Of a stretch of 64,000 nucleotides of DNA, positions 1 to 64,000 are shown one piece after another; within the stretch, counting starts at the first letter, position 1, and the number at the start of each line of letters is the position of its first letter. The stretch lies in contig NZ_CP157355.1 in the NCBI RefSeq assembly GCF_040047665.1, positions 2,604,001 to 2,668,000 of the forward strand, read 5' to 3'. The DNA is from Chitinibacter sp. FCG-7. Its GTDB lineage: Bacteria > Pseudomonadota > Gammaproteobacteria > Burkholderiales > Chitinibacteraceae. The notes beneath the pieces are model-generated. The model was not told the DNA's origin. It searched no databases and saw only the letters and a program-made list of their open reading frames with translations. Position numbers and translations under genes: made by a program.

Positions 1-380
1 ACGACTTGCCCCAGCATGATGGAGGCCGAGCAGTATTTCTCAGCCGAGAGCTTGATGGCCCGCTCAACCACTTCAGGCTTGAGCGCTTTGCCCGTCACGA
101 TAAAGTGCAGATGAATCTTGGTAAATACCTTAGGATCGGTCTCTGCACGCTCAGCATCCACTTCGACGACGCAATCGCGCACATCCGCACGGCCTTTTTT
201 CAGGATATGGATCACATCGTAAGTCGAGCAGCCGGTCATGCCCATCAGCAGCATTTCCATCGGTCGCGGCCCCAGATTGCGGCCACCTCCGCTTGGTGGG
301 CCATCCATCAGTACGGCGTGGCCCGATTCCGATGTCGCCAGAAAACTTACTTCCTCTACCCATTTGACACGAACTTTCAC
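1..380 (-). CDS. OsmC family peroxiredoxin-like protein (3' end outside window)
   Basis: Reading the minus strand from a GTG at 380 gives an OsmC-type protein. Its two characteristic redox cysteines are visible in the motifs TGCSTYDV and EKYCSA, which fits the OsmC/YhfA family of thiol-dependent hydroperoxide reductases or osmotically inducible proteins. AGGAG lies six bases before the GTG, which decides this start; no in-frame ATG does better. About 126 residues are visible and the C-terminus runs off the left edge. The gene is divergent from rplM. YhfA-like members have no settled substrate, so the exact role is inference. Confidence in the family is high. Confidence 0.85.
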   Translation of the reverse strand, partial: MKVRVKWVEEVSFLATSESGHAVLMDGPPSGGGRNLGPRPMEMLLMGMTGCSTYDVIHILKKGRADVRDCVVEVDAERAETDPKVFTKIHLHFIVTGKALKPEVVERAIKLSAEKYCSASIMLGQV

Positions 381-747
381 GTATTTCTCCTTTTGGCCTT
401 ACGCGGCGGTTTGATCGGTGGTTTTCATATTTTAACGGTAAATCAATTCCGATGCCTGTAGATCTGCGCCGACTCTTTTTGGTGCGCCCGTTTATCGCGT
501 TGCACCAAATCCGCTTGCCTTACGTGGATATGTCATAGATAATCGGCGGTGACATCAGGCCTGCTTGGTGTCGTCTCCTCCATCCTCCATTTTTGGTGGA
601 TTTCGCGCAATCTGGGTCAAACTGGATTGCGTTTTTTTTGCCCCTGTCCCGTATCTGCACACCAATTGAATAAACTCTTTGACAGGGTGCTCACTTCTTC
701 GTTAGAATTCTCGACTTTCTCAAAATCAAAAACGTGGACTAGCAGTC
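381..747. other. Intergenic region between osmC-like gene and rplM
   Basis: These 367 bases carry no convincing gene. They contain a short inverted repeat (TTTGGTGC near 478 and GCACCAAA near 502) and, close to rplM, a good sigma-70 promoter listed separately. The stretch between the promoter and the rplM start could hold the usual ribosomal-protein leader, but I see no diagnostic structure. Confidence 0.5.
679..708 (+). promoter_or_regulatory. Sigma-70 promoter of rplM-rpsI
   Basis: TTGACA at 679-684 and TAGAAT at 703-708 are separated by 18 bases. The -35 box is perfect and the -10 box is one base off consensus, as expected for a strongly expressed ribosomal protein operon. Transcription would start about 30 bases before the rplM ATG. 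Confidence 0.75.
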
Positions 748-1176
748 ATGAAAACCTTTTCTGCCAAGCCGCACGAGGTGAAGCGCGAGTGGTTCGTTGT
801 GGACGCCACAGACTTAGTGCTGGGCCGTCTCGCTGCCGAGATCGCCAAACGCCTGCGTGGCAAACATAAAGCTGAATACACCCCGCACGTCGATACTGGC
901 GACTACATCGTTGTGGTAAACGCAGACAAGCTCCGCGTTACTGGCGATAAAGCTACATCGAAAAAATACTACCGTCACACGGGTCACCCAGGTGGTATCT
1001 ACGAGCGTACCTTCACTGAAATGCAAAACAAATTCCCTGGCCGTGCTTTGGAGTTTGCTGTTAAAGGCATGCTTCCAAAAGGTCCATTGGGCTACGCAAT
1101 GATCAAGAAGATGAAAGTTTACGCAGGCAGCGAACATCCGCACGCCGCGCAAGAACCTAAATCTCTTGCTATCTAA
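748..1176 (+). CDS. rplM: 50S ribosomal protein L13
   Basis: This 142-residue protein has the standard L13 length and signature ([15 protein letters not shown] near the N-terminus, [17 protein letters not shown] near the C-terminus). L13 is an early-assembling protein of the large ribosomal subunit that binds 23S rRNA. It is followed 22 bases later by rpsI, the conserved bacterial pair. The strong promoter directly upstream and the terminator after rpsI define a two-gene transcript. In E. coli the operon is autoregulated through the rplM leader; I cannot show that here. Confidence 0.98.
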
Positions 1177-1198
1177 GCAGAACTAAAGGAATTGCATC

Positions 1199-1591
1199 AT
1201 GGTAGGTAAATACAACTACGGTACCGGTCGTCGCAAGAGCTCAGTAGCTCGTGTGTTCATCACCAAAGGTACTGGCAATATCGTGGTAAACGGTAAAGAT
1301 CTGGATCAGTACTTCGCTCGCGAAACTGGCCGCATGATCGTTCGTCAGCCACTGGAAATCACAAGCAACCTCGAAGCTTTCGATATCATGGTAAACGTAG
1401 TCGGCGGCGGTGAATCTGGCCAAGCTGGTGCGGTTCGTCACGGTATTACTCGTGCTTTGATCGAATTCGATGCAGCTCTGAAGCCAGCATTGAAATCAGC
1501 AGGTCTGGTTACTCGTGACGCTCGTGAAGTTGAGCGTAAGAAAGTCGGTCTGCGTGGCGCGCGTCGTCGCAAACAGTTCTCAAAACGTTAA
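1199..1591 (+). CDS. rpsI: 30S ribosomal protein S9
   Basis: This 130-residue protein is S9. It starts with the family motif [14 protein letters not shown] and ends in a basic tail (RRRKQFSKR) that in known ribosomes reaches towards the P-site tRNA. An AAAGGA ribosome binding site lies eight bases before the ATG. It is the second gene of the rplM-rpsI operon and is followed at once by a strong intrinsic terminator. Length and sequence are entirely ordinary. Confidence 0.98.
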
Positions 1592-1611
1592 TTCGTTTTT
1601 GGGTTCTGCAG

Positions 1612-1639
1612 AAAAGCCATCCTTCGGGGTGGCTTTTTT
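1612..1639 (+). terminator. Intrinsic terminator of rplM-rpsI
   Basis: An 11-bp stem (AAAAGCCATCC pairing with GGGTGGCTTTT, one G-T pair) closes a TTCG tetraloop and runs into a T tract. It sits 20 bases after the rpsI stop. Confidence 0.9.
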
Positions 1640-1755
1640 ATTGCCTGCTGTTTTTGCATTTCTTTCACCCTTACGCCTCGGTTTTGCGCCTCACACCTCA
1701 CACCTGACTCCTTTTTTGTTTTATGATCGTGCTGATATTTACTGAGGATAAAGGC

Positions 1756-2799
1756 ATGATCAAAGTAGGGATTGTTGGCGGTACGGGATACACCGGTGTT
1801 GAATTATTGCGACTCTTGTCGCGTCACCCTGATGTAGAGCTGCGTGCTGTTACTTCGCGCAAGGAAGCCGGCATGAAAGTCGCGGAGATGTTCCCTAGCT
1901 TGCGCGGCCGTGTCGATATTGCCTTTTCTACGCCTGAAGAAGCCTGCCTGACCGAGTGTGATGTGGTGTTCTTTGCCACGCCGCATGGCGTTGCGATGGC
2001 GCAGGCGCGCGAATTATTGGAAGCGGGCGTTAAAGTGATTGATCTGGCGGCGGATTTCCGCCTGAAAGATCCGGTCGAATTTGCCAAATGGTACGCGATG
2101 GAGCACAGCTGTACCGATTTGCTCGCTGAAGCGGCATATGGTTTGCCAGAAGTGAATCGCGACGCGATCAAACAAGCTCGCCTGATCGGCATGGCCGGCT
2201 GCTATCCGACTTCAGTCCAGCTTGGCCTGCTGCCATTGATCGAAAATGGTGCAAAACTCATTGAAACGAGCGGCATTATCGCCGATTGCAAATCCGGCGT
2301 TTCCGGCGCGGGCCGTAAAGCCGAAGTCGGCACGCTGTTTGCTGAAAGCGCAGACAATTTCAAAGCCTATGGCGTCAAAGGTCATCGTCACTCACCCGAG
2401 ATCATGCAAGGCTTGAGCGCCATTCATGGCGCACCAGTTGAGCTGACTTTTGTGCCACACCTGACGCCGATGATTCGCGGTATTCACTCGACGATTTACG
2501 CGCGTTTAACCGAGGCGGGCAAAGCGGCCGATATTCAAAAACTGTTTGAAGAGCGCTTTGCAGGCGAGCCTTTTGTCGATGTGATGCCAGCAGGTTCATG
2601 CCCGGAAACGCGTTCAGTGCGCGGCAGCAATACCGCACGCATTGCGGTGCACCGCCCCGGTAACGGTGATTTGCTGGTGATTCTGGTGGTGGAAGACAAT
2701 CTGGTGAAGGGCGCTTCGGGTCAATCAGTGCAAGTGATGAACCTGATGTTTGGCCTGCCAGAGCAGCATGGTCTGGACGTAGTCCCTTTGTTGCCATAA
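1756..2799 (+). CDS. argC: N-acetyl-gamma-glutamyl-phosphate reductase
   Basis: ArgC reduces N-acetylglutamyl phosphate to the semialdehyde with NADPH, the third step of arginine synthesis, in the cytoplasm. The protein opens with a Rossmann motif ([18 protein letters not shown]) and has the catalytic cysteine in GCYPTS at about residue 149; HRHSPEI and the C-terminal segment are also typical. The start at 1756 gives a 347-residue protein of normal length with a purine-rich stretch (AAAGG) just upstream. A longer reading from 1723 would add eleven non-conserved residues. It has its own spacing after the S9 terminator, so it probably begins a new transcript with the next genes. Confidence 0.96.
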
Positions 2800-2805
2800 T
2801 CGGGC

Positions 2806-3525
2806 ATGCCGATCAAGCGTTTATATCGGGCTCACCGGGCGCGGCTTACTGCCGCGCCGCTGGCGCTACGGCCGCAAGACAGCTGGCGACGCATATTGCT
2901 TCGGTGGGTATTGCTCGCTAGCCTAATGCTGGCAATGCTTGTAGCCGGATACTGGCTGGGGCAGCGTCAGCTGCTCACCTTGCAGGCGCAGGTGCAATCC
3001 GAGCATCACTCCTCGACGCAAAAAACACAGGCGCAGATTGCTTCCCTGGCGGCGCAGTCGGCCTTGCTTGCGCAGCAAGTGACCATTCTAAGCTCCGAAC
3101 GCGATGCCCTGGTGCGCCAGCAGAATCAGGCGCAGCAGGATCTGTCGGCCATGCGTGAGACGGTCTCGTTTTTTGAATCGCTGCTGCAAAGCAATGATCG
3201 CGCGCGTATCGCCAATTTTGTGGCCTGCGACTTGCAAGCCATCGAGCCGGGGAAATACCGCTACCGCTTGCTGTTGGTGCAGGGGACGAATCGTACTGAC
3301 GAACTGCTTGGCCGCCTGCAGGTAAATTTGCAATATCTGGATGCGGGCAAGAAAGGCCGGATCAGTCAGGGGCTTGATCCGCTGATTCCGGTGAAAGCCA
3401 AGCACTACGCCAAGCTGGAAGGCGAGCTAGCTCCGCCCGCTGGCGCAAGCAACTTGCTGATGGATGTGCAGTTTTTTGGTGAAGAAGGGAATCAGGTTCA
3501 GGCCAGTTGCCAGAAAAAAATCTAA
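2806..3525 (+). CDS. Membrane-anchored coiled-coil protein (DUF6776-like)
   Basis: The product is a 239-residue inner-membrane protein of unknown function. A basic N-terminal stretch precedes one membrane segment (about residues 32-50, WVLLASLMLAMLVAGYWLG), then a Gln/Ala-rich coiled coil (about 55-125) and a small globular C-terminal domain in the periplasm. It begins six bases after the argC stop and ends ten bases before the bactofilin gene, so the three are probably co-transcribed. Membrane coiled-coil plus bactofilin suggests a cell-shape or envelope scaffold role, but that is inference. The DUF assignment is from memory of the family pattern and was not searched. Confidence 0.75.
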   Translation: MPIKRLYRAHRARLTAAPLALRPQDSWRRILLRWVLLASLMLAMLVAGYWLGQRQLLTLQAQVQSEHHSSTQKTQAQIASLAAQSALLAQQVTILSSERDALVRQQNQAQQDLSAMRETVSFFESLLQSNDRARIANFVACDLQAIEPGKYRYRLLLVQGTNRTDELLGRLQVNLQYLDAGKKGRISQGLDPLIPVKAKHYAKLEGELAPPAGASNLLMDVQFFGEEGNQVQASCQKKI

Positions 3526-3534
3526 GGAGACGGT

Positions 3535-3948
3535 ATGTTTAGCAAGAAAAAAGGCAGCACCAAAATTGATAGCCTGATTGGTCACGGCACCACTTTGACT
3601 GGCGATGTGCAGTTTGCCGGTGGTTTGCGCGTTGATGGCATTATTGTTGGGAATGTAAGCATGGCTGACGAAAAAAATGGCACGCTGGTGATCAGCGAAA
3701 AAGCACGAATCGAAGGCAAGGTGCAGTGCAGCCATCTGATTCTGAATGGCGAAATCCGCGGCCCGATTGAAGTCAGTCACTATGTCGAGCTGCAGGCCAA
3801 ATCACGCATTGTGGGTGATCTGGCGTACAAGACGCTGGAAATGCACCCGGGCGCGGTGATTGAAGGGCATCTGGTTCATGTACACAATGGCAAGCGCGAA
3901 GAAGTATCGCCTGCCGACGTGCCGCGCACCGAGCCGAAAAAAGCGTAA
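3535..3948 (+). CDS. Bactofilin family cytoskeletal protein
   Basis: This 137-residue protein has the bactofilin (DUF583) beta-helix core: a repeating pattern of short strands and glycines (DSLIGHGTTLTGDVQFAGG, LRVDGIIVGNV) flanked by a short charged N-terminus and a Pro/Glu-rich tail. Bactofilins polymerise without nucleotide and organise local cell-wall synthesis or appendages. The start has a strong AAGGAG ribosome binding site. It follows a membrane coiled-coil gene by ten bases, and the pair could act together at the envelope. Confidence 0.93.
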   Translation: MFSKKKGSTKIDSLIGHGTTLTGDVQFAGGLRVDGIIVGNVSMADEKNGTLVISEKARIEGKVQCSHLILNGEIRGPIEVSHYVELQAKSRIVGDLAYKTLEMHPGAVIEGHLVHVHNGKREEVSPADVPRTEPKKA

Positions 3949-4044
3949 ATTTGTCTCGGCGGTGCAAGCTGCAGATTGACCTTGCCCGTGTTCGAGCGGA
4001 TAATCCATAGTGTTTTAGTCAACTATTATTTCTTCGGAGCTGTA

Positions 4045-4395
4045 ATGACCACCGAAACCGACATGCCCCTACCGTTTGTTTTCACCGATAACGCTGCTGC
4101 GAAGGTGAGCGAGCTGATCGCCGAGGAAGGCAACCCAGATCTGAAACTGCGCGTGTTTGTAACGGGCGGTGGCTGTTCAGGCTTCCAGTATGGCTTTACC
4201 TTTGACGAAATCGTTAACGAAGACGACACGCCAATCAGCAAAAACGGCGTTACCCTCCTGGTTGACCCGATGAGCTACCAATACCTCGTTGGCGCGGAAA
4301 TTGATTACGTGGAAAGCCTGGAAGGCTCTCAGTTCACAATCAAAAACCCGAACGCACAATCAACTTGCGGCTGCGGATCGTCGTTCTCGGTATAA
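4045..4395 (+). CDS. erpA: Iron-sulfur cluster insertion protein ErpA
   Basis: This 116-residue A-type carrier delivers Fe-S clusters to apoproteins. The three conserved cysteines are present in [11 protein letters not shown] and in CGCGSSF at the C-terminus. The ATG at 4045 gives the normal family length; a longer in-frame reading adds 23 non-conserved residues and is rejected. A terminator follows directly, so it is a short transcript. ErpA rather than IscA is favoured by overall sequence and by the absence of other isc genes nearby. Confidence 0.95.
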
Positions 4396-4418
4396 ACCAG
4401 AGCGGGCTTGCCGATAGT

Positions 4419-4448
4419 AAAAAGCGACCAGAGCTGGTCGCTTTTTTT
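4419..4448 (+). terminator. Intrinsic terminator after erpA
   Basis: AAAAGCGACCA pairs with TGGTCGCTTTT around a GAGC loop and runs into a T tract, 25 bases after the erpA stop. The symmetrical A and T tracts would let it work in both directions. Confidence 0.9.
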
Positions 4449-4465
4449 ATGCAGAAAGGAAAACC

Positions 4466-5143
4466 ATGGCGCAATTGGCTTTGATGTCGCTGAGTGAAGC
4501 GAGCGAGATTCCCCCGGTGGCTCATTGGCTGGATCAGGCGCAGCAAGAGCGGCTGGTCAGAATCAGCCATCCGGCCCGACAAAGGCAATTTTGCGCTGCG
4601 CGGCATCTGGCAATCAGTTTGCTTGAGGGGCAAGGCCTCGAACCTGCGTTGCTGACGCAAGCCAGTGGTCGTCCGCAGGCCGTGAATTGGCCGGCCCCCA
4701 ATGGTTTGTCATGGTCACATACCGCCGCTTGGGCAGGCGCGGCTTTGGGTAAGGGTAGGGTAGGGATTGATATTGAATCCATCCAGCTCAGACGCAATGC
4801 GCTGGCGATTGCCGGGCAATATTTCTCCGTGCGGGAGTGCGCCGCGCTGCACGCGAGGGCTGGCGAGGCGCAGCTGAGTCTCTTTTATCATATGTGGGTG
4901 GCCAAAGAGGCCTTGTTAAAAGCGCTGGGGACAGGCCTGGTCGGCGGCCTGAGCCGTTTTGAGCTGTTGCCGGATGAAGGCGGCTGGCGATTATTTAGCG
5001 CTGATCCGGTGTGCTGGCACTTGGCCATCTGGCATTTGCCGGGCCAGGCCTTGTGCGCTGTGGCCAGCGATACCGCCCAGAGCTGGAATGTGCCGCATGA
5101 TTTTGCCCGGCTGCAGTTACAGATTGTGGCAGAGGCGTGCTGA
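4466..5143 (+). CDS. 4'-phosphopantetheinyl transferase superfamily protein
   Basis: The 225-residue product is a Sfp/AcpT-type enzyme that moves phosphopantetheine from CoA to a serine of carrier proteins. The two diagnostic motifs are clear: VGIDIE near residue 95 (magnesium-binding Asp and Glu) and WVAKEALLKALGTGL near residue 150. The start has AGAAAGGA eight bases upstream. No polyketide or peptide synthetase gene is near, so its carrier partner is unknown; fatty-acid acyl carrier protein or a distant megasynthase are both possible. Confidence 0.88.
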   Translation: MAQLALMSLSEASEIPPVAHWLDQAQQERLVRISHPARQRQFCAARHLAISLLEGQGLEPALLTQASGRPQAVNWPAPNGLSWSHTAAWAGAALGKGRVGIDIESIQLRRNALAIAGQYFSVRECAALHARAGEAQLSLFYHMWVAKEALLKALGTGLVGGLSRFELLPDEGGWRLFSADPVCWHLAIWHLPGQALCAVASDTAQSWNVPHDFARLQLQIVAEAC

Positions 5144-5214
5144 TCAGCTTAGCAAGCTCACCGGATGGCTTCTATAACGCTTGTATTGCAGCGTTTTTTG
5201 ACAAGGCAGACATC

Positions 5215-5781
5215 ATGGTTGAGATACCCAAAGGCGGCTCTGCCGCACAAAATCCGGATTTAAGCTGGAGCCAAGTGCAAGAGACCATATTGATGCTGGG
5301 GATTGTGGTGGCCCAGATTCGCCACGCCATGGAGGACAGCAGCAGCTCGCTCAATCAGCTGGCGACCTCGTTCTCCACCACATCCGAACAAATTCACGCT
5401 TTAAAAAGTGATTTGATTGAATTTGTCCATCAATTGCCTGATGACTTAAACCTCGAAGAGCGCGTCACACAAATTAGCGAGCAGAATATCAAATCGGTGG
5501 TGGCATTCCAGTTTTATGACCGGCTTTCGCAGCGGCTGGAGCATGTCTGCGGCACGTTGAGCGCGCTAGCGGGGCTGGTTTCCGATCGTCAGGCGATGTT
5601 TGTGCCCGCCGAGTGGTTAAAACTGCAGGAAAGAATCCGTTCGCAATACACCATGGAGCAGGAAAAAATCCTGTTTGACGCCATCTTGCGCGGCGTTGCG
5701 ATCAACGAAGCGATCGAGCTGGCTGGCAATGTGAGGCTGCTTGAATCGAGCGAGCTGGACGACGGCATTGAATTTTTTTAA
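5215..5781 (+). CDS. Helical protein of unknown function, CheZ-like segments
   Basis: This 188-residue protein is predicted to be almost entirely alpha-helical. The segment VVAFQFYDRLSQRLEHV resembles the helix in CheZ-type and chemotaxis-associated proteins that precedes or contains the phosphatase region, but I do not see a secure CheZ catalytic motif. The ATG at 5215 follows AAGGCAG and gives a sensible protein; an in-frame reading from 5137 would overlap the preceding gene. It is the last gene before a convergent hairpin facing gntT. A signalling role is a guess from the helix pattern. Confidence 0.6.
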   Translation: MVEIPKGGSAAQNPDLSWSQVQETILMLGIVVAQIRHAMEDSSSSLNQLATSFSTTSEQIHALKSDLIEFVHQLPDDLNLEERVTQISEQNIKSVVAFQFYDRLSQRLEHVCGTLSALAGLVSDRQAMFVPAEWLKLQERIRSQYTMEQEKILFDAILRGVAINEAIELAGNVRLLESSELDDGIEFF

Positions 5782-5797
5782 GCCCGTTGGAGAATGT

Positions 5798-5832
5798 GGC
5801 CATCAGTGCCCGGCGGGGCAGCACTGACGGCC
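5798..5832. terminator. Hairpin between convergent genes
   Basis: GGCCATCAGTGC at 5798 pairs with GCACTGACGGCC ending at 5832, with one mismatch and an 11-base loop. It lies between the convergent helical-protein gene and gntT. It lacks a long T tract, so termination efficiency is uncertain. Confidence 0.5.
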
Positions 5833-5842
5833 AGAGTCCGTT

Positions 5843-7180
5843 TTAGAGCAGACTAAATGCAATCATTCCGACCGCCGCACCGGTGCTACCCAGAATGGTT
5901 TCCATCACCGTCCAGGTTTTCAGTGTTTGTGCTTCGCTGGCACCGGTAAATTTGCCGAATAGCCAGAAGCCCGAATCATTCACATGGCTTAATACAATCG
6001 AGCCACCCGCGATACAGATCGACAGTGCCGCCAGTTGCGCTCCCGAGTAGCCTGCCAGCTCGATGACTGGCAAGACTAGCCCCACGGTTGTCAGGCAGGC
6101 GACGGTGGCTGATCCCTGAATCACCCGCACCGCTGCCGCCAAGACAAAACACGCCAGAGCAATTGGCAGGCCCGCGCCGATCAGCGCATTCCCTAGCGCT
6201 GGGCCGACACCTGAATCAACCAGTACTTGCTTAAACACACCACCAGCACCAGTCACCAGCAGGATAATCCCTGCCGGTTGTAGCGCTGCGCTACAGACTT
6301 CCATCACTTTTTCCCGGCTCATGCCACGGCGTAGCGCCAGGCCATAAATGGCCAGCATGCAGGCCGCCAGAATCGCGGTGAAAGGATGGCCGATGAGCTG
6401 CAGCCACGGATAGAGCGCGCTATCGCTATCAATAAAACGCGCCACGATGGTTTTGAGCCCCACCAGAATCAGCGGGAACAAGACCAGTGCGATGCTAAAG
6501 CCAAACGACGGCATCTGGCCTTTGCCAAGGCTGGGCTCGCTCACATCGGCGGGCAAAGCCAGCGTGACATGCTTGCTGATAAAGTTGCCAAACAGCGGCC
6601 CTGCCAGCAGCATGCCGGGAATCGCGGCGGCCAGACCCAGTACAATCATCCAGCCAAAATCGGCCTTCATTTGTGAAGCGAGCAGCATCGCCGTTGGGCC
6701 GGGGAGTAAAAAGGCTGCCGAGGCGGCCACACCGGCAAAGAGCGGAATGGCCAGCTTGATCACATTGCCCCCGGTGCGGCGCGCCACAGCAAACACCACG
6801 CCGATCAGCAGCACAATCGCCACGTCAAAAAACAGCGGCAGCGTGCAGATTAGACCCGCAATCCCTAGTGCATAATTGGCGCGGCTATGGCCAAATTGGT
6901 CGAGCAATTTGACGGCAATCTGATCGAGTGCGCCGGTTTCATGCAGAATTTTGCCAAACATTGCGCCTAGCGCGACGACCACGGCCAGAAAGCCCAGGGT
7001 GCCACCCATGCCTTTTTGCATGGTATCGGCAATTTTATCCACTGGCATGCCGGAAAAAATCCCCGCGCCAATCGACACCAGCATCAGCGCGACAAAAGCG
7101 TGCAAGCGCGCTTTCATCACCAAAAATAGCAGCAACAGCACCGAACCCAGCGCCGTGAAAATCAGAGTAAAAGTATCCAT
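5843..7180 (-). CDS. gntT: Gluconate:H+ symporter, GntP family
   Basis: The 445-residue product is a GntP-family permease that imports gluconate (or a related sugar acid) with protons. It is hydrophobic throughout with about a dozen membrane segments; ALGAMFGKILHETGA and the GSATVACLTT region near the C-terminus are typical of the family. AGGAA lies seven bases before the ATG at 7180; a longer reading from 7228 would overlap gntK. It follows gntK by four bases and must share its transcript and the GntR control in front of gntK. Paralogues of this family can take other sugar acids, but the gntK neighbour argues for gluconate. Confidence 0.93.
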   Translation of the reverse strand: MDTFTLIFTALGSVLLLLFLVMKARLHAFVALMLVSIGAGIFSGMPVDKIADTMQKGMGGTLGFLAVVVALGAMFGKILHETGALDQIAVKLLDQFGHSRANYALGIAGLICTLPLFFDVAIVLLIGVVFAVARRTGGNVIKLAIPLFAGVAASAAFLLPGPTAMLLASQMKADFGWMIVLGLAAAIPGMLLAGPLFGNFISKHVTLALPADVSEPSLGKGQMPSFGFSIALVLFPLILVGLKTIVARFIDSDSALYPWLQLIGHPFTAILAACMLAIYGLALRRGMSREKVMEVCSAALQPAGIILLVTGAGGVFKQVLVDSGVGPALGNALIGAGLPIALACFVLAAAVRVIQGSATVACLTTVGLVLPVIELAGYSGAQLAALSICIAGGSIVLSHVNDSGFWLFGKFTGASEAQTLKTWTVMETILGSTGAAVGMIAFSLL

Positions 7181-7184
7181 GATC

Positions 7185-7706
7185 TTATTCCTGTGACTGA
7201 ATGGCCAAACGGGCTGCGGCGGCGACATCGGCCAGCGGCGGCGCGATGTCGATGCGAACTACATCGGGTTCGCTCGCATCCGGGCGTTCCAGCGTGACAA
7301 ATTGTGATTGCAGCATGCCTGCCTTTTGAAAATGTCCTTGTCGGGCTTGCAAACGTGCGGCAATGAGATCGTATTCGCCATCCAAAAACAGGAAGCTCAG
7401 ATTGGGATTGCCTTGCCGCAGACGATCGCGATAGGCCTTTTTGAGCGCCGAACACACAATCAGCGACACCGGATTGGTGCGCTGCATGGCAAAGGCGGCG
7501 TCGTTCAGCGCTGCTAGCCACGGCGCGCGGTCATCGTCATTGAGCGGCTGGCCCGAGGCCATTTTTTCGATATTGGCGCGGGGATGCAAGAAATCGCCAT
7601 CGAGCAATGCAGCGTTCAGCTCGTGCGCCAGCCGGGTGGCCAGCGCTGATTTGCCGCAGCCCGAGACGCCCATCAGGACATAGATTCTGGATTTTACGGG
7701 GTTCAT
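7185..7706 (-). CDS. gntK: Gluconokinase
   Basis: GntK phosphorylates gluconate to 6-phosphogluconate with ATP, feeding the Entner-Doudoroff or pentose phosphate routes. The 173-residue protein shows the P-loop MGVSGCGKSALA at its N-terminus and the family motif DGDFLHPRANIEKM. The start at 7706 has GGAG six bases upstream; an in-frame TTG four codons earlier is less likely. It is the first gene of a gntK-gntT operon and lies directly downstream of two overlapping GntR operators. Confidence 0.95.
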   Translation of the reverse strand: MNPVKSRIYVLMGVSGCGKSALATRLAHELNAALLDGDFLHPRANIEKMASGQPLNDDDRAPWLAALNDAAFAMQRTNPVSLIVCSALKKAYRDRLRQGNPNLSFLFLDGEYDLIAARLQARQGHFQKAGMLQSQFVTLERPDASEPDVVRIDIAPPLADVAAAARLAIQSQE

Positions 7707-7724
7707 ATTCGACTCCAAGCGAAA

Positions 7725-7754
7725 ATGTTACTGGTAACATGTTATGCGTAACAT
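7725..7754. promoter_or_regulatory. Two overlapping GntR operators
   Basis: Two perfect ATGTTA-N4-TAACAT palindromes stand side by side: ATGTTACTGGTAACAT (7725-7740) and ATGTTATGCGTAACAT (7739-7754), sharing two bases. This is the known recognition sequence of the LacI-type gluconate repressor GntR. The centres are 14 bp apart. They sit 19 bases before the gntK start, where a bound repressor would block transcription or early elongation of gntKT. The regulator gene is the next upstream on the same strand. Confidence 0.9.
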
Positions 7755-7857
7755 TTTGCGCTATTCCAGTTTGTAGTGGCAATAGCTTTTGCTACATTTT
7801 TGACCAAAATCAGACTAGGGGTTGTACTTAGAGCAAATCAGTGTTCTGAATTTTATG

Positions 7858-7906
7858 GGGTATATTGCTGAAGGTGATATTTTTATTGCCTTGCAAAGCA
7901 ATACAC
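7858..7906. repeat. 49-bp palindromic intergenic repeat, copy 1
   Basis: This stretch runs from GGGTATATTGC to GCAATACAC and is a 49-bp member of the dispersed family described in the findings (right end one base off ATACCC). It lies downstream of gntR and contains an internal near-palindrome of 20 bp at 7885-7904, which could act as a weak terminator of gntR. Confidence 0.7.
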
Positions 7907-7936
7907 TGTTGGGTATGTGGTGCGGTCTGAAGAGCG

Positions 7937-8938
7937 CTAAATGCTGCCGCCGAGAAACAGCTCAAAACCGAGGTCTTGCACGGGCGCGGTGAATGTCTCG
8001 CCGTTGATACGGGCAATCAAGCGCTGTGCCGCGCTGCGGCCGATGGCATGCCGCGGCGTGATGACGCTGGCCAGCTGCGGTTGCAGTGCCAAGCCAATAT
8101 CCAGATGGTTAAAGCCAGCAATGCTGATGTCGTCTGGCACGCGCAAGCCTTGCGCCTGCGCGGCGAGCAAGGCACCGGCGGCAATATCGTCATTGGTGCA
8201 GAAAACGCCGTCGAGCTGTGGTACAGCCAGCTGCGCGCGGGCGAGCAATTCGCCGCCCAGACTGAATGTTGAAGCGGCATTGGTGTGAATTACATGGCTG
8301 GGTAAACCTGCCGCATCCATGGCCTGCCGATAGCCGCTTTCGCGCATGCGCGTGCGCTGATCCAGCCGTGCTGCCAGATACACAATCTGCCGCTTGCCAC
8401 GCGAGAGCATGGCGTAGACCATGGCGGCCGCTGCCGCCCGGTGATCTAGACCCACGGCCTGATCAATCGGACTGGCGGGTAGATCCATCATTTCAACCAC
8501 CGGAATGGCTGCGACACCTAGTATTTTCAGCGCTCGCTCGGTGTGATTCGATTCGGACAGAATTAGGCCGTCGATATGAAACGACAATAATTGCGCAATT
8601 TGTTCGGCTTCGCGCTCGGCATCGTAGCCGTAATGGCCGTACAGCACGTGGTATCCCGCTGGCACGGTGACTTCTTCAATGCCTTGTGCCACGGCGGCAA
8701 AGACTTGATTGGACATCGAAGGTAGTAGGACGCCGATGGCACGGCTGCGATCATTGGCCAGCATTTCTGGCACGCGGCTGGGGATGTAGCCCAATTGCGC
8801 CATTACTTCGGCAATTCGCGTGGCCGTTGCGGGGGCAACCAGTTCCGGGGCGCGCAAATAGCGGCTGATGGTCATTTTGGAGGTGCCGACCAGATCGGCC
8901 ACGTCCTGCATCGAAGGCCGGCGATGTTTATCGTTCAT
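7937..8938 (-). CDS. gntR: LacI-family gluconate repressor
   Basis: The 333-residue protein has the LacI/GalR layout: an N-terminal helix-turn-helix (MQDVADLVGTSKMTISRYL), a hinge, and a periplasmic-binding-protein-like effector domain (IGVLLPSMSNQVFAAVAQGI onwards). Its position before gntK-gntT and the GntR-type operators between them identify it as the gluconate-responsive repressor. It starts four bases after the moeB stop, so it may be co-transcribed with moeB while gntKT has its own controlled promoter. Confidence 0.93.
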   Translation of the reverse strand: MNDKHRRPSMQDVADLVGTSKMTISRYLRAPELVAPATATRIAEVMAQLGYIPSRVPEMLANDRSRAIGVLLPSMSNQVFAAVAQGIEEVTVPAGYHVLYGHYGYDAEREAEQIAQLLSFHIDGLILSESNHTERALKILGVAAIPVVEMMDLPASPIDQAVGLDHRAAAAAMVYAMLSRGKRQIVYLAARLDQRTRMRESGYRQAMDAAGLPSHVIHTNAASTFSLGGELLARAQLAVPQLDGVFCTNDDIAAGALLAAQAQGLRVPDDISIAGFNHLDIGLALQPQLASVITPRHAIGRSAAQRLIARINGETFTAPVQDLGFELFLGGSI

Positions 8939-8942
8939 GCGT

Positions 8943-9731
8943 TCAGACTCGTGCGCTGCAGACCGGGCAGGCGGGGTCTTTTTTGTAGCGCATTTCGCGC
9001 CAGCGCGCCGTACGGGCGTCGTACAGCTGTAGCCTGCCGTGCAGAATATCGCCGCAGCCGGTGATCACTTTCAGCGTTTCTGCGGCCTGTGCCGCACCGA
9101 TAATGCCCACCAGTGGGGCAAAGACGCCAAAGGTGGCACAGGGGCTGTCGTTGGCTTCGCCTTCGTCGCCAAACAGGCAGTGATAGCACGGGGCATCGGC
9201 CATACGCGGATCAAAGGTGGTGATCTGCCCGTCAAAACGCACTGCTGCGCCTGAAACCAGCGGTTTTCTGGCCTGTACGCTGGCGCGATTGACCGCATGA
9301 CGCGTTTCAAAATTGTCACAGCAATCGACCACCACATCGGCGGCCTGTACCAGATCCAGCAGGCGCTGCTCGTTGGCGCGTTCGCCAAGCGCATGGATGG
9401 TAATGTCGGGGTTCAGTGCGCTGAGCGTTGCCTTGGCCGATTCGGCCTTGTTGCTGCCCACGCGTGCCTGAGTGTGGACAATCTGGCGCTGCAGATTGGT
9501 TAGATCTACCTCGTCGTCGTCGATGATAGTTAGCGTGCCGATGCCGGCGCTGGCCAGATACAGCGATAGCGGCGAGCCCAGCCCGCCCGCGCCGATAATC
9601 AGCACATGCGCGGCGCTGATTTTCTCCTGCCCTTCGATACCCAGCTCGTCGAGCAGAATATGGCGGCTGTAGCGCAGTAATTTGGCGTCATCCAGCTCGA
9701 TGCGGGCGCTGCGGGTCGGGCAAACTGTCAT
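8943..9731 (-). CDS. moeB: Molybdopterin-synthase adenylyltransferase (HesA/MoeB/ThiF family)
   Basis: This 262-residue E1-like enzyme activates the C-terminus of a ubiquitin-like sulfur carrier by adenylation. The ATP-binding motif GAGGLGSPLSLYLA, the Asp in IIDDDEVDLTNLQRQ, the zinc cysteine pairs (CYHC and CPVC) and the conserved cysteine in CATFGVFAPLVG are all visible. The closest role is MoeB for molybdenum cofactor, but ThiF for thiamine cannot be excluded from sequence alone, since no moa or thi gene is adjacent. The upstream ribosome binding site is weak. Confidence 0.88.
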   Translation of the reverse strand: MTVCPTRSARIELDDAKLLRYSRHILLDELGIEGQEKISAAHVLIIGAGGLGSPLSLYLASAGIGTLTIIDDDEVDLTNLQRQIVHTQARVGSNKAESAKATLSALNPDITIHALGERANEQRLLDLVQAADVVVDCCDNFETRHAVNRASVQARKPLVSGAAVRFDGQITTFDPRMADAPCYHCLFGDEGEANDSPCATFGVFAPLVGIIGAAQAAETLKVITGCGDILHGRLQLYDARTARWREMRYKKDPACPVCSARV

Positions 9732-9761
9732 GGTAGGGCCGCTACAGAAGTTGAAAAAGTT

Positions 9762-9790
9762 GAAGCCCTGATTATAACCATCAGGGCTTC
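9762..9790 (-). terminator. Terminator after the 132-residue hypothetical gene
   Basis: GAAGCCCTGA and TCAGGGCTTC form a perfect 10-bp stem with a nine-base loop. Read on the minus strand the hairpin is followed after three bases by TTTTT. It separates the upstream hypothetical gene from moeB. Confidence 0.8.
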
Positions 9791-9827
9791 GCTTGGCTTA
9801 AGCCATATCAAGGTGGTGCATGCTCTC

Positions 9828-10226
9828 TTAAAGATAGCGGCGCAATTCTTCCGGTGTTTCGTCATGATCACCGTGCGGGTGCTTTTCCCAGACTTTGACG
9901 TAGATATCGCGGCTTTTGATATTGTGCTCAGGAATCGCGCGGTTGTCGTAATGAACTTCTTCACAATAATGCGCCAGCGCGCGTTTGATTTTTTGCAGGA
10001 TGCTGTTGTCCAGATGAAAACCAGCTTCTTGCAGGCGGGTTTCTAGCTCAATCAGGGTGTGCTCATCGATATGGTACTGCACCGAGATGCGGTTTTGGCT
10101 GGCGAAAACCTGGCTTTCAACGCCGGGGATGCGATTGAGCAGGCGGGCGGCCTGGCTGGCCTGATCCAGAGGCTGGGCACTGAATACAATTTCGCGGTGC
10201 TTGATGTCGTCGTGATGTTGTTTCAT
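9828..10226 (-). CDS. Conserved small protein of unknown function
   Basis: The 132-residue protein is hydrophilic and probably cytoplasmic. Its first 70 residues (SAQPLDQASQAARLLNRIPG, then a strand and a helix) look like a ferredoxin-like beta-alpha-beta fold of the HMA/ACT type, but without the CxxC metal motif. The C-terminal part is rich in His, Asp and Glu (HPHGDHDETPEEL). It stands alone between two hairpins, so it is a single-gene transcript. I do not recognise a function. Confidence 0.65.
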   Translation of the reverse strand: MKQHHDDIKHREIVFSAQPLDQASQAARLLNRIPGVESQVFASQNRISVQYHIDEHTLIELETRLQEAGFHLDNSILQKIKRALAHYCEEVHYDNRAIPEHNIKSRDIYVKVWEKHPHGDHDETPEELRRYL

Positions 10227-10346
10227 GTTGCGCCCCCTCGATAAGTCTTATCGTTGTTTTAGATTAAACCTTTTTCGGGCTTTGTGCAGCAGGTTTTTGC
10301 TTGGTAATGGTGTTGGCTCGCAGCGATACTTATTTGACGATGGGTA

Positions 10347-10395
10347 GGGTATTGCCTCGTAGATTAGGTTGGATATGCTCTGCAATGAAATACCC
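10347..10395. repeat. 49-bp palindromic intergenic repeat, copy 2
   Basis: The element runs from GGGTATTGCCTCGTAG to GCAATGAAATACCC, exactly 49 bp, between ctpA and the hypothetical gene. Its right end overlaps the start of a second, perfect hairpin (10391-10423). Confidence 0.8.
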
Positions 10396-10423
10396 CCTAT
10401 AGGGCTGCGCCGTATAGGGGGTA
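10391..10423 (-). terminator. Hairpin after ctpA
   Basis: TACCCCCTATA and TATAGGGGGTA are perfect 11-bp arms around an 11-base loop, 28 bases after the ctpA stop. On the minus strand it is followed only by a short TATTTC, so it is a plausible but imperfect terminator of the gpmI-envC-ctpA operon. Confidence 0.6.
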
Positions 10424-10450
10424 GGGGTGAAGCTGCTGGATAATGCCAGA

Positions 10451-11893
10451 CTATTTGCTGGCAGGTTTGCTCAGCAGTAGATGTTGCACTTTGAGCACGT
10501 TCAAAGCCTGCTGCAGCTGGTAATCCGATTTGGATGCCAGCTCGCGTGGATTTTCTTCGCTCTCTGCACTGCTAGCGGCTTTGGCTGCCGGTTTGGCGGT
10601 GGCTTTTGGTGCTTCGCTTGGTGCCGGGCTGGTTTTGCCGGCCTCTTTGTCGGTCGGGTTATCCAGATGGCGGCCCAGATCGGCTTCGCGCAAACGGAAA
10701 CCGTTGTCTTCCTTGCCATTGAGTGTTGCTTCTTCGGCTACGATATCCGGTGTAATGCCTTTGGCCTGGATCGAGCGGCCATTTGGCGTGAAGTAGCGGG
10801 CTGTGGTGAGTTTCAGCGCGCTCTTGGCGTCAATCGGCAAGATGGTTTGCACCGAGCCTTTACCAAAGGTTTGCGTACCGACAACCAGTGCACGTTTATG
10901 GTCTTGCAGCGCGCCCGCGACAATCTCGGAAGCCGATGCTGAGCCGCCATTGACCAGCACCACCACCGGTACGGTTTTCACGTCTTTAGGCGTGTTTTTA
11001 AAGTAATCCTTGCCGCTGTCGCGCTGATAATACTGCGGGCTGGCCGTCAGCTTGATTTTGGCATCGGCAGTCCGCCCTTCGGTATAAACAACCAGTGCGT
11101 CTTTGGGCAGGAAGGCGGCAGATACGCCGACCGCGCCATCGAGCAAGCCGCCCGGATCGTTACGCAGATCCAGCACCAGCCCTTTCAGGGGCGTTTTGTT
11201 TTCCTTGTACAGCGCTTCAATAGCCAATGCCAGGTTTTCCGTGGTTTTTTCCTGGAACTGGGTAATACGGATATAGCCATAGCCCGGCTCGGCCAGTTTG
11301 GATTTCACGCTCTGGGTTTTGATAATCGCGCGTTTTAGCGTCATCACCAGTGGTTTTGGTTCGCCTTTGCGCAAGATGGTCAGTGTCACCGTCGTACCTG
11401 CTTTGCCACGCATTTTTGACACGGCGTCGTTGAGCGACAGGCCCTGTACTTGCAGATCGTCAATTTTGACAATGTAATCGCCCGTTTTGATGCCGGCGCG
11501 ATAAGCTGGTGTGTCTTCAATCGGCGAGACAATCCGCACCAGCCCGTCTTCCATATTCACTTCTAGGCCCAGGCCGCCAAATTCGCCTTGGGTATTGACC
11601 TTGAGGTCTTTAAACGCTTCTTCGTCCAGATAACTTGAATGTGGATCAAGACCGCTAACCATGCCTTTGATGGCTTCGTTGATCAGCTTTTTATCTTCAA
11701 CGGGTTCGACATAGCTTTGCTTGATCAGGCCAAATACCGTTGAGAAAGCGCGCAATTCATCAATCGGCAGCGGATTGCTGCTGGCTTCTTTGTCTGCAGT
11801 GGCATTGAACGACAAGCTCAAAACGGCGCCGAGACCGGCTCCCGCAGCCAAAAGACTTACTTTTTGCCAGCGGCTATAGGGTTTGTTGGACAT
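10451..11893 (-). CDS. ctpA: S41-family C-terminal processing protease
   Basis: The 480-residue protein is a periplasmic carboxy-terminal protease. It has an N-terminal membrane anchor or signal (about residues 10-30), a PDZ domain (about 95-180, with GGLGLEVNMEDGLV) and the S41 catalytic core with serine in GGSASASEIVAGAL and lysine in FGKGSVQT. A Pro/Ala/Lys-rich low-complexity linker precedes the C-terminus. AGGAA lies before the ATG. It is the third gene of gpmI-envC-ctpA; envC and Ctp proteases both control murein hydrolases, which fits a shared role in cell-wall remodelling. Confidence 0.95.
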   Translation of the reverse strand: MSNKPYSRWQKVSLLAAGAGLGAVLSLSFNATADKEASSNPLPIDELRAFSTVFGLIKQSYVEPVEDKKLINEAIKGMVSGLDPHSSYLDEEAFKDLKVNTQGEFGGLGLEVNMEDGLVRIVSPIEDTPAYRAGIKTGDYIVKIDDLQVQGLSLNDAVSKMRGKAGTTVTLTILRKGEPKPLVMTLKRAIIKTQSVKSKLAEPGYGYIRITQFQEKTTENLALAIEALYKENKTPLKGLVLDLRNDPGGLLDGAVGVSAAFLPKDALVVYTEGRTADAKIKLTASPQYYQRDSGKDYFKNTPKDVKTVPVVVLVNGGSASASEIVAGALQDHKRALVVGTQTFGKGSVQTILPIDAKSALKLTTARYFTPNGRSIQAKGITPDIVAEEATLNGKEDNGFRLREADLGRHLDNPTDKEAGKTSPAPSEAPKATAKPAAKAASSAESEENPRELASKSDYQLQQALNVLKVQHLLLSKPASK

Positions 11894-11914
11894 CCCGGGA
11901 TTTTCCTATTTGTG

Positions 11915-13285
11915 TTATTTGGCCCACTGCAATGGGTCGAGTGGACGACTGTTTTGGCGGATTTCAAAGTATACGCCAGATTCTGCCATGCCACCGCTGT
12001 TGCCGACGGTGGCGATGACATCACCCGGTTTGACGGTGTCGCCAACGCGTTTCAAGACACTTTCGTTGGCGCCATAAAGACTCATATAGCCGCCGCCATG
12101 GTCAATAATCAGCAAATTACCAAAACCACGCAGCCAGTCGGCAAAGACTATCCGTCCGCTGGCAATGGCATGCACAGACTGGCCGCTGCCAGCCTTGATC
12201 ATCAGCCCTTTCCAGCTACCACCTTCGCCACGTGGCGCACCAAACCGTCCAATTACCACGCCTTTCACCGGCAAACTTAGCTTGCCTTTGAGTGAGGCAA
12301 ATTTGGCCCCTGCTTGTGCCGGATCGGGTAGTGCGTCATTGACGCTGGCGACTTCTTCTTTAGGGGCCGGCTCTGGCGTTGGTGCCGGTTTGCCAGCCGC
12401 TTTGGCTTTTTGCTCGGCTTTCGCCTGCCGTGCAGCGCGTTCAGCTTTGGCCTTGGCCAACTGCTCGGCCCGTTTTCTGGCTTGTTGTCGCTGTATTTCC
12501 AGTTGACGTGCACGCGCTGCTTCTTGCTGACGGATCAGGGCATTAAGGCGCTCGGTGAGCTGGGTCAGGCGTTTCTCATCGGCGGCGAGTTTTTGAATCT
12601 GGTTACGCTGCGTGGCGATTTCTTTGGAGAGCTGGTTCACGACCGCTTTCTTTTCCAATTGCTCGCTAAGCAACTGCTGACGCTGGCGTTGCTTGTTATT
12701 AGCGATTTCCTGCAGCTCGGCATTTTTTTGCTGGATTTGCTCGGCCAGTACATTAAGTTCGTTCAGCTGACTTTCCAGCTGTTGCGCCAGCTGCTGTTGC
12801 GAGCGCGCAAGATGCTTGTAATACGTCAGGTCGCGGCTGAGCTGATTGGGGTCTTTCTGATTCAGTAGCAGTCGCCAGGCTTCAAGCTGGCCTAGCTTGT
12901 AGCGGCTTTTAAGTAAATCACCCAGACGCTGCTGGCTGGCACGGATGTTGACCCGGGTACGGGCAATATCGGCCTCCAGTCTGGCCAGCTCATTGCTGGT
13001 CAAGGCGCGTTCGTGTGCCAGCTCGTTCAGGACACGGTTGGCTTCGGAGATGGATTGTTCGGATTGTTTTAGCGCGTCGGCAGCTTCATTGCGCGAGGAT
13101 TCGTTCTGGCTGAGATCTTTTTGTAGCTGCTGAATCTGATTGCGCAGATCTTTGAGCTCTTCCTGTTTGGCGGCTCGCTCAGAAACGGTCGCCTGGGTCA
13201 CTTTACTGGCCGCAGGGGCCGCAAAGCTGCCCGTGCTGGCGATCAGGCAGGTGAAAAGCAGCGAAGCAAGTAAACGTACACGCAC
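11915..13285 (-). CDS. envC: Murein hydrolase activator EnvC
   Basis: This 456-residue secreted protein has a signal peptide (cleavage near AAPAAS), a long coiled coil (about residues 35-280, Gln/Glu/Arg-rich) and a C-terminal LytM domain. The LytM domain lacks the zinc ligands of active M23 peptidases (FGAPRGEGG and DHGGGYMSLYG in place of the metal motifs), the hallmark of EnvC, which activates amidases at the septum instead of cutting murein itself. A Lys/Ala/Pro-rich linker joins the two parts. It lies between gpmI and ctpA, a conserved order. Confidence 0.94.
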   Translation of the reverse strand: MRVRLLASLLFTCLIASTGSFAAPAASKVTQATVSERAAKQEELKDLRNQIQQLQKDLSQNESSRNEAADALKQSEQSISEANRVLNELAHERALTSNELARLEADIARTRVNIRASQQRLGDLLKSRYKLGQLEAWRLLLNQKDPNQLSRDLTYYKHLARSQQQLAQQLESQLNELNVLAEQIQQKNAELQEIANNKQRQRQQLLSEQLEKKAVVNQLSKEIATQRNQIQKLAADEKRLTQLTERLNALIRQQEAARARQLEIQRQQARKRAEQLAKAKAERAARQAKAEQKAKAAGKPAPTPEPAPKEEVASVNDALPDPAQAGAKFASLKGKLSLPVKGVVIGRFGAPRGEGGSWKGLMIKAGSGQSVHAIASGRIVFADWLRGFGNLLIIDHGGGYMSLYGANESVLKRVGDTVKPGDVIATVGNSGGMAESGVYFEIRQNSRPLDPLQWAK

Positions 13286-13361
13286 AACTTAGACTCGGGA
13301 TACCGACAGAGTGCATCACTTTACTTGATTCGCTGCATTCACTAAACCCAAATTATGTCAT

Positions 13362-14894
13362 TTACAGAAAATTGATCAGTGATTGACCGGTCATCTCTGT
13401 CGGTTGTTCCAGGCCCATCATGGCCAGCAATGAAGGTGCGATGTCTTTGAGTGCGCCACCCGGTGAGAGGCGGGCAGGGCGACCGATATAGCAGAACGGT
13501 ACCAGATCGGTGGTGTGTTGCGTATGTGGCTGGCCTGAGTTCTTGTCGAACATCATTTCGCAATTGCCATGATCCGCGGTGATCAGCACCTCGCCACCGA
13601 TCGCCAGTTGCGCCGCAACGACACGGCCTACGCATTCGTCCAGTGCTTCAACGGCTTTGACGGCCGCATCAAAAATACCACTATGACCCACCATATCACC
13701 ATTGGCATAGTTACAAATGATGGCCGCGTACTGCTTGCTATTGATTGCAGCGATCATTTTGTCAGTGACTTCGGCGGCTGACATTTCCGGTTTCAAGTCA
13801 TAGGTCGCGACCTTAGGCGATGGCACCAGAATGCGGTCTTCGCCGGCGAATTCTTTCTCTTCGCCACCCGACAGGAAGTAAGTGACATGCGGGTATTTTT
13901 CGGTTTCTGCAATCCGCAGCTGTTTCAAGCCCAAGCTAGCGATGTATTCGCCAAAACCGTTTTTCACTTTTTCTTTGGTGTAGGCTACCGGATGGCTGTA
14001 AGCCGAACCGTAGTCTGTCGCAGTGCAGAAATAGGCAAATTTGGGCTGGCGTTGCGGATGCTCAAAGCCGCCAAAGTCCGCTGCGGTCAATGCTGTAGTG
14101 AGCTGACGGGCACGGTCGGCACGGAAATTCATAAAGATCACCGCATCGCCATCTTCCATGCGCGTCGGTGTGCCGATCACCGTGGCTGAAACGAATTCAT
14201 CGTTTTCATCGCGTTTATAGGCGTTTTCTAGTCCGTCAATTGCGCTCTCTGCGCTATAAAGGCCGATACCATCAACGATCAGTTTGTATGCAGGTTCTAC
14301 ACGTTCCCAACGGGTGTCTCTATCCATCGCCCAGTAGCGGCCGACAATCCCGACGATGCGGGCGTTATTTGCATCACAGACAGTTTGCAGGCGCTGCAGG
14401 TAGAGTTCGGCGCTGCGCGGCGGCGTATCGCGGCCATCGAGGAAGGCGTGGATGCGAATGTCTTTCACGCCAGCCTGACTTGCTGCTTCGATCAGGCCAA
14501 ACACGTGATTTTCATGGCAATGAACGCCGCCATCGGACATCAGTCCCATAATGTGCAGCGCTTTGCCACTGGCTTTAACGCTATCAATTGCCTGTTTGAA
14601 AACCGGATTGTTGCCTATTGTTTTGTCGGCAACGTCACAGTCGATACGGCTGATGTCCTGTTGCACAATACGCCCCGCACCAATATTGAGGTGACCCACT
14701 TCAGAATTGCCAAATTGGCCAGCAGGCAAGCCGACGAACTGCTCGGACGCATTAATCGTTGTAAATGGATATTGCGAGAACAGACGATCAAAATGATGCT
14801 TGCGTGCATGCAAGATGGCATTGTCATCGCCGCCAGTGCGGTAACCAAAGCCGTCAAGAATAAGAAGTAATACGGGAGTGATTTGTTGTGGCAT
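13362..14894 (-). CDS. gpmI: 2,3-bisphosphoglycerate-independent phosphoglycerate mutase
   Basis: This 510-residue enzyme interconverts 3- and 2-phosphoglycerate in glycolysis, using two manganese ions. The alkaline-phosphatase-type motifs are clear: LLILDGFGYR (metal Asp) at the N-terminus, GNSEVGHLNIGAGR (catalytic serine), and ITADHGNCEMM near the C-terminus. Length is normal. AGGAC precedes the ATG. It is the first gene of the gpmI-envC-ctpA operon, a common arrangement in proteobacteria. Confidence 0.97.
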   Translation of the reverse strand: MPQQITPVLLLILDGFGYRTGGDDNAILHARKHHFDRLFSQYPFTTINASEQFVGLPAGQFGNSEVGHLNIGAGRIVQQDISRIDCDVADKTIGNNPVFKQAIDSVKASGKALHIMGLMSDGGVHCHENHVFGLIEAASQAGVKDIRIHAFLDGRDTPPRSAELYLQRLQTVCDANNARIVGIVGRYWAMDRDTRWERVEPAYKLIVDGIGLYSAESAIDGLENAYKRDENDEFVSATVIGTPTRMEDGDAVIFMNFRADRARQLTTALTAADFGGFEHPQRQPKFAYFCTATDYGSAYSHPVAYTKEKVKNGFGEYIASLGLKQLRIAETEKYPHVTYFLSGGEEKEFAGEDRILVPSPKVATYDLKPEMSAAEVTDKMIAAINSKQYAAIICNYANGDMVGHSGIFDAAVKAVEALDECVGRVVAAQLAIGGEVLITADHGNCEMMFDKNSGQPHTQHTTDLVPFCYIGRPARLSPGGALKDIAPSLLAMMGLEQPTEMTGQSLINFL

Positions 14895-15043
14895 GACAAA
14901 GTCCTATGGTGATTCGCGCCGAACTTGCTAAAATAGTTGCGGTCCTAGGTTGCGAATAGTTTTCAAACACGGTTAGTATTCTAACTCAAGCTGATGTTGG
15001 ATCGTCGTAATTTGGCACAAAGCTGATTCGGCTCAAGTCTGAG
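14895..15043. other. Intergenic region upstream of gpmI
   Basis: This region holds the gpmI promoter area on the minus strand and ends at a MITE-like element. I see no gene and no clear promoter boxes. Confidence 0.4.
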
Positions 15044-15310
15044 AGGGTCTGTTGACGTTTGGTTTACGAATCCCGTTTAAGCTGATTTTGGCCTGAAACA
15101 AGGCGCGAAAACCGAAGCATAGCCATTCTATGTAAGGTTTTCGCAACGCAGGATCAGGCCAAAAGCAGCTAAACCCTTCGGGCTGGGCGATTTTCGCGGC
15201 GACTCTGCGTTGTTTCGTGCTTGTATAGCGGGCTATACGTCGCACAAAACGTCTTGATTCGCCACGAAACTCGCGCCAGCGGGATCGCAAACCAAATGTC
15301 ATCAGACCCT
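15044..15310. mobile_element. MITE-like non-autonomous element (267 bp)
   Basis: The element is bounded by imperfect terminal inverted repeats of about 30 bp: AGGGTCTGTTGACGTTTGG at the left and, read from the right end, AGGGTCTGATGACATTTGG; both continue through GTTT and end in TCCC, with only three mismatches and one extra base. Short direct repeats flank it (GAG, or CTGAG if the ends are drawn two bases in at the right). Inside are two hairpins, one built on GCGAAAACC...GGTTTTCGC with a CATAG/CTATG tip, one on GTATAGC/GCTATAC. There is no transposase. It ends 26 bases before the arsR-type start codon. Confidence 0.72.
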
Positions 15311-15336
15311 GAGCATAATAAATAAAAGAATTGAAA

Positions 15337-15642
15337 ATGATTGAATCAATTGAAGAGATGGATGATGAGCACATCGACCAGGCATCACGGGCGATGAAGG
15401 CAATGTCGCACCCGCTGCGCCTGAAGATTCTGTGCGTGCTGGCCGATCAGGAAGTGAGCGTGCAGGATATTGTCGAGCGGGTTGGCACGACGCAATCAAA
15501 TATTTCGCAGCACTTGGCGCTGATGCGGGAGAAAGGCGTTTTGCGCACGCGCAAAGACGCGAACCGGGTTTATTACCGTGTGGGTGATATCCGCACGCTG
15601 GTGGTGATTGCGATGCTGCGGGATGTGTTCTGCGGCTTCTAG
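15337..15642 (+). CDS. ArsR/SmtB-family transcriptional regulator
   Basis: The 101-residue protein is a winged-helix repressor: AMSHPLRLKILCVLAD (helix 1-2), VGTTQSNISQHLALMREKGVLR (recognition helix) and KDANRVYYRVGD (wing). No ArsR metal motif (CVC) is seen; cysteines are at LKILCVL and at the C-terminal FCGF, so redox or persulfide sensing of the BigR/SqrR type is possible but unproven. The ATG at 15337 is chosen; a TTG two codons earlier is possible and the ribosome binding site is weak. The MITE-like element directly upstream probably replaced or supplies its promoter. It is convergent with tlpA. Confidence 0.85.
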   Translation: MIESIEEMDDEHIDQASRAMKAMSHPLRLKILCVLADQEVSVQDIVERVGTTQSNISQHLALMREKGVLRTRKDANRVYYRVGDIRTLVVIAMLRDVFCGF

Positions 15643-15676
15643 GCTTTTCGAGTCCCCCACACCCACCAGCACACAC

Positions 15677-15703
15677 ATACGCCCTTAGCGGGCGTATTTT
15701 TTT
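15677..15703 (+). terminator. Intrinsic terminator after arsR-type gene
   Basis: ATACGCCC and GGGCGTAT form a perfect 8-bp stem with a five-base loop and a seven-base T tract. It overlaps the last codons of the convergent tlpA gene. Confidence 0.88.
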
Positions 15704-16155
15704 ATCTGTGCTTCCAGTTGTTCATGGCTGATTTTGCCTAGCTGCTGGGCAACCTGCTTGCCTTTGGCATCAAAAAATACGGTAAAAGGCAAGCCGCCTT
15801 GTTGATTGCCCTGTTGCCGCATCATATTCATCGCACTATTGCCGCCGATCAGAATGGGGTAGTTGACGCCCAGCTCTTTGGCAAAACGCGCGGTTGGCAC
15901 TGGTTCATCAATCGCAATCCCGACAAATTGTACGGTTTTGCCATATTTTTTCTGCAGTGCGATCATCTCGGGCATTTCCTGCCGACATGGTCCGCACCAG
16001 GTAGCCCAGTAGTTCACGATCAGCATTTTTCCCTGCCATTGAGCAAGTGCTTGCGTTTTGCCCTGTGGGTCGGGCAAGCTCATGCGCCAGAATGGATCGG
16101 CGGCCTGACTTAAGGGTGAACAAAGTAGCGCCAGTAACAAAAGCCATTTTTTCAT
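15685..16155 (-). CDS. TlpA-family thiol:disulfide oxidoreductase
   Basis: This 156-residue periplasmic thioredoxin-like protein has a signal peptide (MKKWLLLLALLCSPLSQA) and the active site WATWCGPCRQEMP. The cis-proline loop GGLPFTVFFD is also present. TlpA-like proteins reduce disulfides in exported proteins such as cytochromes. It is the last gene of cutA-dsbD-tlpA; the DsbD next door is the natural electron donor. Confidence 0.93.
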   Translation of the reverse strand: MKKWLLLLALLCSPLSQAADPFWRMSLPDPQGKTQALAQWQGKMLIVNYWATWCGPCRQEMPEMIALQKKYGKTVQFVGIAIDEPVPTARFAKELGVNYPILIGGNSAMNMMRQQGNQQGGLPFTVFFDAKGKQVAQQLGKISHEQLEAQIKKYAR

Positions 16156-16168
16156 ATTTGATGAAACC

Positions 16169-17734
16169 TTAACAAAGCTGAGTGGTGCACGATATGGATT
16201 GGTTGTTGCTCAAGGTGGCCAGAAATTGTGGCGCATCCTGAAAGCCAATCACCTTGTTTTTGATTTCAAAGCCCTGTGGGCTGTAAAAAATCAGCGCTGG
16301 TGGCCCGTACAATTGATAGCGGGCCAGTAGTGCAGCGTCGGCGGCGGTGTTCTGTGTAACATCAACCCGCAAGAGTTTGTGATCTTTCAGCGCGGCTTGG
16401 ACAGCCGGTTGGCTCAGCGTTTTGCGCTCGAATTCAATACAGCTCACGCACCAGTCTGCATAAAAATCAATCATCACAGCCTGGCCTTTGGCCGCGAGCA
16501 AAGCCTGATCAAGCTCGGCATTGCTACGGACTGTTTTAAATGCCAATTGATGAGGTGCTTCTATACCCAGGTGGGGTTCCCATAGTGGACGCGAGACCCA
16601 GAGCGCCATAGCGAGCAATACTATGCCAAAAATAATTTTAACGCCTTGCATCACCTTGCCGGACACTTTGGGCAGAATGGTCGAACCGAATGCGCCGATC
16701 GCCAGCAGCGGCAGCCCCAGACCCAAAGCCATGCTGTAGAGCGCTGCGCCGCCGAGCCATACATCGCCGGTTTGGCCGATGTATGCCAATGCTGCCGCCA
16801 GCGGTGGCGCAATGCAGGGGCCAATAATCAGTGCCGAGAGTAACCCCATGAGTAGCACGGAAGTCCATTTGCCGCCCGGCAGCTTCATGCTGGCGCTATT
16901 TAAACGGCTCTGCCAGCTGCTGGGCAGCTGAACGCTGAAAACGCCAAACATGGCCATCGCCATGGCGAGGAAAAACAGCGCAAAAGCTGCAATCACCCAC
17001 GGTTGCTGTAGCGCTACGACCAGCAAAGTGCCTGTGGCTGCGGCAGCAACGCCGATGGCTGTATATGAAATGGCCATGCCTTGCACATAGACAAAACTAA
17101 GGCTTAAAGCGTGCCAGCGTTTTACGGGCTGATGCCCGATGACAATACCTGAGACAATCGGGATCAGCGGATACATGCACGCCGTTAGCGCCAGACCGAT
17201 GCCGGCCAGGAAGAAAATACCCAGTGTGCCAAAAAAACTACCCCCGAAAAACGCTGACTCGGGGGTATTGCTGCTGGTGTTACTGTCGGAACTGGCGCCA
17301 AACAGCGCTTTGAGCGCGGGGGTTTTGCTCTCCCCCAGCTTGAGTATCTGGGTTTGTGGTGGGTAGCAGATGCCGGCTTCCGCACAGCCCTGAAATTTGA
17401 TGGTGAATGCCTGCTGTTTTGATATTGCCTGTGGGCTAGTGAGTTTGACGATCAACTGATCATGAAAAACGGCAACCTTGCCAAAGCTCGGGTCATCCTT
17501 GATTTCGCCTTTGGGTAGCTGGGTTTTGATCGCTAGGGGAGTAGCACTAACCTGAATGCGATCCCGATATAGATAATAGCCGGGGGCAATGGCAAAACGC
17601 AGCTCGACCGTATTGGCATCCAGTTGGACGATGCTGGGTTTAAAGGCTTTTTCTGGTGGTAAAAATTCCGTATTGCCCCAGGCAAGCATTGAAAAAAGTG
17701 CCATCAGCAGGCAAGTAATAAAACGCGACATCAT
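16169..17734 (-). CDS. dsbD: Thiol:disulfide interchange protein DsbD
   Basis: DsbD carries electrons from cytoplasmic thioredoxin across the inner membrane to periplasmic thiol proteins. The 521-residue protein shows all three parts: an N-terminal periplasmic domain with CAEAGICYPP, an eight-helix membrane domain with cysteines in TACMYPLIPI and GPCIAPPLAAA, and a C-terminal thioredoxin domain with WCVSC. It is slightly shorter than the E. coli protein. The extreme C-terminus carries two extra cysteines (SCTTQLC). The start overlaps the cutA stop by four bases (ATGA), indicating translational coupling. Confidence 0.95.
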   Translation of the reverse strand: MMSRFITCLLMALFSMLAWGNTEFLPPEKAFKPSIVQLDANTVELRFAIAPGYYLYRDRIQVSATPLAIKTQLPKGEIKDDPSFGKVAVFHDQLIVKLTSPQAISKQQAFTIKFQGCAEAGICYPPQTQILKLGESKTPALKALFGASSDSNTSSNTPESAFFGGSFFGTLGIFFLAGIGLALTACMYPLIPIVSGIVIGHQPVKRWHALSLSFVYVQGMAISYTAIGVAAAATGTLLVVALQQPWVIAAFALFFLAMAMAMFGVFSVQLPSSWQSRLNSASMKLPGGKWTSVLLMGLLSALIIGPCIAPPLAAALAYIGQTGDVWLGGAALYSMALGLGLPLLAIGAFGSTILPKVSGKVMQGVKIIFGIVLLAMALWVSRPLWEPHLGIEAPHQLAFKTVRSNAELDQALLAAKGQAVMIDFYADWCVSCIEFERKTLSQPAVQAALKDHKLLRVDVTQNTAADAALLARYQLYGPPALIFYSPQGFEIKNKVIGFQDAPQFLATLSNNQSISCTTQLC

Positions 17735-18081
17735 TGAGTGGAGCCTTGTTCAACACCGTTGCTTTCCTGAGCCAGCCAGGCCAGATAATCCGGCGCTCCC
17801 GCAACGATGGGCAGCGCAATAATTTCGGGTACATCGTAAGGGTGATGCTCAAGCAGCCATTGTTCCAGCTGCGGATACATCGCCAGGGTGGTTTTGATCA
17901 TCAGCGGAACTTCCTGTGCGGATTCGATTCCACCCTGCCAGTGATAAACAGACTGTACCGCGCCCATTTGGTTCACACAAGCGGCCAGCCTTGCGGTAAT
18001 AATGCCCTTTGCCAGCGTTTGCGCGCTGGTCTGGTCGGGGCAATTGCACCATACTACGAGCGATTGAGAAGGAGTATTCAT
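17731..18081 (-). CDS. cutA: Divalent cation tolerance protein CutA
   Basis: The 116-residue protein is CutA1, a small trimeric ferredoxin-like protein linked to copper tolerance. ARLAACVNQM, YHWQGGIE and the HHPYDVPEIIALPI motif near residue 80 are diagnostic. It is the first gene of cutA-dsbD-tlpA. Its start codon overlaps the divergent fxsA start codon within the four bases CATG at 18079-18082, so its own 5' control must lie inside fxsA; its ribosome binding site is weak. Confidence 0.93.
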   Translation of the reverse strand: MNTPSQSLVVWCNCPDQTSAQTLAKGIITARLAACVNQMGAVQSVYHWQGGIESAQEVPLMIKTTLAMYPQLEQWLLEHHPYDVPEIIALPIVAGAPDYLAWLAQESNGVEQGSTQ

Positions 18082-18511
18082 GCCGTATTTAGTTTTTGCC
18101 AGCGTGCTGGCTTATCCGTTTCTTGAAATCATGTCGCTGGTCTGGCTGGCAGACATGGTTGGGGTTGTACCGACCTTGCTCGCCGTTCTGCTCAGCTTTG
18201 GCCTGGGTGTCCTGATGCTGCGTCACCAGCGCTTGGGCATAGGCTTAACGTTGATGAATGACATTCGTAGTGGCCGTTTGGGCCTGCATAGCCTGTTTAG
18301 CGTGGCGCGTTATTATATTGCCGCTGTGCTATTGATTATTCCCGGGCTGATGGGCGACGTTATCGCGTTGATTTTACTCCTGCCCTGGGGAAAATCAGCG
18401 CCAGCGGTCGGATCGGCTAGCCCTTCACAAGAAGGTGTGATCGACGGCGAGTATCGCCGGGTTGATCCGCAAAATCAGAATGACTATACCCAGCGACGTA
18501 TTGACCGCTAA
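18080..18511 (+). CDS. fxsA: FxsA-family cytoplasmic membrane protein
   Basis: This 143-residue membrane protein matches FxsA, known in E. coli for easing F-exclusion of phage T7 when overproduced. Four hydrophobic segments and the family motif GLGVLMLRHQ are visible; the C-terminal 40 residues are polar. AAGGAG lies six bases before the ATG and is formed by codons of cutA read on the opposite strand. The native role of FxsA is unknown. Confidence 0.9.
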   Translation: MPYLVFASVLAYPFLEIMSLVWLADMVGVVPTLLAVLLSFGLGVLMLRHQRLGIGLTLMNDIRSGRLGLHSLFSVARYYIAAVLLIIPGLMGDVIALILLLPWGKSAPAVGSASPSQEGVIDGEYRRVDPQNQNDYTQRRIDR

Positions 18512-18544
18512 GACATAGTGTGTAATTGATTTAGAGATATACCC
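18496..18544. repeat. Degenerate 49-bp repeat, copy 3
   Basis: A 49-bp stretch from ACGTATTG to ATATACCC fits the family in length and right end but has two mismatches in the left GGGTAT box. It overlaps the fxsA stop codon. I treat it as a decayed copy. Confidence 0.4.
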
Positions 18545-18558
18545 CTGTTTGCGTGGTT

Positions 18559-18584
18559 GATTGGGTAGCCAGAGCTACCCAATC
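18559..18584. terminator. Perfect hairpin between fxsA and yggT
   Basis: GATTGGGTAGC and GCTACCCAATC are perfect 11-bp arms around CAGA. It lies between convergent genes and could end both transcripts, though no T tract follows on either strand. Confidence 0.6.
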
Positions 18585-18646
18585 TGCCTGCGTAATCAAT
18601 AAGCCCACCGCCTGACTATCTACTACAACCTTCGATTGCCTAAAAA

Positions 18647-19234
18647 CTAGCCGATGAGTTTGACGCCCTGCAGGATATAGGGCTCAAGCTGGGCGATCAC
18701 CACGCTGAGCACCAGCTGGATAAACAGCAGCAGCAGCATAGGGGAAATATCAATCCTGCCAATCGGCGGAATGATCTTCTGAATCGGGCGTAAAAACGGC
18801 GCGGTCAGGCCTGTGAGCATCGGCATCAGCGGATTATACGGCGCCAGCCAGCTCATCAAGACCTGGGCAATCACCGCGGCAAACAGCAGATAGAATGACA
18901 TTTTGACCAGCTCCAGCGTCGCTGACAAAACCAGTGCCAGCACCGACGAGCCGGAATAAAAATCAAATGGCCAAGGCGTGATAGCCAGCAAAACCGAATG
19001 CATCACCAGCGCGGTGATCCAGGCCAGTGCCAGGCTGGTGCTGTCGTAACCTTTGAACGACGGAATCAGCTTGCGCACCGGCAGTACCAGCCAATTGGTC
19101 AAGGCCAGCACAAACTGGCCCAGCGGGTGACGAAACGAGACTTTGGCTGCTTGCAGATAAAACCGTGCCAGCAGCAGCAAAATCAGGAACTCAAGCAGAT
19201 TGCGGATCAGAAAATCCAGAACGCTGGTCAGCAT
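18647..19234 (-). CDS. yggT: YggT-family membrane protein
   Basis: This 195-residue protein carries two YggT repeats, each with two membrane helices and a loop containing PxRK/PxxxIIPP-type motifs (LVLPVRKLIPSF and FLRPIQKIIPPIG). YggT proteins have been linked to osmotic or potassium homeostasis and to division-site functions, without a settled mechanism. It follows proC by 24 bases, and yggS-proC-yggT is a conserved cluster. Confidence 0.93.
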   Translation of the reverse strand: MLTSVLDFLIRNLLEFLILLLLARFYLQAAKVSFRHPLGQFVLALTNWLVLPVRKLIPSFKGYDSTSLALAWITALVMHSVLLAITPWPFDFYSGSSVLALVLSATLELVKMSFYLLFAAVIAQVLMSWLAPYNPLMPMLTGLTAPFLRPIQKIIPPIGRIDISPMLLLLFIQLVLSVVIAQLEPYILQGVKLIG

Positions 19235-19258
19235 GCTCCACCTCTTTGGGTTGACGGC

Positions 19259-20077
19259 TTAGGGTTCGATATCACGGCCAAGTTCTTCGCCCAGCTCGCG
19301 CGAGCGGGCGGCGGCGGCGGCGGCGGCAGAAATGATCGTGGTACGCACTTCGCTGTATTCCAGCGCCTTGATGGCGCGCTCGGTGGTGCCGCCTTTTGAG
19401 GTGACTTTCTGTTGCAATGTACCCGCGTCATCGTCCGAGCTGAGCGCCAGTTTGACTGCGCCAGCAAAGGTTTGATACGCCAGTTTGTGCGCCACATCCG
19501 GCGCAAAGCCCTGTGCACGCGCTGCAGCTTGCAGTGCTTCCATGAAATAAAACACGTAAGCGGGGCCGCTGCCGGAGATGGCGGTAATACCATCAATCTG
19601 GTGCTCGTCGTCAACCCAGACCTGTTCGCCAATCGACGACAAAATACGATTGGTCAGCTTGCGATCTGCCTCGTTGACCGCTTCGCTGGCGTAGACGCCC
19701 GAAATCCCAGCTTGCACTAGGGCAGGGGTATTGGGCATGACGCGAATAATACGTTGGTGTCCATCCAGAAACCGGGAGAGGGTATCGACACGAATCCCGG
19801 CAGCAATCGAAATCACTAGCGCATTGCCGATCTGGGGCAACACCTCGGCAGTCACTGCCTTGAATTGCTGGGGCTTGACCGCAAACAGAATGGCCGTGCT
19901 GGCCGGAATGGCCTCGCCGGGGGCTGATGTTGAAATGCCGTATTGTGCGGTCAGTTCGGCCCGCTTGGCTTCGTTCGGCTCAACAACATGAATTTCGCTG
20001 CCGCTAAATCCTTGCGCCAGCATGCCGCCAATCATGGCGGTGGCCATATTGCCGCCACCAATAAAGGTAATGATCAT
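19259..20077 (-). CDS. proC: Pyrroline-5-carboxylate reductase
   Basis: ProC makes proline from pyrroline-5-carboxylate with NADPH. The 272-residue protein starts with the Rossmann motif ITFIGGGNMATAMIGG and contains the family signature near its C-terminus (VTSKGGTTERAIKALE). A run of alanine codons (GCG/GGC-rich stretch near 19308-19326) encodes an AAAAAAA tract close to the end. It sits between yggS and yggT with short gaps on both sides. Confidence 0.96.
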   Translation of the reverse strand: MIITFIGGGNMATAMIGGMLAQGFSGSEIHVVEPNEAKRAELTAQYGISTSAPGEAIPASTAILFAVKPQQFKAVTAEVLPQIGNALVISIAAGIRVDTLSRFLDGHQRIIRVMPNTPALVQAGISGVYASEAVNEADRKLTNRILSSIGEQVWVDDEHQIDGITAISGSGPAYVFYFMEALQAAARAQGFAPDVAHKLAYQTFAGAVKLALSSDDDAGTLQQKVTSKGGTTERAIKALEYSEVRTTIISAAAAAAARSRELGEELGRDIEP

Positions 20078-20085
20078 TGCAATTC

Positions 20086-20781
20086 CTACTGAGGGTAATG
20101 GCGGGCGCCAAAAATGGCACTGCCCACACGTACTAAAGTTGAACCATTCGCGATAGCCAGCTCCAAATCGGCTGACATGCCCATCGACAAAGTATCAAGC
20201 TCAAAGCCGTTTTCTTGCAGCTTAAGCTGACATTGTTTCAGGATTTGAAACTGTTTGGCGAGCTTTACCGCATCATCCGTTGCCTCGGGGATGCACATCA
20301 GGCCGCGCAATTGCAGCCGCGGCATCCGGGTAATCGCCTCGGCCAGCGTGATTAATTCGTCGGGGCTGATGCCCGACTTACTTTCCTCGCCGGAAACATT
20401 GACCTGCAAACACAGATTAAGTGCCGGTAAATGTGCCGGGCGCTGGGCAGAAAGGCGCTCGGCAATTTTGAGGCGGTCTATGGTGTGTACCCAGTGCGCG
20501 CATTCGGCAACGATGCGAGTTTTATTGCTTTGCAGCGGTCCGATAAAGTGCCAGACCAGATCGGCGCAATCGCCTAGCTCAGCCTGCTTGCTGCCCAGCT
20601 CCTGCGCATAGTTCTCGCCAAAATGGCGCTGACCCAGCTGGTATAATTGCCTTACATCTTGAGCCGGAAAGGTTTTGCTCACCGCCAGTAAGGTGATTTC
20701 TGTCGTATTTCTCGCGCAGGCTGTGCATGCAGCAGCTATCCTGCCTTGTACGCCTTGCCATGCTTCAAATAACGTTGCCAT
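20086..20781 (-). CDS. yggS: YggS-family pyridoxal phosphate homeostasis protein
   Basis: This 231-residue protein is a single-domain PLP-binding TIM barrel. The lysine that holds PLP is in LLAVSKTFPAQ, followed by RHFGENYAQEL and, near the end, MGMSADLELAIANGSTLVRVGSAIFGAR. It buffers pyridoxal phosphate and affects amino-acid pools. The ATG at 20781 (MATLFEAWQ) is chosen because it matches family N-termini; an in-frame codon 20 residues upstream would run into the promoter area shared with divergent pilT. No strong ribosome binding site is visible. Confidence 0.93.
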   Translation of the reverse strand: MATLFEAWQGVQGRIAAACTACARNTTEITLLAVSKTFPAQDVRQLYQLGQRHFGENYAQELGSKQAELGDCADLVWHFIGPLQSNKTRIVAECAHWVHTIDRLKIAERLSAQRPAHLPALNLCLQVNVSGEESKSGISPDELITLAEAITRMPRLQLRGLMCIPEATDDAVKLAKQFQILKQCQLKLQENGFELDTLSMGMSADLELAIANGSTLVRVGSAIFGARHYPQ

Positions 20782-20873
20782 AATGAACAAAACTTTGTCA
20801 GGATGTTTGCGAGTATTGCCACCGACGGCAGCAAAGTGCAAGCCTGATTCGTGAATAAGAGGAAGAATTATAA

Positions 20874-21917
20874 ATGGAAATCTCGGAACTCTTAGCGTTT
20901 TCGGTCAAGAATAAGGCATCGGACTTGCACCTGTCGGCAGGGTTGCCACCGATGATCCGGGTTCATGGCGATGTGCGCCGCATCAATCTGCCTGCAATGG
21001 ATCATAAAGACGTACACGATATGGTGTACGACATCATGAACGATGGTCAGCGCAAGATTTATGAAGACACGCTGGAATGCGATTTTTCGTTTGAAATTCC
21101 CAATTTGGCGCGTTTTCGGGTCAATGCCTTTGTGCAAAACCGGGGTGCTGGCGCAGTATTTCGGACCATTCCGTCCAAGGTGTTGACGCTGGAAGAGCTC
21201 AATGCGCCTAAAGTGTTCCAGGATATTGCCATGAATCCGCGCGGGCTGGTGCTGGTGACCGGGCCGACTGGCTCGGGTAAATCCACCACGTTGGCGGCGA
21301 TGATCAACTTCATCAATGACAATGAATATGGCCATATTCTGACGGTGGAAGACCCGATCGAGTTTGTCCACCAATCCAAAAAATGTCTGGTCAACCAGCG
21401 TGAAGTCGGCCCGCACACCCTGTCATTTGCCAACGCCTTGCGCTCTGCCTTGCGTGAAGACCCGGATATTGTACTGGTCGGCGAGATGCGCGATCTGGAA
21501 ACAATCCGTCTGGCTTTAACTGCGGCGGAAACCGGGCATTTGGTGTTTGGTACTTTGCATACCAGCTCGGCAGCGAAAACGATTGACCGTATCGTCGACG
21601 TATTTCCTGCTGCTGAAAAAGAAATGGTTCGCTCGATGTTGTCCGAATCATTGCGCGCTGTTATTTCGCAAACGCTGCTCAAGACCAAGGATGGTACAGG
21701 CCGCGTGGCCGCGCATGAAATCATGATCGGGATTCCGGCGATCCGTAACCTGATCCGTGAAAATAAAGTAGCGCAAATGTATTCGTCGATTCAAACCGGC
21801 TCTGCACACGGCATGCAAACTTTGGATCAATGTCTGCAGAATCTGGTACAGCGCAATATTGTGTCGGTTGCAGAGGCGCGCAATAAAGCGGCCATTCCGG
21901 ATAACTTCAAAGGTTAA
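20874..21917 (+). CDS. pilT: Type IV pilus retraction ATPase PilT
   Basis: PilT is the hexameric ATPase that drives pilus retraction for twitching and DNA uptake. The 347-residue protein shows the Walker A box GPTGSGKSTT, the Walker B region IVLVGEMRDLETI, the His box and the PilT-specific motif AIRNLIRENK near residue 290. AGAGGAAG precedes the ATG. It is divergent from yggS and followed 20 bases later by pilU. Confidence 0.97.
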   Translation: MEISELLAFSVKNKASDLHLSAGLPPMIRVHGDVRRINLPAMDHKDVHDMVYDIMNDGQRKIYEDTLECDFSFEIPNLARFRVNAFVQNRGAGAVFRTIPSKVLTLEELNAPKVFQDIAMNPRGLVLVTGPTGSGKSTTLAAMINFINDNEYGHILTVEDPIEFVHQSKKCLVNQREVGPHTLSFANALRSALREDPDIVLVGEMRDLETIRLALTAAETGHLVFGTLHTSSAAKTIDRIVDVFPAAEKEMVRSMLSESLRAVISQTLLKTKDGTGRVAAHEIMIGIPAIRNLIRENKVAQMYSSIQTGSAHGMQTLDQCLQNLVQRNIVSVAEARNKAAIPDNFKG

Positions 21918-21936
21918 TCGCTGGGGCAGGTGAAAA

Positions 21937-23073
21937 ATGGAAAAAGAACAAGCAGCCAAGTTTATGCATGATTTGCTGCGACATATGCGCAGCAAAAATG
22001 CCTCGGATTTATTTATTACGGTGGATTTTCCGCCTGCAATGAAAATTGATGGCCGTGTAACACCGGTGTCGAATCAGATGTTGACTGCGCAGCACACCAA
22101 AGAGCTGGCGCGGGCGATTATGAACGACCGACAGTCGGAAGACTTTGAAGCCAATAAGGAATGCAATTTCGCCATCAGCCCGGGCACGATGGGGCGCTTC
22201 CGGGTGAATGCCTTTATGCAGCAAGGCCGGGTTGGCATGGTGCTGCGGACGATCAACTCCGAAATTCCCAAACTCAAAGAACTGAATCTGCCGCCGGTAC
22301 TGGAAGACATTGCGATGACCAAACGTGGTCTGGTAATTTTTGTCGGCGGTACAGGCTCGGGTAAATCGACTTCGCTGGCGGCCATGATCGGCCATCGAAA
22401 TGAAAATGCATACGATCATATTATTACGATTGAAGACCCGATCGAGTATGTGCACGAGCACAGAAACTCGATCATTACCCAGCGCGAAGTCGGTGTGGAC
22501 ACCGATTCATGGATGGCCGCGCTGAAAAATACGCTGCGGCAAGCCCCGGACGTCATTCTGATCGGTGAGATTCGTGATCGCGAAACAATGGATTACGCGA
22601 TTGCTTTCGCCGAAACCGGCCACTTGTGCATGGCAACGCTGCACGCCAACTCGTCCAACCAGGCGCTGGACCGGATTATCAACTTTTTCCCCGAAGAGCG
22701 TCGCCAGCAATTGCTGATGGATTTGTCACTCAATTTGAAAGCGTTTGTTTCGCAACGCTTGGTGCCGCATGCATCGGGCAAAGGCCGAGTTGCTGCAGTT
22801 GAAGTTATGCTCAATTCACCGCTGATTTCCGAGCTGATCTTCAAGGGTGAAGTTCATGAAATCAAAGAAATCATGAAAAAATCCCGCGAGCTGGGGATGC
22901 AGACATTTGATCAGTCTCTGTTTGATTTGTTTGAAGCTGGCTGGATCACTTATGAAGATGCATTACGCAATGCCGACTCGGTGAATGATTTGCGTCTGCA
23001 GATCAAGCTCAATGGTTCGGATGCGAAACAGCGTGATGTGTTGGCAGGGCTTGACCATTTGGATATCGTTTAG
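21937..23073 (+). CDS. pilU: Type IV pilus twitching ATPase PilU
   Basis: This 378-residue PilT paralogue works with PilT in retraction. It has Walker A (GGTGSGKSTS), Walker B (VILIGEIRDRETM) and the PilU-type C-terminal region (SPLISELIFKGEVHEIKEIM) in place of AIRNLIRE. It is co-transcribed with pilT and directly followed by the fimV-like gene. Confidence 0.96.
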   Translation: MEKEQAAKFMHDLLRHMRSKNASDLFITVDFPPAMKIDGRVTPVSNQMLTAQHTKELARAIMNDRQSEDFEANKECNFAISPGTMGRFRVNAFMQQGRVGMVLRTINSEIPKLKELNLPPVLEDIAMTKRGLVIFVGGTGSGKSTSLAAMIGHRNENAYDHIITIEDPIEYVHEHRNSIITQREVGVDTDSWMAALKNTLRQAPDVILIGEIRDRETMDYAIAFAETGHLCMATLHANSSNQALDRIINFFPEERRQQLLMDLSLNLKAFVSQRLVPHASGKGRVAAVEVMLNSPLISELIFKGEVHEIKEIMKKSRELGMQTFDQSLFDLFEAGWITYEDALRNADSVNDLRLQIKLNGSDAKQRDVLAGLDHLDIV

Positions 23074-23076
23074 GTG

Positions 23077-25326
23077 ATGGGCGCTGTCTTGACCGTGTTG
23101 ACGACTGCCAAATCCATTCCTGTTTTCCCGCTGCGGCGTATTGCTGTGGTGCTGATGGCCGGGCTCAGCTTCTCGTCCGTGCAGGCGGCCATGCTGGGCG
23201 AGATCAGCGTGCGCTCAGCCTTGGGCGAGCGCTTTAACGCGTCGATTACCGTGGCTGCAGCGGAAGACGAAGACCTGAATGCCAACTGCTTTCGTTTGGT
23301 GTCTCCGCAGGATGAAAATGCCAGCGGTGTTTTGCGTCGTGCCCGTCTGGTCTATCAGTATGAAGTAGGCGGCGGTCGTCTGCTTATCCGTGGCGAGGAA
23401 AGCACCAGTGAGCCCTTGGTCACGCTGGGCGTTAAAGTCAAATGCCCTGGTGAAGACGAGCGGGTTTTTCAGCGGGACTACCGGATTTTCCTCGATCCGC
23501 CTGAGTATCGCTCGGGTATCACGCAGCAAGCCACAGACACGGTGCTGCCCACCGTAAAAAACACCGTCCGGCGCAAACTGCCCGCGCTCGGCGGGAGCTG
23601 GCTGAGCGAAGAGGGTGATTCGGTCGCCAAGATTGCGGCCAGCTATTATCCGCGCGATAAAGCGCGCCAGCAGGCAATGATCGAAGCCATTTACGAGCTG
23701 AACCCCGATCTGCCACAAAATACCAATGCGCGCTTAAATGGCGATTGGCGTATCCAGCTGCCCATGCCGCAGCAAAAAGCGACTCCGGTCCCCGCGCCGC
23801 TGATTCCAGCTCTGCAATTTGATCTGCCTGCCGCTAAACCGCTGGAAAGCCTGCCGCGCTTGAGTTTGGAAAGCGATCCATCCACGCCCGACAGTGCCAA
23901 TATGGCGCGCGGTTCCGGCGAGTTCAGATTGCGCCTGTCCGAAATCAATCTTGATACGCAAAGACCGAATACGCTGACCCCTGAGCAAACGCTGCAGTTG
24001 CGTGAGCGTTTGCTCTCGCTTGAGTCAGACGATCAGGCGGCGCAGATGCTGCAGCTGAAATATCAGGTGACCGAGCTGGAAAAACAGCTGGCCAGTCTGA
24101 GAAATAGCGGTAGCACAAATAGCGACAATCAAGCGGATGAGGACGGTAAAAAAGCTACCGATTCCGCTCTGGCAGGCTGGCTATGGCCTTTGCTGGCGCT
24201 GTTGCTGATTCCCGTGGCCTATCTGGGCTGGCGTCGCTGGCAGGGCCGAAATAGCGAGCCGGATGAACTCTACACTGTGATCTCGCCATCTACCGCCTAT
24301 TTGCGTTCTCATTCGCGGCTTGATTCTGATACCGGATACGCCCAGTCGGTGACCTTTGGCGGGCTCGATACCCATCAGATCGGTACGCCTATTCACCGCG
24401 ATCAGAACGAAGAATGGCATAGCGAAGACATGGACGTGGTTTCTCCGGGCAATGTGACCGAAGAAGCCCAATTGCTGCTTGATCACGGCCTAGTACCGCA
24501 GGCGATCAATTTGCTCAGCCATGAAATCCAGCAATACCCGGCCGCCTTGGCCTTATGGATGAAATTGTTCGAGATTTTCCAGCGCAATGGCATGCCAGAG
24601 GCTTTCCAGGAAAAAGCGGTGGCATTCCGGCTGCAATTTGCCAGCGATGCCTTATGGAAAAATGTGCAGGAGCTGGGCTTGTCCATCGACCCGGCCAATC
24701 CTTTGTACCAGTCGCTTGATCTGAATAATGAGCCTCAGCTCATGCCCGAAGAGCCGCGCTTTGCCAACAATGAAGACCTGGCCTTTGCCAACGCCCTGCA
24801 CGCTGGAGCTGGGCTGGATATGCCCGATGAAGTCGCCGTTCTGGAGCCGGCTCCGGTGCAATCTACGCCCCAGACCGGCCATGAGTTCGACTTTGACCTC
24901 GATAGCCCCGCCACCCAAGTAGAGTACGAAGCGCCGACTTTCGAGCTGGTCGCCGACTCCGCTGAGGATGAGTCGGATGCCAATGACGTGACTCAATATC
25001 AAGGCGGTAGCGCACTTGACGCAATCGCCGCCACTGAAGTGGACGAGATTCAAATTGATGCCGTTGAAACGGTCGACGAAATTGAGTTAAGCCCGCTCGC
25101 TCCAGCCACGCCAACGCCACTGGAGCCGCCAATGCCGACCTCGGCGGCCGGTATTTTCAAATCGGACGACCCTGCCTTGCAGGAAATCGCCCGCTGCATC
25201 GAAAACGGCCAGCGCAAGGAAGCTTTTGCCCAGCTCGAAGAAATGCTCTACAAAGGCACCATGCCGCAACGCCTCACCGCCTCCAAGTGGCTGGACAAAT
25301 TGCTGGGGATGTTCGGCAGCAATTAA
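23077..25326 (+). CDS. fimV: FimV-like pilus assembly hub protein
   Basis: The roughly 750-residue protein has the FimV layout: a signal peptide (ends near FSSVQA), the FimV N-terminal domain (LGEISVRSALGERFNASI), a LysM-like peptidoglycan-binding region (about residues 165-215, DSVAKIAASYYPRDK), a coiled-coil stretch, one membrane segment (about 368-390, WLWPLLALLLIPVAYLGW), an acidic cytoplasmic region and the C-terminal FimV/TPR domain. FimV helps assemble the type IV pilus machine and polar signalling. The start is uncertain: GTG at 23074 touches the pilU stop and ATG follows at 23077. A terminator closes the pilT-pilU-fimV unit. Confidence 0.9.
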   Translation: MGAVLTVLTTAKSIPVFPLRRIAVVLMAGLSFSSVQAAMLGEISVRSALGERFNASITVAAAEDEDLNANCFRLVSPQDENASGVLRRARLVYQYEVGGGRLLIRGEESTSEPLVTLGVKVKCPGEDERVFQRDYRIFLDPPEYRSGITQQATDTVLPTVKNTVRRKLPALGGSWLSEEGDSVAKIAASYYPRDKARQQAMIEAIYELNPDLPQNTNARLNGDWRIQLPMPQQKATPVPAPLIPALQFDLPAAKPLESLPRLSLESDPSTPDSANMARGSGEFRLRLSEINLDTQRPNTLTPEQTLQLRERLLSLESDDQAAQMLQLKYQVTELEKQLASLRNSGSTNSDNQADEDGKKATDSALAGWLWPLLALLLIPVAYLGWRRWQGRNSEPDELYTVISPSTAYLRSHSRLDSDTGYAQSVTFGGLDTHQIGTPIHRDQNEEWHSEDMDVVSPGNVTEEAQLLLDHGLVPQAINLLSHEIQQYPAALALWMKLFEIFQRNGMPEAFQEKAVAFRLQFASDALWKNVQELGLSIDPANPLYQSLDLNNEPQLMPEEPRFANNEDLAFANALHAGAGLDMPDEVAVLEPAPVQSTPQTGHEFDFDLDSPATQVEYEAPTFELVADSAEDESDANDVTQYQGGSALDAIAATEVDEIQIDAVETVDEIELSPLAPATPTPLEPPMPTSAAGIFKSDDPALQEIARCIENGQRKEAFAQLEEMLYKGTMPQRLTASKWLDKLLGMFGSN

Positions 25327-25394
25327 TGGATTGGCGGATGGCTTGTAGCAAGTGGTGAAGTTGTGCGATTGCGCTGGCAAGATTGATCACCAGT

Positions 25395-25430
25395 AAAAAG
25401 GCCTTGGATTCGTCCAGGGCCTTTCTGTTA
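25395..25430 (+). terminator. Intrinsic terminator after fimV
   Basis: AAAGGCCTTGGA pairs with TCCAGGGCCTTT (one mismatch) around a TTCG loop, followed by CTGTT. It closes the pilTU-fimV transcript about 70 bases after the fimV stop. Confidence 0.82.
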
Positions 25431-25465
25431 TGCATACATTGATTTCAATTTTATGGTTCAAGAAT

Positions 25466-25867
25466 ATGTCTTTTAATCTCGATGAAAAATACATCCAGGT
25501 GGCCGAGCTGGAGCTGGGAGCCGCGCTCCCAGAGTCTTACCGCCTTGCCATGCAAAAAGAAAATGGCGGCAGTATTAAGGTCTCTGGCGATATATGGCAG
25601 CAATATCCAATTGCAGATACATCGGAGCGTAAACGTCTTGTGCGTAGTTGCAATCACATCATTAAAGAAACGGCTTTTTATCGCGACTGTGGTTTTTTCC
25701 CTGAGCATGCTATTGCCATCGCAAGCAATGGCTGTGGTGACCAGCTTGTTTTTATTCATACAGATAATGAAGATAATGAATTTTTACCAGCCGTTTATAT
25801 CTGGGCGCATGAATCGGGTGAGTTAGACATGGTGGCGGATGACTTTTCGAATATCAAGTCGGTATGA
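25466..25867 (+). CDS. SMI1/KNR4 (SUKH) family protein
   Basis: The 133-residue protein has the SUKH fold pattern: LGAALPESYRLAMQKENGG at the N-terminus, AIASNGCGDQLVFI in the middle and VYIWAHESGELDMVADDF at the end. In bacteria most SUKH proteins are immunity proteins of contact-dependent or Rhs-type polymorphic toxins. No toxin gene is adjacent, so this is an orphan. The ATG at 25466 matches the family; an upstream ATG at 25430 would add a non-conserved stretch and overlap the fimV terminator. The ribosome binding site is weak. Confidence 0.82.
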   Translation: MSFNLDEKYIQVAELELGAALPESYRLAMQKENGGSIKVSGDIWQQYPIADTSERKRLVRSCNHIIKETAFYRDCGFFPEHAIAIASNGCGDQLVFIHTDNEDNEFLPAVYIWAHESGELDMVADDFSNIKSV

Positions 25868-25924
25868 GAAGGGAAACGTCTGATTACGCATCACTGATCG
25901 GAGCTGCTAGACCAATCAATGGTA

Positions 25925-25977
25925 GGGTATATCAATGATGGTTAATTAGGCATTGATCTGCAGATGTACACATACGG
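25925..25977. repeat. Partial 49-bp repeat, copy 4
   Basis: The left end GTAGGGTATATC is well conserved, but the right end reads CATACGG where ATACCC is expected and is displaced by a few bases. It contains its own ATCAATG/CATTGAT inverted repeat. It is probably a decayed member of the family. Confidence 0.45.
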
Positions 25978-26109
25978 TATGTATATGCCGCACTGGTTGC
26001 TTCGCGTGAATTCCTTTACAGCTGCGCCGAGCGCGATAATTGTGGTTGTTTGACGTTTGTATAGCCTGCTAGCGCAGGCGGTGAACCGGCCGTTTCGCCG
26101 GCCTGACGA

Positions 26110-26139
26110 GCAAGGGACGGGTCTTGCTCCGTCCCTTGC
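26110..26139. repeat. Perfect 11-bp hairpin in repeat-rich region
   Basis: GCAAGGGACGG and CCGTCCCTTGC enclose an eight-base loop. It is strongly GC-rich and stands in a gene-free stretch; its role is unknown. Confidence 0.6.
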
Positions 26140-26367
26140 AACCCTCGCGCGCCCGATCGCCGCGAAGCCCCGTCCGTCCGGCAATTGGCAAGGCGCCGCA
26201 AAACTCGCTGCGCGCTAGCGTCGCGCAGCTCAAACAGGTTGCGGCTTAAAACCTTGCCAACCGCCTCCCGAACGGCGCGGCTCCACGGGCAAGCCGGTCT
26301 AATTGTCATTTGTGTAAATTTGCTAAAGCAAAAGCAAAGTCGCGGCAAATATCTAGCGGATTCATTC

Positions 26368-26394
26368 GGTGCAATTCGCTACGCTCAGTGCACC
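26368..26394. repeat. GGTGCA...TGCACC intergenic hairpin
   Basis: The sequence GGTGCAATTCGCTACGCTC followed by AGTGCACC forms a short stem-loop. From memory, such sequences recur in intergenic DNA of many bacteria; copy number in this genome cannot be judged from one window. Confidence 0.5.
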
Positions 26395-26618
26395 CTACAG
26401 GGTATGTCGATACAGATCAATTTGAAGCTAGCCTTCAGGGTTACACCGTGGCATGTATATCCTGAAATCGTTGGTCTGCACCAATTCCCCTGCGTCTGCG
26501 CCGAGCGAGGAACGGGCGGGGCGGGGTTTCGGCGGGGCCTGTTTTGTTAAGCCCCGCCGCCGCCTTGATCCGTCCGCAGTCGAGGGCATCGGCGTAGCCG
26601 ACGCAGATGTGGGGTCGC

Positions 26619-26656
26619 CTTTCTTTGCTTACTTTCTTTAGGCGAAGCAAAGAAAG
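26619..26656. repeat. CTTTCTTTGCTT inverted repeat
   Basis: A perfect 12-bp inverted repeat, CTTTCTTTGCTT (26619-26630) and AAGCAAAGAAAG (26645-26656), with a 14-base spacer. Similar sequences are often seen as dispersed repeats in beta- and gammaproteobacteria, frequently in accessory DNA; that is recollection, not a search result. Confidence 0.6.
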
Positions 26657-26779
26657 TCAGTGCCGCGGCGCATAGCCGCCAATCCGTGGTGGATAACAAA
26701 TTGCAGGCAAATAAAAACCGCCGTGGATGGCGGCCTTGAGCTTTGATTAATCCGGCGTAATGCCTTCGATGAGTACGTC

Positions 26780-27277
26780 CTACGTGGGGCTTTCCAAATT
26801 AATTTGATTCAATTGAATGTGTGAAAGGACGTTGCGCATTTGCTTAGCCATTGCACTGGCCTCAAAACCTGCGGGTTTCCGTTTTGCGGTTGAAATGCGT
26901 TCTATACAGTCAATGACTTGTTCCAATAGTAATAAATATTGATACTCAAGGCTTTGGTCTTTTACCACAAGCCAATCGATTTGGGCTACGGAGACAATTG
27001 CTCGTATTTTGGGGCGTAAACTGACGTAGTCACGTGTTTTTATAAATGAATTTCCCCATCCTTCAATATCGGCAATTTCCAAACCACAATAAAATTCATC
27101 AACGTAACCACCAAAGTGCAAATCCCGCAAGCCATCATTGATCAATTTCTCAAGTGCATTGAGATCAACCCGCCAACGCCCATGCTCTTCTGGTTCGCCA
27201 TAATAAACAATTTGCGTATGTTCACTGCCTAAAAAAATAACTTCACCACCTGTTCTTATTCTGAAGCTAAATTTCAT
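26780..27277 (-). CDS. Hypothetical protein of accessory type
   Basis: The 165-residue product is not recognised. It looks cytoplasmic with a mixed alpha/beta N-terminal half (FSFRIRTGGEVIFLG) and a helical C-terminal half. AGG lies six bases before the ATG at 27277, better than a TTG four codons upstream. Its setting, next to an orphan SUKH immunity gene and a repeat-rich gap, suggests another immunity-type or toxin-island protein, but no domain supports this. The coding sequence is visibly richer in A and T than the neighbouring housekeeping genes. Confidence 0.65.
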   Translation of the reverse strand: MKFSFRIRTGGEVIFLGSEHTQIVYYGEPEEHGRWRVDLNALEKLINDGLRDLHFGGYVDEFYCGLEIADIEGWGNSFIKTRDYVSLRPKIRAIVSVAQIDWLVVKDQSLEYQYLLLLEQVIDCIERISTAKRKPAGFEASAMAKQMRNVLSHIQLNQINLESPT

Positions 27278-27321
27278 GCAATACCTCAAGTTGAATGAAG
27301 TTGAGTGGTTTTATTAGCCAT

Positions 27322-27405
27322 GTAGGGCGGGTCTTGATCCGCGCCGACCTGCATTTGAATCAATCGCTAAATTGGCGGGTTACGCCTTCGGCTAACCCGC
27401 CCTAC
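27322..27405. repeat. REP-like inverted repeat element (84 bp)
   Basis: Perfect 11-bp ends GTAGGGCGGGT (27322-27332) and ACCCGCCCTAC (27395-27405) enclose 62 bases. The right half forms its own hairpin (GGCGGGTTA... with TAACCCGCC). The GTAG head followed by a GC-rich palindrome is the usual form of bacterial REP sequences mobilised by RAYT transposases. None is encoded in this window. Confidence 0.7.
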
Positions 27406-27417
27406 GCTGGTGCTGAT

Positions 27418-27466
27418 GGGTATATGGTTGTAGTCCAATCTAATAATTGGCTACAACCATATACCC
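27418..27466. repeat. 49-bp palindromic intergenic repeat, copy 5 (perfect)
   Basis: This copy is an almost complete palindrome: GGGTATATGGTTGTAG (27418-27433) pairs base for base with CTACAACCATATACCC (27451-27466), and inside them CCAAT pairs with ATTGG. It lies 10 bases after the uvrA stop and would form a long hairpin at the 3' end of uvrA mRNA. Confidence 0.88.
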
Positions 27467-27476
27467 GTCATGAAAA

Positions 27477-30335
27477 TTATTCTCTCGGAATCCCCAACGC
27501 CCTCGCCAAATACAGCCCCGTATGACTCGCCTTATTATGCGCGACATCTTCCGGTGTACCGGTAGCGATGATTTGGCCGCCGCCTGCGCCGCCTTCTGGC
27601 CCCAGATCAATCACCCAATCCGCCGTTTTAATCACATCCAGATTGTGCTCGATCACCACCACGGTATTGCCGTGGCTAGCTAGTCGCTGAACGACTTTGA
27701 GCAGCAGGTCGATGTCGTGGAAATGCAGGCCGGTGGTCGGCTCGTCGAGGATATACAGCGTGCGGCCGGTGTCGCGTTTCGAGAGTTCGAGCGCGAGTTT
27801 CACGCGCTGCGCTTCACCACCTGATAGCGTGGTGGCGCTTTGGCCGAGGCGGATGTAGCCAAGGCCGACGTCGAGCAGCGTTTGCAATTTGCGTGCGACG
27901 GTGGGTACGGCGTTGAAGAATTCGAGCGCGTCTTCGACGGTCATATTCAGCACTTCGGTGATGCTCTTGCCTTTGTATTGCACTTCCAGCGTTTCGCGGT
28001 TGTAGCGCAGGCCGTGGCAGACGTCGCATGGTACGTACACGTCGGGCAGAAAGTGCATTTCCACCTTGATCACGCCATCGCCCTGACACGCTTCGCAGCG
28101 CCCGCCTTTGACGTTGAACGAGAAGCGCCCCGGGCCGTAGCCGCGCTCGCGCGCGACTGGTACGCCAGCAAATAGCTCGCGGATTGGTGTAAACAGGCCG
28201 GTGTAGGTGGCGGGGTTGGAGCGCGGTGTGCGGCCGATTGGCGATTGATCGACGTTGATGACTTTGTCGAAATGCTCCAAGCCAGTCACTTCGCGATACG
28301 GCGCTGGCTCGCATCCAGCGCCATTCAGATCGCGCGCGGCGATGCTGTACAGCGTGTCGTTGATCAGCGTGGATTTGCCCGAGCCCGATACGCCGGTGAT
28401 ACAGACCATCAGACCCACCGGCAATTCGAGCATCACGTCTTTCAGATTATTGCCCGTTGCACCGATCAGGTGCAGCCAGCGTTCTGGGTCAGGCACGCGG
28501 CGGCTTTCAGGCTGGGCGATTTTGCGTTTACCGGTCATAAACTGGCCGGTGATCGAATCGGGATTGTTGAAGACTTCTTCCGGCGTGCCGGCGGCGATGA
28601 CTTGCCCACCGTGCACACCCGCGCCGGGGCCCATATCGACCAGATAATCGGCGGCGCGCATCGCGTCTTCGTCGTGTTCGACGACGATCACGGTGTTATC
28701 CAGATCGCGCAAATGCATCAGCGTACCGATCAGGCGGTCGTTATCGCGCTGGTGCAAGCCAATCGATGGCTCGTCGAGGACATACATCACGCCGGTCAAG
28801 CCCGAGCCAATCTGGCTGGCGAGGCGAATCCGCTGTGCTTCACCGCCCGATAGCGTATCGGCGCTGCGCTCTAGGCATAGATAATCGAGACCGACATTCA
28901 CCAAGAAGCCAAGACGTTCGCTGATTTCCTTGACGATTTTTTCGGCAATTTGCGCCTTGTTGCCTTCGAGAACCAGAGTTTGGAAAAAGTGGAGTGTGTC
29001 TCGCAACGCCAATCTAGATAAGGCGTGTAGATTATTACCCCCCACCCGTACATGGCGAGCTTCTTTGCGCAGGCGCGCGCCGTCGCAGACTGGGCAGACT
29101 TGATTGTTTTGATATTTGGCGAGCTCTTCACGTACCGACATTGAGTCAGTTTCGCGGTAGCGGCGCTCCAGATTTGGGATGATGCCTTCAAAATTATGCA
29201 CGCGCTCGAACTTGCTGCCGCGCTCGTTCATATAAATAAACGCAATTTCCTCGCGGCCAGAACCGTGCAAAATCACTTGCTGCAAATCACTCGTCAATTC
29301 TTCCCAAGGTGTTGCGGTGTCAAAACCATAATGCGTCGCCAGACTGGTGAGCATCTGGAAGTAAAACTGATTGCGCTTGTCCCAGCCCTTGATCGCGCCA
29401 GCGGCGAGGCTGATTTCGGGGTGCGCGACGACGCGTTTTGGGTCGAAGAAAGTTTTTTGCCCCAAACCATCGCAGCTTGGGCACGCGCCCATTGGGTTGT
29501 TAAACGAGAACAGGCGCGGTTCGAGTTCAGGCAGGCTGTAGCTGCAGACCGGGCAGGCAAATTTGGCCGAGAACCAATGCTCGTTGCCAGAATCCATCTC
29601 AACTGCAATCGCGCGGCCATCGGCGTGGCGTAACGCAGTTTCAAATGATTCAGCCAAACGTTGTTGCAAATCGGCGCGCACTTTTAAGCGGTCGATCACC
29701 ACTTCAATCGTGTGTTTTTTGTTTTTATCGAGTTTGGGCGTTTCATCGAGCTCGAACACTTCGCCATCGACACGAACGCGCACAAAGCCTTGCGCACGCA
29801 GCTCTTCAAATAGATCGACGTTTTCACCTTTTTTGCCGATGACCACCGGCGCGAGCACCATCAATTTGGTGTCTTCGGGCAGCGCCAGCACATGATCGAC
29901 CATCTGGCTGACGGTCTGGCTTTGCAGTGGCTGATCGTGGTCGGGGCAGTAGGGCGTGCCGACGCGCGCGAACAAGAGACGCAGGTAATCGTGAATTTCG
30001 GTGACGGTGCCCACGGTTGAACGCGGATTGTGGCTGGTGGCTTTTTGCTCGATCGAGATCGCGGGGGAGAGGCCTTCGATCAAATCAACGTCGGGCTTTT
30101 CCATCAATTGTAAGAATTGCCGTGCGTAGGCCGACAGCGATTCCACATAGCGACGCTGGCCTTCGGCGTACAAGGTATCAAACGCCAGCGATGATTTGCC
30201 CGAGCCGGACAGACCGGTAATCACGACTAACTTGCCACGCGGCAAGTCGATATTGACGTTCTTCAGGTTGTGCGTCCGCGCGCCGCGAATGCGGATCATC
30301 GGCTGGTCTGGCTCTAATGCAGCAGGGCGATACAT
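27477..30335 (-). CDS. uvrA: Excinuclease ABC subunit A
   Basis: UvrA is the damage-sensing ATPase of nucleotide excision repair. The 952-residue protein has both ABC halves: Walker [21 protein letters not shown] near residue 35 and [16 protein letters not shown] near 650, each with an LSGGEAQR signature, plus zinc fingers (CPVCSY...[19 protein letters not shown] with CDVCHG). Length is normal. The start at 30335 is kept though its ribosome binding site is weak. The gene stands alone, with repeats at its 3' end and on the far side of its promoter. Confidence 0.98.
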
Positions 30336-30470
30336 GGCGTTGTCCGGCGATTAAAAACAATCAAAGATTGTAGCGCTTTATGCTGGCGCAAGATAGTACA
30401 TAGTACGTTTGTTCACCATGCAAACGCGTGCCTTTGCCGTGCCGGAATAGAGCCTGGAAAATCAAGGCCG

Positions 30471-30519
30471 GGGTATTGCTCTGTAGCGATTATTGGCTTT
30501 TGTTTAGATGGCAATACCC
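30471..30519. repeat. 49-bp palindromic intergenic repeat, copy 6
   Basis: It has perfect nine-base ends, GGGTATTGC and GCAATACCC, exactly 49 bp overall, in the divergent spacer between uvrA and the MFS gene. It carries the conserved TGTAG at internal positions 12-16. Confidence 0.85.
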
Positions 30520-30639
30520 GGTGTCGTTTAAATATAAATTGCGCTAAAAGTGGTGATGCGGCGCAATCGGGTAAAATGGGCGCCTTGATGACGTGGCCCG
30601 TGTTTTCGCGGGTTGCGGGCCAGCCGGATGTAATGCGAG

Positions 30640-32007
30640 ATGATGAGTAAACTGGAATTGCGCGCCGCCAGTGGTTTGGCGGGTTTGTATGCCTTGCGGA
30701 TGCTGGGCATGTTTTTGATTTTGCCGGTGTTTGCCGTGTACGCGGGCAAAATGCCCGGTGGTGAAAACCATGCGCTGGTCGGGCTGGCTTTTGGTGCCTA
30801 TGGCTTGACGCAAGCCCTGCTGCAATTGCCATTCGGTATGTGGTCTGACCGGGTTGGCCGCAAAAAGGTGATTTATATCGGGCTGGCGCTGTTTGCGCTG
30901 GGCTCGATCATGTGCGCGCTGGCCGACCATATTATCTGGCTGATTCTGGGCCGGGCCGTGCAGGGCGCGGGGGCGATCTCGGCGGCGGTCACGGCGCTGC
31001 TGGCTGATCTAACGCGCGAAGAAAATCGCACCAAGGCCATGGCGATGGTCGGGGCCAGCATTGCCACTACGTTTGCGGTCTCACTGGTGGCTGCGCCCAA
31101 GCTGGCGCAATGGATAGGCCTGCCGGGGATTTTTCTGCTAACCGCTGCGCTGGCTGTGTCGGCGCTGATCGGCGTGTGGAAGGTGATTCCCAATCCGGCC
31201 ATCAGCCGCTTTCATTCGGATGCCGAGGCCAATACGTCCCGTTTGCCGCTGGTGTTGCGCCATCCGCAATTATTGCGCCTGAACTACGGCGTATTTGCGC
31301 TGCATGCCGCGCAAATGGCGATGTTTACCGTAATGCCGCTCTTGCTCAAAGACATTGGCGGCATTGATGTGGCACATCACTGGTATGTGTACCTGCCGGT
31401 GGTGCTGGTTGGCTTTGTGCTGATGGTGCCAGCGATTATTTACGGCGAGAAAAAACGCCACCTGAAAGAAGTCTTCGTGTTTGCCATTGCGCTGATGTTG
31501 CTGGCGCAGCTGGGCATGACGCTGTGGTTGCCCAGCCTGACGGCGATTGTGCTCTGGCTGGGGATTTATTTTATCGCCTTCAATGTTCTGGAAGCGACGC
31601 AGCCTAGCCTGATTTCCAAAATAGCCCCCACCGAGGCCAAAGGCACGGCGATGGGCGTTTACAATACCTGCCAGTCGGCCAGCATGTTTATGGGCTCAGC
31701 GCTGGCGGGCTGGCTTTACCAGCATTACCACAGCGCCACGCCGGTGTTTGCGCTGTGTACGGCCTTGATGGCGATCTGGTTGCTGGTGGCCTGGGGCATG
31801 CAGCCACCGCTGCCGGTGAAGAGCCAAATGTTTCACATTGGCGAAGATTGGTCGGGCAATGCGGCCGAACTGTCTGCTAAACTAGGCGCCATTCGCGGCG
31901 TAAAAGAGGCCGTGGTATTAATTGAAGAACGTGTTGCCCTGCTCAAAGTCTTGCAAGACGGCTGGGATGAAGCGGCAGCACAACAACTGATTGCGGAGAC
32001 CAACTAA
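30640..32007 (+). CDS. MFS transporter, YajR-like
   Basis: The 455-residue protein is a 12-helix major facilitator transporter with motif A (GMWSDRVGRKKVIYIG) after helix 2. About 65 residues beyond helix 12 form a small soluble domain (LGAIRGVKEAVVLIEERVALLKVL), which matches the YAM-type ferredoxin-like domain of YajR. The substrate of YajR is not known; drug efflux is often assumed. The last codon touches the ssb start (TAAATG), so ssb is read from the same transcript at least in part. Two ATGs in a row make the start uncertain by one codon. Confidence 0.88.
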   Translation: MMSKLELRAASGLAGLYALRMLGMFLILPVFAVYAGKMPGGENHALVGLAFGAYGLTQALLQLPFGMWSDRVGRKKVIYIGLALFALGSIMCALADHIIWLILGRAVQGAGAISAAVTALLADLTREENRTKAMAMVGASIATTFAVSLVAAPKLAQWIGLPGIFLLTAALAVSALIGVWKVIPNPAISRFHSDAEANTSRLPLVLRHPQLLRLNYGVFALHAAQMAMFTVMPLLLKDIGGIDVAHHWYVYLPVVLVGFVLMVPAIIYGEKKRHLKEVFVFAIALMLLAQLGMTLWLPSLTAIVLWLGIYFIAFNVLEATQPSLISKIAPTEAKGTAMGVYNTCQSASMFMGSALAGWLYQHYHSATPVFALCTALMAIWLLVAWGMQPPLPVKSQMFHIGEDWSGNAAELSAKLGAIRGVKEAVVLIEERVALLKVLQDGWDEAAAQQLIAETN

Positions 32008-32517
32008 ATGGCATCGTTAAACAAAGTGTTGCTGATCGGTAACCTGGGCAAAGACCCTGAATCTCGCTTCCTACCGAGCGGCGGCGCAGTGTGCAATTTC
32101 TCAATTGCCACCACCGAGAGCTGGAAAGACAAAAACACCGGTGCCAAACAGGAAAAAACCGAATGGCACAACATCACTATGTACGGCCGTCTGGCTGAAA
32201 TCGCCGGTGAATACCTGAAAAAAGGCAGCCAGGTTTACATCGAAGGCAAACTGCAAACGCGTAAATGGCAAGATAAGCAAACCGGCGCAGACCGTTACAC
32301 CACTGAAATTATCGCCGACGAGATGAAAATGCTCGGCGGTCGTGCAGGTGGTGGCATGGGTGGCCAGCAAGGTGGTCAGGGTAGTTACGGCGGTGATGAT
32401 TTCAATCAGGAATACAGCGCACCAGCAGCCCCACGCCAGGCCCCGCAAGCCGCACCACAGCCAGCAGCACGCCCGGCAAAAAGCTTTGACGACTTTGAAG
32501 ACGACATCCCGTTTTAA
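32008..32517 (+). CDS. ssb: Single-stranded DNA-binding protein
   Basis: The 169-residue SSB has an N-terminal OB fold ([34 protein letters not shown]), a Gly/Gln/Ala-rich linker and the C-terminal acidic tip DFEDDIPF that recruits partner proteins. It protects single-stranded DNA in replication and repair. It begins on the base after the MFS stop codon; the pairing of an MFS gene with ssb and nearby uvrA is common in proteobacteria. A terminator follows. Confidence 0.98.
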
Positions 32518-32537
32518 TCGTCCAGCTGCAAAATAGT

Positions 32538-32568
32538 AAAGGCCGCAAAGCATTAGCTTGCGGCCTTT
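32538..32568. terminator. Intrinsic terminator after ssb
   Basis: AAAGGCCGCAA and TTGCGGCCTTT are perfect 11-bp arms with a nine-base loop, followed by ATTATTTC. It is nearly symmetric, so it could act in both directions. Confidence 0.88.
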
Positions 32569-32580
32569 ATTATTTCTAGT

Positions 32581-32730
32581 CTAGACATCAACATCTCGGC
32601 CTAAGCGGACAGACAAAACTGCTGCGTAGCTGGCGAAATCAGTAGCGTCACTACAATCGGACTCTAAAATCACGTGCAGCTCAATACCGGGGGGGTCGAT
32701 AAGGTTGTTTCCCGCTAGAGGCCTATTCAT
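32581..32730 (-). CDS. Possible small ORF or gene remnant (49 codons)
   Basis: A 49-codon frame reads from an ATG at 32730 to a TAG at 32581-32583. The product (MNRPLAGNNLIDPPGIEL... ending in VRLGRDVDV) has balanced protein-like composition but no ribosome binding site, and I know no family for it. It may be the decayed end of a gene disturbed when the adjacent cassette was inserted. Support is weak. Confidence 0.22.
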   Translation of the reverse strand: MNRPLAGNNLIDPPGIELHVILESDCSDATDFASYAAVLSVRLGRDVDV

Positions 32731-32752
32731 GCAAAGTTCAGCAATAAAAATG

Positions 32753-32812
32753 TTGACAAATCTCCTTGGTCACTAAAAAATTAGTCCACGGTCCATGGAC
32801 GGTGGACTAATT
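32753..32812 (+). promoter_or_regulatory. Promoter and 34-bp palindromic operator of the three-gene cassette
   Basis: TTGACA at 32753-32758 is followed after 17 bases by a weak AAAAAT -10 box. From 32779 to 32812 lies a palindrome in which 16 of 17 base pairs match: AATTAGTCCAC on the left, GTCCATGGAC in the centre, GTGGACTAATT on the right. It is built of four GTCCA-type half-sites. It covers the end of the -10 box and the expected start point, the classic place for a repressor, and ends 13 bases before the first gene, which encodes a winged-helix protein. Confidence 0.78.
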
Positions 32813-32825
32813 GGATTAATGAAAA

Positions 32826-33470
32826 ATGAAAAGTCAAGATATCCTATTGTTACTCAAGTTAGTGTCCCTTGAGCAGCAGGGGACTGTGCACAAGAAGGCA
32901 GGCCTCCTTGCGATCCACCAATTGATGGATCTGTCGTGGAAAGATTGGGACGAGGATAGCACCTTAGACTTTGAATCAACGCAAGATCCAACGCCAAGCG
33001 GCGACAGCAGCCCATATAGCGTCAGGGGGCTTGCTCAGCTAACCGGGATCGGCAAGTCAGAAATCAGCAATGCCTTGTCACGTTGTTTTTTTAGCGGGCT
33101 AGCTAAACAGGGCAGGGGTGACAGTTCGCTAACAGTGAACACCAAGGCGTTGTTGGAGTTTCTTGTTTATGGCATCCGCTACGTCTTCCCTGTCAAATTA
33201 CAAGAAAATACGCGAGGCATCGCTACCTGCCTGACTGCACCGATCTTTGGAGGAGAGCTACGTTCGACGGAGCAATCCCCAGTTTGGCCATATGCAAAGG
33301 GCAACTCATCCGGCCCAGCCATTGAGCCCCTTTACAAAACGGTGCCGGTCGCTGTGAATCAGGACCCTCAGCTTTATGCAATGCTAGCATCGCTTGACTC
33401 TATCCGGCTGGGGCTGCCTAGGGAACGCAATCTGGCTGTCAAGAAATTGGAAACACTCCTTCGAGGCTAA
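32826..33470 (+). CDS. Winged-helix transcriptional regulator of accessory cassette
   Basis: The 214-residue protein has a helix-turn-helix at about residues 64-100 (YSVRGLAQLTGIGKSEISNA), resembling MarR or Rrf2-type winged helices, inside an otherwise unfamiliar protein. The N-terminal 60 residues include an acidic stretch and the C-terminal 90 residues a basic region ending in helices (NLAVKKLETLLRG). It is first in a tight three-gene operon and the palindrome in front of it suggests autoregulation. Three bases separate it from the next gene. The ribosome binding site is poor. It may also act as antitoxin or sensor. Confidence 0.75.
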   Translation: MKSQDILLLLKLVSLEQQGTVHKKAGLLAIHQLMDLSWKDWDEDSTLDFESTQDPTPSGDSSPYSVRGLAQLTGIGKSEISNALSRCFFSGLAKQGRGDSSLTVNTKALLEFLVYGIRYVFPVKLQENTRGIATCLTAPIFGGELRSTEQSPVWPYAKGNSSGPAIEPLYKTVPVAVNQDPQLYAMLASLDSIRLGLPRERNLAVKKLETLLRG

Positions 33471-33473
33471 GAA

Positions 33474-34184
33474 ATGGCGACCAAAGAAGATCACATAGTG
33501 ATGATCACCGCAGTGGCTAAGGCAATGGGGCAGGAACTCTGCAATGAAGTCGCTTTTGTCGGAGGGTGCACCACAGCTTTGCTTGTGACAGACTCCTATT
33601 CTCAAGGGCAAGTCCGTCACACCGATGACGTTGACCTGATTGTTCATGTCATCAGCACAGCTGGATGGCACAGTTTGTGCGAAAAGTTGCTTACTCGTGG
33701 ATTTAAGGCGTCTATGGAGACAGATGCTGTTCCGATCTGTGCCATGCTCTTGGGCCAATTGCGCGTAGATTTCATGCCAGACGATGAAAGCATCTTGGGA
33801 TTTACAAATCAGTGGTACAGAGAAGCCTTCCAGAAGGCTGTGCCATACCGACTTCCAATCGGCATGAACATCCGACTAATCCCTCCAACCTACTTTATCG
33901 CCACAAAGCTTGAAGCTTACTTACAGCGCGGTGATGATGATCCGATCGCAAGTCGGGATGTTGAGGATATCTTGACGCTGATTGATGGTCGCACCGAGCT
34001 GCTGGAAGAGCTACTGGACGCCCCCGAAATGCTCAAGACATATGTCAGCGTACAAATGGCCGCGCTGCATAAACACCGGGACTTCGAGTATGCCGTGCAG
34101 GCGGCGACCAACAATGATCCTTCAAGAGAGGATGTCCTTTTTGAACGTATCAAGCTAATCATTTCACAAGGCATCAGAGCATGA
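33474..34184 (+). CDS. AbiEii/MNT-like nucleotidyltransferase
   Basis: The 236-residue protein has the pol-beta nucleotidyltransferase signature: FVGGCTTALL (GG-x-T helix), the metal-binding pair in HTDDVDLIV, and the third Asp in LRVDFMP. The later segment FIATKLEAYLQRGDDDP followed by SRDVEDI is typical of AbiEii/MNT-type enzymes, where such residues support nucleotide binding. These enzymes modify tRNA or proteins and are frequent toxins or antitoxins. All catalytic residues appear intact. It lies between a regulator gene (gap three bases) and a PP2C gene (four-base overlap). Confidence 0.82.
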   Translation: MATKEDHIVMITAVAKAMGQELCNEVAFVGGCTTALLVTDSYSQGQVRHTDDVDLIVHVISTAGWHSLCEKLLTRGFKASMETDAVPICAMLLGQLRVDFMPDDESILGFTNQWYREAFQKAVPYRLPIGMNIRLIPPTYFIATKLEAYLQRGDDDPIASRDVEDILTLIDGRTELLEELLDAPEMLKTYVSVQMAALHKHRDFEYAVQAATNNDPSREDVLFERIKLIISQGIRA

Positions 34185-34885
34185 ATGCCATTCCCCACTT
34201 TGACTGCTCATGGGTCAGTATCAAGGGATTTGATCAAGCCGAAAACCGCGATGCCGGGGGCGTGTTTGCCTGCGGCACTTATACGTTTGCCGTCATCATG
34301 GATGCGTCAGGGCATGGCACCAAGGCTATCTCATTCACTGCAATCTGGCTGAAGGCGCTGCTAGCACTGCTACCCGAATCAACTCCCACTGCTGACAGCG
34401 TTGTCCAGCTTATGCGGGAAGCCCATCAAAAACTTCGAGAAGCACGATTGTTTCAGGAACGGGCTTGTTTTGCTGCGTTGCTCATCCCACATGATCGTAG
34501 TCCCTGCACGGCGTTCATTAGTGGCGATTGTCGAATCGGATCTCAGCCCAAAGTTGAAGAAGTACATTGGCTGACTCCCGTCCACACTCTTGAAGCAGCC
34601 TCTGCCAAAGTCTTTAACGATGTGGGTGGGCTCGTAAACCGCCAACTTGTGACTCGGGTCTTGAAAGCCCGTAGGTTTGATCCGCCGGAACTGATGCAAC
34701 TCAGCCATGACATAGGGCAAGCCTGGATTCTCGCAACAGATGGATTCTGGCGCTCAGATTGTTCTGCAGAAAAGTTGCCATCGGATGATTGTAGTTTCTT
34801 GCGCTTGCACCATGAAGGCACCAGCTCTGTCCAGCAGCATCACGATGATGATAACTTGCATCTCGTCGGTATATACGCGACCTAA
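34181..34885 (+). CDS. PP2C/SpoIIE-type protein phosphatase
   Basis: The 234-residue protein shows all PPM-family metal and phosphate motifs in order: an N-terminal ENRDAGGVF, VIMDASGHGTKA (the DxSGHG of SpoIIE/RsbU phosphatases), FISGDCRIG, WILATDGFW and DDDNLHLV at the C-terminus. It should be an active Mn/Mg-dependent serine/threonine phosphatase. It has no extra sensor domain. The start overlaps the nucleotidyltransferase stop (ATGA), indicating coupled translation and a joint function. The substrate could be the nucleotidyltransferase, the regulator or a host protein. Confidence 0.85.
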   Translation: MNAIPHFDCSWVSIKGFDQAENRDAGGVFACGTYTFAVIMDASGHGTKAISFTAIWLKALLALLPESTPTADSVVQLMREAHQKLREARLFQERACFAALLIPHDRSPCTAFISGDCRIGSQPKVEEVHWLTPVHTLEAASAKVFNDVGGLVNRQLVTRVLKARRFDPPELMQLSHDIGQAWILATDGFWRSDCSAEKLPSDDCSFLRLHHEGTSSVQQHHDDDNLHLVGIYAT

Positions 34886-35092
34886 TTTTGTGTCCGTAAG
34901 ATGTATGGCTGTATTAGTCGCCTCTAGTTTGCTAGATGCCTTTTGTGCTGCTTTGAACATGAAAGCAGCCACCATTTACCTGGTGTCCTAAGGACAGCTT
35001 TGGCCGAACTCCAGCCGCTGTGCGGGGTTGATTGAATGGTCGCTGTATTTCGTTAGCTGCTTCAAATAACAAGCAACTTTATCCACCACCCG

Positions 35093-35125
35093 AGCCCCTC
35101 ACACTAGGGGCTTTTGTTTGTTTTT
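35093..35125 (+). terminator. Intrinsic terminator after the three-gene cassette
   Basis: AGCCCCT and AGGGGCT pair around a six-base loop and run into TTTTGTTTGTTTTT. The 200 bases between the phosphatase stop and this hairpin contain no gene that I can support. It closes the cassette against the convergent buf/sigma operon. Confidence 0.85.
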
Positions 35126-35174
35126 AGTGGGGAACATTTTTCGGTCAAACCAAGGCCATCAATTGCCAATCTGA

Positions 35175-35429
35175 TCAGCGCTTGTCTTGGGCGTCCAGCT
35201 GTTGTGCAATGCGCTCGCGCATGTCTGCGGGGAGGGGATGGTCGGCGTGTTCGGCTTCGGCGGTGGATTGCTGTGCCAGCCATTGGCGGATGGTTTGTAG
35301 TTGCTGCTGGTTGCGGCGGCAGTGTTTGCACATCATCAGGTGCAGGCCCAGGCCGATTTTGCGGTAACGGCTAATCGGCTCTTCGGGGGCGAGCGTGAGC
35401 ATATAGCTGACTTCACGGCAGTTCAACAT
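35175..35429 (-). CDS. Zinc-finger anti-sigma factor
   Basis: This 84-residue protein has the zf-HC2 pattern: Cys near the N-terminus (MLNCREVSYML) and LHLMMCKHC with the His-x3-Cys-x2-Cys zinc site. It has no membrane segment, so it is a soluble anti-sigma factor of the ZAS type. It overlaps the ECF sigma gene by 17 bases, the usual coupling of sigma and anti-sigma. As the last gene of the buf operon it probably senses metal or redox state, which would suit zinc-thiolate release by copper or oxidants. Confidence 0.86.
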   Translation of the reverse strand: MLNCREVSYMLTLAPEEPISRYRKIGLGLHLMMCKHCRRNQQQLQTIRQWLAQQSTAEAEHADHPLPADMRERIAQQLDAQDKR

Positions 35430-35976
35430 GGCGGCCTCCTTCGCTTAGGCACTGGCGCAGGCTTTGGCGTGCGCGGTACAGCAGTTGGTACAGATTGGCG
35501 CTACTGATGCCCAGCTGCGCACAAACTTGCTCGGCGGGTTCGTCATTGAGTTCGCGCAGCCAGAATAATTGCGCCATGCGGCGCGGCAACCGAGCCAGAC
35601 AGGCGTCGATTTGCTGTTTGATCTGCTTGCTGTCGAGTAGCCGCGCCGGGTCGTGCCAGTCTTGCGGTGGCACGGCCCAGTGGCCTTTTTGATCGAACAG
35701 ATCGTCTTCGCCCACTGTTTGCCACTCCATCTGTTCGTCGTCCAGCTGGGTGACTTTTTGCTGGGCGCGGAATAGATCAATGATTTTGAATTTCAAAATG
35801 CCGATCAGCCAGGTGCGCGGGCTGGATGCGCCGCTGAATGCGGCGCTCTGCTCAATGGCGGCCAGCAAGGTGTTCTGCACCGCTTCTTCGGCCAGGTGCG
35901 GGTCGCGCAGGCGGCGCAGGGCAAAGCTGTAAAGTACATCGCCGTGTTCGGTCAGCCAGTTCAGTGCTTGCGTCAT
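35413..35976 (-). CDS. ECF-type RNA polymerase sigma factor
   Basis: The 187-residue protein has sigma region 2 (RDPHLAEEAVQNTLLAA, then SSPRTWLIGILKFKIIDLFR) and region 4 (LPRRMAQLFWLRELNDEPAE, QLGISSANLYQLLYRARQSL). AAGAG precedes the ATG at 35976, seven bases away; longer readings overlap bufC in a non-conserved way. It follows bufC by ten bases and overlaps the anti-sigma gene. The likely target is the bufA promoter, giving a self-amplifying operon under anti-sigma control. That is inference from context; buf loci elsewhere are also controlled by ECF sigma factors. Confidence 0.9.
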   Translation of the reverse strand: MTQALNWLTEHGDVLYSFALRRLRDPHLAEEAVQNTLLAAIEQSAAFSGASSPRTWLIGILKFKIIDLFRAQQKVTQLDDEQMEWQTVGEDDLFDQKGHWAVPPQDWHDPARLLDSKQIKQQIDACLARLPRRMAQLFWLRELNDEPAEQVCAQLGISSANLYQLLYRARQSLRQCLSEGGRHVELP

Positions 35977-35986
35977 TGCGCGGCTC

Positions 35987-36766
35987 TTATGCGTGGTGTG
36001 GGCGTGTATCTTCGCAAACTGCGCCGCTGCGGTCTGCTGCGCAGACCAGTTGTTGCTGAAATAGCCACAGCAGCGCCTGATTGATGTCGGTGCGCTCGTC
36101 CACCGCCAGCGCTTGCTCCAATGCATCGCCCACGCTGGCCTGCTGTTGCAGCGCGCTAAAAAAAGCCCATTGCCCGTCGCTAACGGTTTGCCACTGGTAG
36201 CGGCTGATCATGATTTTCTGCCCGCCAGCGTCCAGATTGGCGCTTGGGCCGCCATCGTGCATGGCCAGAATGTCGGCGATGGGCCAGTTGGCCGAGGCCA
36301 CCAGTTGCATGGCGGGGTGCAGCTGCAGGCGGTAGCTGGCAAAGTCGTCGCTGGCGACAAAAGCCAGTTGGTCGGCGGCCAGCTCTGGTGCGTCGGGTGC
36401 CAGCCAGGCTTGCCAGCGCGCCCAGTCGAGCAGTGCCACATCGGGCAGATAGGGCAGGGCGGCGGCGGGGGTAAATTGCGCAATGAAGCCGGGAAAATCG
36501 TCGCCCATGTCGTGCAGATTGGCCGAGGTGGCTGGGGTGACATCGACGTATTCGCGCGCCATGGCGCGAAAAAAATCAGCCCCCAGTAATTGCTCGACGG
36601 TGCTGAATGTCGCTTGCAGTGCTGCAATGCGGTTCAGGCGGCAATTGGCACGGTAGTGCCGCATCCTCTGCGCAAAGTGCAGGCCGCTGGCCGCAGGCGG
36701 CTGATTAGTGTCGCCTTCATGATTGAGTGCATGGGCAAATGCGCTGATGGCCTGAACGTAGTTCAT
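35987..36766 (-). CDS. bufC: DUF2063-family bufferin maturation partner BufC
   Basis: The 259-residue protein belongs to the DUF2063 (HvfC/BufC/MbnC-like) family: an N-terminal helical part (FAHALN to MRHYRANCRLNRIAALQATF) and a DFFRAMAREYVDVTP motif near residue 65, then a beta-rich C-terminal half. In known systems it binds the precursor and forms a complex with the DUF692 enzyme. It overlaps the bufB stop by one base (TAATG), so it is translationally coupled. The order bufA-bufB-bufC is the standard one. Confidence 0.88.
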   Translation of the reverse strand: MNYVQAISAFAHALNHEGDTNQPPAASGLHFAQRMRHYRANCRLNRIAALQATFSTVEQLLGADFFRAMAREYVDVTPATSANLHDMGDDFPGFIAQFTPAAALPYLPDVALLDWARWQAWLAPDAPELAADQLAFVASDDFASYRLQLHPAMQLVASANWPIADILAMHDGGPSANLDAGGQKIMISRYQWQTVSDGQWAFFSALQQQASVGDALEQALAVDERTDINQALLWLFQQQLVCAADRSGAVCEDTRPHHA

Positions 36767-37605
36767 TAATACACCCCACAGGTATTAGCTTGGGGGCTTT
36801 TTATTATTTGTTCTAACTGCATATACTCCTGGTGCAACTCGGCAAAGCTACCTAGCTGGGTGTCGCGTTCGAGCAAAACGGGTTTGTGCCCCCAGCGCTG
36901 CAGGGCGCTGCCCAGCAGTTGGCATACTTCGGCGCTGACTGCTGTGCCGTGCGTATCAACGGCGGTGCCTTCAAACCATTCAAAACCGGCAATGTGAATC
37001 TCTTCAACCAAGGTGCCGGGTATCCGGGCTAATTCGGCTTCGGCATCCAGCCCCAGGTTGAGCGTATTGACGTAAAAATTGTTCACATCCACCAGCAGAC
37101 CGCAGCCGGTTCGCCGCGCCAGCTCGACCATCAGCTCGGCCTCGGACATGATTTCATCGGCAAAGCCGACGTAGGCCGAGACATTTTCAATCAGAATGGG
37201 GCGCTGCAGCGCATCCTGCACCTGCACAATGTGGCTGGCCAGATGTTCGACCACACCTTGCACACGCGGCACGGGCAGCAAGTCGTTAAAATAGCGGCCA
37301 GCAAAATGATTCCACGCCAGATGTTCGGAAATGGCCGCAGGCTCGACGCGCTCGGCCAGCTGTTTAAGCTGCGCCAGATGTCTATCATCCAGTTCACCCA
37401 GCCGCCCCAGCCCCAGCCCGACGCCATGCAGGCTGAGCGGGTAATCGCGGCGGATTTGCATCAGCTGCGCCAGCGCTTGCCCGCCGCCAAAATAATTCTC
37501 GCTATGCACTTCCCACCAGCCAACGTCCGGGCGGGTTTCCAGTACGGTAGGCAAATGGGGCGAGCGCAAGCCCAGCCCTCTCAGTTGTGGTAGTGTTGTT
37601 TTCAT
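36766..37605 (-). CDS. bufB: DUF692 multinuclear iron oxidase BufB
   Basis: The 279-residue enzyme is a DUF692 TIM barrel, related to MbnB of methanobactin synthesis. Metal ligands typical of the family are visible: WWEVHSENYF, LSLHGVGLGLG, ISEHLAWN, ILIENVSAYV, LLVDVNNFYVN, EEIHIAGFE and VDTHGTAVS. In bufferins the enzyme turns core cysteines of the precursor into thiooxazole groups using mixed-valence iron and oxygen. The start lies one base beyond a 49-bp repeat, with no clear ribosome binding site, so translation efficiency may depend on that structure. Confidence 0.93.
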   Translation of the reverse strand: MKTTLPQLRGLGLRSPHLPTVLETRPDVGWWEVHSENYFGGGQALAQLMQIRRDYPLSLHGVGLGLGRLGELDDRHLAQLKQLAERVEPAAISEHLAWNHFAGRYFNDLLPVPRVQGVVEHLASHIVQVQDALQRPILIENVSAYVGFADEIMSEAELMVELARRTGCGLLVDVNNFYVNTLNLGLDAEAELARIPGTLVEEIHIAGFEWFEGTAVDTHGTAVSAEVCQLLGSALQRWGHKPVLLERDTQLGSFAELHQEYMQLEQIIKSPQANTCGVY

Positions 37606-37606
37606 G

Positions 37607-37655
37607 GGGTATATCTTGCAAGGCTAATTATATTCTTGGTTGGGTGGCAATACCC
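37607..37655. repeat. 49-bp palindromic intergenic repeat, copy 7, at the bufB start
   Basis: It runs from GGGTATATCTTGCAAG to GGCAATACCC, exactly 49 bp, and ends one base before the bufB start codon on the minus strand. Its right arm (GGCAATACC, 37646-37654) can also pair perfectly with GGTATTGCC at 37670-37678, so the bufA-bufB spacer can form alternative hairpins. These may protect or terminate the bufA message. Confidence 0.85.
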
Positions 37656-37695
37656 TTGGTTGTATCCCTGGTATTGCCCCCGATCTGCACCGCGC

Positions 37696-37938
37696 TTACA
37701 TCGGTTTTAGCGTGCCTTTCATCTCGACGCAAGTGCCTGCCGCGACGTATTTCCATTCTTTGCCATTGTTATCGCTTTTGGCTTGCCCGGCGCAAGCGTG
37801 GCCGTTGGCTGCACAATCGTTTTTGCCCGCTTTGGCAACGCCATAGCATTTTTCCTTGTCGGCAGCGAGGGCAGTACCGGAAACCCCGGCAGCCAATACA
37901 GCGGTCAGGGCAGTGCTCAGGATGAGTTGTTTATTCAT
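37696..37938 (-). CDS. bufA: Bufferin-type RiPP precursor, DUF2282 (BufA1-like)
   Basis: The 80-residue secreted precursor has a signal peptide (LSTALTAVLAAGVSGTALA) and a short core with four cysteines in the DUF2282 pattern: EKCYGVAKAGKNDC, HACAGQAKSDNNGKEW and GTCVEMKG. In characterised bufferins the two central cysteines become 5-thiooxazoles and the outer two a disulfide; the product binds copper in the periplasm. GGAG lies eight bases before the ATG at 37938. It heads the bufA-bufB-bufC-sigma-anti-sigma operon. A longer in-frame reading from 38031 lacks a signal peptide at its start and is rejected. Confidence 0.92.
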   Translation of the reverse strand: MNKQLILSTALTAVLAAGVSGTALAADKEKCYGVAKAGKNDCAANGHACAGQAKSDNNGKEWKYVAAGTCVEMKGTLKPM

Positions 37939-38019
37939 GATCGTTTGCTCCAGAAGTGGTTTAAGCGACACCGTGATTGGCGTCTGATGCTTGGTCGGAT
38001 AAGGTGATGGCTTTCTGAC

Positions 38020-38047
38020 AGGGGCTGGCAAATTTTTTTGCGCCCCT
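38020..38047. promoter_or_regulatory. Interrupted palindrome upstream of bufA
   Basis: On the minus strand AGGGGCGCAAA is followed by four A residues, then TTTGC, CA and GCCCCT, giving 6-bp and 5-bp arms with a two-base bulge. It lies 82 bases before the bufA start and 40 bases before the divergent TfoX-like gene. It may be an operator or the hairpin of an upstream transcript; no ECF promoter boxes are certain. Confidence 0.4.
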
Positions 38048-38086
38048 CATAGATTAGTACGCGAAATGAACATCGTCGGAGGCAAA

Positions 38087-38350
38087 ATGGAGATCACCAA
38101 CTTGAAAGGCCTGGGGCCAAAAAGCCAGCAGATGCTGGCGCAAATCGGCATAGAAAATGCGGCGCAATTGCTGGCGGCAGATCCGTTCGAGTTGTACGCC
38201 CAATTGCGACGCCAGCAGGCTGGTGTATCGCTCAATCTGCTGTATGCCATGATCGGCGCACAAGAAAACTGTGCTTGGCAGCAGATCAAGCGCGATAGAA
38301 AAACCGAGATTTTATTGCGGCTGGACGAGATGGGGTGTGCGCCAGATTAA
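38087..38350 (+). CDS. TfoX C-terminal domain-like protein
   Basis: The 87-residue protein matches the TfoX C-terminal domain, a helix-hairpin-helix-like fold: ITNLKGLGPKSQQMLAQIGI at the N-terminus, then ELYAQLRRQ and LLYAMIGAQENCAWQQI. Proteins with only this domain are common and their function is unclear; full TfoX/Sxy proteins activate competence. GGAGG five bases before the ATG at 38087 fixes the start over an ATG seven codons earlier. It is divergent from bufA and convergent with the HD-GYP regulator. Confidence 0.85.
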   Translation: MEITNLKGLGPKSQQMLAQIGIENAAQLLAADPFELYAQLRRQQAGVSLNLLYAMIGAQENCAWQQIKRDRKTEILLRLDEMGCAPD

Positions 38351-38356
38351 GCGGCT

Positions 38357-39363
<1,007 letters not shown>

Positions 39364-39367
<4 letters not shown>

Positions 39368-42300
39368 GTTGTCAGCCCCAAAGTTTCGCCCAGTGTAGCC
39401 AGGTGGGCTTGTGCGGCATTGAAATCAAACGATTCGAGCATGCGCGATAGCGGTGCCACCTGTTCGGGCGGCAAAAATTTGCGCAAATCTTTTAGCAGTG
39501 GCTCGACCGTATCCGGGTTGAGCTGGGCCAGCTCTTCGTGCAGCCGCTTCATTAGCTCGCGAACCTGTTCTGCATCATAGCAAGCGGTTTGTTCTTCGGC
39601 CTGCTCGCGCTGCACATGCGTTTCAATCGATGTAATGGCCTGCTGCATGGCCTGTTCCAGCTGAGTTAGCGTGCGCAGATCCAGCGTGTTTTCGCTGCTC
39701 TCGCCAGCGGTGAGCAGCGGCTTGACCTGTGCATCCAGCTGGCAAACCAGATTAAAGACCTGGCTCAGGTAGAGATTGCCCGCCATGCCCTTGAGCGCGT
39801 GCAGCAAGCGGTAGGCATCGCCATAATCGGGCGGGTTGCGCCCCAGTGCCGATTGCAGCGCGGACATGGTATTGGCCTGCTGACGGGAAAACAGCAGCAA
39901 AGCGTCTTCATAGATTTGCGGGTCCTGCCAGACTGACAGCGCTTTTTTCAGATCGACAATGTCGGCCAGCTCGACAAATTCTTTGGCTAGCGGCTCGATG
40001 GTCGGCATCATGACCGATGCACTGGTATCACGCACGACGCCCAAGTTGGCTGGGGCGATTTCTTCCATGGCGCGGAACAGCATATTGAAATCAATCGGTT
40101 TGCCTTCGACAAAATTCATGCCCGCGCCAAGGCAACGCAAATGGTCTTCGTGCAGCACGCTGGCGGTGAGTGCAATAATCGGGATGGCCGTTTTATTGTG
40201 CGTCGCCTCGTAGGTCCGGATGCGACGGGTGGCTTCCAGCCCGTCCATATCCGGCATCATCACATCCATCAGGATGATTTCATAACCGCCCCGCATCATC
40301 GCCTGCACCGCTTCGCGGCCATTTTTAACCCAGTCTACCCGGTGGCCTTGTTGTGAAATGCGCAGCAAAGCCAGCGAGGCATTGGTTTCCAGATCTTCGG
40401 CCAGCAGCACATTAAACAGGCGCGGCGAGATATAAGCTTCGTTGAGCAGGCTTTCATCCTCATTAAAGCAGTGCTGCTCGGCGCTGATCGCGGGCAGCCT
40501 GGCGCTGAAATGAAAGGTCGAGCCCTGTTTCCACACGCTTTCAGCCCAGATGCGGCCTTGCATTTGTTCAACAATCTGCTTGCTGATGGTGGTGCCCAGC
40601 CCGGTGCCGCCGAAATTGCGCGTGGTGCTGGCATCGGCCTGGGAAAAAGCGTCAAAAACTTTAGCCAGCTGCTTTTCGGTCATGCCGATGCCGGTGTCGC
40701 TGATTGAGAACTGCAGCATATCGGGTTCTGGCCCAGCCATGACCTGCAAGCCGATTTCGCCTTTGTCGGTAAACTTGATCGCGTTGCCCAAGATATTGAG
40801 CAAGACCTGCCGCAGCCGAGTTGGGTCGCCCATGACTTTCATCGGCGTATTGCTGGCGACCTGGCACTGGTATTTCAGGCCTTTTTCCTGCACTTGCTGC
40901 TCGATGGTATGCTGCAAATCGCGCAGGACATTGGGTAGATGAAAAGGGATGTCTTCCAGCGTAAATTTCCCGCTTTCCAGCTTGGAAATATCCAGCACAT
41001 CATTAATGATTCCCAACAAGGAGCGCGAGGCACGCAAGATGGTTCGGACATGGCCCTGCGTGGCTTCGCTCAATGCTTCGTCCTGCAGTACGACTTCGGC
41101 AAAGCCGATAATTGCATTCATCGGAGTGCGGATTTCATGGCTCATATTGGCCAGAAAAGCCGATTTGGTATGCGCGCCAGCTTCGGCGTCTTCTTTGGCT
41201 TGCTGTAGCTCGGCGGTGGCGCTGGCCACCATTTCGGCCAGCCGGTCGCGGTGCTTGAGTAGTTCGGCTTCGGCTTTTTTGCGCTCGCTGATATCGACAA
41301 TAATGCCGACAAACATCGGTTCTCCGCCCACTTCCATACGCCCAACCGACAGGTGCATTGGAAATGTTGAGCCGTCTTTTTTGCGCCCCATTACCTCACG
41401 CCCTTTGCCGATCACGTGTGGATTGCCTTCGCGCAAATAGCGCGATAAATAGCCATCGTGTTCGGACTGATAAGGATCGGGCATCATGATTTTGATGTTT
41501 TGTCCCAGTACCTCGTCGCGGGCATACCCAAACAAGTTTTCGGCGGCCGGATTGAACGAACACACCTGGCCGATGGCATCAATGGTGATAATCGGATTGA
41601 TCGCCGTATTCAGAATGGCGCGGGTGGTTTCCAGGCTATTGGCCAGCTCGGCTTCGGCGGCCTTACGCTCGGTCATATCGACAATAATGCCGACAAACAT
41701 CGGCTCGCCGCCGATTTCCATGCGGCCTACCGACAGATGCATGGGAAAAGTCGAGCCATCCTTTTTTCTGCCAACGACCTCACGCCCTTTGCCAATCACG
41801 TGCGGGTGGCCTTCGCGCAGATAGCGCGCTAGATATTCGTCATGCTCGGAGTGATAGGGCTGCGGCATGATGATTTTGATGTTCTGCCCCAGGATTTCAT
41901 GGCTTTCATAGGCAAACAGCTTTTCTGCCGCCGGATTGAAAGAGCACACAATTCCTTTGGCATTAATGGTGATAATCGGATTGATCGCCGTGGCCAGAAT
42001 GGCCCGCGTGGTTTCCTGGCTTTGCAGCAGATCCGACTCGATGCTTTTTTGTTCGGATAGCTCGACAATCGAGCCGACAAAAACCCGCTCGCCACCCAGC
42101 CGCACTTCGTTGACCGCCAGCCAGATCGGAAAACTATGTCCATCACGGTGCTGGCCCATCACTTCGCGACCCTGACCAATAATGCGCGGCGCACCTTCCT
42201 GCCGATAGCGGCTTAGATACTGATCATGCTCGCCCTGGTAGGGCGCTGGCATCAGCATGGCGATATTGCGACCTAGAACATCTGCCTGGGTGTAGCCAAA

Positions 42301-42399
42301 AATGCGCTCGGATACGGCATCAAATGAGCAAATCAGTCCCTGCTCGTCAATTGTGATGGTGCCTACTGCGCTAATGCTGGAGCGTGGGGCTGTGGTCAT
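39364..42399 (-). CDS. Hybrid sensor histidine kinase with three PAS domains
   Basis: The 1011-residue soluble kinase contains three PAS domains with PAC tails (about residues 10-125, 125-248, 248-372), HisKA (HEIRTPMNAIIGFAEVV), HATPase (NILGNAIKF, GTGLGTTISKQIV), a receiver (ILMDVMMPDMDGLEA) and a C-terminal HPt domain (LLHALKGMAGNLYL). The second and third PAS domains are nearly identical, a recent tandem duplication. No membrane segment is seen, so it senses an internal signal. AAGGAAAG precedes the ATG at 42399; a longer reading is rejected. It overlaps its partner regulator by four bases. Confidence 0.93.
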
Positions 42400-42670
42400 G
42401 ATCTTTCCTTTTGAAAGTACGCAGCCAAGAGAATTTTGGAATCGGAGTTCTTCATCACAGACAATTTTTCCCATGTTTTCAAGTCTGTAAGCGATGGCTG
42501 GTTGTCGGGGGAAGTAGGCAGGCTTGCAGCTGTTGCATCAGAAATCTGCACAGTGCCTTTGTGATATAAGCATGCATCTGTCAGATCAGCTATAAAGTTA
42601 TGCGTGATTAAATCTTGCTTGCTTTTGCAGGCCTGACTTTTTTTGAAATAAATTACTCAAGGAGCCACAA

Positions 42671-45526
42671 TTGAGTCGCGTTCACCGTGTCTGGCCTGCT
42701 CGTTTGGTCATGTCCTGCCTGCTAATGCTGGTGATGATTGTCACCGCCACCGTGTTGCTTTCCATAGGCTGGGTGGGAACGCGCGATATTTTGCTCGATT
42801 CGGCCAGCCGTACCGCCAGAGATGCCGGACAAATTGTGTCGGAGCGTGCGCGCCGGATGATCGAGCCTGGCGCGGCCACTTTGCGCATTCTGGCTTTTGA
42901 TCCGATTGTGTCGGCCAAGGTGCTGGATGAGCGCTTGAGCCGGATTGGCGTGTTTGCCGAAGAGCTGTCGGCCAATCCGCTGGTTTCTGCCATCTATATC
43001 GCGTACAGCAATGGTGATTTTTTGCTGGTACGCCCGCTCGATAGTCGCGAGCTTCGTCAGCGCTTTCAGGCGCCTGCCGAAGCCAATTTTCTGGTGCAAA
43101 CCGTCACGCAGCGCGCCGACGGTAGCAGGGAAGGGGTTTTTTACTATTTCGACGCGGAAAACAAGCTGCAAATGCGTCGCCCGATGGCTGATTATCAGTT
43201 TGATCCGCGCGTCCGCCCCTGGTATGTCGCAGCCAAAGATACGATAGATACCGTCGTATCCAATCCCTATGTGTTTTTCTCCACTCGGCAGGTCGGCACC
43301 AGTATGTCCAAGCTGGCAAGCAATGGTGAAACCATCGTTGGCCTTGATATGGCGCTGGATGATCTGGCCGAAGGCTTGAGCGGGCTCAATATCACGCCGG
43401 GCACCGAGTTGGCGCTGCTCAATGCCGACGGACTGGTGATTGCTTATCAGGATATGAGCAAAGTGCTGGTGCAGCAGCCCAATACCGACACCATCCGCTT
43501 CAAAAGCATCAAAGAAATGGATGTGCCAGCCCTGGCCGCGTTGGAAGGTTCGGCGCAGATGGGGCAAGCGATGACCTACCATATCGGGGGCAAGGAATGG
43601 CTGGGGGTCTCGCTGCCGTTTGATGCGATTGAAGGCAGTGATCTGCACTTGCTGGTGGCTGCACCTGCCGATGAGTTGCTGGGTGATCTGCAGCGCAGCC
43701 GCAATCGCCTGATCCTGATTGCCATTGGTCTGATCGCTTTTTTCCTGCCCTTTGGCTGGCTAGCTGGCAATGCCATTGGCAAAAGTATGGAAAACATCGC
43801 CGAGCGGGCAAGGCGGATGATGAGCTTTGACTTTAGCCGCACGCAAAGCCCGCCACCACGGCTCAGGGAGGTAAAAACGCTTGGCGAAGTCATCGACAAC
43901 GTCGGCAGCACGATAGAAGCCTTTTTGTCGATCAGCCGTGTACTTGGCGCCGAGCCGCGTATTGAAACCATGCTCGCGCAGGTTTTGAGCAAATTCATGA
44001 CTGCGACGCGGTGCGATGCCGCAGCAGTCTATCTGGTGCAGCAAGACGCTGACACCCTGCTACGTGCTGCCGAGTGTGGCATCCCTGACTCGTTTGCCGA
44101 TACGCTGGCGCATAGGCCATCGGATACGGGGCAGGATACCTATTGGCATGAAGGGCGGCTGATGCTGCAACTGCGGGGGCGAAGTGGGCGGCTGGAAGGC
44201 TTACTGGCACTGCGTTTGCCCGACGATCAGGAGCATGCCGCTGCCGAATTTATGTCATTTGCCAGCCGTTTGAGCGGCATGTTGGCAGTGGCGATTGAGA
44301 CGCGGCAACTGATCGAGGCGCAAAAGAAATTATTCAACGCGGTGATTCGTGTGCTGGCCGATGCGATTGACGCCAAAAGCCCGTACACCGGCGGACATTG
44401 CGAGCGCGTGCCCGAGCTGGCGATGATGCTGGCCGATAAGCTGATCCAGGAAAACACCGGCAACTACGCTGCCTTCAGCCTCAATGAAGAAGAGCGCTAT
44501 GCCTTCTACCTTGCCGCCTGGCTGCACGATTGCGGCAAAGTCACCAGCCCTGAGCACATTGTCGATAAAGCGACCAAACTTGAAGTAATTTACAACCGCA
44601 TTCATGAAGTCCGCATGCGCTTTGAAGTGCTGTGGCGCGATGCCGAGCTCGATTGCGCTCGTGCGATTGCGCAAGGGGATGATGCGCTCGCCGCACAGGC
44701 GTCTTGTCTGGCCAGACAAGCACAGTTGCAGGCCGATTTTGCTTTTGTTGCCCAGTGCAATCAGGGCGGGGAATTTTTATCCGAGCAGGTGCTGGCGCGT
44801 TTGCAGCAGATCGGCTCGCAAACCTGGCTGCGCCACTTTGACGATAGCCTGGGCTTGTCGGCCGAAGAGCTGCAGCGGCTATCGCGTCATCGCCCAGCTT
44901 CTGCAGAGCTGCCAGCCAGCGAATACGTGCTGGCTGACAAACCTGAGCATCAGGTGGCTTGGGGCGAGCGCAAACCGCCTGTTGAGCGGGGCGATCCGCA
45001 CAATGTGTACGGCTTTGACATGAAATTGCCCGCCAACCGGCAACATTTGGGCGAGTTGCACAATCTGGGCGTGCGGCGAGGCACTTTGACCGACGAAGAC
45101 CGCTTTGCAATCAACGACCATATTGTGCAAACGCTGATCATGCTGAAAAAACTCCCCTGGCCCGCACATCTGGAGCGGGTGCCCGATATTGCTGCCAATC
45201 ACCATGAAAAAATGGATGGCACGGGCTACCCACGGCGTATTGGCGGCGAGCAGCTGCAGCTGACCGACCGGATTATGGCGATTGCCGATATTTTTGAAGC
45301 ACTCACGGCGGCAGACCGGCCTTACAAATCGGCCAAAAGCGTATCCGAGTCGCTGCGCATTATGGCTTTGATGGGCAAAGACCAGCATATTGACGCCCAA
45401 TTGTTTGTCTATTTCCTACGCAGCCGTATCTGGTCTGATTATGCGCAGCGTTTTATGTCGCCCGCCCAGCTCGATGAGGTGGATGTGGAACAGCTGGTTC
45501 AGCTGGCCATGCCTCCCACCCATTGA
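42671..45526 (+). CDS. Membrane HD-GYP protein with sensor, HAMP and GAF domains
   Basis: The 951-residue protein starts with a membrane helix (VMSCLLMLVMIVTATVLLSI), a large periplasmic dCache-like sensor (about residues 40-330), a second helix (LILIAIGLIAFFLPFGWLAG), HAMP, GAF (about 430-540) and an HD-GYP domain split in two: AAWLHDCGKVTSPEHIVDK and, about 200 residues later, NHHEKMDGTGYPRRIGGEQ. The insert is unusual. Translation probably starts at TTG 42671, since AAGGAG stands six bases before it and no ATG is near. It is divergent from the hybrid kinase and probably hydrolyses c-di-GMP. Confidence 0.9.
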   Translation: MSRVHRVWPARLVMSCLLMLVMIVTATVLLSIGWVGTRDILLDSASRTARDAGQIVSERARRMIEPGAATLRILAFDPIVSAKVLDERLSRIGVFAEELSANPLVSAIYIAYSNGDFLLVRPLDSRELRQRFQAPAEANFLVQTVTQRADGSREGVFYYFDAENKLQMRRPMADYQFDPRVRPWYVAAKDTIDTVVSNPYVFFSTRQVGTSMSKLASNGETIVGLDMALDDLAEGLSGLNITPGTELALLNADGLVIAYQDMSKVLVQQPNTDTIRFKSIKEMDVPALAALEGSAQMGQAMTYHIGGKEWLGVSLPFDAIEGSDLHLLVAAPADELLGDLQRSRNRLILIAIGLIAFFLPFGWLAGNAIGKSMENIAERARRMMSFDFSRTQSPPPRLREVKTLGEVIDNVGSTIEAFLSISRVLGAEPRIETMLAQVLSKFMTATRCDAAAVYLVQQDADTLLRAAECGIPDSFADTLAHRPSDTGQDTYWHEGRLMLQLRGRSGRLEGLLALRLPDDQEHAAAEFMSFASRLSGMLAVAIETRQLIEAQKKLFNAVIRVLADAIDAKSPYTGGHCERVPELAMMLADKLIQENTGNYAAFSLNEEERYAFYLAAWLHDCGKVTSPEHIVDKATKLEVIYNRIHEVRMRFEVLWRDAELDCARAIAQGDDALAAQASCLARQAQLQADFAFVAQCNQGGEFLSEQVLARLQQIGSQTWLRHFDDSLGLSAEELQRLSRHRPASAELPASEYVLADKPEHQVAWGERKPPVERGDPHNVYGFDMKLPANRQHLGELHNLGVRRGTLTDEDRFAINDHIVQTLIMLKKLPWPAHLERVPDIAANHHEKMDGTGYPRRIGGEQLQLTDRIMAIADIFEALTAADRPYKSAKSVSESLRIMALMGKDQHIDAQLFVYFLRSRIWSDYAQRFMSPAQLDEVDVEQLVQLAMPPTH

Positions 45527-45558
45527 AGCATCAATTTACCGCAAGCAAGGAACGCATA

Positions 45559-46104
45559 ATGAATCAAACGCCGATGATGGAAAAACTGCCTGCCGCCTGC
45601 CGTGCGCTGCTCCAGAGGGTGGCACTGGCCTCGCTGCTAGCTTTTTTCGCGGCCAATACGGCCAGTGCGATGGACAAACCCGCAGGCAAAGTGATTTTGA
45701 CAATCTCGGGCAAGGTGAGTAAACCCAATCAGGGCAAGCTGGCGCAGTTTGATTTGCGCATGCTCGAAGCCTTGCCGCAAGTCTCGCACACCGTCACCAC
45801 GCCGTGGTATCCGCGCAAAGTGACTTTTCGCGGCCCCTTGCTGCGCGATGTGCTTAACGCTGCAGGTGGTAGCGGAACACGGATCAAGGCCATTGCCATC
45901 AATGATTATGCGGTTGAGATCCCGCTGAGCGATGCGCTGCAGCATGAGGTGATTCTGGCGCTGCGCCTCAATGGCAAGCCGATGGCTGCGCGCGACAAAG
46001 GCCCGATCTTTGTCATCTACCCCTACGACAAATTTGCGCCGGATGCTGTGCAGCGCTTTTATGATCGCTCGGTCTGGCAGCTCGATACGCTGCAGCTGGA
46101 CTGA
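45559..46104 (+). CDS. Small secreted pterin-binding-like protein
   Basis: The 181-residue protein has a signal peptide (VALASLLAFFAANTASA) and a single domain resembling the SUOX/molybdopterin-oxidoreductase fold (WYPRKVTFRGPLLRDVLNAAG, YAVEIPLSDALQHEVILAL, GPIFVIYPYDKF). The cofactor-ligating cysteine of true molybdoenzymes is absent from the mature part. Such small proteins often sit beside c-di-GMP or histidine kinase genes and may serve as periplasmic ligand-binding partners. It follows the HD-GYP gene by 32 bases; AAGGA precedes the ATG at 45559. Confidence 0.78.
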   Translation: MNQTPMMEKLPAACRALLQRVALASLLAFFAANTASAMDKPAGKVILTISGKVSKPNQGKLAQFDLRMLEALPQVSHTVTTPWYPRKVTFRGPLLRDVLNAAGGSGTRIKAIAINDYAVEIPLSDALQHEVILALRLNGKPMAARDKGPIFVIYPYDKFAPDAVQRFYDRSVWQLDTLQLD

Positions 46105-46143
46105 ATTGCCTGCGCATTGCAAAACACCCCCAATTGCTGATAG

Positions 46144-46167
46144 CTCACCCATGCAGGTCGGGGTGAG
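46144..46167. promoter_or_regulatory. CTCACCC/GGGTGAG inverted repeat next to a TTGACA box
   Basis: Perfect 7-bp arms (46144-46150 and 46161-46167) enclose 10 bases, and TTGACA follows at once at 46168-46173. It could be an operator over the promoter of the phosphoesterase gene or a hairpin ending the previous transcript. The -10 box is not clear. Confidence 0.4.
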
Positions 46168-46253
46168 TTGACATTCTGGCGCAACCGGCGGCTTTTACTA
46201 TCTCTTTCCATCACCAGACTGGTGTTCAAATTCATGGATGATGGAGAGAGAAA

Positions 46254-49200
46254 ATGCAGCAACTGAAAACGCCAACCCTGCTGGCACAATTAATCTGTCT
46301 GGCTTTGGGCGCGGGGCAAGCGATGGCCAGTGAGCCCTGGCAAGAAGGGGTGACGTATCCTGCTGGAAGCGTTGTCAGCTATGGTTCCCGTGAATATACC
46401 TCCCTAGTTACACATACCGCTTTTCAGGGCGCGAACTGGAATCCGGCCGCGACCCCCGTGCTGTGGCGCACCCTCGCTGGAACGCCGACCGTCTCGCCGA
46501 GCAACCAGCCGACCAGCCAGCCTAGCCTGACCCCTACGCCAACCCAAACTCCCGCAGCGGGCGAGTGCAGCCCACTCTGGCAAGCCGCAGCGGTCTACAC
46601 CGCAGGCCAGCGCGTGCAGGTGCAAGGGGTGATTTATGAAGCCAAATGGTGGACGCGCGGCGATCAACCAGCCCAATCCGGCGAATGGGGCCCCTGGCGC
46701 AAACTGGGCGCGTGCGCAGTAGCGACCGCCACGCCAGCGCCTACACCTGTTATCACTCCAACAGTCTCACCAACAGCATCACCAAGCCCGACCCCGACCC
46801 CAAGTCCGATGGTGACTGCCACGCCTACCGCAGAGCCGACGTCGAGCCCAACGCCGAGTGCTACCCCAGCCAGCTTGCCGATGGCTTCGCTCACCCAAGG
46901 TCTGGTGCATTACTACCCGCTGGAGCAGAGCGCAAGCGATAGCGTCGCCGGTATTACCTTGCAAGCCGTGGGCCCGCAGCAGCGCGCCACGGGCCGCTTT
47001 GCCAATGGCGTGTTACTCGATGCCAAGCAGGGCGCAGCGCTCTTTTTGCCACGCGCTTTGAGTGGCACTTACACCATCGGTTTCTGGCTGCGCATGCCGG
47101 AAGACATGGGCAATAAGCTCGCCAGCATTCTGGCCAATAAAGACTGGGAAACCGGCCTCAACCCCGGGGTTTCGATTGGCCGCAATAATGATGGCCGGCT
47201 GAAAATCAATATTGGTGATGGCAGCAAGCGACTGGATGGCTATCTGCCGGGTGCGGGCAAAGGCTGGGCGTATATTGCGCTCACCGTCGATGAGCAGGCC
47301 AAAGTGCTGACTGCCGCCGCCACCGACGACAAAGGCTTTGTGAATCGCATCAAGCTCAATTTCGCGGCGCTGGGGAATATCTTGCCAAGCTTTAATCGCT
47401 GGGCGCTGAATGAAGATGCGCGCGGTGATTATTACAGCCGCTATCCGGCTGAACGTTTTGCGCTGGAATACGACGAGCTGGCGGTGTGGCAGCGCGCATT
47501 GTCAGATGCCGAAGTGCAAAGTCTGGCCAAGGCCGAAGCCCCGCTGGCGGTGTTGAAACCGCAGCCGACCACCTTGCCACCAAGCCCAACTCCGAGCGTG
47601 ACCCCAAGCCCAACGGCCACCCCGCAGCCAAGCGTTACGCCGCAACCGACTGTCACGCCAAGCCCCGATCCACAGCAGCCACCTAGCGGCGCTGGCTTGC
47701 CAACCTTTAGCATCGCGCCATCACTGCAAGGCCCCGGCCCCGATCGCATGACGGTGATGTTTGAAAGCGCGCAAGTGCAGGGCGAAGTCTGGGTGCGCCC
47801 ATTTGGCAGTGGCGAAGTTTTCCGCCGCTTTGCTGCGGTGCCTCATCCCAAAGACGCCACCGTGCAGCATGCGGCGCTCACCGAGCTCAAATCAAATACC
47901 CTGTATGAGTATTACGTGCGAACGCATAGCGCGGATGGCCTAACAGCCTATACATCACAGCGCTACGCCTTCAAAACCTGGCCCAAAGCGGGTGATGGCG
48001 TCGAGCAGGCCAAGTTTGTCCTGTTTAGCGATACCCAAGATGGCCGTGGCACGATCTTTACCGATATCGTGAACAAAGGCGTGATTCCGCTCGAATGTGA
48101 AAGCACCGATCCGGTGCAATGCAGCGAGAAAATCGCCGGCATTATCCACCATGGCGATATTGTGGCCAGTGGCGGTTCGCGCGATCAGTGGCGCAATCAG
48201 TTCTTTGGCCGCCTGCAGGCGCTCAGCCCGTATGTGCCGATTATTCCGGCACCGGGTAATCATGAATATTTCGCCGAAGAAATGGGCAACCCGGCCAAGG
48301 TCACTCAGCCAGATCTCAATAAGGCCATGCAAAGCTATCGCAAATACTTTGCTGGCGTGCCGGATAATGGCTCGGCGCTGTATCGCGGCTTCTGGTACAG
48401 CACCGATTATCTGGGCCTGAAACTGATTAGTCTGGATACCACACCGATTTCTGGCCGCCATGCCCATGGCAACTGGACGCCGATGTCGATGTATTGGGAT
48501 CAATTCCGTGTGGCACAGCTCGATTGGTTTAAGCAGCAAATCGCCAGCGCCGAGCAGCAAGCCAAGCCGTATGTCTTCAGCATCAACCACGGCCCGTGTC
48601 TGTCGGAAAAATGGCGTAATGGCGAAGTGATGGCCACCTGCGAGTTTGTGTCCGAGCTGGAAGACTACAGCCGTCGCACGCAGGCCATCACCGGCAATCT
48701 GTTTGGCCACGTGCATAGCTATGCGCGCGGGCATTCGATGGATGTCAAACACCTGTGGCTGAATGCCGCTAGCGCCAGCGGCGGGCTGGAAGGCGGTGGT
48801 AATCAGGGCAGTGATGGCAAAGATCTCGATATCTTTACCATTACCCGCGATGAATTTGGCTACAACACGCTCAACTTCCGCTTCGGGCCGCAGCAAAGCC
48901 TGGCGGTGGTGCGCCGCTCCAGCGGGATTACCGGCACCAACACCGCCTTCCCGGTGACCGATCAGTTGCAGATTACCCAGCAGCCGCTGGTGGTGCCACC
49001 AAGCCTGCCGCAACGTGATCTGGGCGAAGTGGCGCTGGCCGATCTCACGCTGCAATTTGTGCCACCAGCAGGGCTGGATGGGCTGGAAGCGCATTGGCAG
49101 CTAGCGAAAAACGCCGACTTTAGCGACGCCTTTGACATCTGGGGCAATCAGACGCGCAGAGAAAACTGGTTCTACACCGGAACCACCGAAGCGAGCTTTG

Positions 49201-49511
49201 CCAATACCCGTGCCGGGAAGTCGATTAATGAGCTTGCACTTGCGAATGCCCTGCAAGCGCGCGAGATCTTGCAAGACGGCGGCAATGAAGCCTTCGAGCG
49301 CTGGTCGCTCTCCAAAGGCGTTAGTTGCACCACACTCACCGGCCCACGTGGCGGGCAGTGTACGCATTTATCGAGCTACGATCGCTTCGCCAGCAAACCA
49401 GCCGCCTTGCAGCTGGCCAGTGGTGAAACCTGGTACTACCGTGTGCGCGTGCGCGATAGCGGTCTGAACTGGACCCCGTGGAGCATGACGGGCAGCGTGA
49501 AAATCAAATAA
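46254..49511 (+). CDS. Secreted chitin-binding metallophosphoesterase, multidomain
   Basis: The 1085-residue exported protein starts with a signal peptide (ends near QAMASEPW). Two CBM5/12-type modules follow (about residues 27-75, with YPAGSVVSYGSREYTS, and 103-152, with YTAGQRVQVQGVIYEAKWW), joined by Pro/Thr-rich linkers. Next come a LamG/concanavalin-like domain (about 213-410), a second linker, a purple-acid-phosphatase-type fibronectin domain and a calcineurin-like phosphoesterase core: LFSDTQDG, IIHHGDIVASGG, PAPGNHEYF, FSINHGP and GHVHSYARGH supply the metal ligands. A beta-sandwich domain ends the protein. It likely acts outside the cell on chitinous material. A GGAGAGAG stretch precedes the ATG. 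Confidence 0.88.
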   Translation: MQQLKTPTLLAQLICLALGAGQAMASEPWQEGVTYPAGSVVSYGSREYTSLVTHTAFQGANWNPAATPVLWRTLAGTPTVSPSNQPTSQPSLTPTPTQTPAAGECSPLWQAAAVYTAGQRVQVQGVIYEAKWWTRGDQPAQSGEWGPWRKLGACAVATATPAPTPVITPTVSPTASPSPTPTPSPMVTATPTAEPTSSPTPSATPASLPMASLTQGLVHYYPLEQSASDSVAGITLQAVGPQQRATGRFANGVLLDAKQGAALFLPRALSGTYTIGFWLRMPEDMGNKLASILANKDWETGLNPGVSIGRNNDGRLKINIGDGSKRLDGYLPGAGKGWAYIALTVDEQAKVLTAAATDDKGFVNRIKLNFAALGNILPSFNRWALNEDARGDYYSRYPAERFALEYDELAVWQRALSDAEVQSLAKAEAPLAVLKPQPTTLPPSPTPSVTPSPTATPQPSVTPQPTVTPSPDPQQPPSGAGLPTFSIAPSLQGPGPDRMTVMFESAQVQGEVWVRPFGSGEVFRRFAAVPHPKDATVQHAALTELKSNTLYEYYVRTHSADGLTAYTSQRYAFKTWPKAGDGVEQAKFVLFSDTQDGRGTIFTDIVNKGVIPLECESTDPVQCSEKIAGIIHHGDIVASGGSRDQWRNQFFGRLQALSPYVPIIPAPGNHEYFAEEMGNPAKVTQPDLNKAMQSYRKYFAGVPDNGSALYRGFWYSTDYLGLKLISLDTTPISGRHAHGNWTPMSMYWDQFRVAQLDWFKQQIASAEQQAKPYVFSINHGPCLSEKWRNGEVMATCEFVSELEDYSRRTQAITGNLFGHVHSYARGHSMDVKHLWLNAASASGGLEGGGNQGSDGKDLDIFTITRDEFGYNTLNFRFGPQQSLAVVRRSSGITGTNTAFPVTDQLQITQQPLVVPPSLPQRDLGEVALADLTLQFVPPAGLDGLEAHWQLAKNADFSDAFDIWGNQTRRENWFYTGTTEASFANTRAGKSINELALANALQAREILQDGGNEAFERWSLSKGVSCTTLTGPRGGQCTHLSSYDRFASKPAALQLASGETWYYRVRVRDSGLNWTPWSMTGSVKIK

Positions 49512-49517
49512 GCCCCA

Positions 49518-49590
49518 GCCCACGGTACTGCCGTGGGCATAAATGGGCACTGCAGTACACCACGCCGGGCAATGCCCGGCGTTTGTTTTT
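49518..49590 (+). terminator. Tandem hairpins after the phosphoesterase gene
   Basis: A first stem (GCCCACGG/CCGTGGGC, 49518-49538) is followed by a second (ACGCCGGGC/GCCCGGCGT, 49562-49582) that runs into TTGTTTTT. The second is a good intrinsic terminator. Confidence 0.85.
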
Positions 49591-49681
49591 GGGATTTGAG
49601 CGGTGTAATTGGGTAGGGCGAATGATGGGCAATACTGCAAGGTCTGCGCCGCGCCGATTGGGGTGCCAGGTGGGTGTGGTT

Positions 49682-50560
49682 TTAGGCTTTCGCCGTGACA
49701 GCGGCCTGTGGGAGCAACTGCAAAAAACTGCGAATTGCGCGCATTTCGGCGCGCTGGCGCAGCAGATATAGATATTCATGCACCGCCACCTGACTATCGC
49801 TGAGCTGCAGTGCGCGCAGGCGCGGATGTTCGCCCACTTCGCCGGCGGCCATCAAGGCCCAGCCCAAGCCTTGCGCCACCCCTTCGCGCACCGCTTCGCG
49901 GCTACCCAGCTGCAATCGGCGCTGCAGGCTGATTTGATGATCGGTCAGCAAGGCATCCACGGCCTGCTGGGTCACCGAGCCAGCCTCGCGAGTGAGCAGG
50001 GTCGCGCCTTGTAGCTGCTGGCAAGGCACTGAGCTCAGGTGAGCGAGCGGATCGCTACTGGGCACCAGCAAGACCAGCGGGCTAGTGGCCAGCGGGCGGC
50101 ACATTAGCCGTGGATCATCCAGCGTTTGTGAGGTAACGGCCAGATCGACCTGATAGTTGAGTAGGGCATCGAGCATCACGGCCGAATTGCCAAACTGCAC
50201 ATCGACTTGTAGTGCCGGTTGGGCTTGGCGCAGGCGGGCAAGCAGCGGCAACAGATAAAACGGGCCGGTAGCGCCGATGCGTAATTGCCCGGCCTGGCGC
50301 TCGCTGTGTTGGCGCAGCTCGAATTCCAGATCGGCTTCCTGTTGCAGCAATTGCTCTACTTTCGGTAATAGGCTGGCGGCAGTGTCGGTAAGAATCAGTC
50401 TGCCATTGCGCCGCTCGAATAATTCCAGCTGAAAATGTTCCTCCAGCTTGCGCAACTGGCTGGTGATGCTGGGCTGGCTGATTTGCAAATGTCGCGCCGC
50501 CGCCATTACGCCGCCCTGGCGGGTGACTTCCAGAAAAATTCTGAGCCAGCTGGTGAGCAT
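49682..50560 (-). CDS. LysR-family transcriptional regulator of the phosphonate locus
   Basis: The 292-residue protein has an N-terminal winged helix (FLEVTRQGGVMAAARHLQIS, SQPSITSQLRKLEEHFQ) and a LysR effector domain. AAGGAG seven bases before the ATG at 50560 fixes the start; a much longer in-frame reading is not conserved. It is divergent from the aminoethylphosphonate transporter operon and probably activates it or responds to aminophosphonates, in addition to the PhnF repressor at the far end. Confidence 0.9.
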   Translation of the reverse strand: MLTSWLRIFLEVTRQGGVMAAARHLQISQPSITSQLRKLEEHFQLELFERRNGRLILTDTAASLLPKVEQLLQQEADLEFELRQHSERQAGQLRIGATGPFYLLPLLARLRQAQPALQVDVQFGNSAVMLDALLNYQVDLAVTSQTLDDPRLMCRPLATSPLVLLVPSSDPLAHLSSVPCQQLQGATLLTREAGSVTQQAVDALLTDHQISLQRRLQLGSREAVREGVAQGLGWALMAAGEVGEHPRLRALQLSDSQVAVHEYLYLLRQRAEMRAIRSFLQLLPQAAVTAKA

Positions 50561-50658
50561 GGTTTCTCCTTGTTGATCGGGGCATCGTCTGTTGAATAGA
50601 CTCACGCACAGACCTTGGCAGCATACGCAAGGCAAGCTACAGGCCGATTGCAGCCGCG

Positions 50659-50684
50659 ACTTTAAAAATTCGTCTAGACGTAAT
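50659..50684 (+). promoter_or_regulatory. PhnF-type operator 1, upstream of phnS
   Basis: The perfect palindrome CGTCTAGACG (50671-50680) contains GTCTAGAC, the HutC/PhnF-subfamily GntR consensus GT-N-TA-N-AC. The 12 bases before it (TTTAAAAATT region) are repeated almost exactly in front of operator 2. It stands 72 bases before the phnS start. Confidence 0.75.
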
Positions 50685-50751
50685 GCCGCTGTAATGGAGC
50701 AATGCACATAATTGCGACGCTTAAATCCACTCCCTCAAGGAAAGCTGCGCA

Positions 50752-51771
50752 ATGAAAAAACTAACTACTCTATCTCTGGCGCTCTCCGCGCTGCTGGCCT
50801 CAACGCTGACGCTGGCCAATACCACGCTGACGGTTTATACCGCGCTGGAAGCCGATCAGCTCAAGGCTTATCAAGCCAAGTTTGAAGAAGAAAACCCAGG
50901 CATTAAATTGAAATGGGTTCGTGATTCAACTGGCATTATCACTGCCAAATTGCTGGCTGAAAAAAGCAATCCGCAAGCGGATGTGGTGATGGGTCTGGCG
51001 GCATCTTCGCTGCTGGTGTTTGAAAAAGAAGGCATGTTGCAGCCTTATGCACCGAAAGGCGTGGAAAAGCTGAGTAAGCAATACGTCGATGACAGCAATC
51101 CGCCAGCCTGGGTGGGTATGGACGTGTGGGGCGCTACGGTGTGTTTTAACACCGTTGAAGCGGCCAAACTGGGTTTGAAAAAACCGGAAAGCTGGAAAGA
51201 TCTGCTCAAGCCGGAATACAAAGGCAAGATCGTGATGCCAAACCCAGCTTCAAGCGGTACGGGTTACTTTGATGTGAGCGCATGGCTGCAGATTTTCGGT
51301 GAGAAAGAAGGCTGGGCGTATATGGATAAATTGCACGATAACATCGCGCAATATACCCATTCTGGCTCGAAACCTTGCAAACAGGCCGCAGCGGGTGAAT
51401 TCCCGATTGGTATTGCGTTTGAATACCGTGCTGCCAAGCTCAAAGCCGAAGGTGCGCCAATTGATCTGGTCTTCCCGAAAGAAGGTTTGGGCTGGGATCT
51501 GGAAGCCACCTCGATTATGAAAGGTACCAAAAATCTGGACGCGGCGAAAAAGCTGGCCGATTGGGCGGCTTCCAAATCTGCGAACGAGTTGTATGAGAAA
51601 AACTTCGCCATCGTCGCGATGCCCGGCATTGCCAAGCCCAATAACTTTATCCCCGCTGACTACGAAAAACGCCTGATCAAGCAGGATCTGCGTTGGTCTG
51701 CGAGCAATCGCGACCGCATTCTGGCTGAATGGACCAAACGCTACGACAGCAAATCAGAAGCTAAAAAGTAA
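50752..51771 (+). CDS. phnS: 2-aminoethylphosphonate ABC transporter substrate-binding protein
   Basis: The 339-residue periplasmic protein has a signal peptide (LALSALLASTLTLA) and the iron/phosphonate-type binding fold (LTVYTALEADQLKAYQAKFE, VRDSTGIITAKLLAEK). It matches the PhnS2-type 2-aminoethylphosphonate binders, and the PhnW/PhnX genes downstream support this substrate. AAGGAAAG precedes the ATG. It heads the transporter operon; a hairpin (51787-51816) lies between it and the next gene, as often seen where the binding protein is made in excess. Confidence 0.92.
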   Translation: MKKLTTLSLALSALLASTLTLANTTLTVYTALEADQLKAYQAKFEEENPGIKLKWVRDSTGIITAKLLAEKSNPQADVVMGLAASSLLVFEKEGMLQPYAPKGVEKLSKQYVDDSNPPAWVGMDVWGATVCFNTVEAAKLGLKKPESWKDLLKPEYKGKIVMPNPASSGTGYFDVSAWLQIFGEKEGWAYMDKLHDNIAQYTHSGSKPCKQAAAGEFPIGIAFEYRAAKLKAEGAPIDLVFPKEGLGWDLEATSIMKGTKNLDAAKKLADWAASKSANELYEKNFAIVAMPGIAKPNNFIPADYEKRLIKQDLRWSASNRDRILAEWTKRYDSKSEAKK

Positions 51772-51786
51772 TCGACCCACCTGATC

Positions 51787-51816
51787 GACTCGGTTGGCGA
51801 TCCTGCTGGCCGAGTC
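51787..51816 (+). terminator. Intercistronic hairpin after phnS
   Basis: GACTCGG and CCGAGTC pair with a 16-base loop, 15 bases after the phnS stop, with no T tract. It more likely stabilises the phnS message or attenuates read-through than ends transcription. Confidence 0.5.
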
Positions 51817-51826
51817 TGGATAAAGC

Positions 51827-52399
51827 ATGTTCCCCACAATTCAAACCCTGCCTGAACTAGAGCGCTGGTATGCCAACGCAGGCACGCAGCTCTATGGCGG
51901 CGAAGCGATTAGCCAGCTTGAGCATGCGCTGCAAAGCGCACATTTTGCGCAATTGGCCGGCGCCAGCCCGAGTTTAATCACTGCCGCTTTGCTGCACGAC
52001 TTGGGGCATCTATTAGCCAATCAGCAAGACCACGATGTCGAGCAGGGGATTGATGATCACCATGAAGCGCTAGCAGTGACTGCGCTCAAGCCGCTATTTG
52101 GTCCTGCGGTGCTGATGCCGATTGCCCTGCACGTGGAAGCCAAACGCTATCTATGTGCAATTGAAGCCGATTATTTGGCGAGCTTATCGAGCGCGTCATT
52201 GCAATCATTACAGGTGCAAGGCGGCGTGATGAATCAGGCTGAAGTGGCCAAATTTGCCGCTCGCCCTTATGCCGCTGATGCCGTGCAGCTGCGCCGTTTT
52301 GACGATCAGGCCAAGGTAGTTGATTTGCCAACCTCTTCGCTCACCGATTACCTCTCTATTGCTGCCGCTGTGTCACTCACAGCGCAGAGCCCACTGTGA
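51827..52399 (+). CDS. PhnZ-like HD-domain phosphonate oxygenase
   Basis: The 190-residue protein is a mixed-valence di-iron HD oxygenase of the PhnZ type, found in phosphonate operons. In PhnZ the ligands are H34, H58/D59, H80, H104 and D161 with Y24/E27 as a lid. Here Y23, E26, H33, H57/D58, H79 and H102 occur in the same order one or two positions earlier, and a late Asp pair (RRFDDQAK) supplies the last ligand. PhnZ cleaves the C-P bond of 1-hydroxy-2-aminoethylphosphonate. The hydroxylase PhnY that makes this substrate is absent here. Confidence 0.85.
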   Translation: MFPTIQTLPELERWYANAGTQLYGGEAISQLEHALQSAHFAQLAGASPSLITAALLHDLGHLLANQQDHDVEQGIDDHHEALAVTALKPLFGPAVLMPIALHVEAKRYLCAIEADYLASLSSASLQSLQVQGGVMNQAEVAKFAARPYAADAVQLRRFDDQAKVVDLPTSSLTDYLSIAAAVSLTAQSPL

Positions 52400-52408
52400 A
52401 ATAGTGAT

Positions 52409-53497
52409 ATGCAAACTGAACTAGACCATCGAGAGCTGGACATCCGGCAATTGGGTAAATCTTTTGGTGCCTTTACGGCGCTGAAAAATATCGACCTGAG
52501 CGTCAACAAAGGCGAATTTGTCTGCCTGCTGGGCCCCTCGGGCTGCGGCAAAACCACTTTGTTGCGCATGATTGCAGGGCTAGAGCGCTGTGATCAGGGG
52601 CAAATTTTGCAAGCGGGCCGCGATATCACGCGTGCCAGCCCTGCGCAGCGCGACTATGGCATTGTGTTTCAGTCGTATGCCCTGTTTCCCAATCTGAATA
52701 TTCGCGACAACATTGCCTATGGCTTGAAAGGTCGCCAAGAAGACAAACAACGCCGCGTTGATGAGCTACTTGAATTAATCGGCCTGCCCGGCTTAGATCG
52801 CAAATATCCGGCGCAAATCTCGGGTGGCCAGCAGCAACGTGTGGCGCTGGCACGTGCGCTGGCGACCTCACCAAGTCTGCTATTGCTTGATGAGCCTTTG
52901 TCGGCGCTCGACGCCCAAGTGCGTGAGCATTTACGCTTCGAGATCAAGGCATTGCAGCAACGTCTGAACGTGACCACCATCATGGTGACGCACGATCAGG
53001 AAGAGGCGCTGACGATGGCTGACCGCATTGTGGTAATGAATCACGGCGTGATCGAGCAAATCGGCACGCCTGAGCAAATCTACCAGCAGCCTGCCAGCCG
53101 CTTTGTCGCCAACTTTGTCGGGCACTGCAATTGGCTCAGCGCCACGGCCAGCGGCACGCGTAGCGTGACATTGGGGCAGGCTGATTTACTCACCGCGCCC
53201 GAGCAGAATTTGCGCGCAGGCGAGCCATGCGAGCTTTATATCCGCCCCGAAGACATCGAGCTGCTGCCCAGCTGGGAACCCGAATCGCACACCGCTTTAG
53301 GCAAGCTACTGCATCGTGAATTGATCGGCAGCATCTATCGGCTGCGTGTCGCTGTGGCGCAGTGGGGCGGCGTCGAGTTGCACATTGTCGCCACGCATAG
53401 GGAGATGGCCAATTTGCGCATCGATGATGGGCAACTGATTCCGGTACGGATTCCACCCGGGCGCTTGCGCAGTTTTGGCAGTGGGGCACGGGTATGA
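52409..53497 (+). CDS. phnT: 2-aminoethylphosphonate ABC transporter ATP-binding protein
   Basis: The 362-residue ATPase shows Walker A (GPSGCGKTTLLRMIAG), the signature QISGGQQQRVALARAL, Walker B (LLLLDEPLSALD) and the switch His (MVTHDQEEAL), then a C-terminal TOBE-like domain. It matches PhnT-type AEP transport ATPases. It lies ten bases after the HD oxygenase gene and its stop overlaps the permease start by four bases. Confidence 0.92.
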   Translation: MQTELDHRELDIRQLGKSFGAFTALKNIDLSVNKGEFVCLLGPSGCGKTTLLRMIAGLERCDQGQILQAGRDITRASPAQRDYGIVFQSYALFPNLNIRDNIAYGLKGRQEDKQRRVDELLELIGLPGLDRKYPAQISGGQQQRVALARALATSPSLLLLDEPLSALDAQVREHLRFEIKALQQRLNVTTIMVTHDQEEALTMADRIVVMNHGVIEQIGTPEQIYQQPASRFVANFVGHCNWLSATASGTRSVTLGQADLLTAPEQNLRAGEPCELYIRPEDIELLPSWEPESHTALGKLLHRELIGSIYRLRVAVAQWGGVELHIVATHREMANLRIDDGQLIPVRIPPGRLRSFGSGARV

Positions 53498-55179
53498 GCG
53501 CAGTAATCATCCAAGCGGCGCAACAACGCCCGCGCAGTGAAATCTTCGCCTGGGGTCTAGCTGGGCTGTGTGTACTAGCCTTGGCGATGATGCTGATTGG
53601 CCCGCTGGTGGCGATTTTAAGTCAGGCTTTTATTGACCCTGTCTCCGGCCAATGGGGCTGGCAGAGTATTGCTGCCAGTCTGGCTGCGCCGGGGATGTTG
53701 CAAAGCACGCTCAACAGCGTGCAGCTCGCCTTGGCCACCACGCTGATCGTGTTACCGCTGGCCTACCTCTATGCCGCCGCTCTGTGCCGTACCGCGATGC
53801 CCGGCAAAGGGCTAATGCGGATGCTGGCCTTGCTGCCATTGCTGGCGCCATCCTTATTGCCCGGGATTGCCTTGGTGTATTTGTTTGGCAATCAGGGCAT
53901 TTTGAAATCGTGGTTTCCCGACGGCAGTATTTATGGCTTTTGGGGCATTGTGATTGCGCAGGTGTTTTACACCTTCCCGCATGCGCTGATGATCTTGCTC
54001 ACCGCTTTGCGAGTGGCCGATGCGCGGCTGTATGAGGCTGCCACGGTATTGGGCGCGGGCAAAATCCGCCAATGGCTGACGGTCACACTGCCTAGCGTGC
54101 GTTACGGTTTGCTCTCGGCCGCCGTGGTGGTGTTTACACTGGTGGTGATTGATTTTGGCGCGGCCAAAGTGATCGGCGGGCAATTTAATGTGCTGGCGCT
54201 GGAGGCCTACAAGCAGGTGATTGGCCAGCAAAACTTTAGCCGTGGTGCGGTGATTGGCGTGCTGCTGTTGATCCCTGCATTACTGTCATTTGTGCTCGAC
54301 CATCTGGCGCAGCGCAAACAGCAGGCCATGCTCGGCGCGCGCGCACAGCCTTTGGTCGTGCAGCGCCAGCCGCTGCGCGATGGCATCGCCTTGCTATTTT
54401 GTACGCTGGTCAGCGGCGCTTTGCTGGCGATTCTAGCGATGGCCGTAGCGGCGGCGTTTATCAAGCTGTGGCCGTATCAAATGCAATTCTCGCTCAATCA
54501 CTTCAACTTTGACGACGTTGATGGTGGTGGCTGGGTAGCGTTTTATAACAGCTTGCTGATGTCGCTGGGCACTGCCGTGTTTGGCACGCTGCTGGTGTTT
54601 GTTGGCGCGTGGTTAACCGAAAAAGTGGCAGCGGCGCAGCCGTGGCGGCAGGCTTTGCACTTGCTGGCGATGTTGCCGATGGCGGTGCCCGGCTTGGTCT
54701 TGGGTCTAGGTTATGTGTTTTTCTTTAATCACCCGTCCAATCCGCTGCATGGCGTGTATGGCACGCTGGCGATCTTGGTGCTGTGCTCGATTGCGCATTT
54801 TTATACCACCGCGCATTTAACCGCAGTGACGGCGCTCAAGCAGCTCGATCGCGAGTTTGAAGCGGTAGCCGCTTCGCTCAAAGTACCGTTCTGGCTGACC
54901 GCCTGGCGCGTGACTTTGCCGGTGTGCCTGCCAGCAGTGCTCGACATCGCGCGCTATTTCTTTGTGGGCACGATGACGACGGTATCGGCGGTGGTGTTTA
55001 TCTACACCCCCGACACGATGCTCGCTTCAGTCTCGGTACTGAATATGGACGACGCCGGTGATACCGCTGCGGCCGCCGCGATGGCCAGCCTGATTGTCGC
55101 CAGCTCGGCGCTTGCCTGCGCTGTCTTTGCGGTATTGAGTTGGCTACTGCAGCGCAAGAGCCAGCGCTGGCGTGATTAA
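53494..55179 (+). CDS. phnU: 2-aminoethylphosphonate ABC transporter permease (fused)
   Basis: The 561-residue protein has two tandem binding-protein-dependent permease units of about six helices each, so it supplies both membrane subunits. Each half has an EAA loop (YEAATVLGAGKIRQWLTV near 185; FEAVAASLKVPFWLTAWRV near 465). This layout matches the PhnU2 family of aminoethylphosphonate transporters and related Fe(III) permeases. It overlaps phnT by four bases and closes the transporter operon. Confidence 0.92.
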   Translation: MSAVIIQAAQQRPRSEIFAWGLAGLCVLALAMMLIGPLVAILSQAFIDPVSGQWGWQSIAASLAAPGMLQSTLNSVQLALATTLIVLPLAYLYAAALCRTAMPGKGLMRMLALLPLLAPSLLPGIALVYLFGNQGILKSWFPDGSIYGFWGIVIAQVFYTFPHALMILLTALRVADARLYEAATVLGAGKIRQWLTVTLPSVRYGLLSAAVVVFTLVVIDFGAAKVIGGQFNVLALEAYKQVIGQQNFSRGAVIGVLLLIPALLSFVLDHLAQRKQQAMLGARAQPLVVQRQPLRDGIALLFCTLVSGALLAILAMAVAAAFIKLWPYQMQFSLNHFNFDDVDGGGWVAFYNSLLMSLGTAVFGTLLVFVGAWLTEKVAAAQPWRQALHLLAMLPMAVPGLVLGLGYVFFFNHPSNPLHGVYGTLAILVLCSIAHFYTTAHLTAVTALKQLDREFEAVAASLKVPFWLTAWRVTLPVCLPAVLDIARYFFVGTMTTVSAVVFIYTPDTMLASVSVLNMDDAGDTAAAAAMASLIVASSALACAVFAVLSWLLQRKSQRWRD

Positions 55180-55188
55180 TACCTTGGT

Positions 55189-55237
55189 GTGTATATGCCT
55201 GCGATCCAGTATTGATATGTTTCCGATGGCAATACCC
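55189..55237. repeat. 49-bp palindromic intergenic repeat, copy 8
   Basis: It runs from GTGTATATGCCTGCG to GGCAATACCC, exactly 49 bp, ten bases after the permease stop; the left end has one mismatch to GGGTAT. It separates the transporter operon from phnW-phnX. Confidence 0.8.
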
Positions 55238-55269
55238 CTTATCAAGCGCAGCAATGCGCTTTTTAAGGA

Positions 55270-55292
55270 ATTAAAAATTCATCTAGATGTAT
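55270..55292 (+). promoter_or_regulatory. PhnF-type operator 2, upstream of phnW
   Basis: The perfect palindrome CATCTAGATG (55280-55289) is preceded by TTAAAAATT, as in operator 1; the shared stretch is over 20 bases with few changes. It lies 12 bases before the phnW start, so a bound repressor would block early transcription of phnW-phnX and the FAD oxidase. Confidence 0.75.
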
Positions 55293-55301
55293 GAGGTTGA
55301 T

Positions 55302-56402
55302 ATGTTACAAGCTCCACTATTATTAACGCCCGGCCCATTGACCACGAGCCTGGCCACCCGTACCGCGATGCTGAAAGACTGGGGCTCGTGGGACAGCGAT
55401 TTTAATGCGCTCACCGCCAGCGTCTGCACCGATCTGCTGGCGATTGCCCATGGTGGCGACAGCCATTGCTGCATTCCGCTACAAGGCTCGGGCACGTTTG
55501 CCGTTGAAGCGGCGATTGGCACCTTGCTGCCGCGCGACGGGCATATGCTGGTGCTGGCCAATGGCGCGTATGGCGAGCGCATGGCCAAAATCGTTAGCAC
55601 GATGGGACGAAAAGTCAGCGTACTGCGCTGGCCCGACGGCACACCCGTTGACCCGATTGCCGTGCGCGCAGCGCTGAGTGCCGACGACAGCATCAGTCAT
55701 GTTGGCGTGATTCATTGTGAAACGGGTACTGGTTTGCTCAATCCGCTCGATGCCATCGCCCAAACTGTGGCCGAGCTGGGGCGGGCTTTGATTGTCGATG
55801 CGATGTCGTCGTTTGGCGCACTTGATATTGATCTGCAATGCCAGCCGATCACCGCGGTGATTGCCGCTTCGGGTAAATGTCTGGAAGGTGTGCCGGGCAT
55901 GGGTTTTGTCATCGCGCAGCGCGCAGCGATTGCGCTGGCCAAAGGCAATTCAAACTCACTGGCGCTGGATTTGGCTGATCAATATGACTACCTGCAGCGC
56001 ACTGGCCAATGGCGCTTCACGCCGCCAACGCATGTGGTCGCTGCCCTGCGCGCCGCGCTGGATCAGTACTTGGCCGAAGGCGGCCGCCCGGCGCGGCTGG
56101 CACGCTATCAGGCCAATGCTGCAGTGTTGATGGGCCGCTTGCAAGCAGCGGGTTTGCGGCTGTTTTTACAGCCAGAACTACAAGCGCCGATCATCATGAC
56201 TTTCTATGCCCCAGCGCATCCGGACTACCGTTTTGCGACGTTTTATCAAGCGATGCGCGAACGCGGCTTTTTGCTGTATCCGGGCAAACTCACCGAAGTG
56301 GAAACTTTCCGCGTTGGCTGCATTGGGGCGATTGAAGCTGCCGCTTTAGAGCAAGCCGCACACGCGATTATTGACGTGCTCAGCCAGCACGGCTGGTTGT
56401 GA
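55302..56402 (+). CDS. phnW: 2-aminoethylphosphonate-pyruvate transaminase
   Basis: PhnW moves the amino group of AEP to pyruvate, giving phosphonoacetaldehyde and alanine. The 366-residue protein is a class V PLP aminotransferase: [10 protein letters not shown] at the N-terminus, [15 protein letters not shown], and the PLP lysine in [20 protein letters not shown] six bases before the ATG at 55302 fixes the start over one five codons earlier. It is followed by phnX, the next enzyme. Confidence 0.95.
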
Positions 56403-56428
56403 TGAACTCTTTAAACAGGATAAATACC

Positions 56429-57265
56429 ATGCAAATTAAGCCACAACATCCTCAAAAATGCGGCCCACTTGAGGCGGTGATTTTCGACTGGGCTGGCACT
56501 GTACTTGATTTTGGTTCGTTCGCGCCAACGCAGGTTTTGGTTCAGGCCTTTAGCCAGATTGGCGTAGAGATCAGCTTGGCCGAGGCGCGCGTACCGATGG
56601 GCATGGCCAAATGGGATCACATCAAAGCGGTTGGGCAAATCCCGTCGGTGGCGGCGCGCTGGCAGGCCAAATTTGGCGGCCCGATGAGCGATGCCGATGT
56701 TGATCGCATCTACGCCTTGTTTATGCCATTGCAAATTGAGCAAGTAGGCCATTTTTCGCAACCGATTCGCGGTGCGATCGATACTATCGCGCAGCTTCGC
56801 GCTCAGGGTCTAAAAATTGGTAGCTGCACCGGCTACCCACGCGCGGTGATGACGCAGCTGATTCCGCTGGCAGCGCAAGCGGGCTTTAGCCCTGACCATA
56901 TTGTGGCGGCCGATGATTTGGCAGCGGGCTCGCGCCCCGGGCCGTGGATGGCGCTGGCCAATGTGATTGCGCTGGGCATCGGCCAAGTGGCTGCTTGCGT
57001 TAAAGTCGATGACACCATCCCCGGCATTACTGAAGGCCTGAACGCCGGTATGTGGACGGTGGGGCTGGCCATCAGCGGCAATGAAGTTGGGCTAACGCAA
57101 GATGAATGGGATGCGCTGGACGCAGGCCAACAAGCGCAACGCCGCAGCGTGGCGAGTGAAAAACTGGCTCAAGCTGGTGCGCATTATGTGATTGATAGCA
57201 TCGCTGATTTATTGCCGGTGATTGCCGATATCGAGGCACGCTTGGCGCGCGGTGAACGGCCATGA
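56429..57265 (+). CDS. phnX: Phosphonoacetaldehyde hydrolase (phosphonatase)
   Basis: PhnX splits phosphonoacetaldehyde into acetaldehyde and phosphate. This 278-residue HAD enzyme has the nucleophile Asp in [14 protein letters not shown], the Schiff-base lysine in [10 protein letters not shown] and the metal-binding region [20 protein letters not shown] precedes the ATG at 56429; a GTG ten codons upstream overlapping phnW is possible but the first residues are not conserved. Its stop overlaps the next start by four bases. Confidence 0.95.
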
Positions 57266-58677
57266 GTTTGCACGACGAGTTTCAGCCGTACTGGATGGCG
57301 CAAGCGCTGGCGCAGGAGCGATGCCAAGCCCCCAGCCATCGGGCACCACTGGCTGAAACGATCAACGCTGATGTGTGCATAGTCGGCGGCGGCTACACCG
57401 GGCTATGGACCGCGATCCAGCTCAAACAAGCCCAACCCGAATTAAATATTGTGATTCTGGAGAAAAACCTGTGCGGTAGCGGCGCGTCGGGGCGTAATGG
57501 CGGTTGCGTGCTGACTTTGGCGCCCAAATACCTGACTTTGCGGCGGCTGTTTGGCGAGGCAGAAGCAGTACGCATCGTCAAAGGATCGGAAGCGGCGGTC
57601 TTGGCGATGGCCGATTTTTGCCGCTCGCATCAGCTCGATGCCGAGTTGGAACTGGATGGTGCGGTGTATACCACAACCAATCAAGCCCAATTGGGCGCGA
57701 TGGATGCGGTGCTGGCCGAGCTGGATGCGCAAGGCATCAATAGCTGGCGCAGCTTATCGGCCGCAGAACTCAAAGCTAAAACCGGCTCGGATGCGCATTT
57801 GACTGGCGAGTTTTCGCCGATTGCTGGCAGTGTGCAACCGGCGCTGCTGGTACGCGGCTTGGCGCGGATTGCCGAGCAGATGGGGGTACGGATTTATGAA
57901 AATACCCCAATGCTCCGCTTAGATTACGGCCAGCCTGCGCTACTACGAACGCCTGCTGGATCGGTGCGCGCTAGCAAAGTCGTGCTGGCGCTCAATGCGT
58001 GGATGGCCAGCCAATTTCGTCAGTTTGCGCGCAGCATCGCGCTGGTGTCATCCGATATGGTGATTACCGAGCCTTGCCCCGATCAATTGGCGCAACAAGG
58101 CCTCAACCATGGCGCGGCGGTGTGTGATTCGCGGATTTTTGTCCATTATTATCGCCGCACCCGCGATGGCCGCTTGATGCTGGGCAAAGGCGGCAATACC
58201 TTTGCTTTTGGAGGGCGCATGCTGGCGAGCTTTGATCAAGCCAGCCAATATGTACCGATGCTACGGCAAGCCATCCGGCGCTTTTTTCCAAAACTGGCCG
58301 ATGTGTCCGTCGCTGCATCGTGGACTGGCGCTTCGGATCGTTCGGTGACAGGTTTGCCGTTTTTTGGTTATCTGGATAGGCAGCCGAATATTGTGTATGG
58401 CTTTGGTTATTCCGGTAATGGCGTGAGCACCTGCTATCTGGGCGGGCAGATTTTGGCCAGCATGGTGCGCGAGGAAGTCGAGGGCTGGCGCACTTGTGCT
58501 CTAGTCAGCGGCCCGCTGGGGCATTTTCCGCCAGAGCCGATTCGTTGGCTGGGCTCTATCCTGGTGCGCAACGCCATTCGTCGCAAAGAGGCCGCTGAGG
58601 ATGCCGCCCTAGCGCCGCGCAAGCTGGATCAATGGTTGTCACGTTTTGCCGCTGCGGCCGGAAAAGCCGATCATTAG
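57262..58677 (+). CDS. FAD-dependent aminophosphonate oxidoreductase
   Basis: The 471-residue flavoenzyme belongs to the DAO/glycine oxidase family: an FAD-binding [17 protein letters not shown] near residue 38, [10 protein letters not shown] near 75, and [20 protein letters not shown] near the C-terminus. It matches the oxidases that recur in phosphonatase operons (Pbf-type), some of which oxidise N-methylated aminoethylphosphonate to phosphonoacetaldehyde. That would feed PhnX here. Its substrate is inferred from context. It overlaps phnX by four bases. Confidence 0.88.
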
Positions 58678-58688
58678 AAGTGTGTGTA

Positions 58689-58737
58689 GGGTATGTTGTT
58701 GCAGCCTATGAATCTATTTGCCTGTGGCGATATACCC
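58689..58737. repeat. 49-bp palindromic intergenic repeat, copy 9
   Basis: It runs from GGGTATGTTGTTGCAG to CGATATACCC, exactly 49 bp, between the convergent oxidase and phnF genes. The conserved TGCAG occurs at internal positions 12-16. Confidence 0.82.
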
Positions 58738-58782
58738 TTTAGATTCTGTGAAATCCATTCGCTGTTCTGCCAAGATCTGCGC

Positions 58783-59493
58783 TTACTCGGGCTCGATCAA
58801 GAGTTGAATCGTATTGGCGGCAAAACGCGTAATGCCGTATTCGATCACCTGGCCAGCTTCATCCTGATACACGCTTTCAACGTATAAAATCGGCTGGGTT
58901 TTGGGCTGCGCCAGTTGGGCAGCGACTTCGGGGCGGGGCAGGCGGGCGGTGATGCGCGAGAGTTTGCGCGACACACTTTGCACGCCAGCGGCACGCAGCG
59001 CTTCGCTCATCACGCCATGTTGTCGCAACAACTCGGCAAACTGCGCAAAGCGCGGTAGCGGCAGATATTCGGTATTCACGCCAACAATTTGCTCGTCGGC
59101 ATAATCAAGCGCGTCAATTTTCAGCACCTCGCTGCCTTCGGGTACTTCCAGCATTTTGCAGATTTCATCGTGCGCTAGCACCACCGAATGCTGCGTGATT
59201 TTGCTTTGCCCAGCCAGGCTTTGCGCCGCCAGACTGTGCGAAAAACGCGCTTTACGCCCCATCCGGTAGGCGATCAGGTCTTCCTGCACAAAAGTGCCGC
59301 GCCCTTGCTCGATGCGCACCAGCCCCAGATTTTCCAGCTCTTGCAACGCCCGCCGTACTGTATGGCGGTTCACCCCAAAACGCTCGGCCAGCACCGGCTC
59401 AATCGGCAACTGGCCGCAGAGTTGCTTATGGTGGATCTCATCCGCCAGCGTACTGCTGATTTGTTGCCATTTTGCTTGGGGTTTGCCGGACAT
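58783..59493 (-). CDS. phnF: GntR/HutC-family phosphonate repressor PhnF
   Basis: The 236-residue regulator has a GntR winged helix (LAERFGVNRHTVRRALQELENLGLVRIEQGRGTF region) and a UTRA effector domain, as in PhnF. It is convergent with the phn catabolic operon. A TCTAGA-centred operator overlaps its own promoter, and two further copies stand before phnS and phnW, so it very likely controls the whole locus and itself. The ligand is probably an aminophosphonate or a catabolic intermediate. Confidence 0.9.
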   Translation of the reverse strand: MSGKPQAKWQQISSTLADEIHHKQLCGQLPIEPVLAERFGVNRHTVRRALQELENLGLVRIEQGRGTFVQEDLIAYRMGRKARFSHSLAAQSLAGQSKITQHSVVLAHDEICKMLEVPEGSEVLKIDALDYADEQIVGVNTEYLPLPRFAQFAELLRQHGVMSEALRAAGVQSVSRKLSRITARLPRPEVAAQLAQPKTQPILYVESVYQDEAGQVIEYGITRFAANTIQLLIEPE

Positions 59494-59521
59494 TCGAGCC
59501 TGCCAGAGAAAGAAAGGCGTG

Positions 59522-59551
59522 ATTATAGTGTCAATTGATGACGTCTAGATG
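59522..59551 (-). promoter_or_regulatory. phnF promoter with PhnF-type operator 3
   Basis: On the minus strand a perfect TATAAT (plus 59522-59527) lies 17 bases after ATCTAG, which is part of the operator CGTCTAGATG (59542-59551). The repressor site therefore covers the -35 region, which would give autoregulation. Confidence 0.75.
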
Positions 59552-59565
59552 ATGTTAGAGCCGGG

Positions 59566-59796
59566 CTAATCGGCCACACGCCGTGCGCGCCACAAAACGC
59601 GTGAGCCGATCTTCAGCGTTTCAACTTCACCATTCGCCAGCAATTGCTGGAGCGCCATCTCGGTGATGGCTGCTGGCTCCTGGCTAGCCAGCCACCACGA
59701 ATGAACACCCTCCAGCGTATCCGCCGCCTGCGGATGGCGCTGCAGATGCAGCCGGATCTGGTTCATCGCCAGCGTAATCATCGCGTTTGAGTCCAT
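59566..59796 (-). CDS. Small hypothetical protein
   Basis: The 76-residue product starts at an ATG at 59796 (MDSNAMITLAMNQIRLHL) with AGG nine bases upstream; longer readings into the AT-rich upstream region are not protein-like. It is predicted as helices followed by a winged-helix-like C-terminal hairpin (EMALQQLLANGEVETLKIGS, then RVLWRARR). No function is known to me. It lies between phnF and tRNA-Arg as a single gene. Confidence 0.6.
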   Translation of the reverse strand: MDSNAMITLAMNQIRLHLQRHPQAADTLEGVHSWWLASQEPAAITEMALQQLLANGEVETLKIGSRVLWRARRVAD

Positions 59797-60018
59797 GATT
59801 TTGTGCCTGTCTGAAACAGTATTTTGCCGCATTTGAATACTACAAATGTGATTTTGTCTTTTTGAGTATTCGCTAGGCAAAATCATATGAGGGGGCGTGG
59901 GGTGTTGCAACGATAGCAATTGCTTGAACGGCGATTATGTTTCAATTTCCATGGAGAAGGGGGCTGTCAGCCATATGCAACAAGAGCTTGGTGCTTTGGG
60001 TTAGACTCTTGATTTGAT

Positions 60019-60095
60019 TGGCGCACCCAGCAGGAATCGAACCTGCGACCTTCAGCTTCGGAAACTGACACTCTATCCAACTGAGCTATGGGTGC
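60019..60095 (-). tRNA. tRNA-Arg (anticodon CCG)
   Basis: Read on the minus strand the sequence folds as a complete cloverleaf: acceptor GCACCCA/TGGGTGC, D arm with AGCTCAGTTGGATAGAG, anticodon stem TCAGT/GCTGA enclosing TTCCGAA, and T arm GCAGGTTCGATTCCTGC. The anticodon is CCG, reading the arginine codon CGG. The discriminator is G and the 3' CCA is encoded (60019-60021). Total length is 77 bases. Confidence 0.97.
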
Positions 60096-60152
60096 ATCCG
60101 AGGAGGGCAGATAATAACTGCTTCCGCAGGGTACGTCTAGCTGGCGAATGCT

Positions 60153-60180
60153 TTGTGGTCGCTGCGATTATCGGTATAAT
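60153..60180 (+). promoter_or_regulatory. Promoter of the cytochrome c gene
   Basis: TTGTGG (60153-60158) and a perfect TATAAT (60175-60180) are 16 bases apart, about 60 bases before the start codon. Confidence 0.65.
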
Positions 60181-60239
60181 TGCCGCACAGAAGCTGAATT
60201 AGGCTCACTTTTATAACGATTTCTACAAGGGATGACAGC

Positions 60240-60989
60240 ATGAGCGGATCCAACGCAACTGCGTCGAAAGGTGTTGCTGGCATGGTGCTGGCGGCTTTGA
60301 TTGGCGTGCCACTGATTGTTTACTTGCTGATCAAGCTGTTTACATCGGGCATGGATACCAATCTGACGAGTTCCACAATGACGGGTGAGGCGGTTTCGGC
60401 GCGCTTGCAGCCGGTTGGCGCTGTTAAAATTGTAGAAGGTGGTGCTCCGGGTTCACGCAGCGGCAAGAGCGTGTACGAAGGCGTGTGTATCTCCTGTCAC
60501 GGCGCCGGCTTGGCTGGCGCACCTAAGTTTGGCGATGCGGCGGCCTGGACTGCGCGTCTTGCCCAAGGCTTTGAAACACTGAGCAAACACGCGATTGGCG
60601 GCTTTAACGCCATGCCAGCCAAAGGTGGCGCGGCTGATCTAACTGATGACGAAGTTAAACGTGCGGTGGCCTTTATGGGCAATGCAGCGGGTGGCAAATT
60701 TGAAGAGCCTGCCGTTGCTGGTGCAGCCGCTGGCGGTGCAATTGATCCAAATGTCAAAGGCAAGGAAATCTACGCTTCGGTGTGCATGGCCTGTCATGAT
60801 TCCGGTGCTGCTGGCGCACCTAAATTTGGTGACAAGGCTGCGTGGGCGCCTCGTCTGAAAAATGGTGTAGACGCTGCGATTGCCAACGGTGTTAAAGGCA
60901 TCAACGCGATGCCGGCCAAAGGTGGCTACAGCGGTTCTGATGATGAATTCAAAGCTGCTGCACTGTATATAATTAACGCAGCAAAATAA
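60240..60989 (+). CDS. Dihaem c-type cytochrome (cytochrome c5-like)
   Basis: The 249-residue protein has an N-terminal membrane anchor (about residues 12-35, VAGMVLAALIGVPLIVYLLI) and two homologous cytochrome c5-type domains with haem motifs CISCH (near residue 84) and CMACH (near 182), each followed by GAPKFGD and NAMPAKGG with the distal Met. It carries electrons in the periplasm, probably to terminal oxidases. AAGGGATG precedes the ATG. The two domains are internal duplicates. A terminator follows. Confidence 0.93.
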   Translation: MSGSNATASKGVAGMVLAALIGVPLIVYLLIKLFTSGMDTNLTSSTMTGEAVSARLQPVGAVKIVEGGAPGSRSGKSVYEGVCISCHGAGLAGAPKFGDAAAWTARLAQGFETLSKHAIGGFNAMPAKGGAADLTDDEVKRAVAFMGNAAGGKFEEPAVAGAAAGGAIDPNVKGKEIYASVCMACHDSGAAGAPKFGDKAAWAPRLKNGVDAAIANGVKGINAMPAKGGYSGSDDEFKAAALYIINAAK

Positions 60990-61013
60990 TTAGTCGTTTA
61001 TTTTGTTTGAATG

Positions 61014-61042
61014 AAAAACGCCACAGATTGTGGCGTTTTTTT
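61014..61042 (+). terminator. Intrinsic terminator after the cytochrome gene
   Basis: AAAACGCCACA and TGTGGCGTTTT are perfect 11-bp arms with a three-base loop and a T tract. Confidence 0.92.
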
Positions 61043-61072
61043 ATGCCTTGCCGCTGTGAAAGCCTCGGCGTT

Positions 61073-62812
61073 TTATTCCTTATCGAGTGTTTTGCTCAGA
61101 TTGCGTGGTGTATCGACCTGGTTGCCACGGGCAATGGCGGTCAGGTAGCTGAGCAGCTGAAATGCAATTGTATACAGCACGGGGTTGAGCAGCGGCAGCT
61201 TGCGCGGCATACGGATGCAGTAAAAACCCTCCACCGAGCTTAAACCCACATCGCTTAGGACATAAATTTCACCCTGACGGGCTCGCACTTCCTGCAGATT
61301 GGCCAGCATTTTTTCGGCCATCAAGTCCCAGGGCAGGCAGGCCACCACCGGCACGGTGCGGTTGATCAGGGTGACGGGGCCGTGCTTGATTTCTCCGCCC
61401 GGATAGCCTTCGGCGTGGATATAGCTGACTTCCTTCATTTTTTGTGCCGCTTCCAGCGCAATCGGGAAATGCAAATTGCGCCCGATCAGAAACAGGTTTT
61501 CCACCTTAGCCAGCTGTTGCGCCCATTGTTTGAGCGCCTCTTCCAAATTCAGCACGGCGGCTACCGCATTGGGCAGGAAATTGAGCTCAGCTGCGGCGAT
61601 ACTGATATCAATCCGCTTGCCTGCCGCTAGCTTGAGTGCGACAAAATACAGGCACAGCAGCTGGGTAGAAAATGTTTTGGTCGAGGTTGCGCCCATTTCC
61701 TCACCGGCATATTGCATCAGCTGATACTTGGCCAGCTGGCTGAGGGTGCTGGCTGGATGGTTGGTGATGGCCAGCGTATCTTGATGCCCGGCCTGAATCG
61801 CGTGCCGCAAGGCCGCAATGGTATCGGCGGTTTCGCCCGATTGCGAAATGGCAATCACCAGCGTGTTGCGCTCGACAATCAGGTTGTGGTACCGATATTC
61901 GCTAGCGTATTCAACATGAACGGGTAATTGCGCAATCTGCTCGATCCAGAATCCCGCCGTTGCTGCTGCGTGATGGCTTGAGCCGCTGGCCAGCAATAAC
62001 ACCCGCTGGTACTGGTGTCCGGCCGCGAGCTGCTCCAGAAAGCCGGATAATTGTGCGTTTTGATAATGCTGGATCAGTTGCGCCAGCAGCAAGGGCTGTG
62101 CGGCAATATCGGCCTGCATATGGTAGTCAAAATGGCCTGCCGCATGGGCCGGCAGCGGGCTTTTTTTGCGCGGCTTGCCCTCGCTATCAAAGCAGGCAAT
62201 ATGCCGTGGATTGAGCTCGGCCATTTCACCGCATTCAAGCTCGATCAGTAGTGATGAGCGAGTGCGTATCAGTGCTGCGTCGCTGGCAAAGTGGCAGCCA
62301 TCCTGGTTTTGCCCAATAAACAGGCTAGGGCCCAATGTGGCGCAATATAGATTGTCTGTACTGCTTTTCTTGATTGCGGCCAGCGCAAAATAGCCCCGGC
62401 ATTCCTTAAGGGCCAGCTGAACGGCCAGCGCAAAATTTTTGTGGATGCGATCGTACCAGTCGATCAGCGCAGCGATGACTTCTTCGCTCTGCCCCAGATT
62501 GTGCGAGTAACCCAGCGAGGTCAGCTTGCTCATGATCTGTTCGGTATTTTCCAGATGCCCCAGCAGTGCGACGAGCACGCGCTCGCGAAACAGCGTCAGC
62601 CCCGAATCATGCGGGTTAAAACCCAGGCAGACCAAGCCCACAGGGTAAGTCCGGTTGGGGGCTGGATAGCGTTCTGCCTGCTGGATCAGGATTTCATCGT
62701 TAAAGGCGCAGACATGGGCAAAATGATACGGTTGATCTGGTAGCTGCGAGCAGCCTTCTTGCAGAAGGGCGTTGGCGTCGCTGCTGGCAATGGCTCCGAG
62801 CAAAATATTCAT
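61073..62812 (-). CDS. GlmS-like SIS-domain protein lacking the glutaminase cysteine
   Basis: The 579-residue protein has the layout of glucosamine-fructose-6-phosphate aminotransferase: a class II glutaminase-like N-terminal half (about residues 1-230) and two SIS sugar-isomerase domains (about 270-400 with AISQSGETADTIAALRHA, and 440-560), ending in VDTPRNLSKTL. The family begins with MCGIVGAIA; here it reads MNILLGAIA, so the catalytic Cys is Asn, and the RGYDSAG glutamine-site motif is missing. It cannot hydrolyse glutamine in the usual way. It could use ammonia, or run as a glucosamine-6-phosphate deaminase in chitin catabolism. A normal glmS must exist elsewhere. Confidence 0.85.
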   Translation of the reverse strand: MNILLGAIASSDANALLQEGCSQLPDQPYHFAHVCAFNDEILIQQAERYPAPNRTYPVGLVCLGFNPHDSGLTLFRERVLVALLGHLENTEQIMSKLTSLGYSHNLGQSEEVIAALIDWYDRIHKNFALAVQLALKECRGYFALAAIKKSSTDNLYCATLGPSLFIGQNQDGCHFASDAALIRTRSSLLIELECGEMAELNPRHIACFDSEGKPRKKSPLPAHAAGHFDYHMQADIAAQPLLLAQLIQHYQNAQLSGFLEQLAAGHQYQRVLLLASGSSHHAAATAGFWIEQIAQLPVHVEYASEYRYHNLIVERNTLVIAISQSGETADTIAALRHAIQAGHQDTLAITNHPASTLSQLAKYQLMQYAGEEMGATSTKTFSTQLLCLYFVALKLAAGKRIDISIAAAELNFLPNAVAAVLNLEEALKQWAQQLAKVENLFLIGRNLHFPIALEAAQKMKEVSYIHAEGYPGGEIKHGPVTLINRTVPVVACLPWDLMAEKMLANLQEVRARQGEIYVLSDVGLSSVEGFYCIRMPRKLPLLNPVLYTIAFQLLSYLTAIARGNQVDTPRNLSKTLDKE

Positions 62813-63034
62813 CGTAGTGTGCTTTGTATTCAGGATATCTTTATCCTAGCTGTCAGCGAGCCGACTTGAAAGCTGGCTTTCTGGGCGATGATCTTGCTGC
62901 GGCTTATTTTGTGCACGGCCGCATGATAGCCAAGGCCAAAAAATTGCTGCTGAGGTAGAATAGCGGCCTTTAGAATTAGCCCCAAGTGCGCCTGTGGTAT
63001 TGAAATGGCGGCTGGATAGACTGCGAGATTGTTG

Positions 63035-63271
63035 ATGGCCAAAGCAGCGAAAGCGAATTTACCTGAAAGCTATGAGGCTGGCGTTGCCGAGCTTGATGCG
63101 CTGATTTTACAAATGGAAGCGGGCCAGATGCCGCTGGAAGAGAGTCTGGCTGCGTATCAGCGTGGTACCGAGCTGCTGCGCTTTTGCGAGAGCAAGCTGG
63201 CTGCCGCTGAGCAACAGGTCAAGATTCTTGAGGCTGGCGAATTGAAAGCTATGCCGGAAGCGGGGGCTTAA
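63035..63271 (+). CDS. xseB: Exodeoxyribonuclease VII small subunit
   Basis: The 78-residue protein has the XseB pattern of two helices (YEAGVAELDALILQMEAGQM, PLEESLAAYQRGTELLRFCE). With XseA it degrades single-stranded DNA. The ATG at 63035 is chosen over two upstream TTG codons; the ribosome binding site is weak. Its stop touches the ispA start (TAAATG), the conserved xseB-ispA pairing. Confidence 0.95.
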   Translation: MAKAAKANLPESYEAGVAELDALILQMEAGQMPLEESLAAYQRGTELLRFCESKLAAAEQQVKILEAGELKAMPEAGA

Positions 63272-64000
63272 ATGACAGCAGTGATCGATTTTAAAGATTG
63301 GATGACACAGGTGCAGGCGCAAATGGAAGGCGCGCTGGCGCATTATCTGCCTGCCAGCACGCATATTCCGGAGCGTTTGCACGATGCGATGCGCTATAGC
63401 GTGCTCGATGGTGGCAAGCGCGTTCGCCCCTTGCTGGTGTTTGCTGCCGGGCAGGTGGTCGATGCCGATCCGCTGCGCCTGCAAGCCGTTGGCGCGGCAC
63501 TGGAAATGATCCACGCCTACTCGCTGGTGCACGACGATATGCCAGCGATGGACAATGATGTATTGCGCCGTGGCAAACCTACCGTTCACGTGGCTTTTGG
63601 CGAAGCCACGGCCTTGCTGGCGGGTGATGCGCTGCAAACTGCAGCGTTTGATGTACTGAGTGCCAGCACTTTGGCCGATCAGCCTGGCGATCAATTGAAA
63701 ATGGTCAATATCTTGGCGCGCGCTTCAGGTAGTCTGGGCATGTGCGGCGGGCAGGGGATTGATCTGTATAGCGTGGGTCAGGAGTTGACGTTGCCCGAGC
63801 TTGAGCGCATGCATATTCTGAAAACCGGCGCGCTGATCCGCGCTGCCGTGCTGCTGGGCTCCTACTGCGGCACAAGCTTGAGCGAGGACGCGCGTAACGG
63901 GCTGGATCATTACGCCAAATGCATCGGGCTGGCGTTTCAGGTGGTTGATGATATTCTCGATTGCGAAGCTGACTCTGCCACTTTGGGTAAAACCGCGGGT
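63272..64000 (+). CDS. ispA: Farnesyl diphosphate synthase (3' end outside window)
   Basis: IspA condenses isopentenyl diphosphate with allylic diphosphates to farnesyl diphosphate for quinones and cell-wall lipid carriers. Visible motifs are DGGKRVRPLL, the first Asp-rich motif DDMPAMDND near residue 90, GKPTVHVAFGEATALLAGDA and the second Asp-rich motif VDDILD near the right edge. About 243 residues are in the window; the last 50 or so are cut off. It begins on the base after the xseB stop; dxs usually follows. Confidence 0.95.
   Translation, partial: MTAVIDFKDWMTQVQAQMEGALAHYLPASTHIPERLHDAMRYSVLDGGKRVRPLLVFAAGQVVDADPLRLQAVGAALEMIHAYSLVHDDMPAMDNDVLRRGKPTVHVAFGEATALLAGDALQTAAFDVLSASTLADQPGDQLKMVNILARASGSLGMCGGQGIDLYSVGQELTLPELERMHILKTGALIRAAVLLGSYCGTSLSEDARNGLDHYAKCIGLAFQVVDDILDCEADSATLGKTAG

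Follow-up and report, generated by a model that had tools for sequence, protein, structure and literature searches.

A predicted MenT/AbiEii-like toxin-antitoxin pair with an accessory PP2C-type phosphatase gene in Chitinibacter sp. FCG-7: the defence candidate PDC-M21

What kind of unit do three closely packed genes of Chitinibacter sp. FCG-7 form, and what could such a unit do? We analysed a stretch of 64,000 nucleotides (hereafter the window; contig NZ_CP157355.1, positions 2,604,001 to 2,668,000) in which these genes lie on the plus strand in the order A-B-C, flanked upstream by what we take to be ssb and downstream, on the other strand, by a presumed sigma-factor gene with its operon. Gene A (32826..33470) encodes a winged-helix protein of 214 aa, a predicted autoregulator and antitoxin. 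Gene B (33474..34184) encodes an AbiEii/MenT-like nucleotidyltransferase of 236 aa, a predicted toxin, and gene C (34181..34885) a putative PP2C-type Ser/Thr phosphatase of 234 aa. The coordinates agree with the tight coupling described in an earlier sequence-only reading, with a gap of 3 nt between A and B and an overlap of 4 nt between B and C. According to the same reading the cassette is bounded by a promoter-operator and a terminator, and each of these sites was located: a sigma-70-like promoter (TTGACA-17 nt-AAAAAT, 10/12 consensus positions; 32753..32781, plus strand), an operator made of the four half-sites GTCCACGGTCCATGGACGGTGGAC (32784..32807, strandless), near the expected transcription start and within a 34-nt palindrome (32779-32812), and a terminator-like hairpin 3' of C (35092..35113, plus strand). 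The promoter and the terminator are consensus matches only and such matches, taken alone, prove little, the region 32500-35200 holding one promoter-like site against a mean of 2.5 (sd 1.5) in shuffled sequences and five terminator-like sites against 2.8 (sd 1.8); the operator that separates the promoter from A exceeds chance expectation.

Gene by gene, the window proteins match, over nearly their full length and in adjacent genes, the models PDC-M21A (E 6e-67), PDC-M21B (E 2e-93) and PDC-M21C (E 6e-52) of PADLOC-DB, whose models cover established as well as candidate defence proteins. The window trio and the candidate PDC-M21 are the same thing, and the sequence-only reading was therefore mistaken in calling the trio unnamed. 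The gene set is already known as a phage-defence candidate and the layout proposed here is the new part. Indeed, the PADLOC entries come without description or stated mechanism, and neither the name "PDC-M21" nor the layout in which a nucleotidyltransferase toxin silenced by phosphorylation is accompanied by a phosphatase of its own was found in the literature searched. What is added for PDC-M21 consists of an A-B core with an accessory C, a private operator, the residue Thr50 of B and the nesting in BREX/type I restriction operons, by which a bare database candidate acquires a defined core, A-B, and an accessory phosphatase.

The composition of this core follows from co-occurrence. Among 398 genomes of the phylum, B was found in 33, A in 33 and both in 30; the three genomes with B only gave weak matches (E 4e-6 or worse), and the three with A only comprised one weak match and two with an orphan A. 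A and B were adjacent in every phylum genome with both genes whose locus was inspected. Of 72 distinct loci, 71 besides that of the window, 68 have A ahead of B, the exceptions being one locus cut by a contig end (L049) and three in which B is split or startless (L061, L067 and L069). Across 14 known control genomes, B matched one, A two and C one. Matches to C occurred in 21 of the 398 phylum genomes. Six of them exceeded 60 bits, all in genomes with A and B (in G146 the strong match sits at the end of another contig); the other 15 were weak, including one (G286) that resembles a decayed cassette. Across a tree of B proteins (101 rows, 98 of them different), C was present in 48 cases, absent in 47, including one locus with C at a distance of 3.1 kb that was scored as absent (L042), and not scorable through a contig end in six. 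This distribution requires at least nine changes, which makes C an accessory gene with several gains or losses. What co-occurs as a unit is the A-B pair, C being present at 48 of the 95 scorable loci. The expectation that the three genes are neighbours in other genomes thus stands, beyond chance, for A and B (30/398), whereas C is only accessory. Spacing between A and B ranged from -14 to +1 in 52/52 loci and between B and C from -11 to +9 in 29/30, figures which show that such starts exist, the start codon nearest to the preceding stop having been taken in each case.

The proteins were then compared residue by residue, in alignments of the window protein with 31 of 55 intact B proteins, with 31 of 64 A proteins, and with 20 of 34 C proteins plus 11 of 16 from a second set. 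For B, fold comparison returned a MenT-type fold, as in the AbiEii/MenT (DUF1814) nucleotidyltransferase toxins. Residues G30, G31, D52, D54, D99 and K145 are kept in 32/32 aligned sequences and Thr33 of the GG-x-T motif in 30/32, which bears out the three catalytic Asp residues and the motif noted previously. Beyond the DxD, we read D99 and K145 as equivalent to the third Asp and the catalytic Lys of MenT. Window B scored 20.4 bits against Pfam AbiEii, under the curated cut-off of 22.5, and is therefore termed MenT/AbiEii-like rather than a member of AbiEii. Weak AbiEii matches were obtained for 15/32 B proteins (E <=0.01), and the AbiEii-type assignment made from the sequence is upheld in the sense of fold and catalytic residues. 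From these features and the model, B is predicted to be a toxin acting on tRNA or other RNA. Its Thr50 (codon at 33621..33623, plus strand), a predicted regulatory phosphosite, aligns with the MenT1 phosphosite Thr39, whose phosphorylation silences MenT1. It precedes the first Asp of the DxD by two residues and is a threonine in 32/32 aligned B sequences and in 92 of the 101 rows of the tree; the motif was not found in the other nine, which are pieces.

The structure model of A is a winged helix (pLDDT 87.9). Pfam MarR_2 matches 14/32 A relatives but not the window's own A, and no AbiEi or other antitoxin family appeared among the Pfam matches of the 32 A proteins (E 0.01). The winged-helix fold proposed for the regulator is thus retained, and its role shifts, by the pattern of occurrence, to that of an antitoxin-like autoregulator, since orphan A genes exist and an intact B without A was met only at a contig end. 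Upstream of A we found a palindrome of the form GTCC-N3-GTCC-N2-GGAC-N3-GGAC. Of 67 loci including the window's, 64 match it at 13 or more of its 16 fixed positions and 47 at all 16; by comparison, four among 5000 control windows drawn from these loci reach 13 or more. The palindrome is placed about 30-45 nt before A in most loci. The three loci with a lower score have a fragmented or short A (L016 and L029) or an A with an uncertain start (L038). In the window's 3.58-Mb genome the operator is unique at up to 3 mismatches, against eight occurrences per strand for a reversed control pattern. Among 31 further, mostly divergent loci, 22 carry ATTC/GAAT in the same layout, six GTCC/GGAC and three neither form (L090, L093 and L097); the control for the ATTC form gave 42 of 2000 windows with a score of at least 13, in a set that may still include windows with the true site. 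The simplest reading is that A would bind this operator and repress its own operon. As a separate observation, 16 of the 33 genomes of the phylum that have B, a count of positives alone, belong to family f40 (small genomes; L079-L100, L138-L143), whose A-B pairs are without C and have operators that are mostly ATTC/GAAT.

In C, residues D24, D41, G115, D116, D187, G188, D202 and D203 are kept in 32/32 aligned sequences. The second PP2C motif reads D-A-S-G-H-G in the window, not the canonical DGxGG, and is variable in relatives; of the claim that the phosphatase keeps every PPM metal motif, the part concerning the metal-binding Asp residues survives (32/32) and the part concerning the canonical form of the second motif does not. 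The C family profile matches PP2C chains of the PDB (E 2e-10) and Pfam PP2C_2 matches 18/32 C members. Window C itself reached 20.2 bits against Pfam SpoIIE, under the cut-off of 25, so its PP2C membership derives from the family profile and not from the single sequence. On this basis C is a PP2C-type Ser/Thr phosphatase whose activity is predicted. It is also the least conserved of the three proteins, with a mean column identity of 29%, whereas A reaches 46% and B 57%, the sequence sets differing among the three.

Several known systems share parts of this architecture. In AbiE, the gene of a winged-helix antitoxin (AbiEi) is followed by that of a nucleotidyltransferase (AbiEii). PDC-M21 resembles it by its winged-helix gene before a nucleotidyltransferase gene and by the weak AbiEii matches among B proteins, but A is without an AbiEi match, window B falls under the Pfam AbiEii cut-off and C is extra. 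HEPN-MNT systems (type VII) also place a nucleotidyltransferase beside a partner gene; A, however, is a winged helix and not a HEPN partner. The enzyme PstP, considered below, is a PP2C enzyme. MenAT1 and MenAT3/TakA-TglT combine a nucleotidyltransferase with a partner gene, and B shares with them the MenT fold, the DxD, the Lys and the phosphoacceptor Thr. MenA1 has no winged helix whereas A has one, and TakA represses itself at its own promoter (PMC7205606), as is predicted for A. The accessible part of the literature on both operons describes no phosphatase, whereas PDC-M21 can carry C. According to PMC7205606, phosphorylation of Ser78 silences TglT/MenT3, and the housekeeping PstP dephosphorylated TglT/MenT3 only slowly in vitro; the authors argue that activity cannot return through loss of the antitoxin and postulate a phosphatase. 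By analogy, a PP2C gene overlapping a MenT-like gene would fit this missing role, and a widespread operon of MenT-like and PP2C genes is a natural candidate for the postulated phosphatase. Finally, KKP is a tripartite phage-defence system whose toxic kinases are neutralised by a phosphatase (PMC11341870). PDC-M21 is similar in having three parts including a phosphatase and in its link to phage defence, for which it is only a candidate; it differs in that the KKP toxins are Ser/Thr kinases and the KKP phosphatase is the antitoxin. No kinase family was found among the matches of the A, B and C proteins, so that the two kinases of KKP have no counterpart here.

We tentatively propose, as a reading that is quite possible without being probable, that the cassette is a nucleotidyltransferase toxin-antitoxin module (A-B) to which a PP2C phosphatase is added, C removing an inhibitory phosphate from Thr50 and thereby re-arming B. 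The two parts differ in strength: sequence and model make a toxin-antitoxin pair like MenT/AbiE the likely identity of A-B, and that C acts on Thr50 is what we infer. The earlier idea of a phosphatase that controls the transferase is sound as a prediction and gains a definite candidate target in Thr50. In this scheme A would repress the operon through the operator upstream of its own gene and, like MenA1 or MenA3/TakA, would bind B and prompt its autophosphorylation at the active-site Thr. Unphosphorylated B would add nucleotides to tRNA or other RNA and stop translation. C, produced from the same transcript, would reverse the phosphorylation of B upon infection or stress, which would provide a fast switch without new toxin. 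That C, which is less conserved, directly senses a phage product is a guess, and the more specific version, in which a PP2C tuned to a phage signal within a toxin-antitoxin operon dephosphorylates A-silenced B at Thr50 for instant activation, is possible but rather doubtful. We know of no earlier dedicated phosphatase for phospho-silenced nucleotidyltransferase toxins. If the proposal is true, PDC-M21C would be the first, and the cassette would be a plug-in abortive-infection switch inside BREX/type I restriction operons.

Three other explanations were weighed against re-arming of B by C. The A-B pair could be a complete toxin-antitoxin pair, with C directed at a host or phage phosphoprotein or at A and widening the range of triggers. 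The accessory nature of C and its lowest conservation are consistent with such a target, but only a few bases separate the start of C from the stop of B, and A and B are present in all six genomes with a C match above 60 bits (C being at the end of another contig in G146); we regard it as unlikely. C might also be an antidote and not an activator, reversing the harm done by B. Indeed, PP2C-fold enzymes can strip nucleotide groups from proteins, the deAMPylase SidD being one, so a protein or RNA may be tagged by B and cleaned by C. The position of the C gene close behind the toxin gene agrees with this, as does the precedent of KKP, where the phosphatase of a phage-defence system counters toxic kinases (PMC11341870). 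On the other side, B has its constant partner in A, none of the three proteins was found to be a kinase, and A-B persists without C at 47 of the 95 scorable loci, which indicates that C is not an obligatory antidote; this role appears less likely still. Finally, it is quite improbable that A-B is no toxin system at all but a regulatory or small-molecule-modifying pair tuning a neighbouring operon, comparable to aminoglycoside or lincosamide nucleotidyltransferases.

A close relative, with 97% and 94% DNA identity to the window in the two flanks, carries other genes at the ssb-sigma junction in place of the cassette (L157, 7953-9173), which from their translations we take to be a MerR-type regulator and a short-chain dehydrogenase; this junction is therefore variable. 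B was absent from five other genomes of the genus, of which this relative is the closest. Plasmid records with B number 114, including 46 that are predicted to be conjugative, and the neighbours were unrelated among the five B plasmids inspected. At 15 of 86 loci the neighbourhood up to 2.5 kb away includes, in the same orientation, a core gene of BREX or type I restriction (one of the 15 seemingly repeats another), for example in the orders brxC-A-B-C-pglX (L009, L012, L024 and L152), hsdR-A-B-hsdM (L014, L017, L018 and L023) and hsdR-A-B-C-hsdM (L149). Such modules thus ride inside BREX and restriction operons. No such neighbour was present at the other 71 loci, nor at the window copy, so that nesting in defence operons is recurrent and not general; the proposed check for a location in defence islands is positive for some members and not for the window copy.

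Some minor observations concern these surroundings. A stretch of about 75 nt behind ssb (window 32538-32616), made up of a terminator hairpin and a tail with CGGCCTAAGCGGACAG, has copies of about 70-82% identity at several sites of this genome, and other species of the genus have such copies as well. One orphan A gene, without B (L178, 5042-6666), lies near a gene pair which by translation we take to be MNT-like and HEPN-like. A type I restriction operon (L010, 3824-8327) includes a SoFic-type gene as well as A-B between hsdR and hsdM. Upstream of another PDC-M21 cassette (L064, 6407-9172), there is a match to PADLOC RTasPolA, a reverse-transcriptase defence type.
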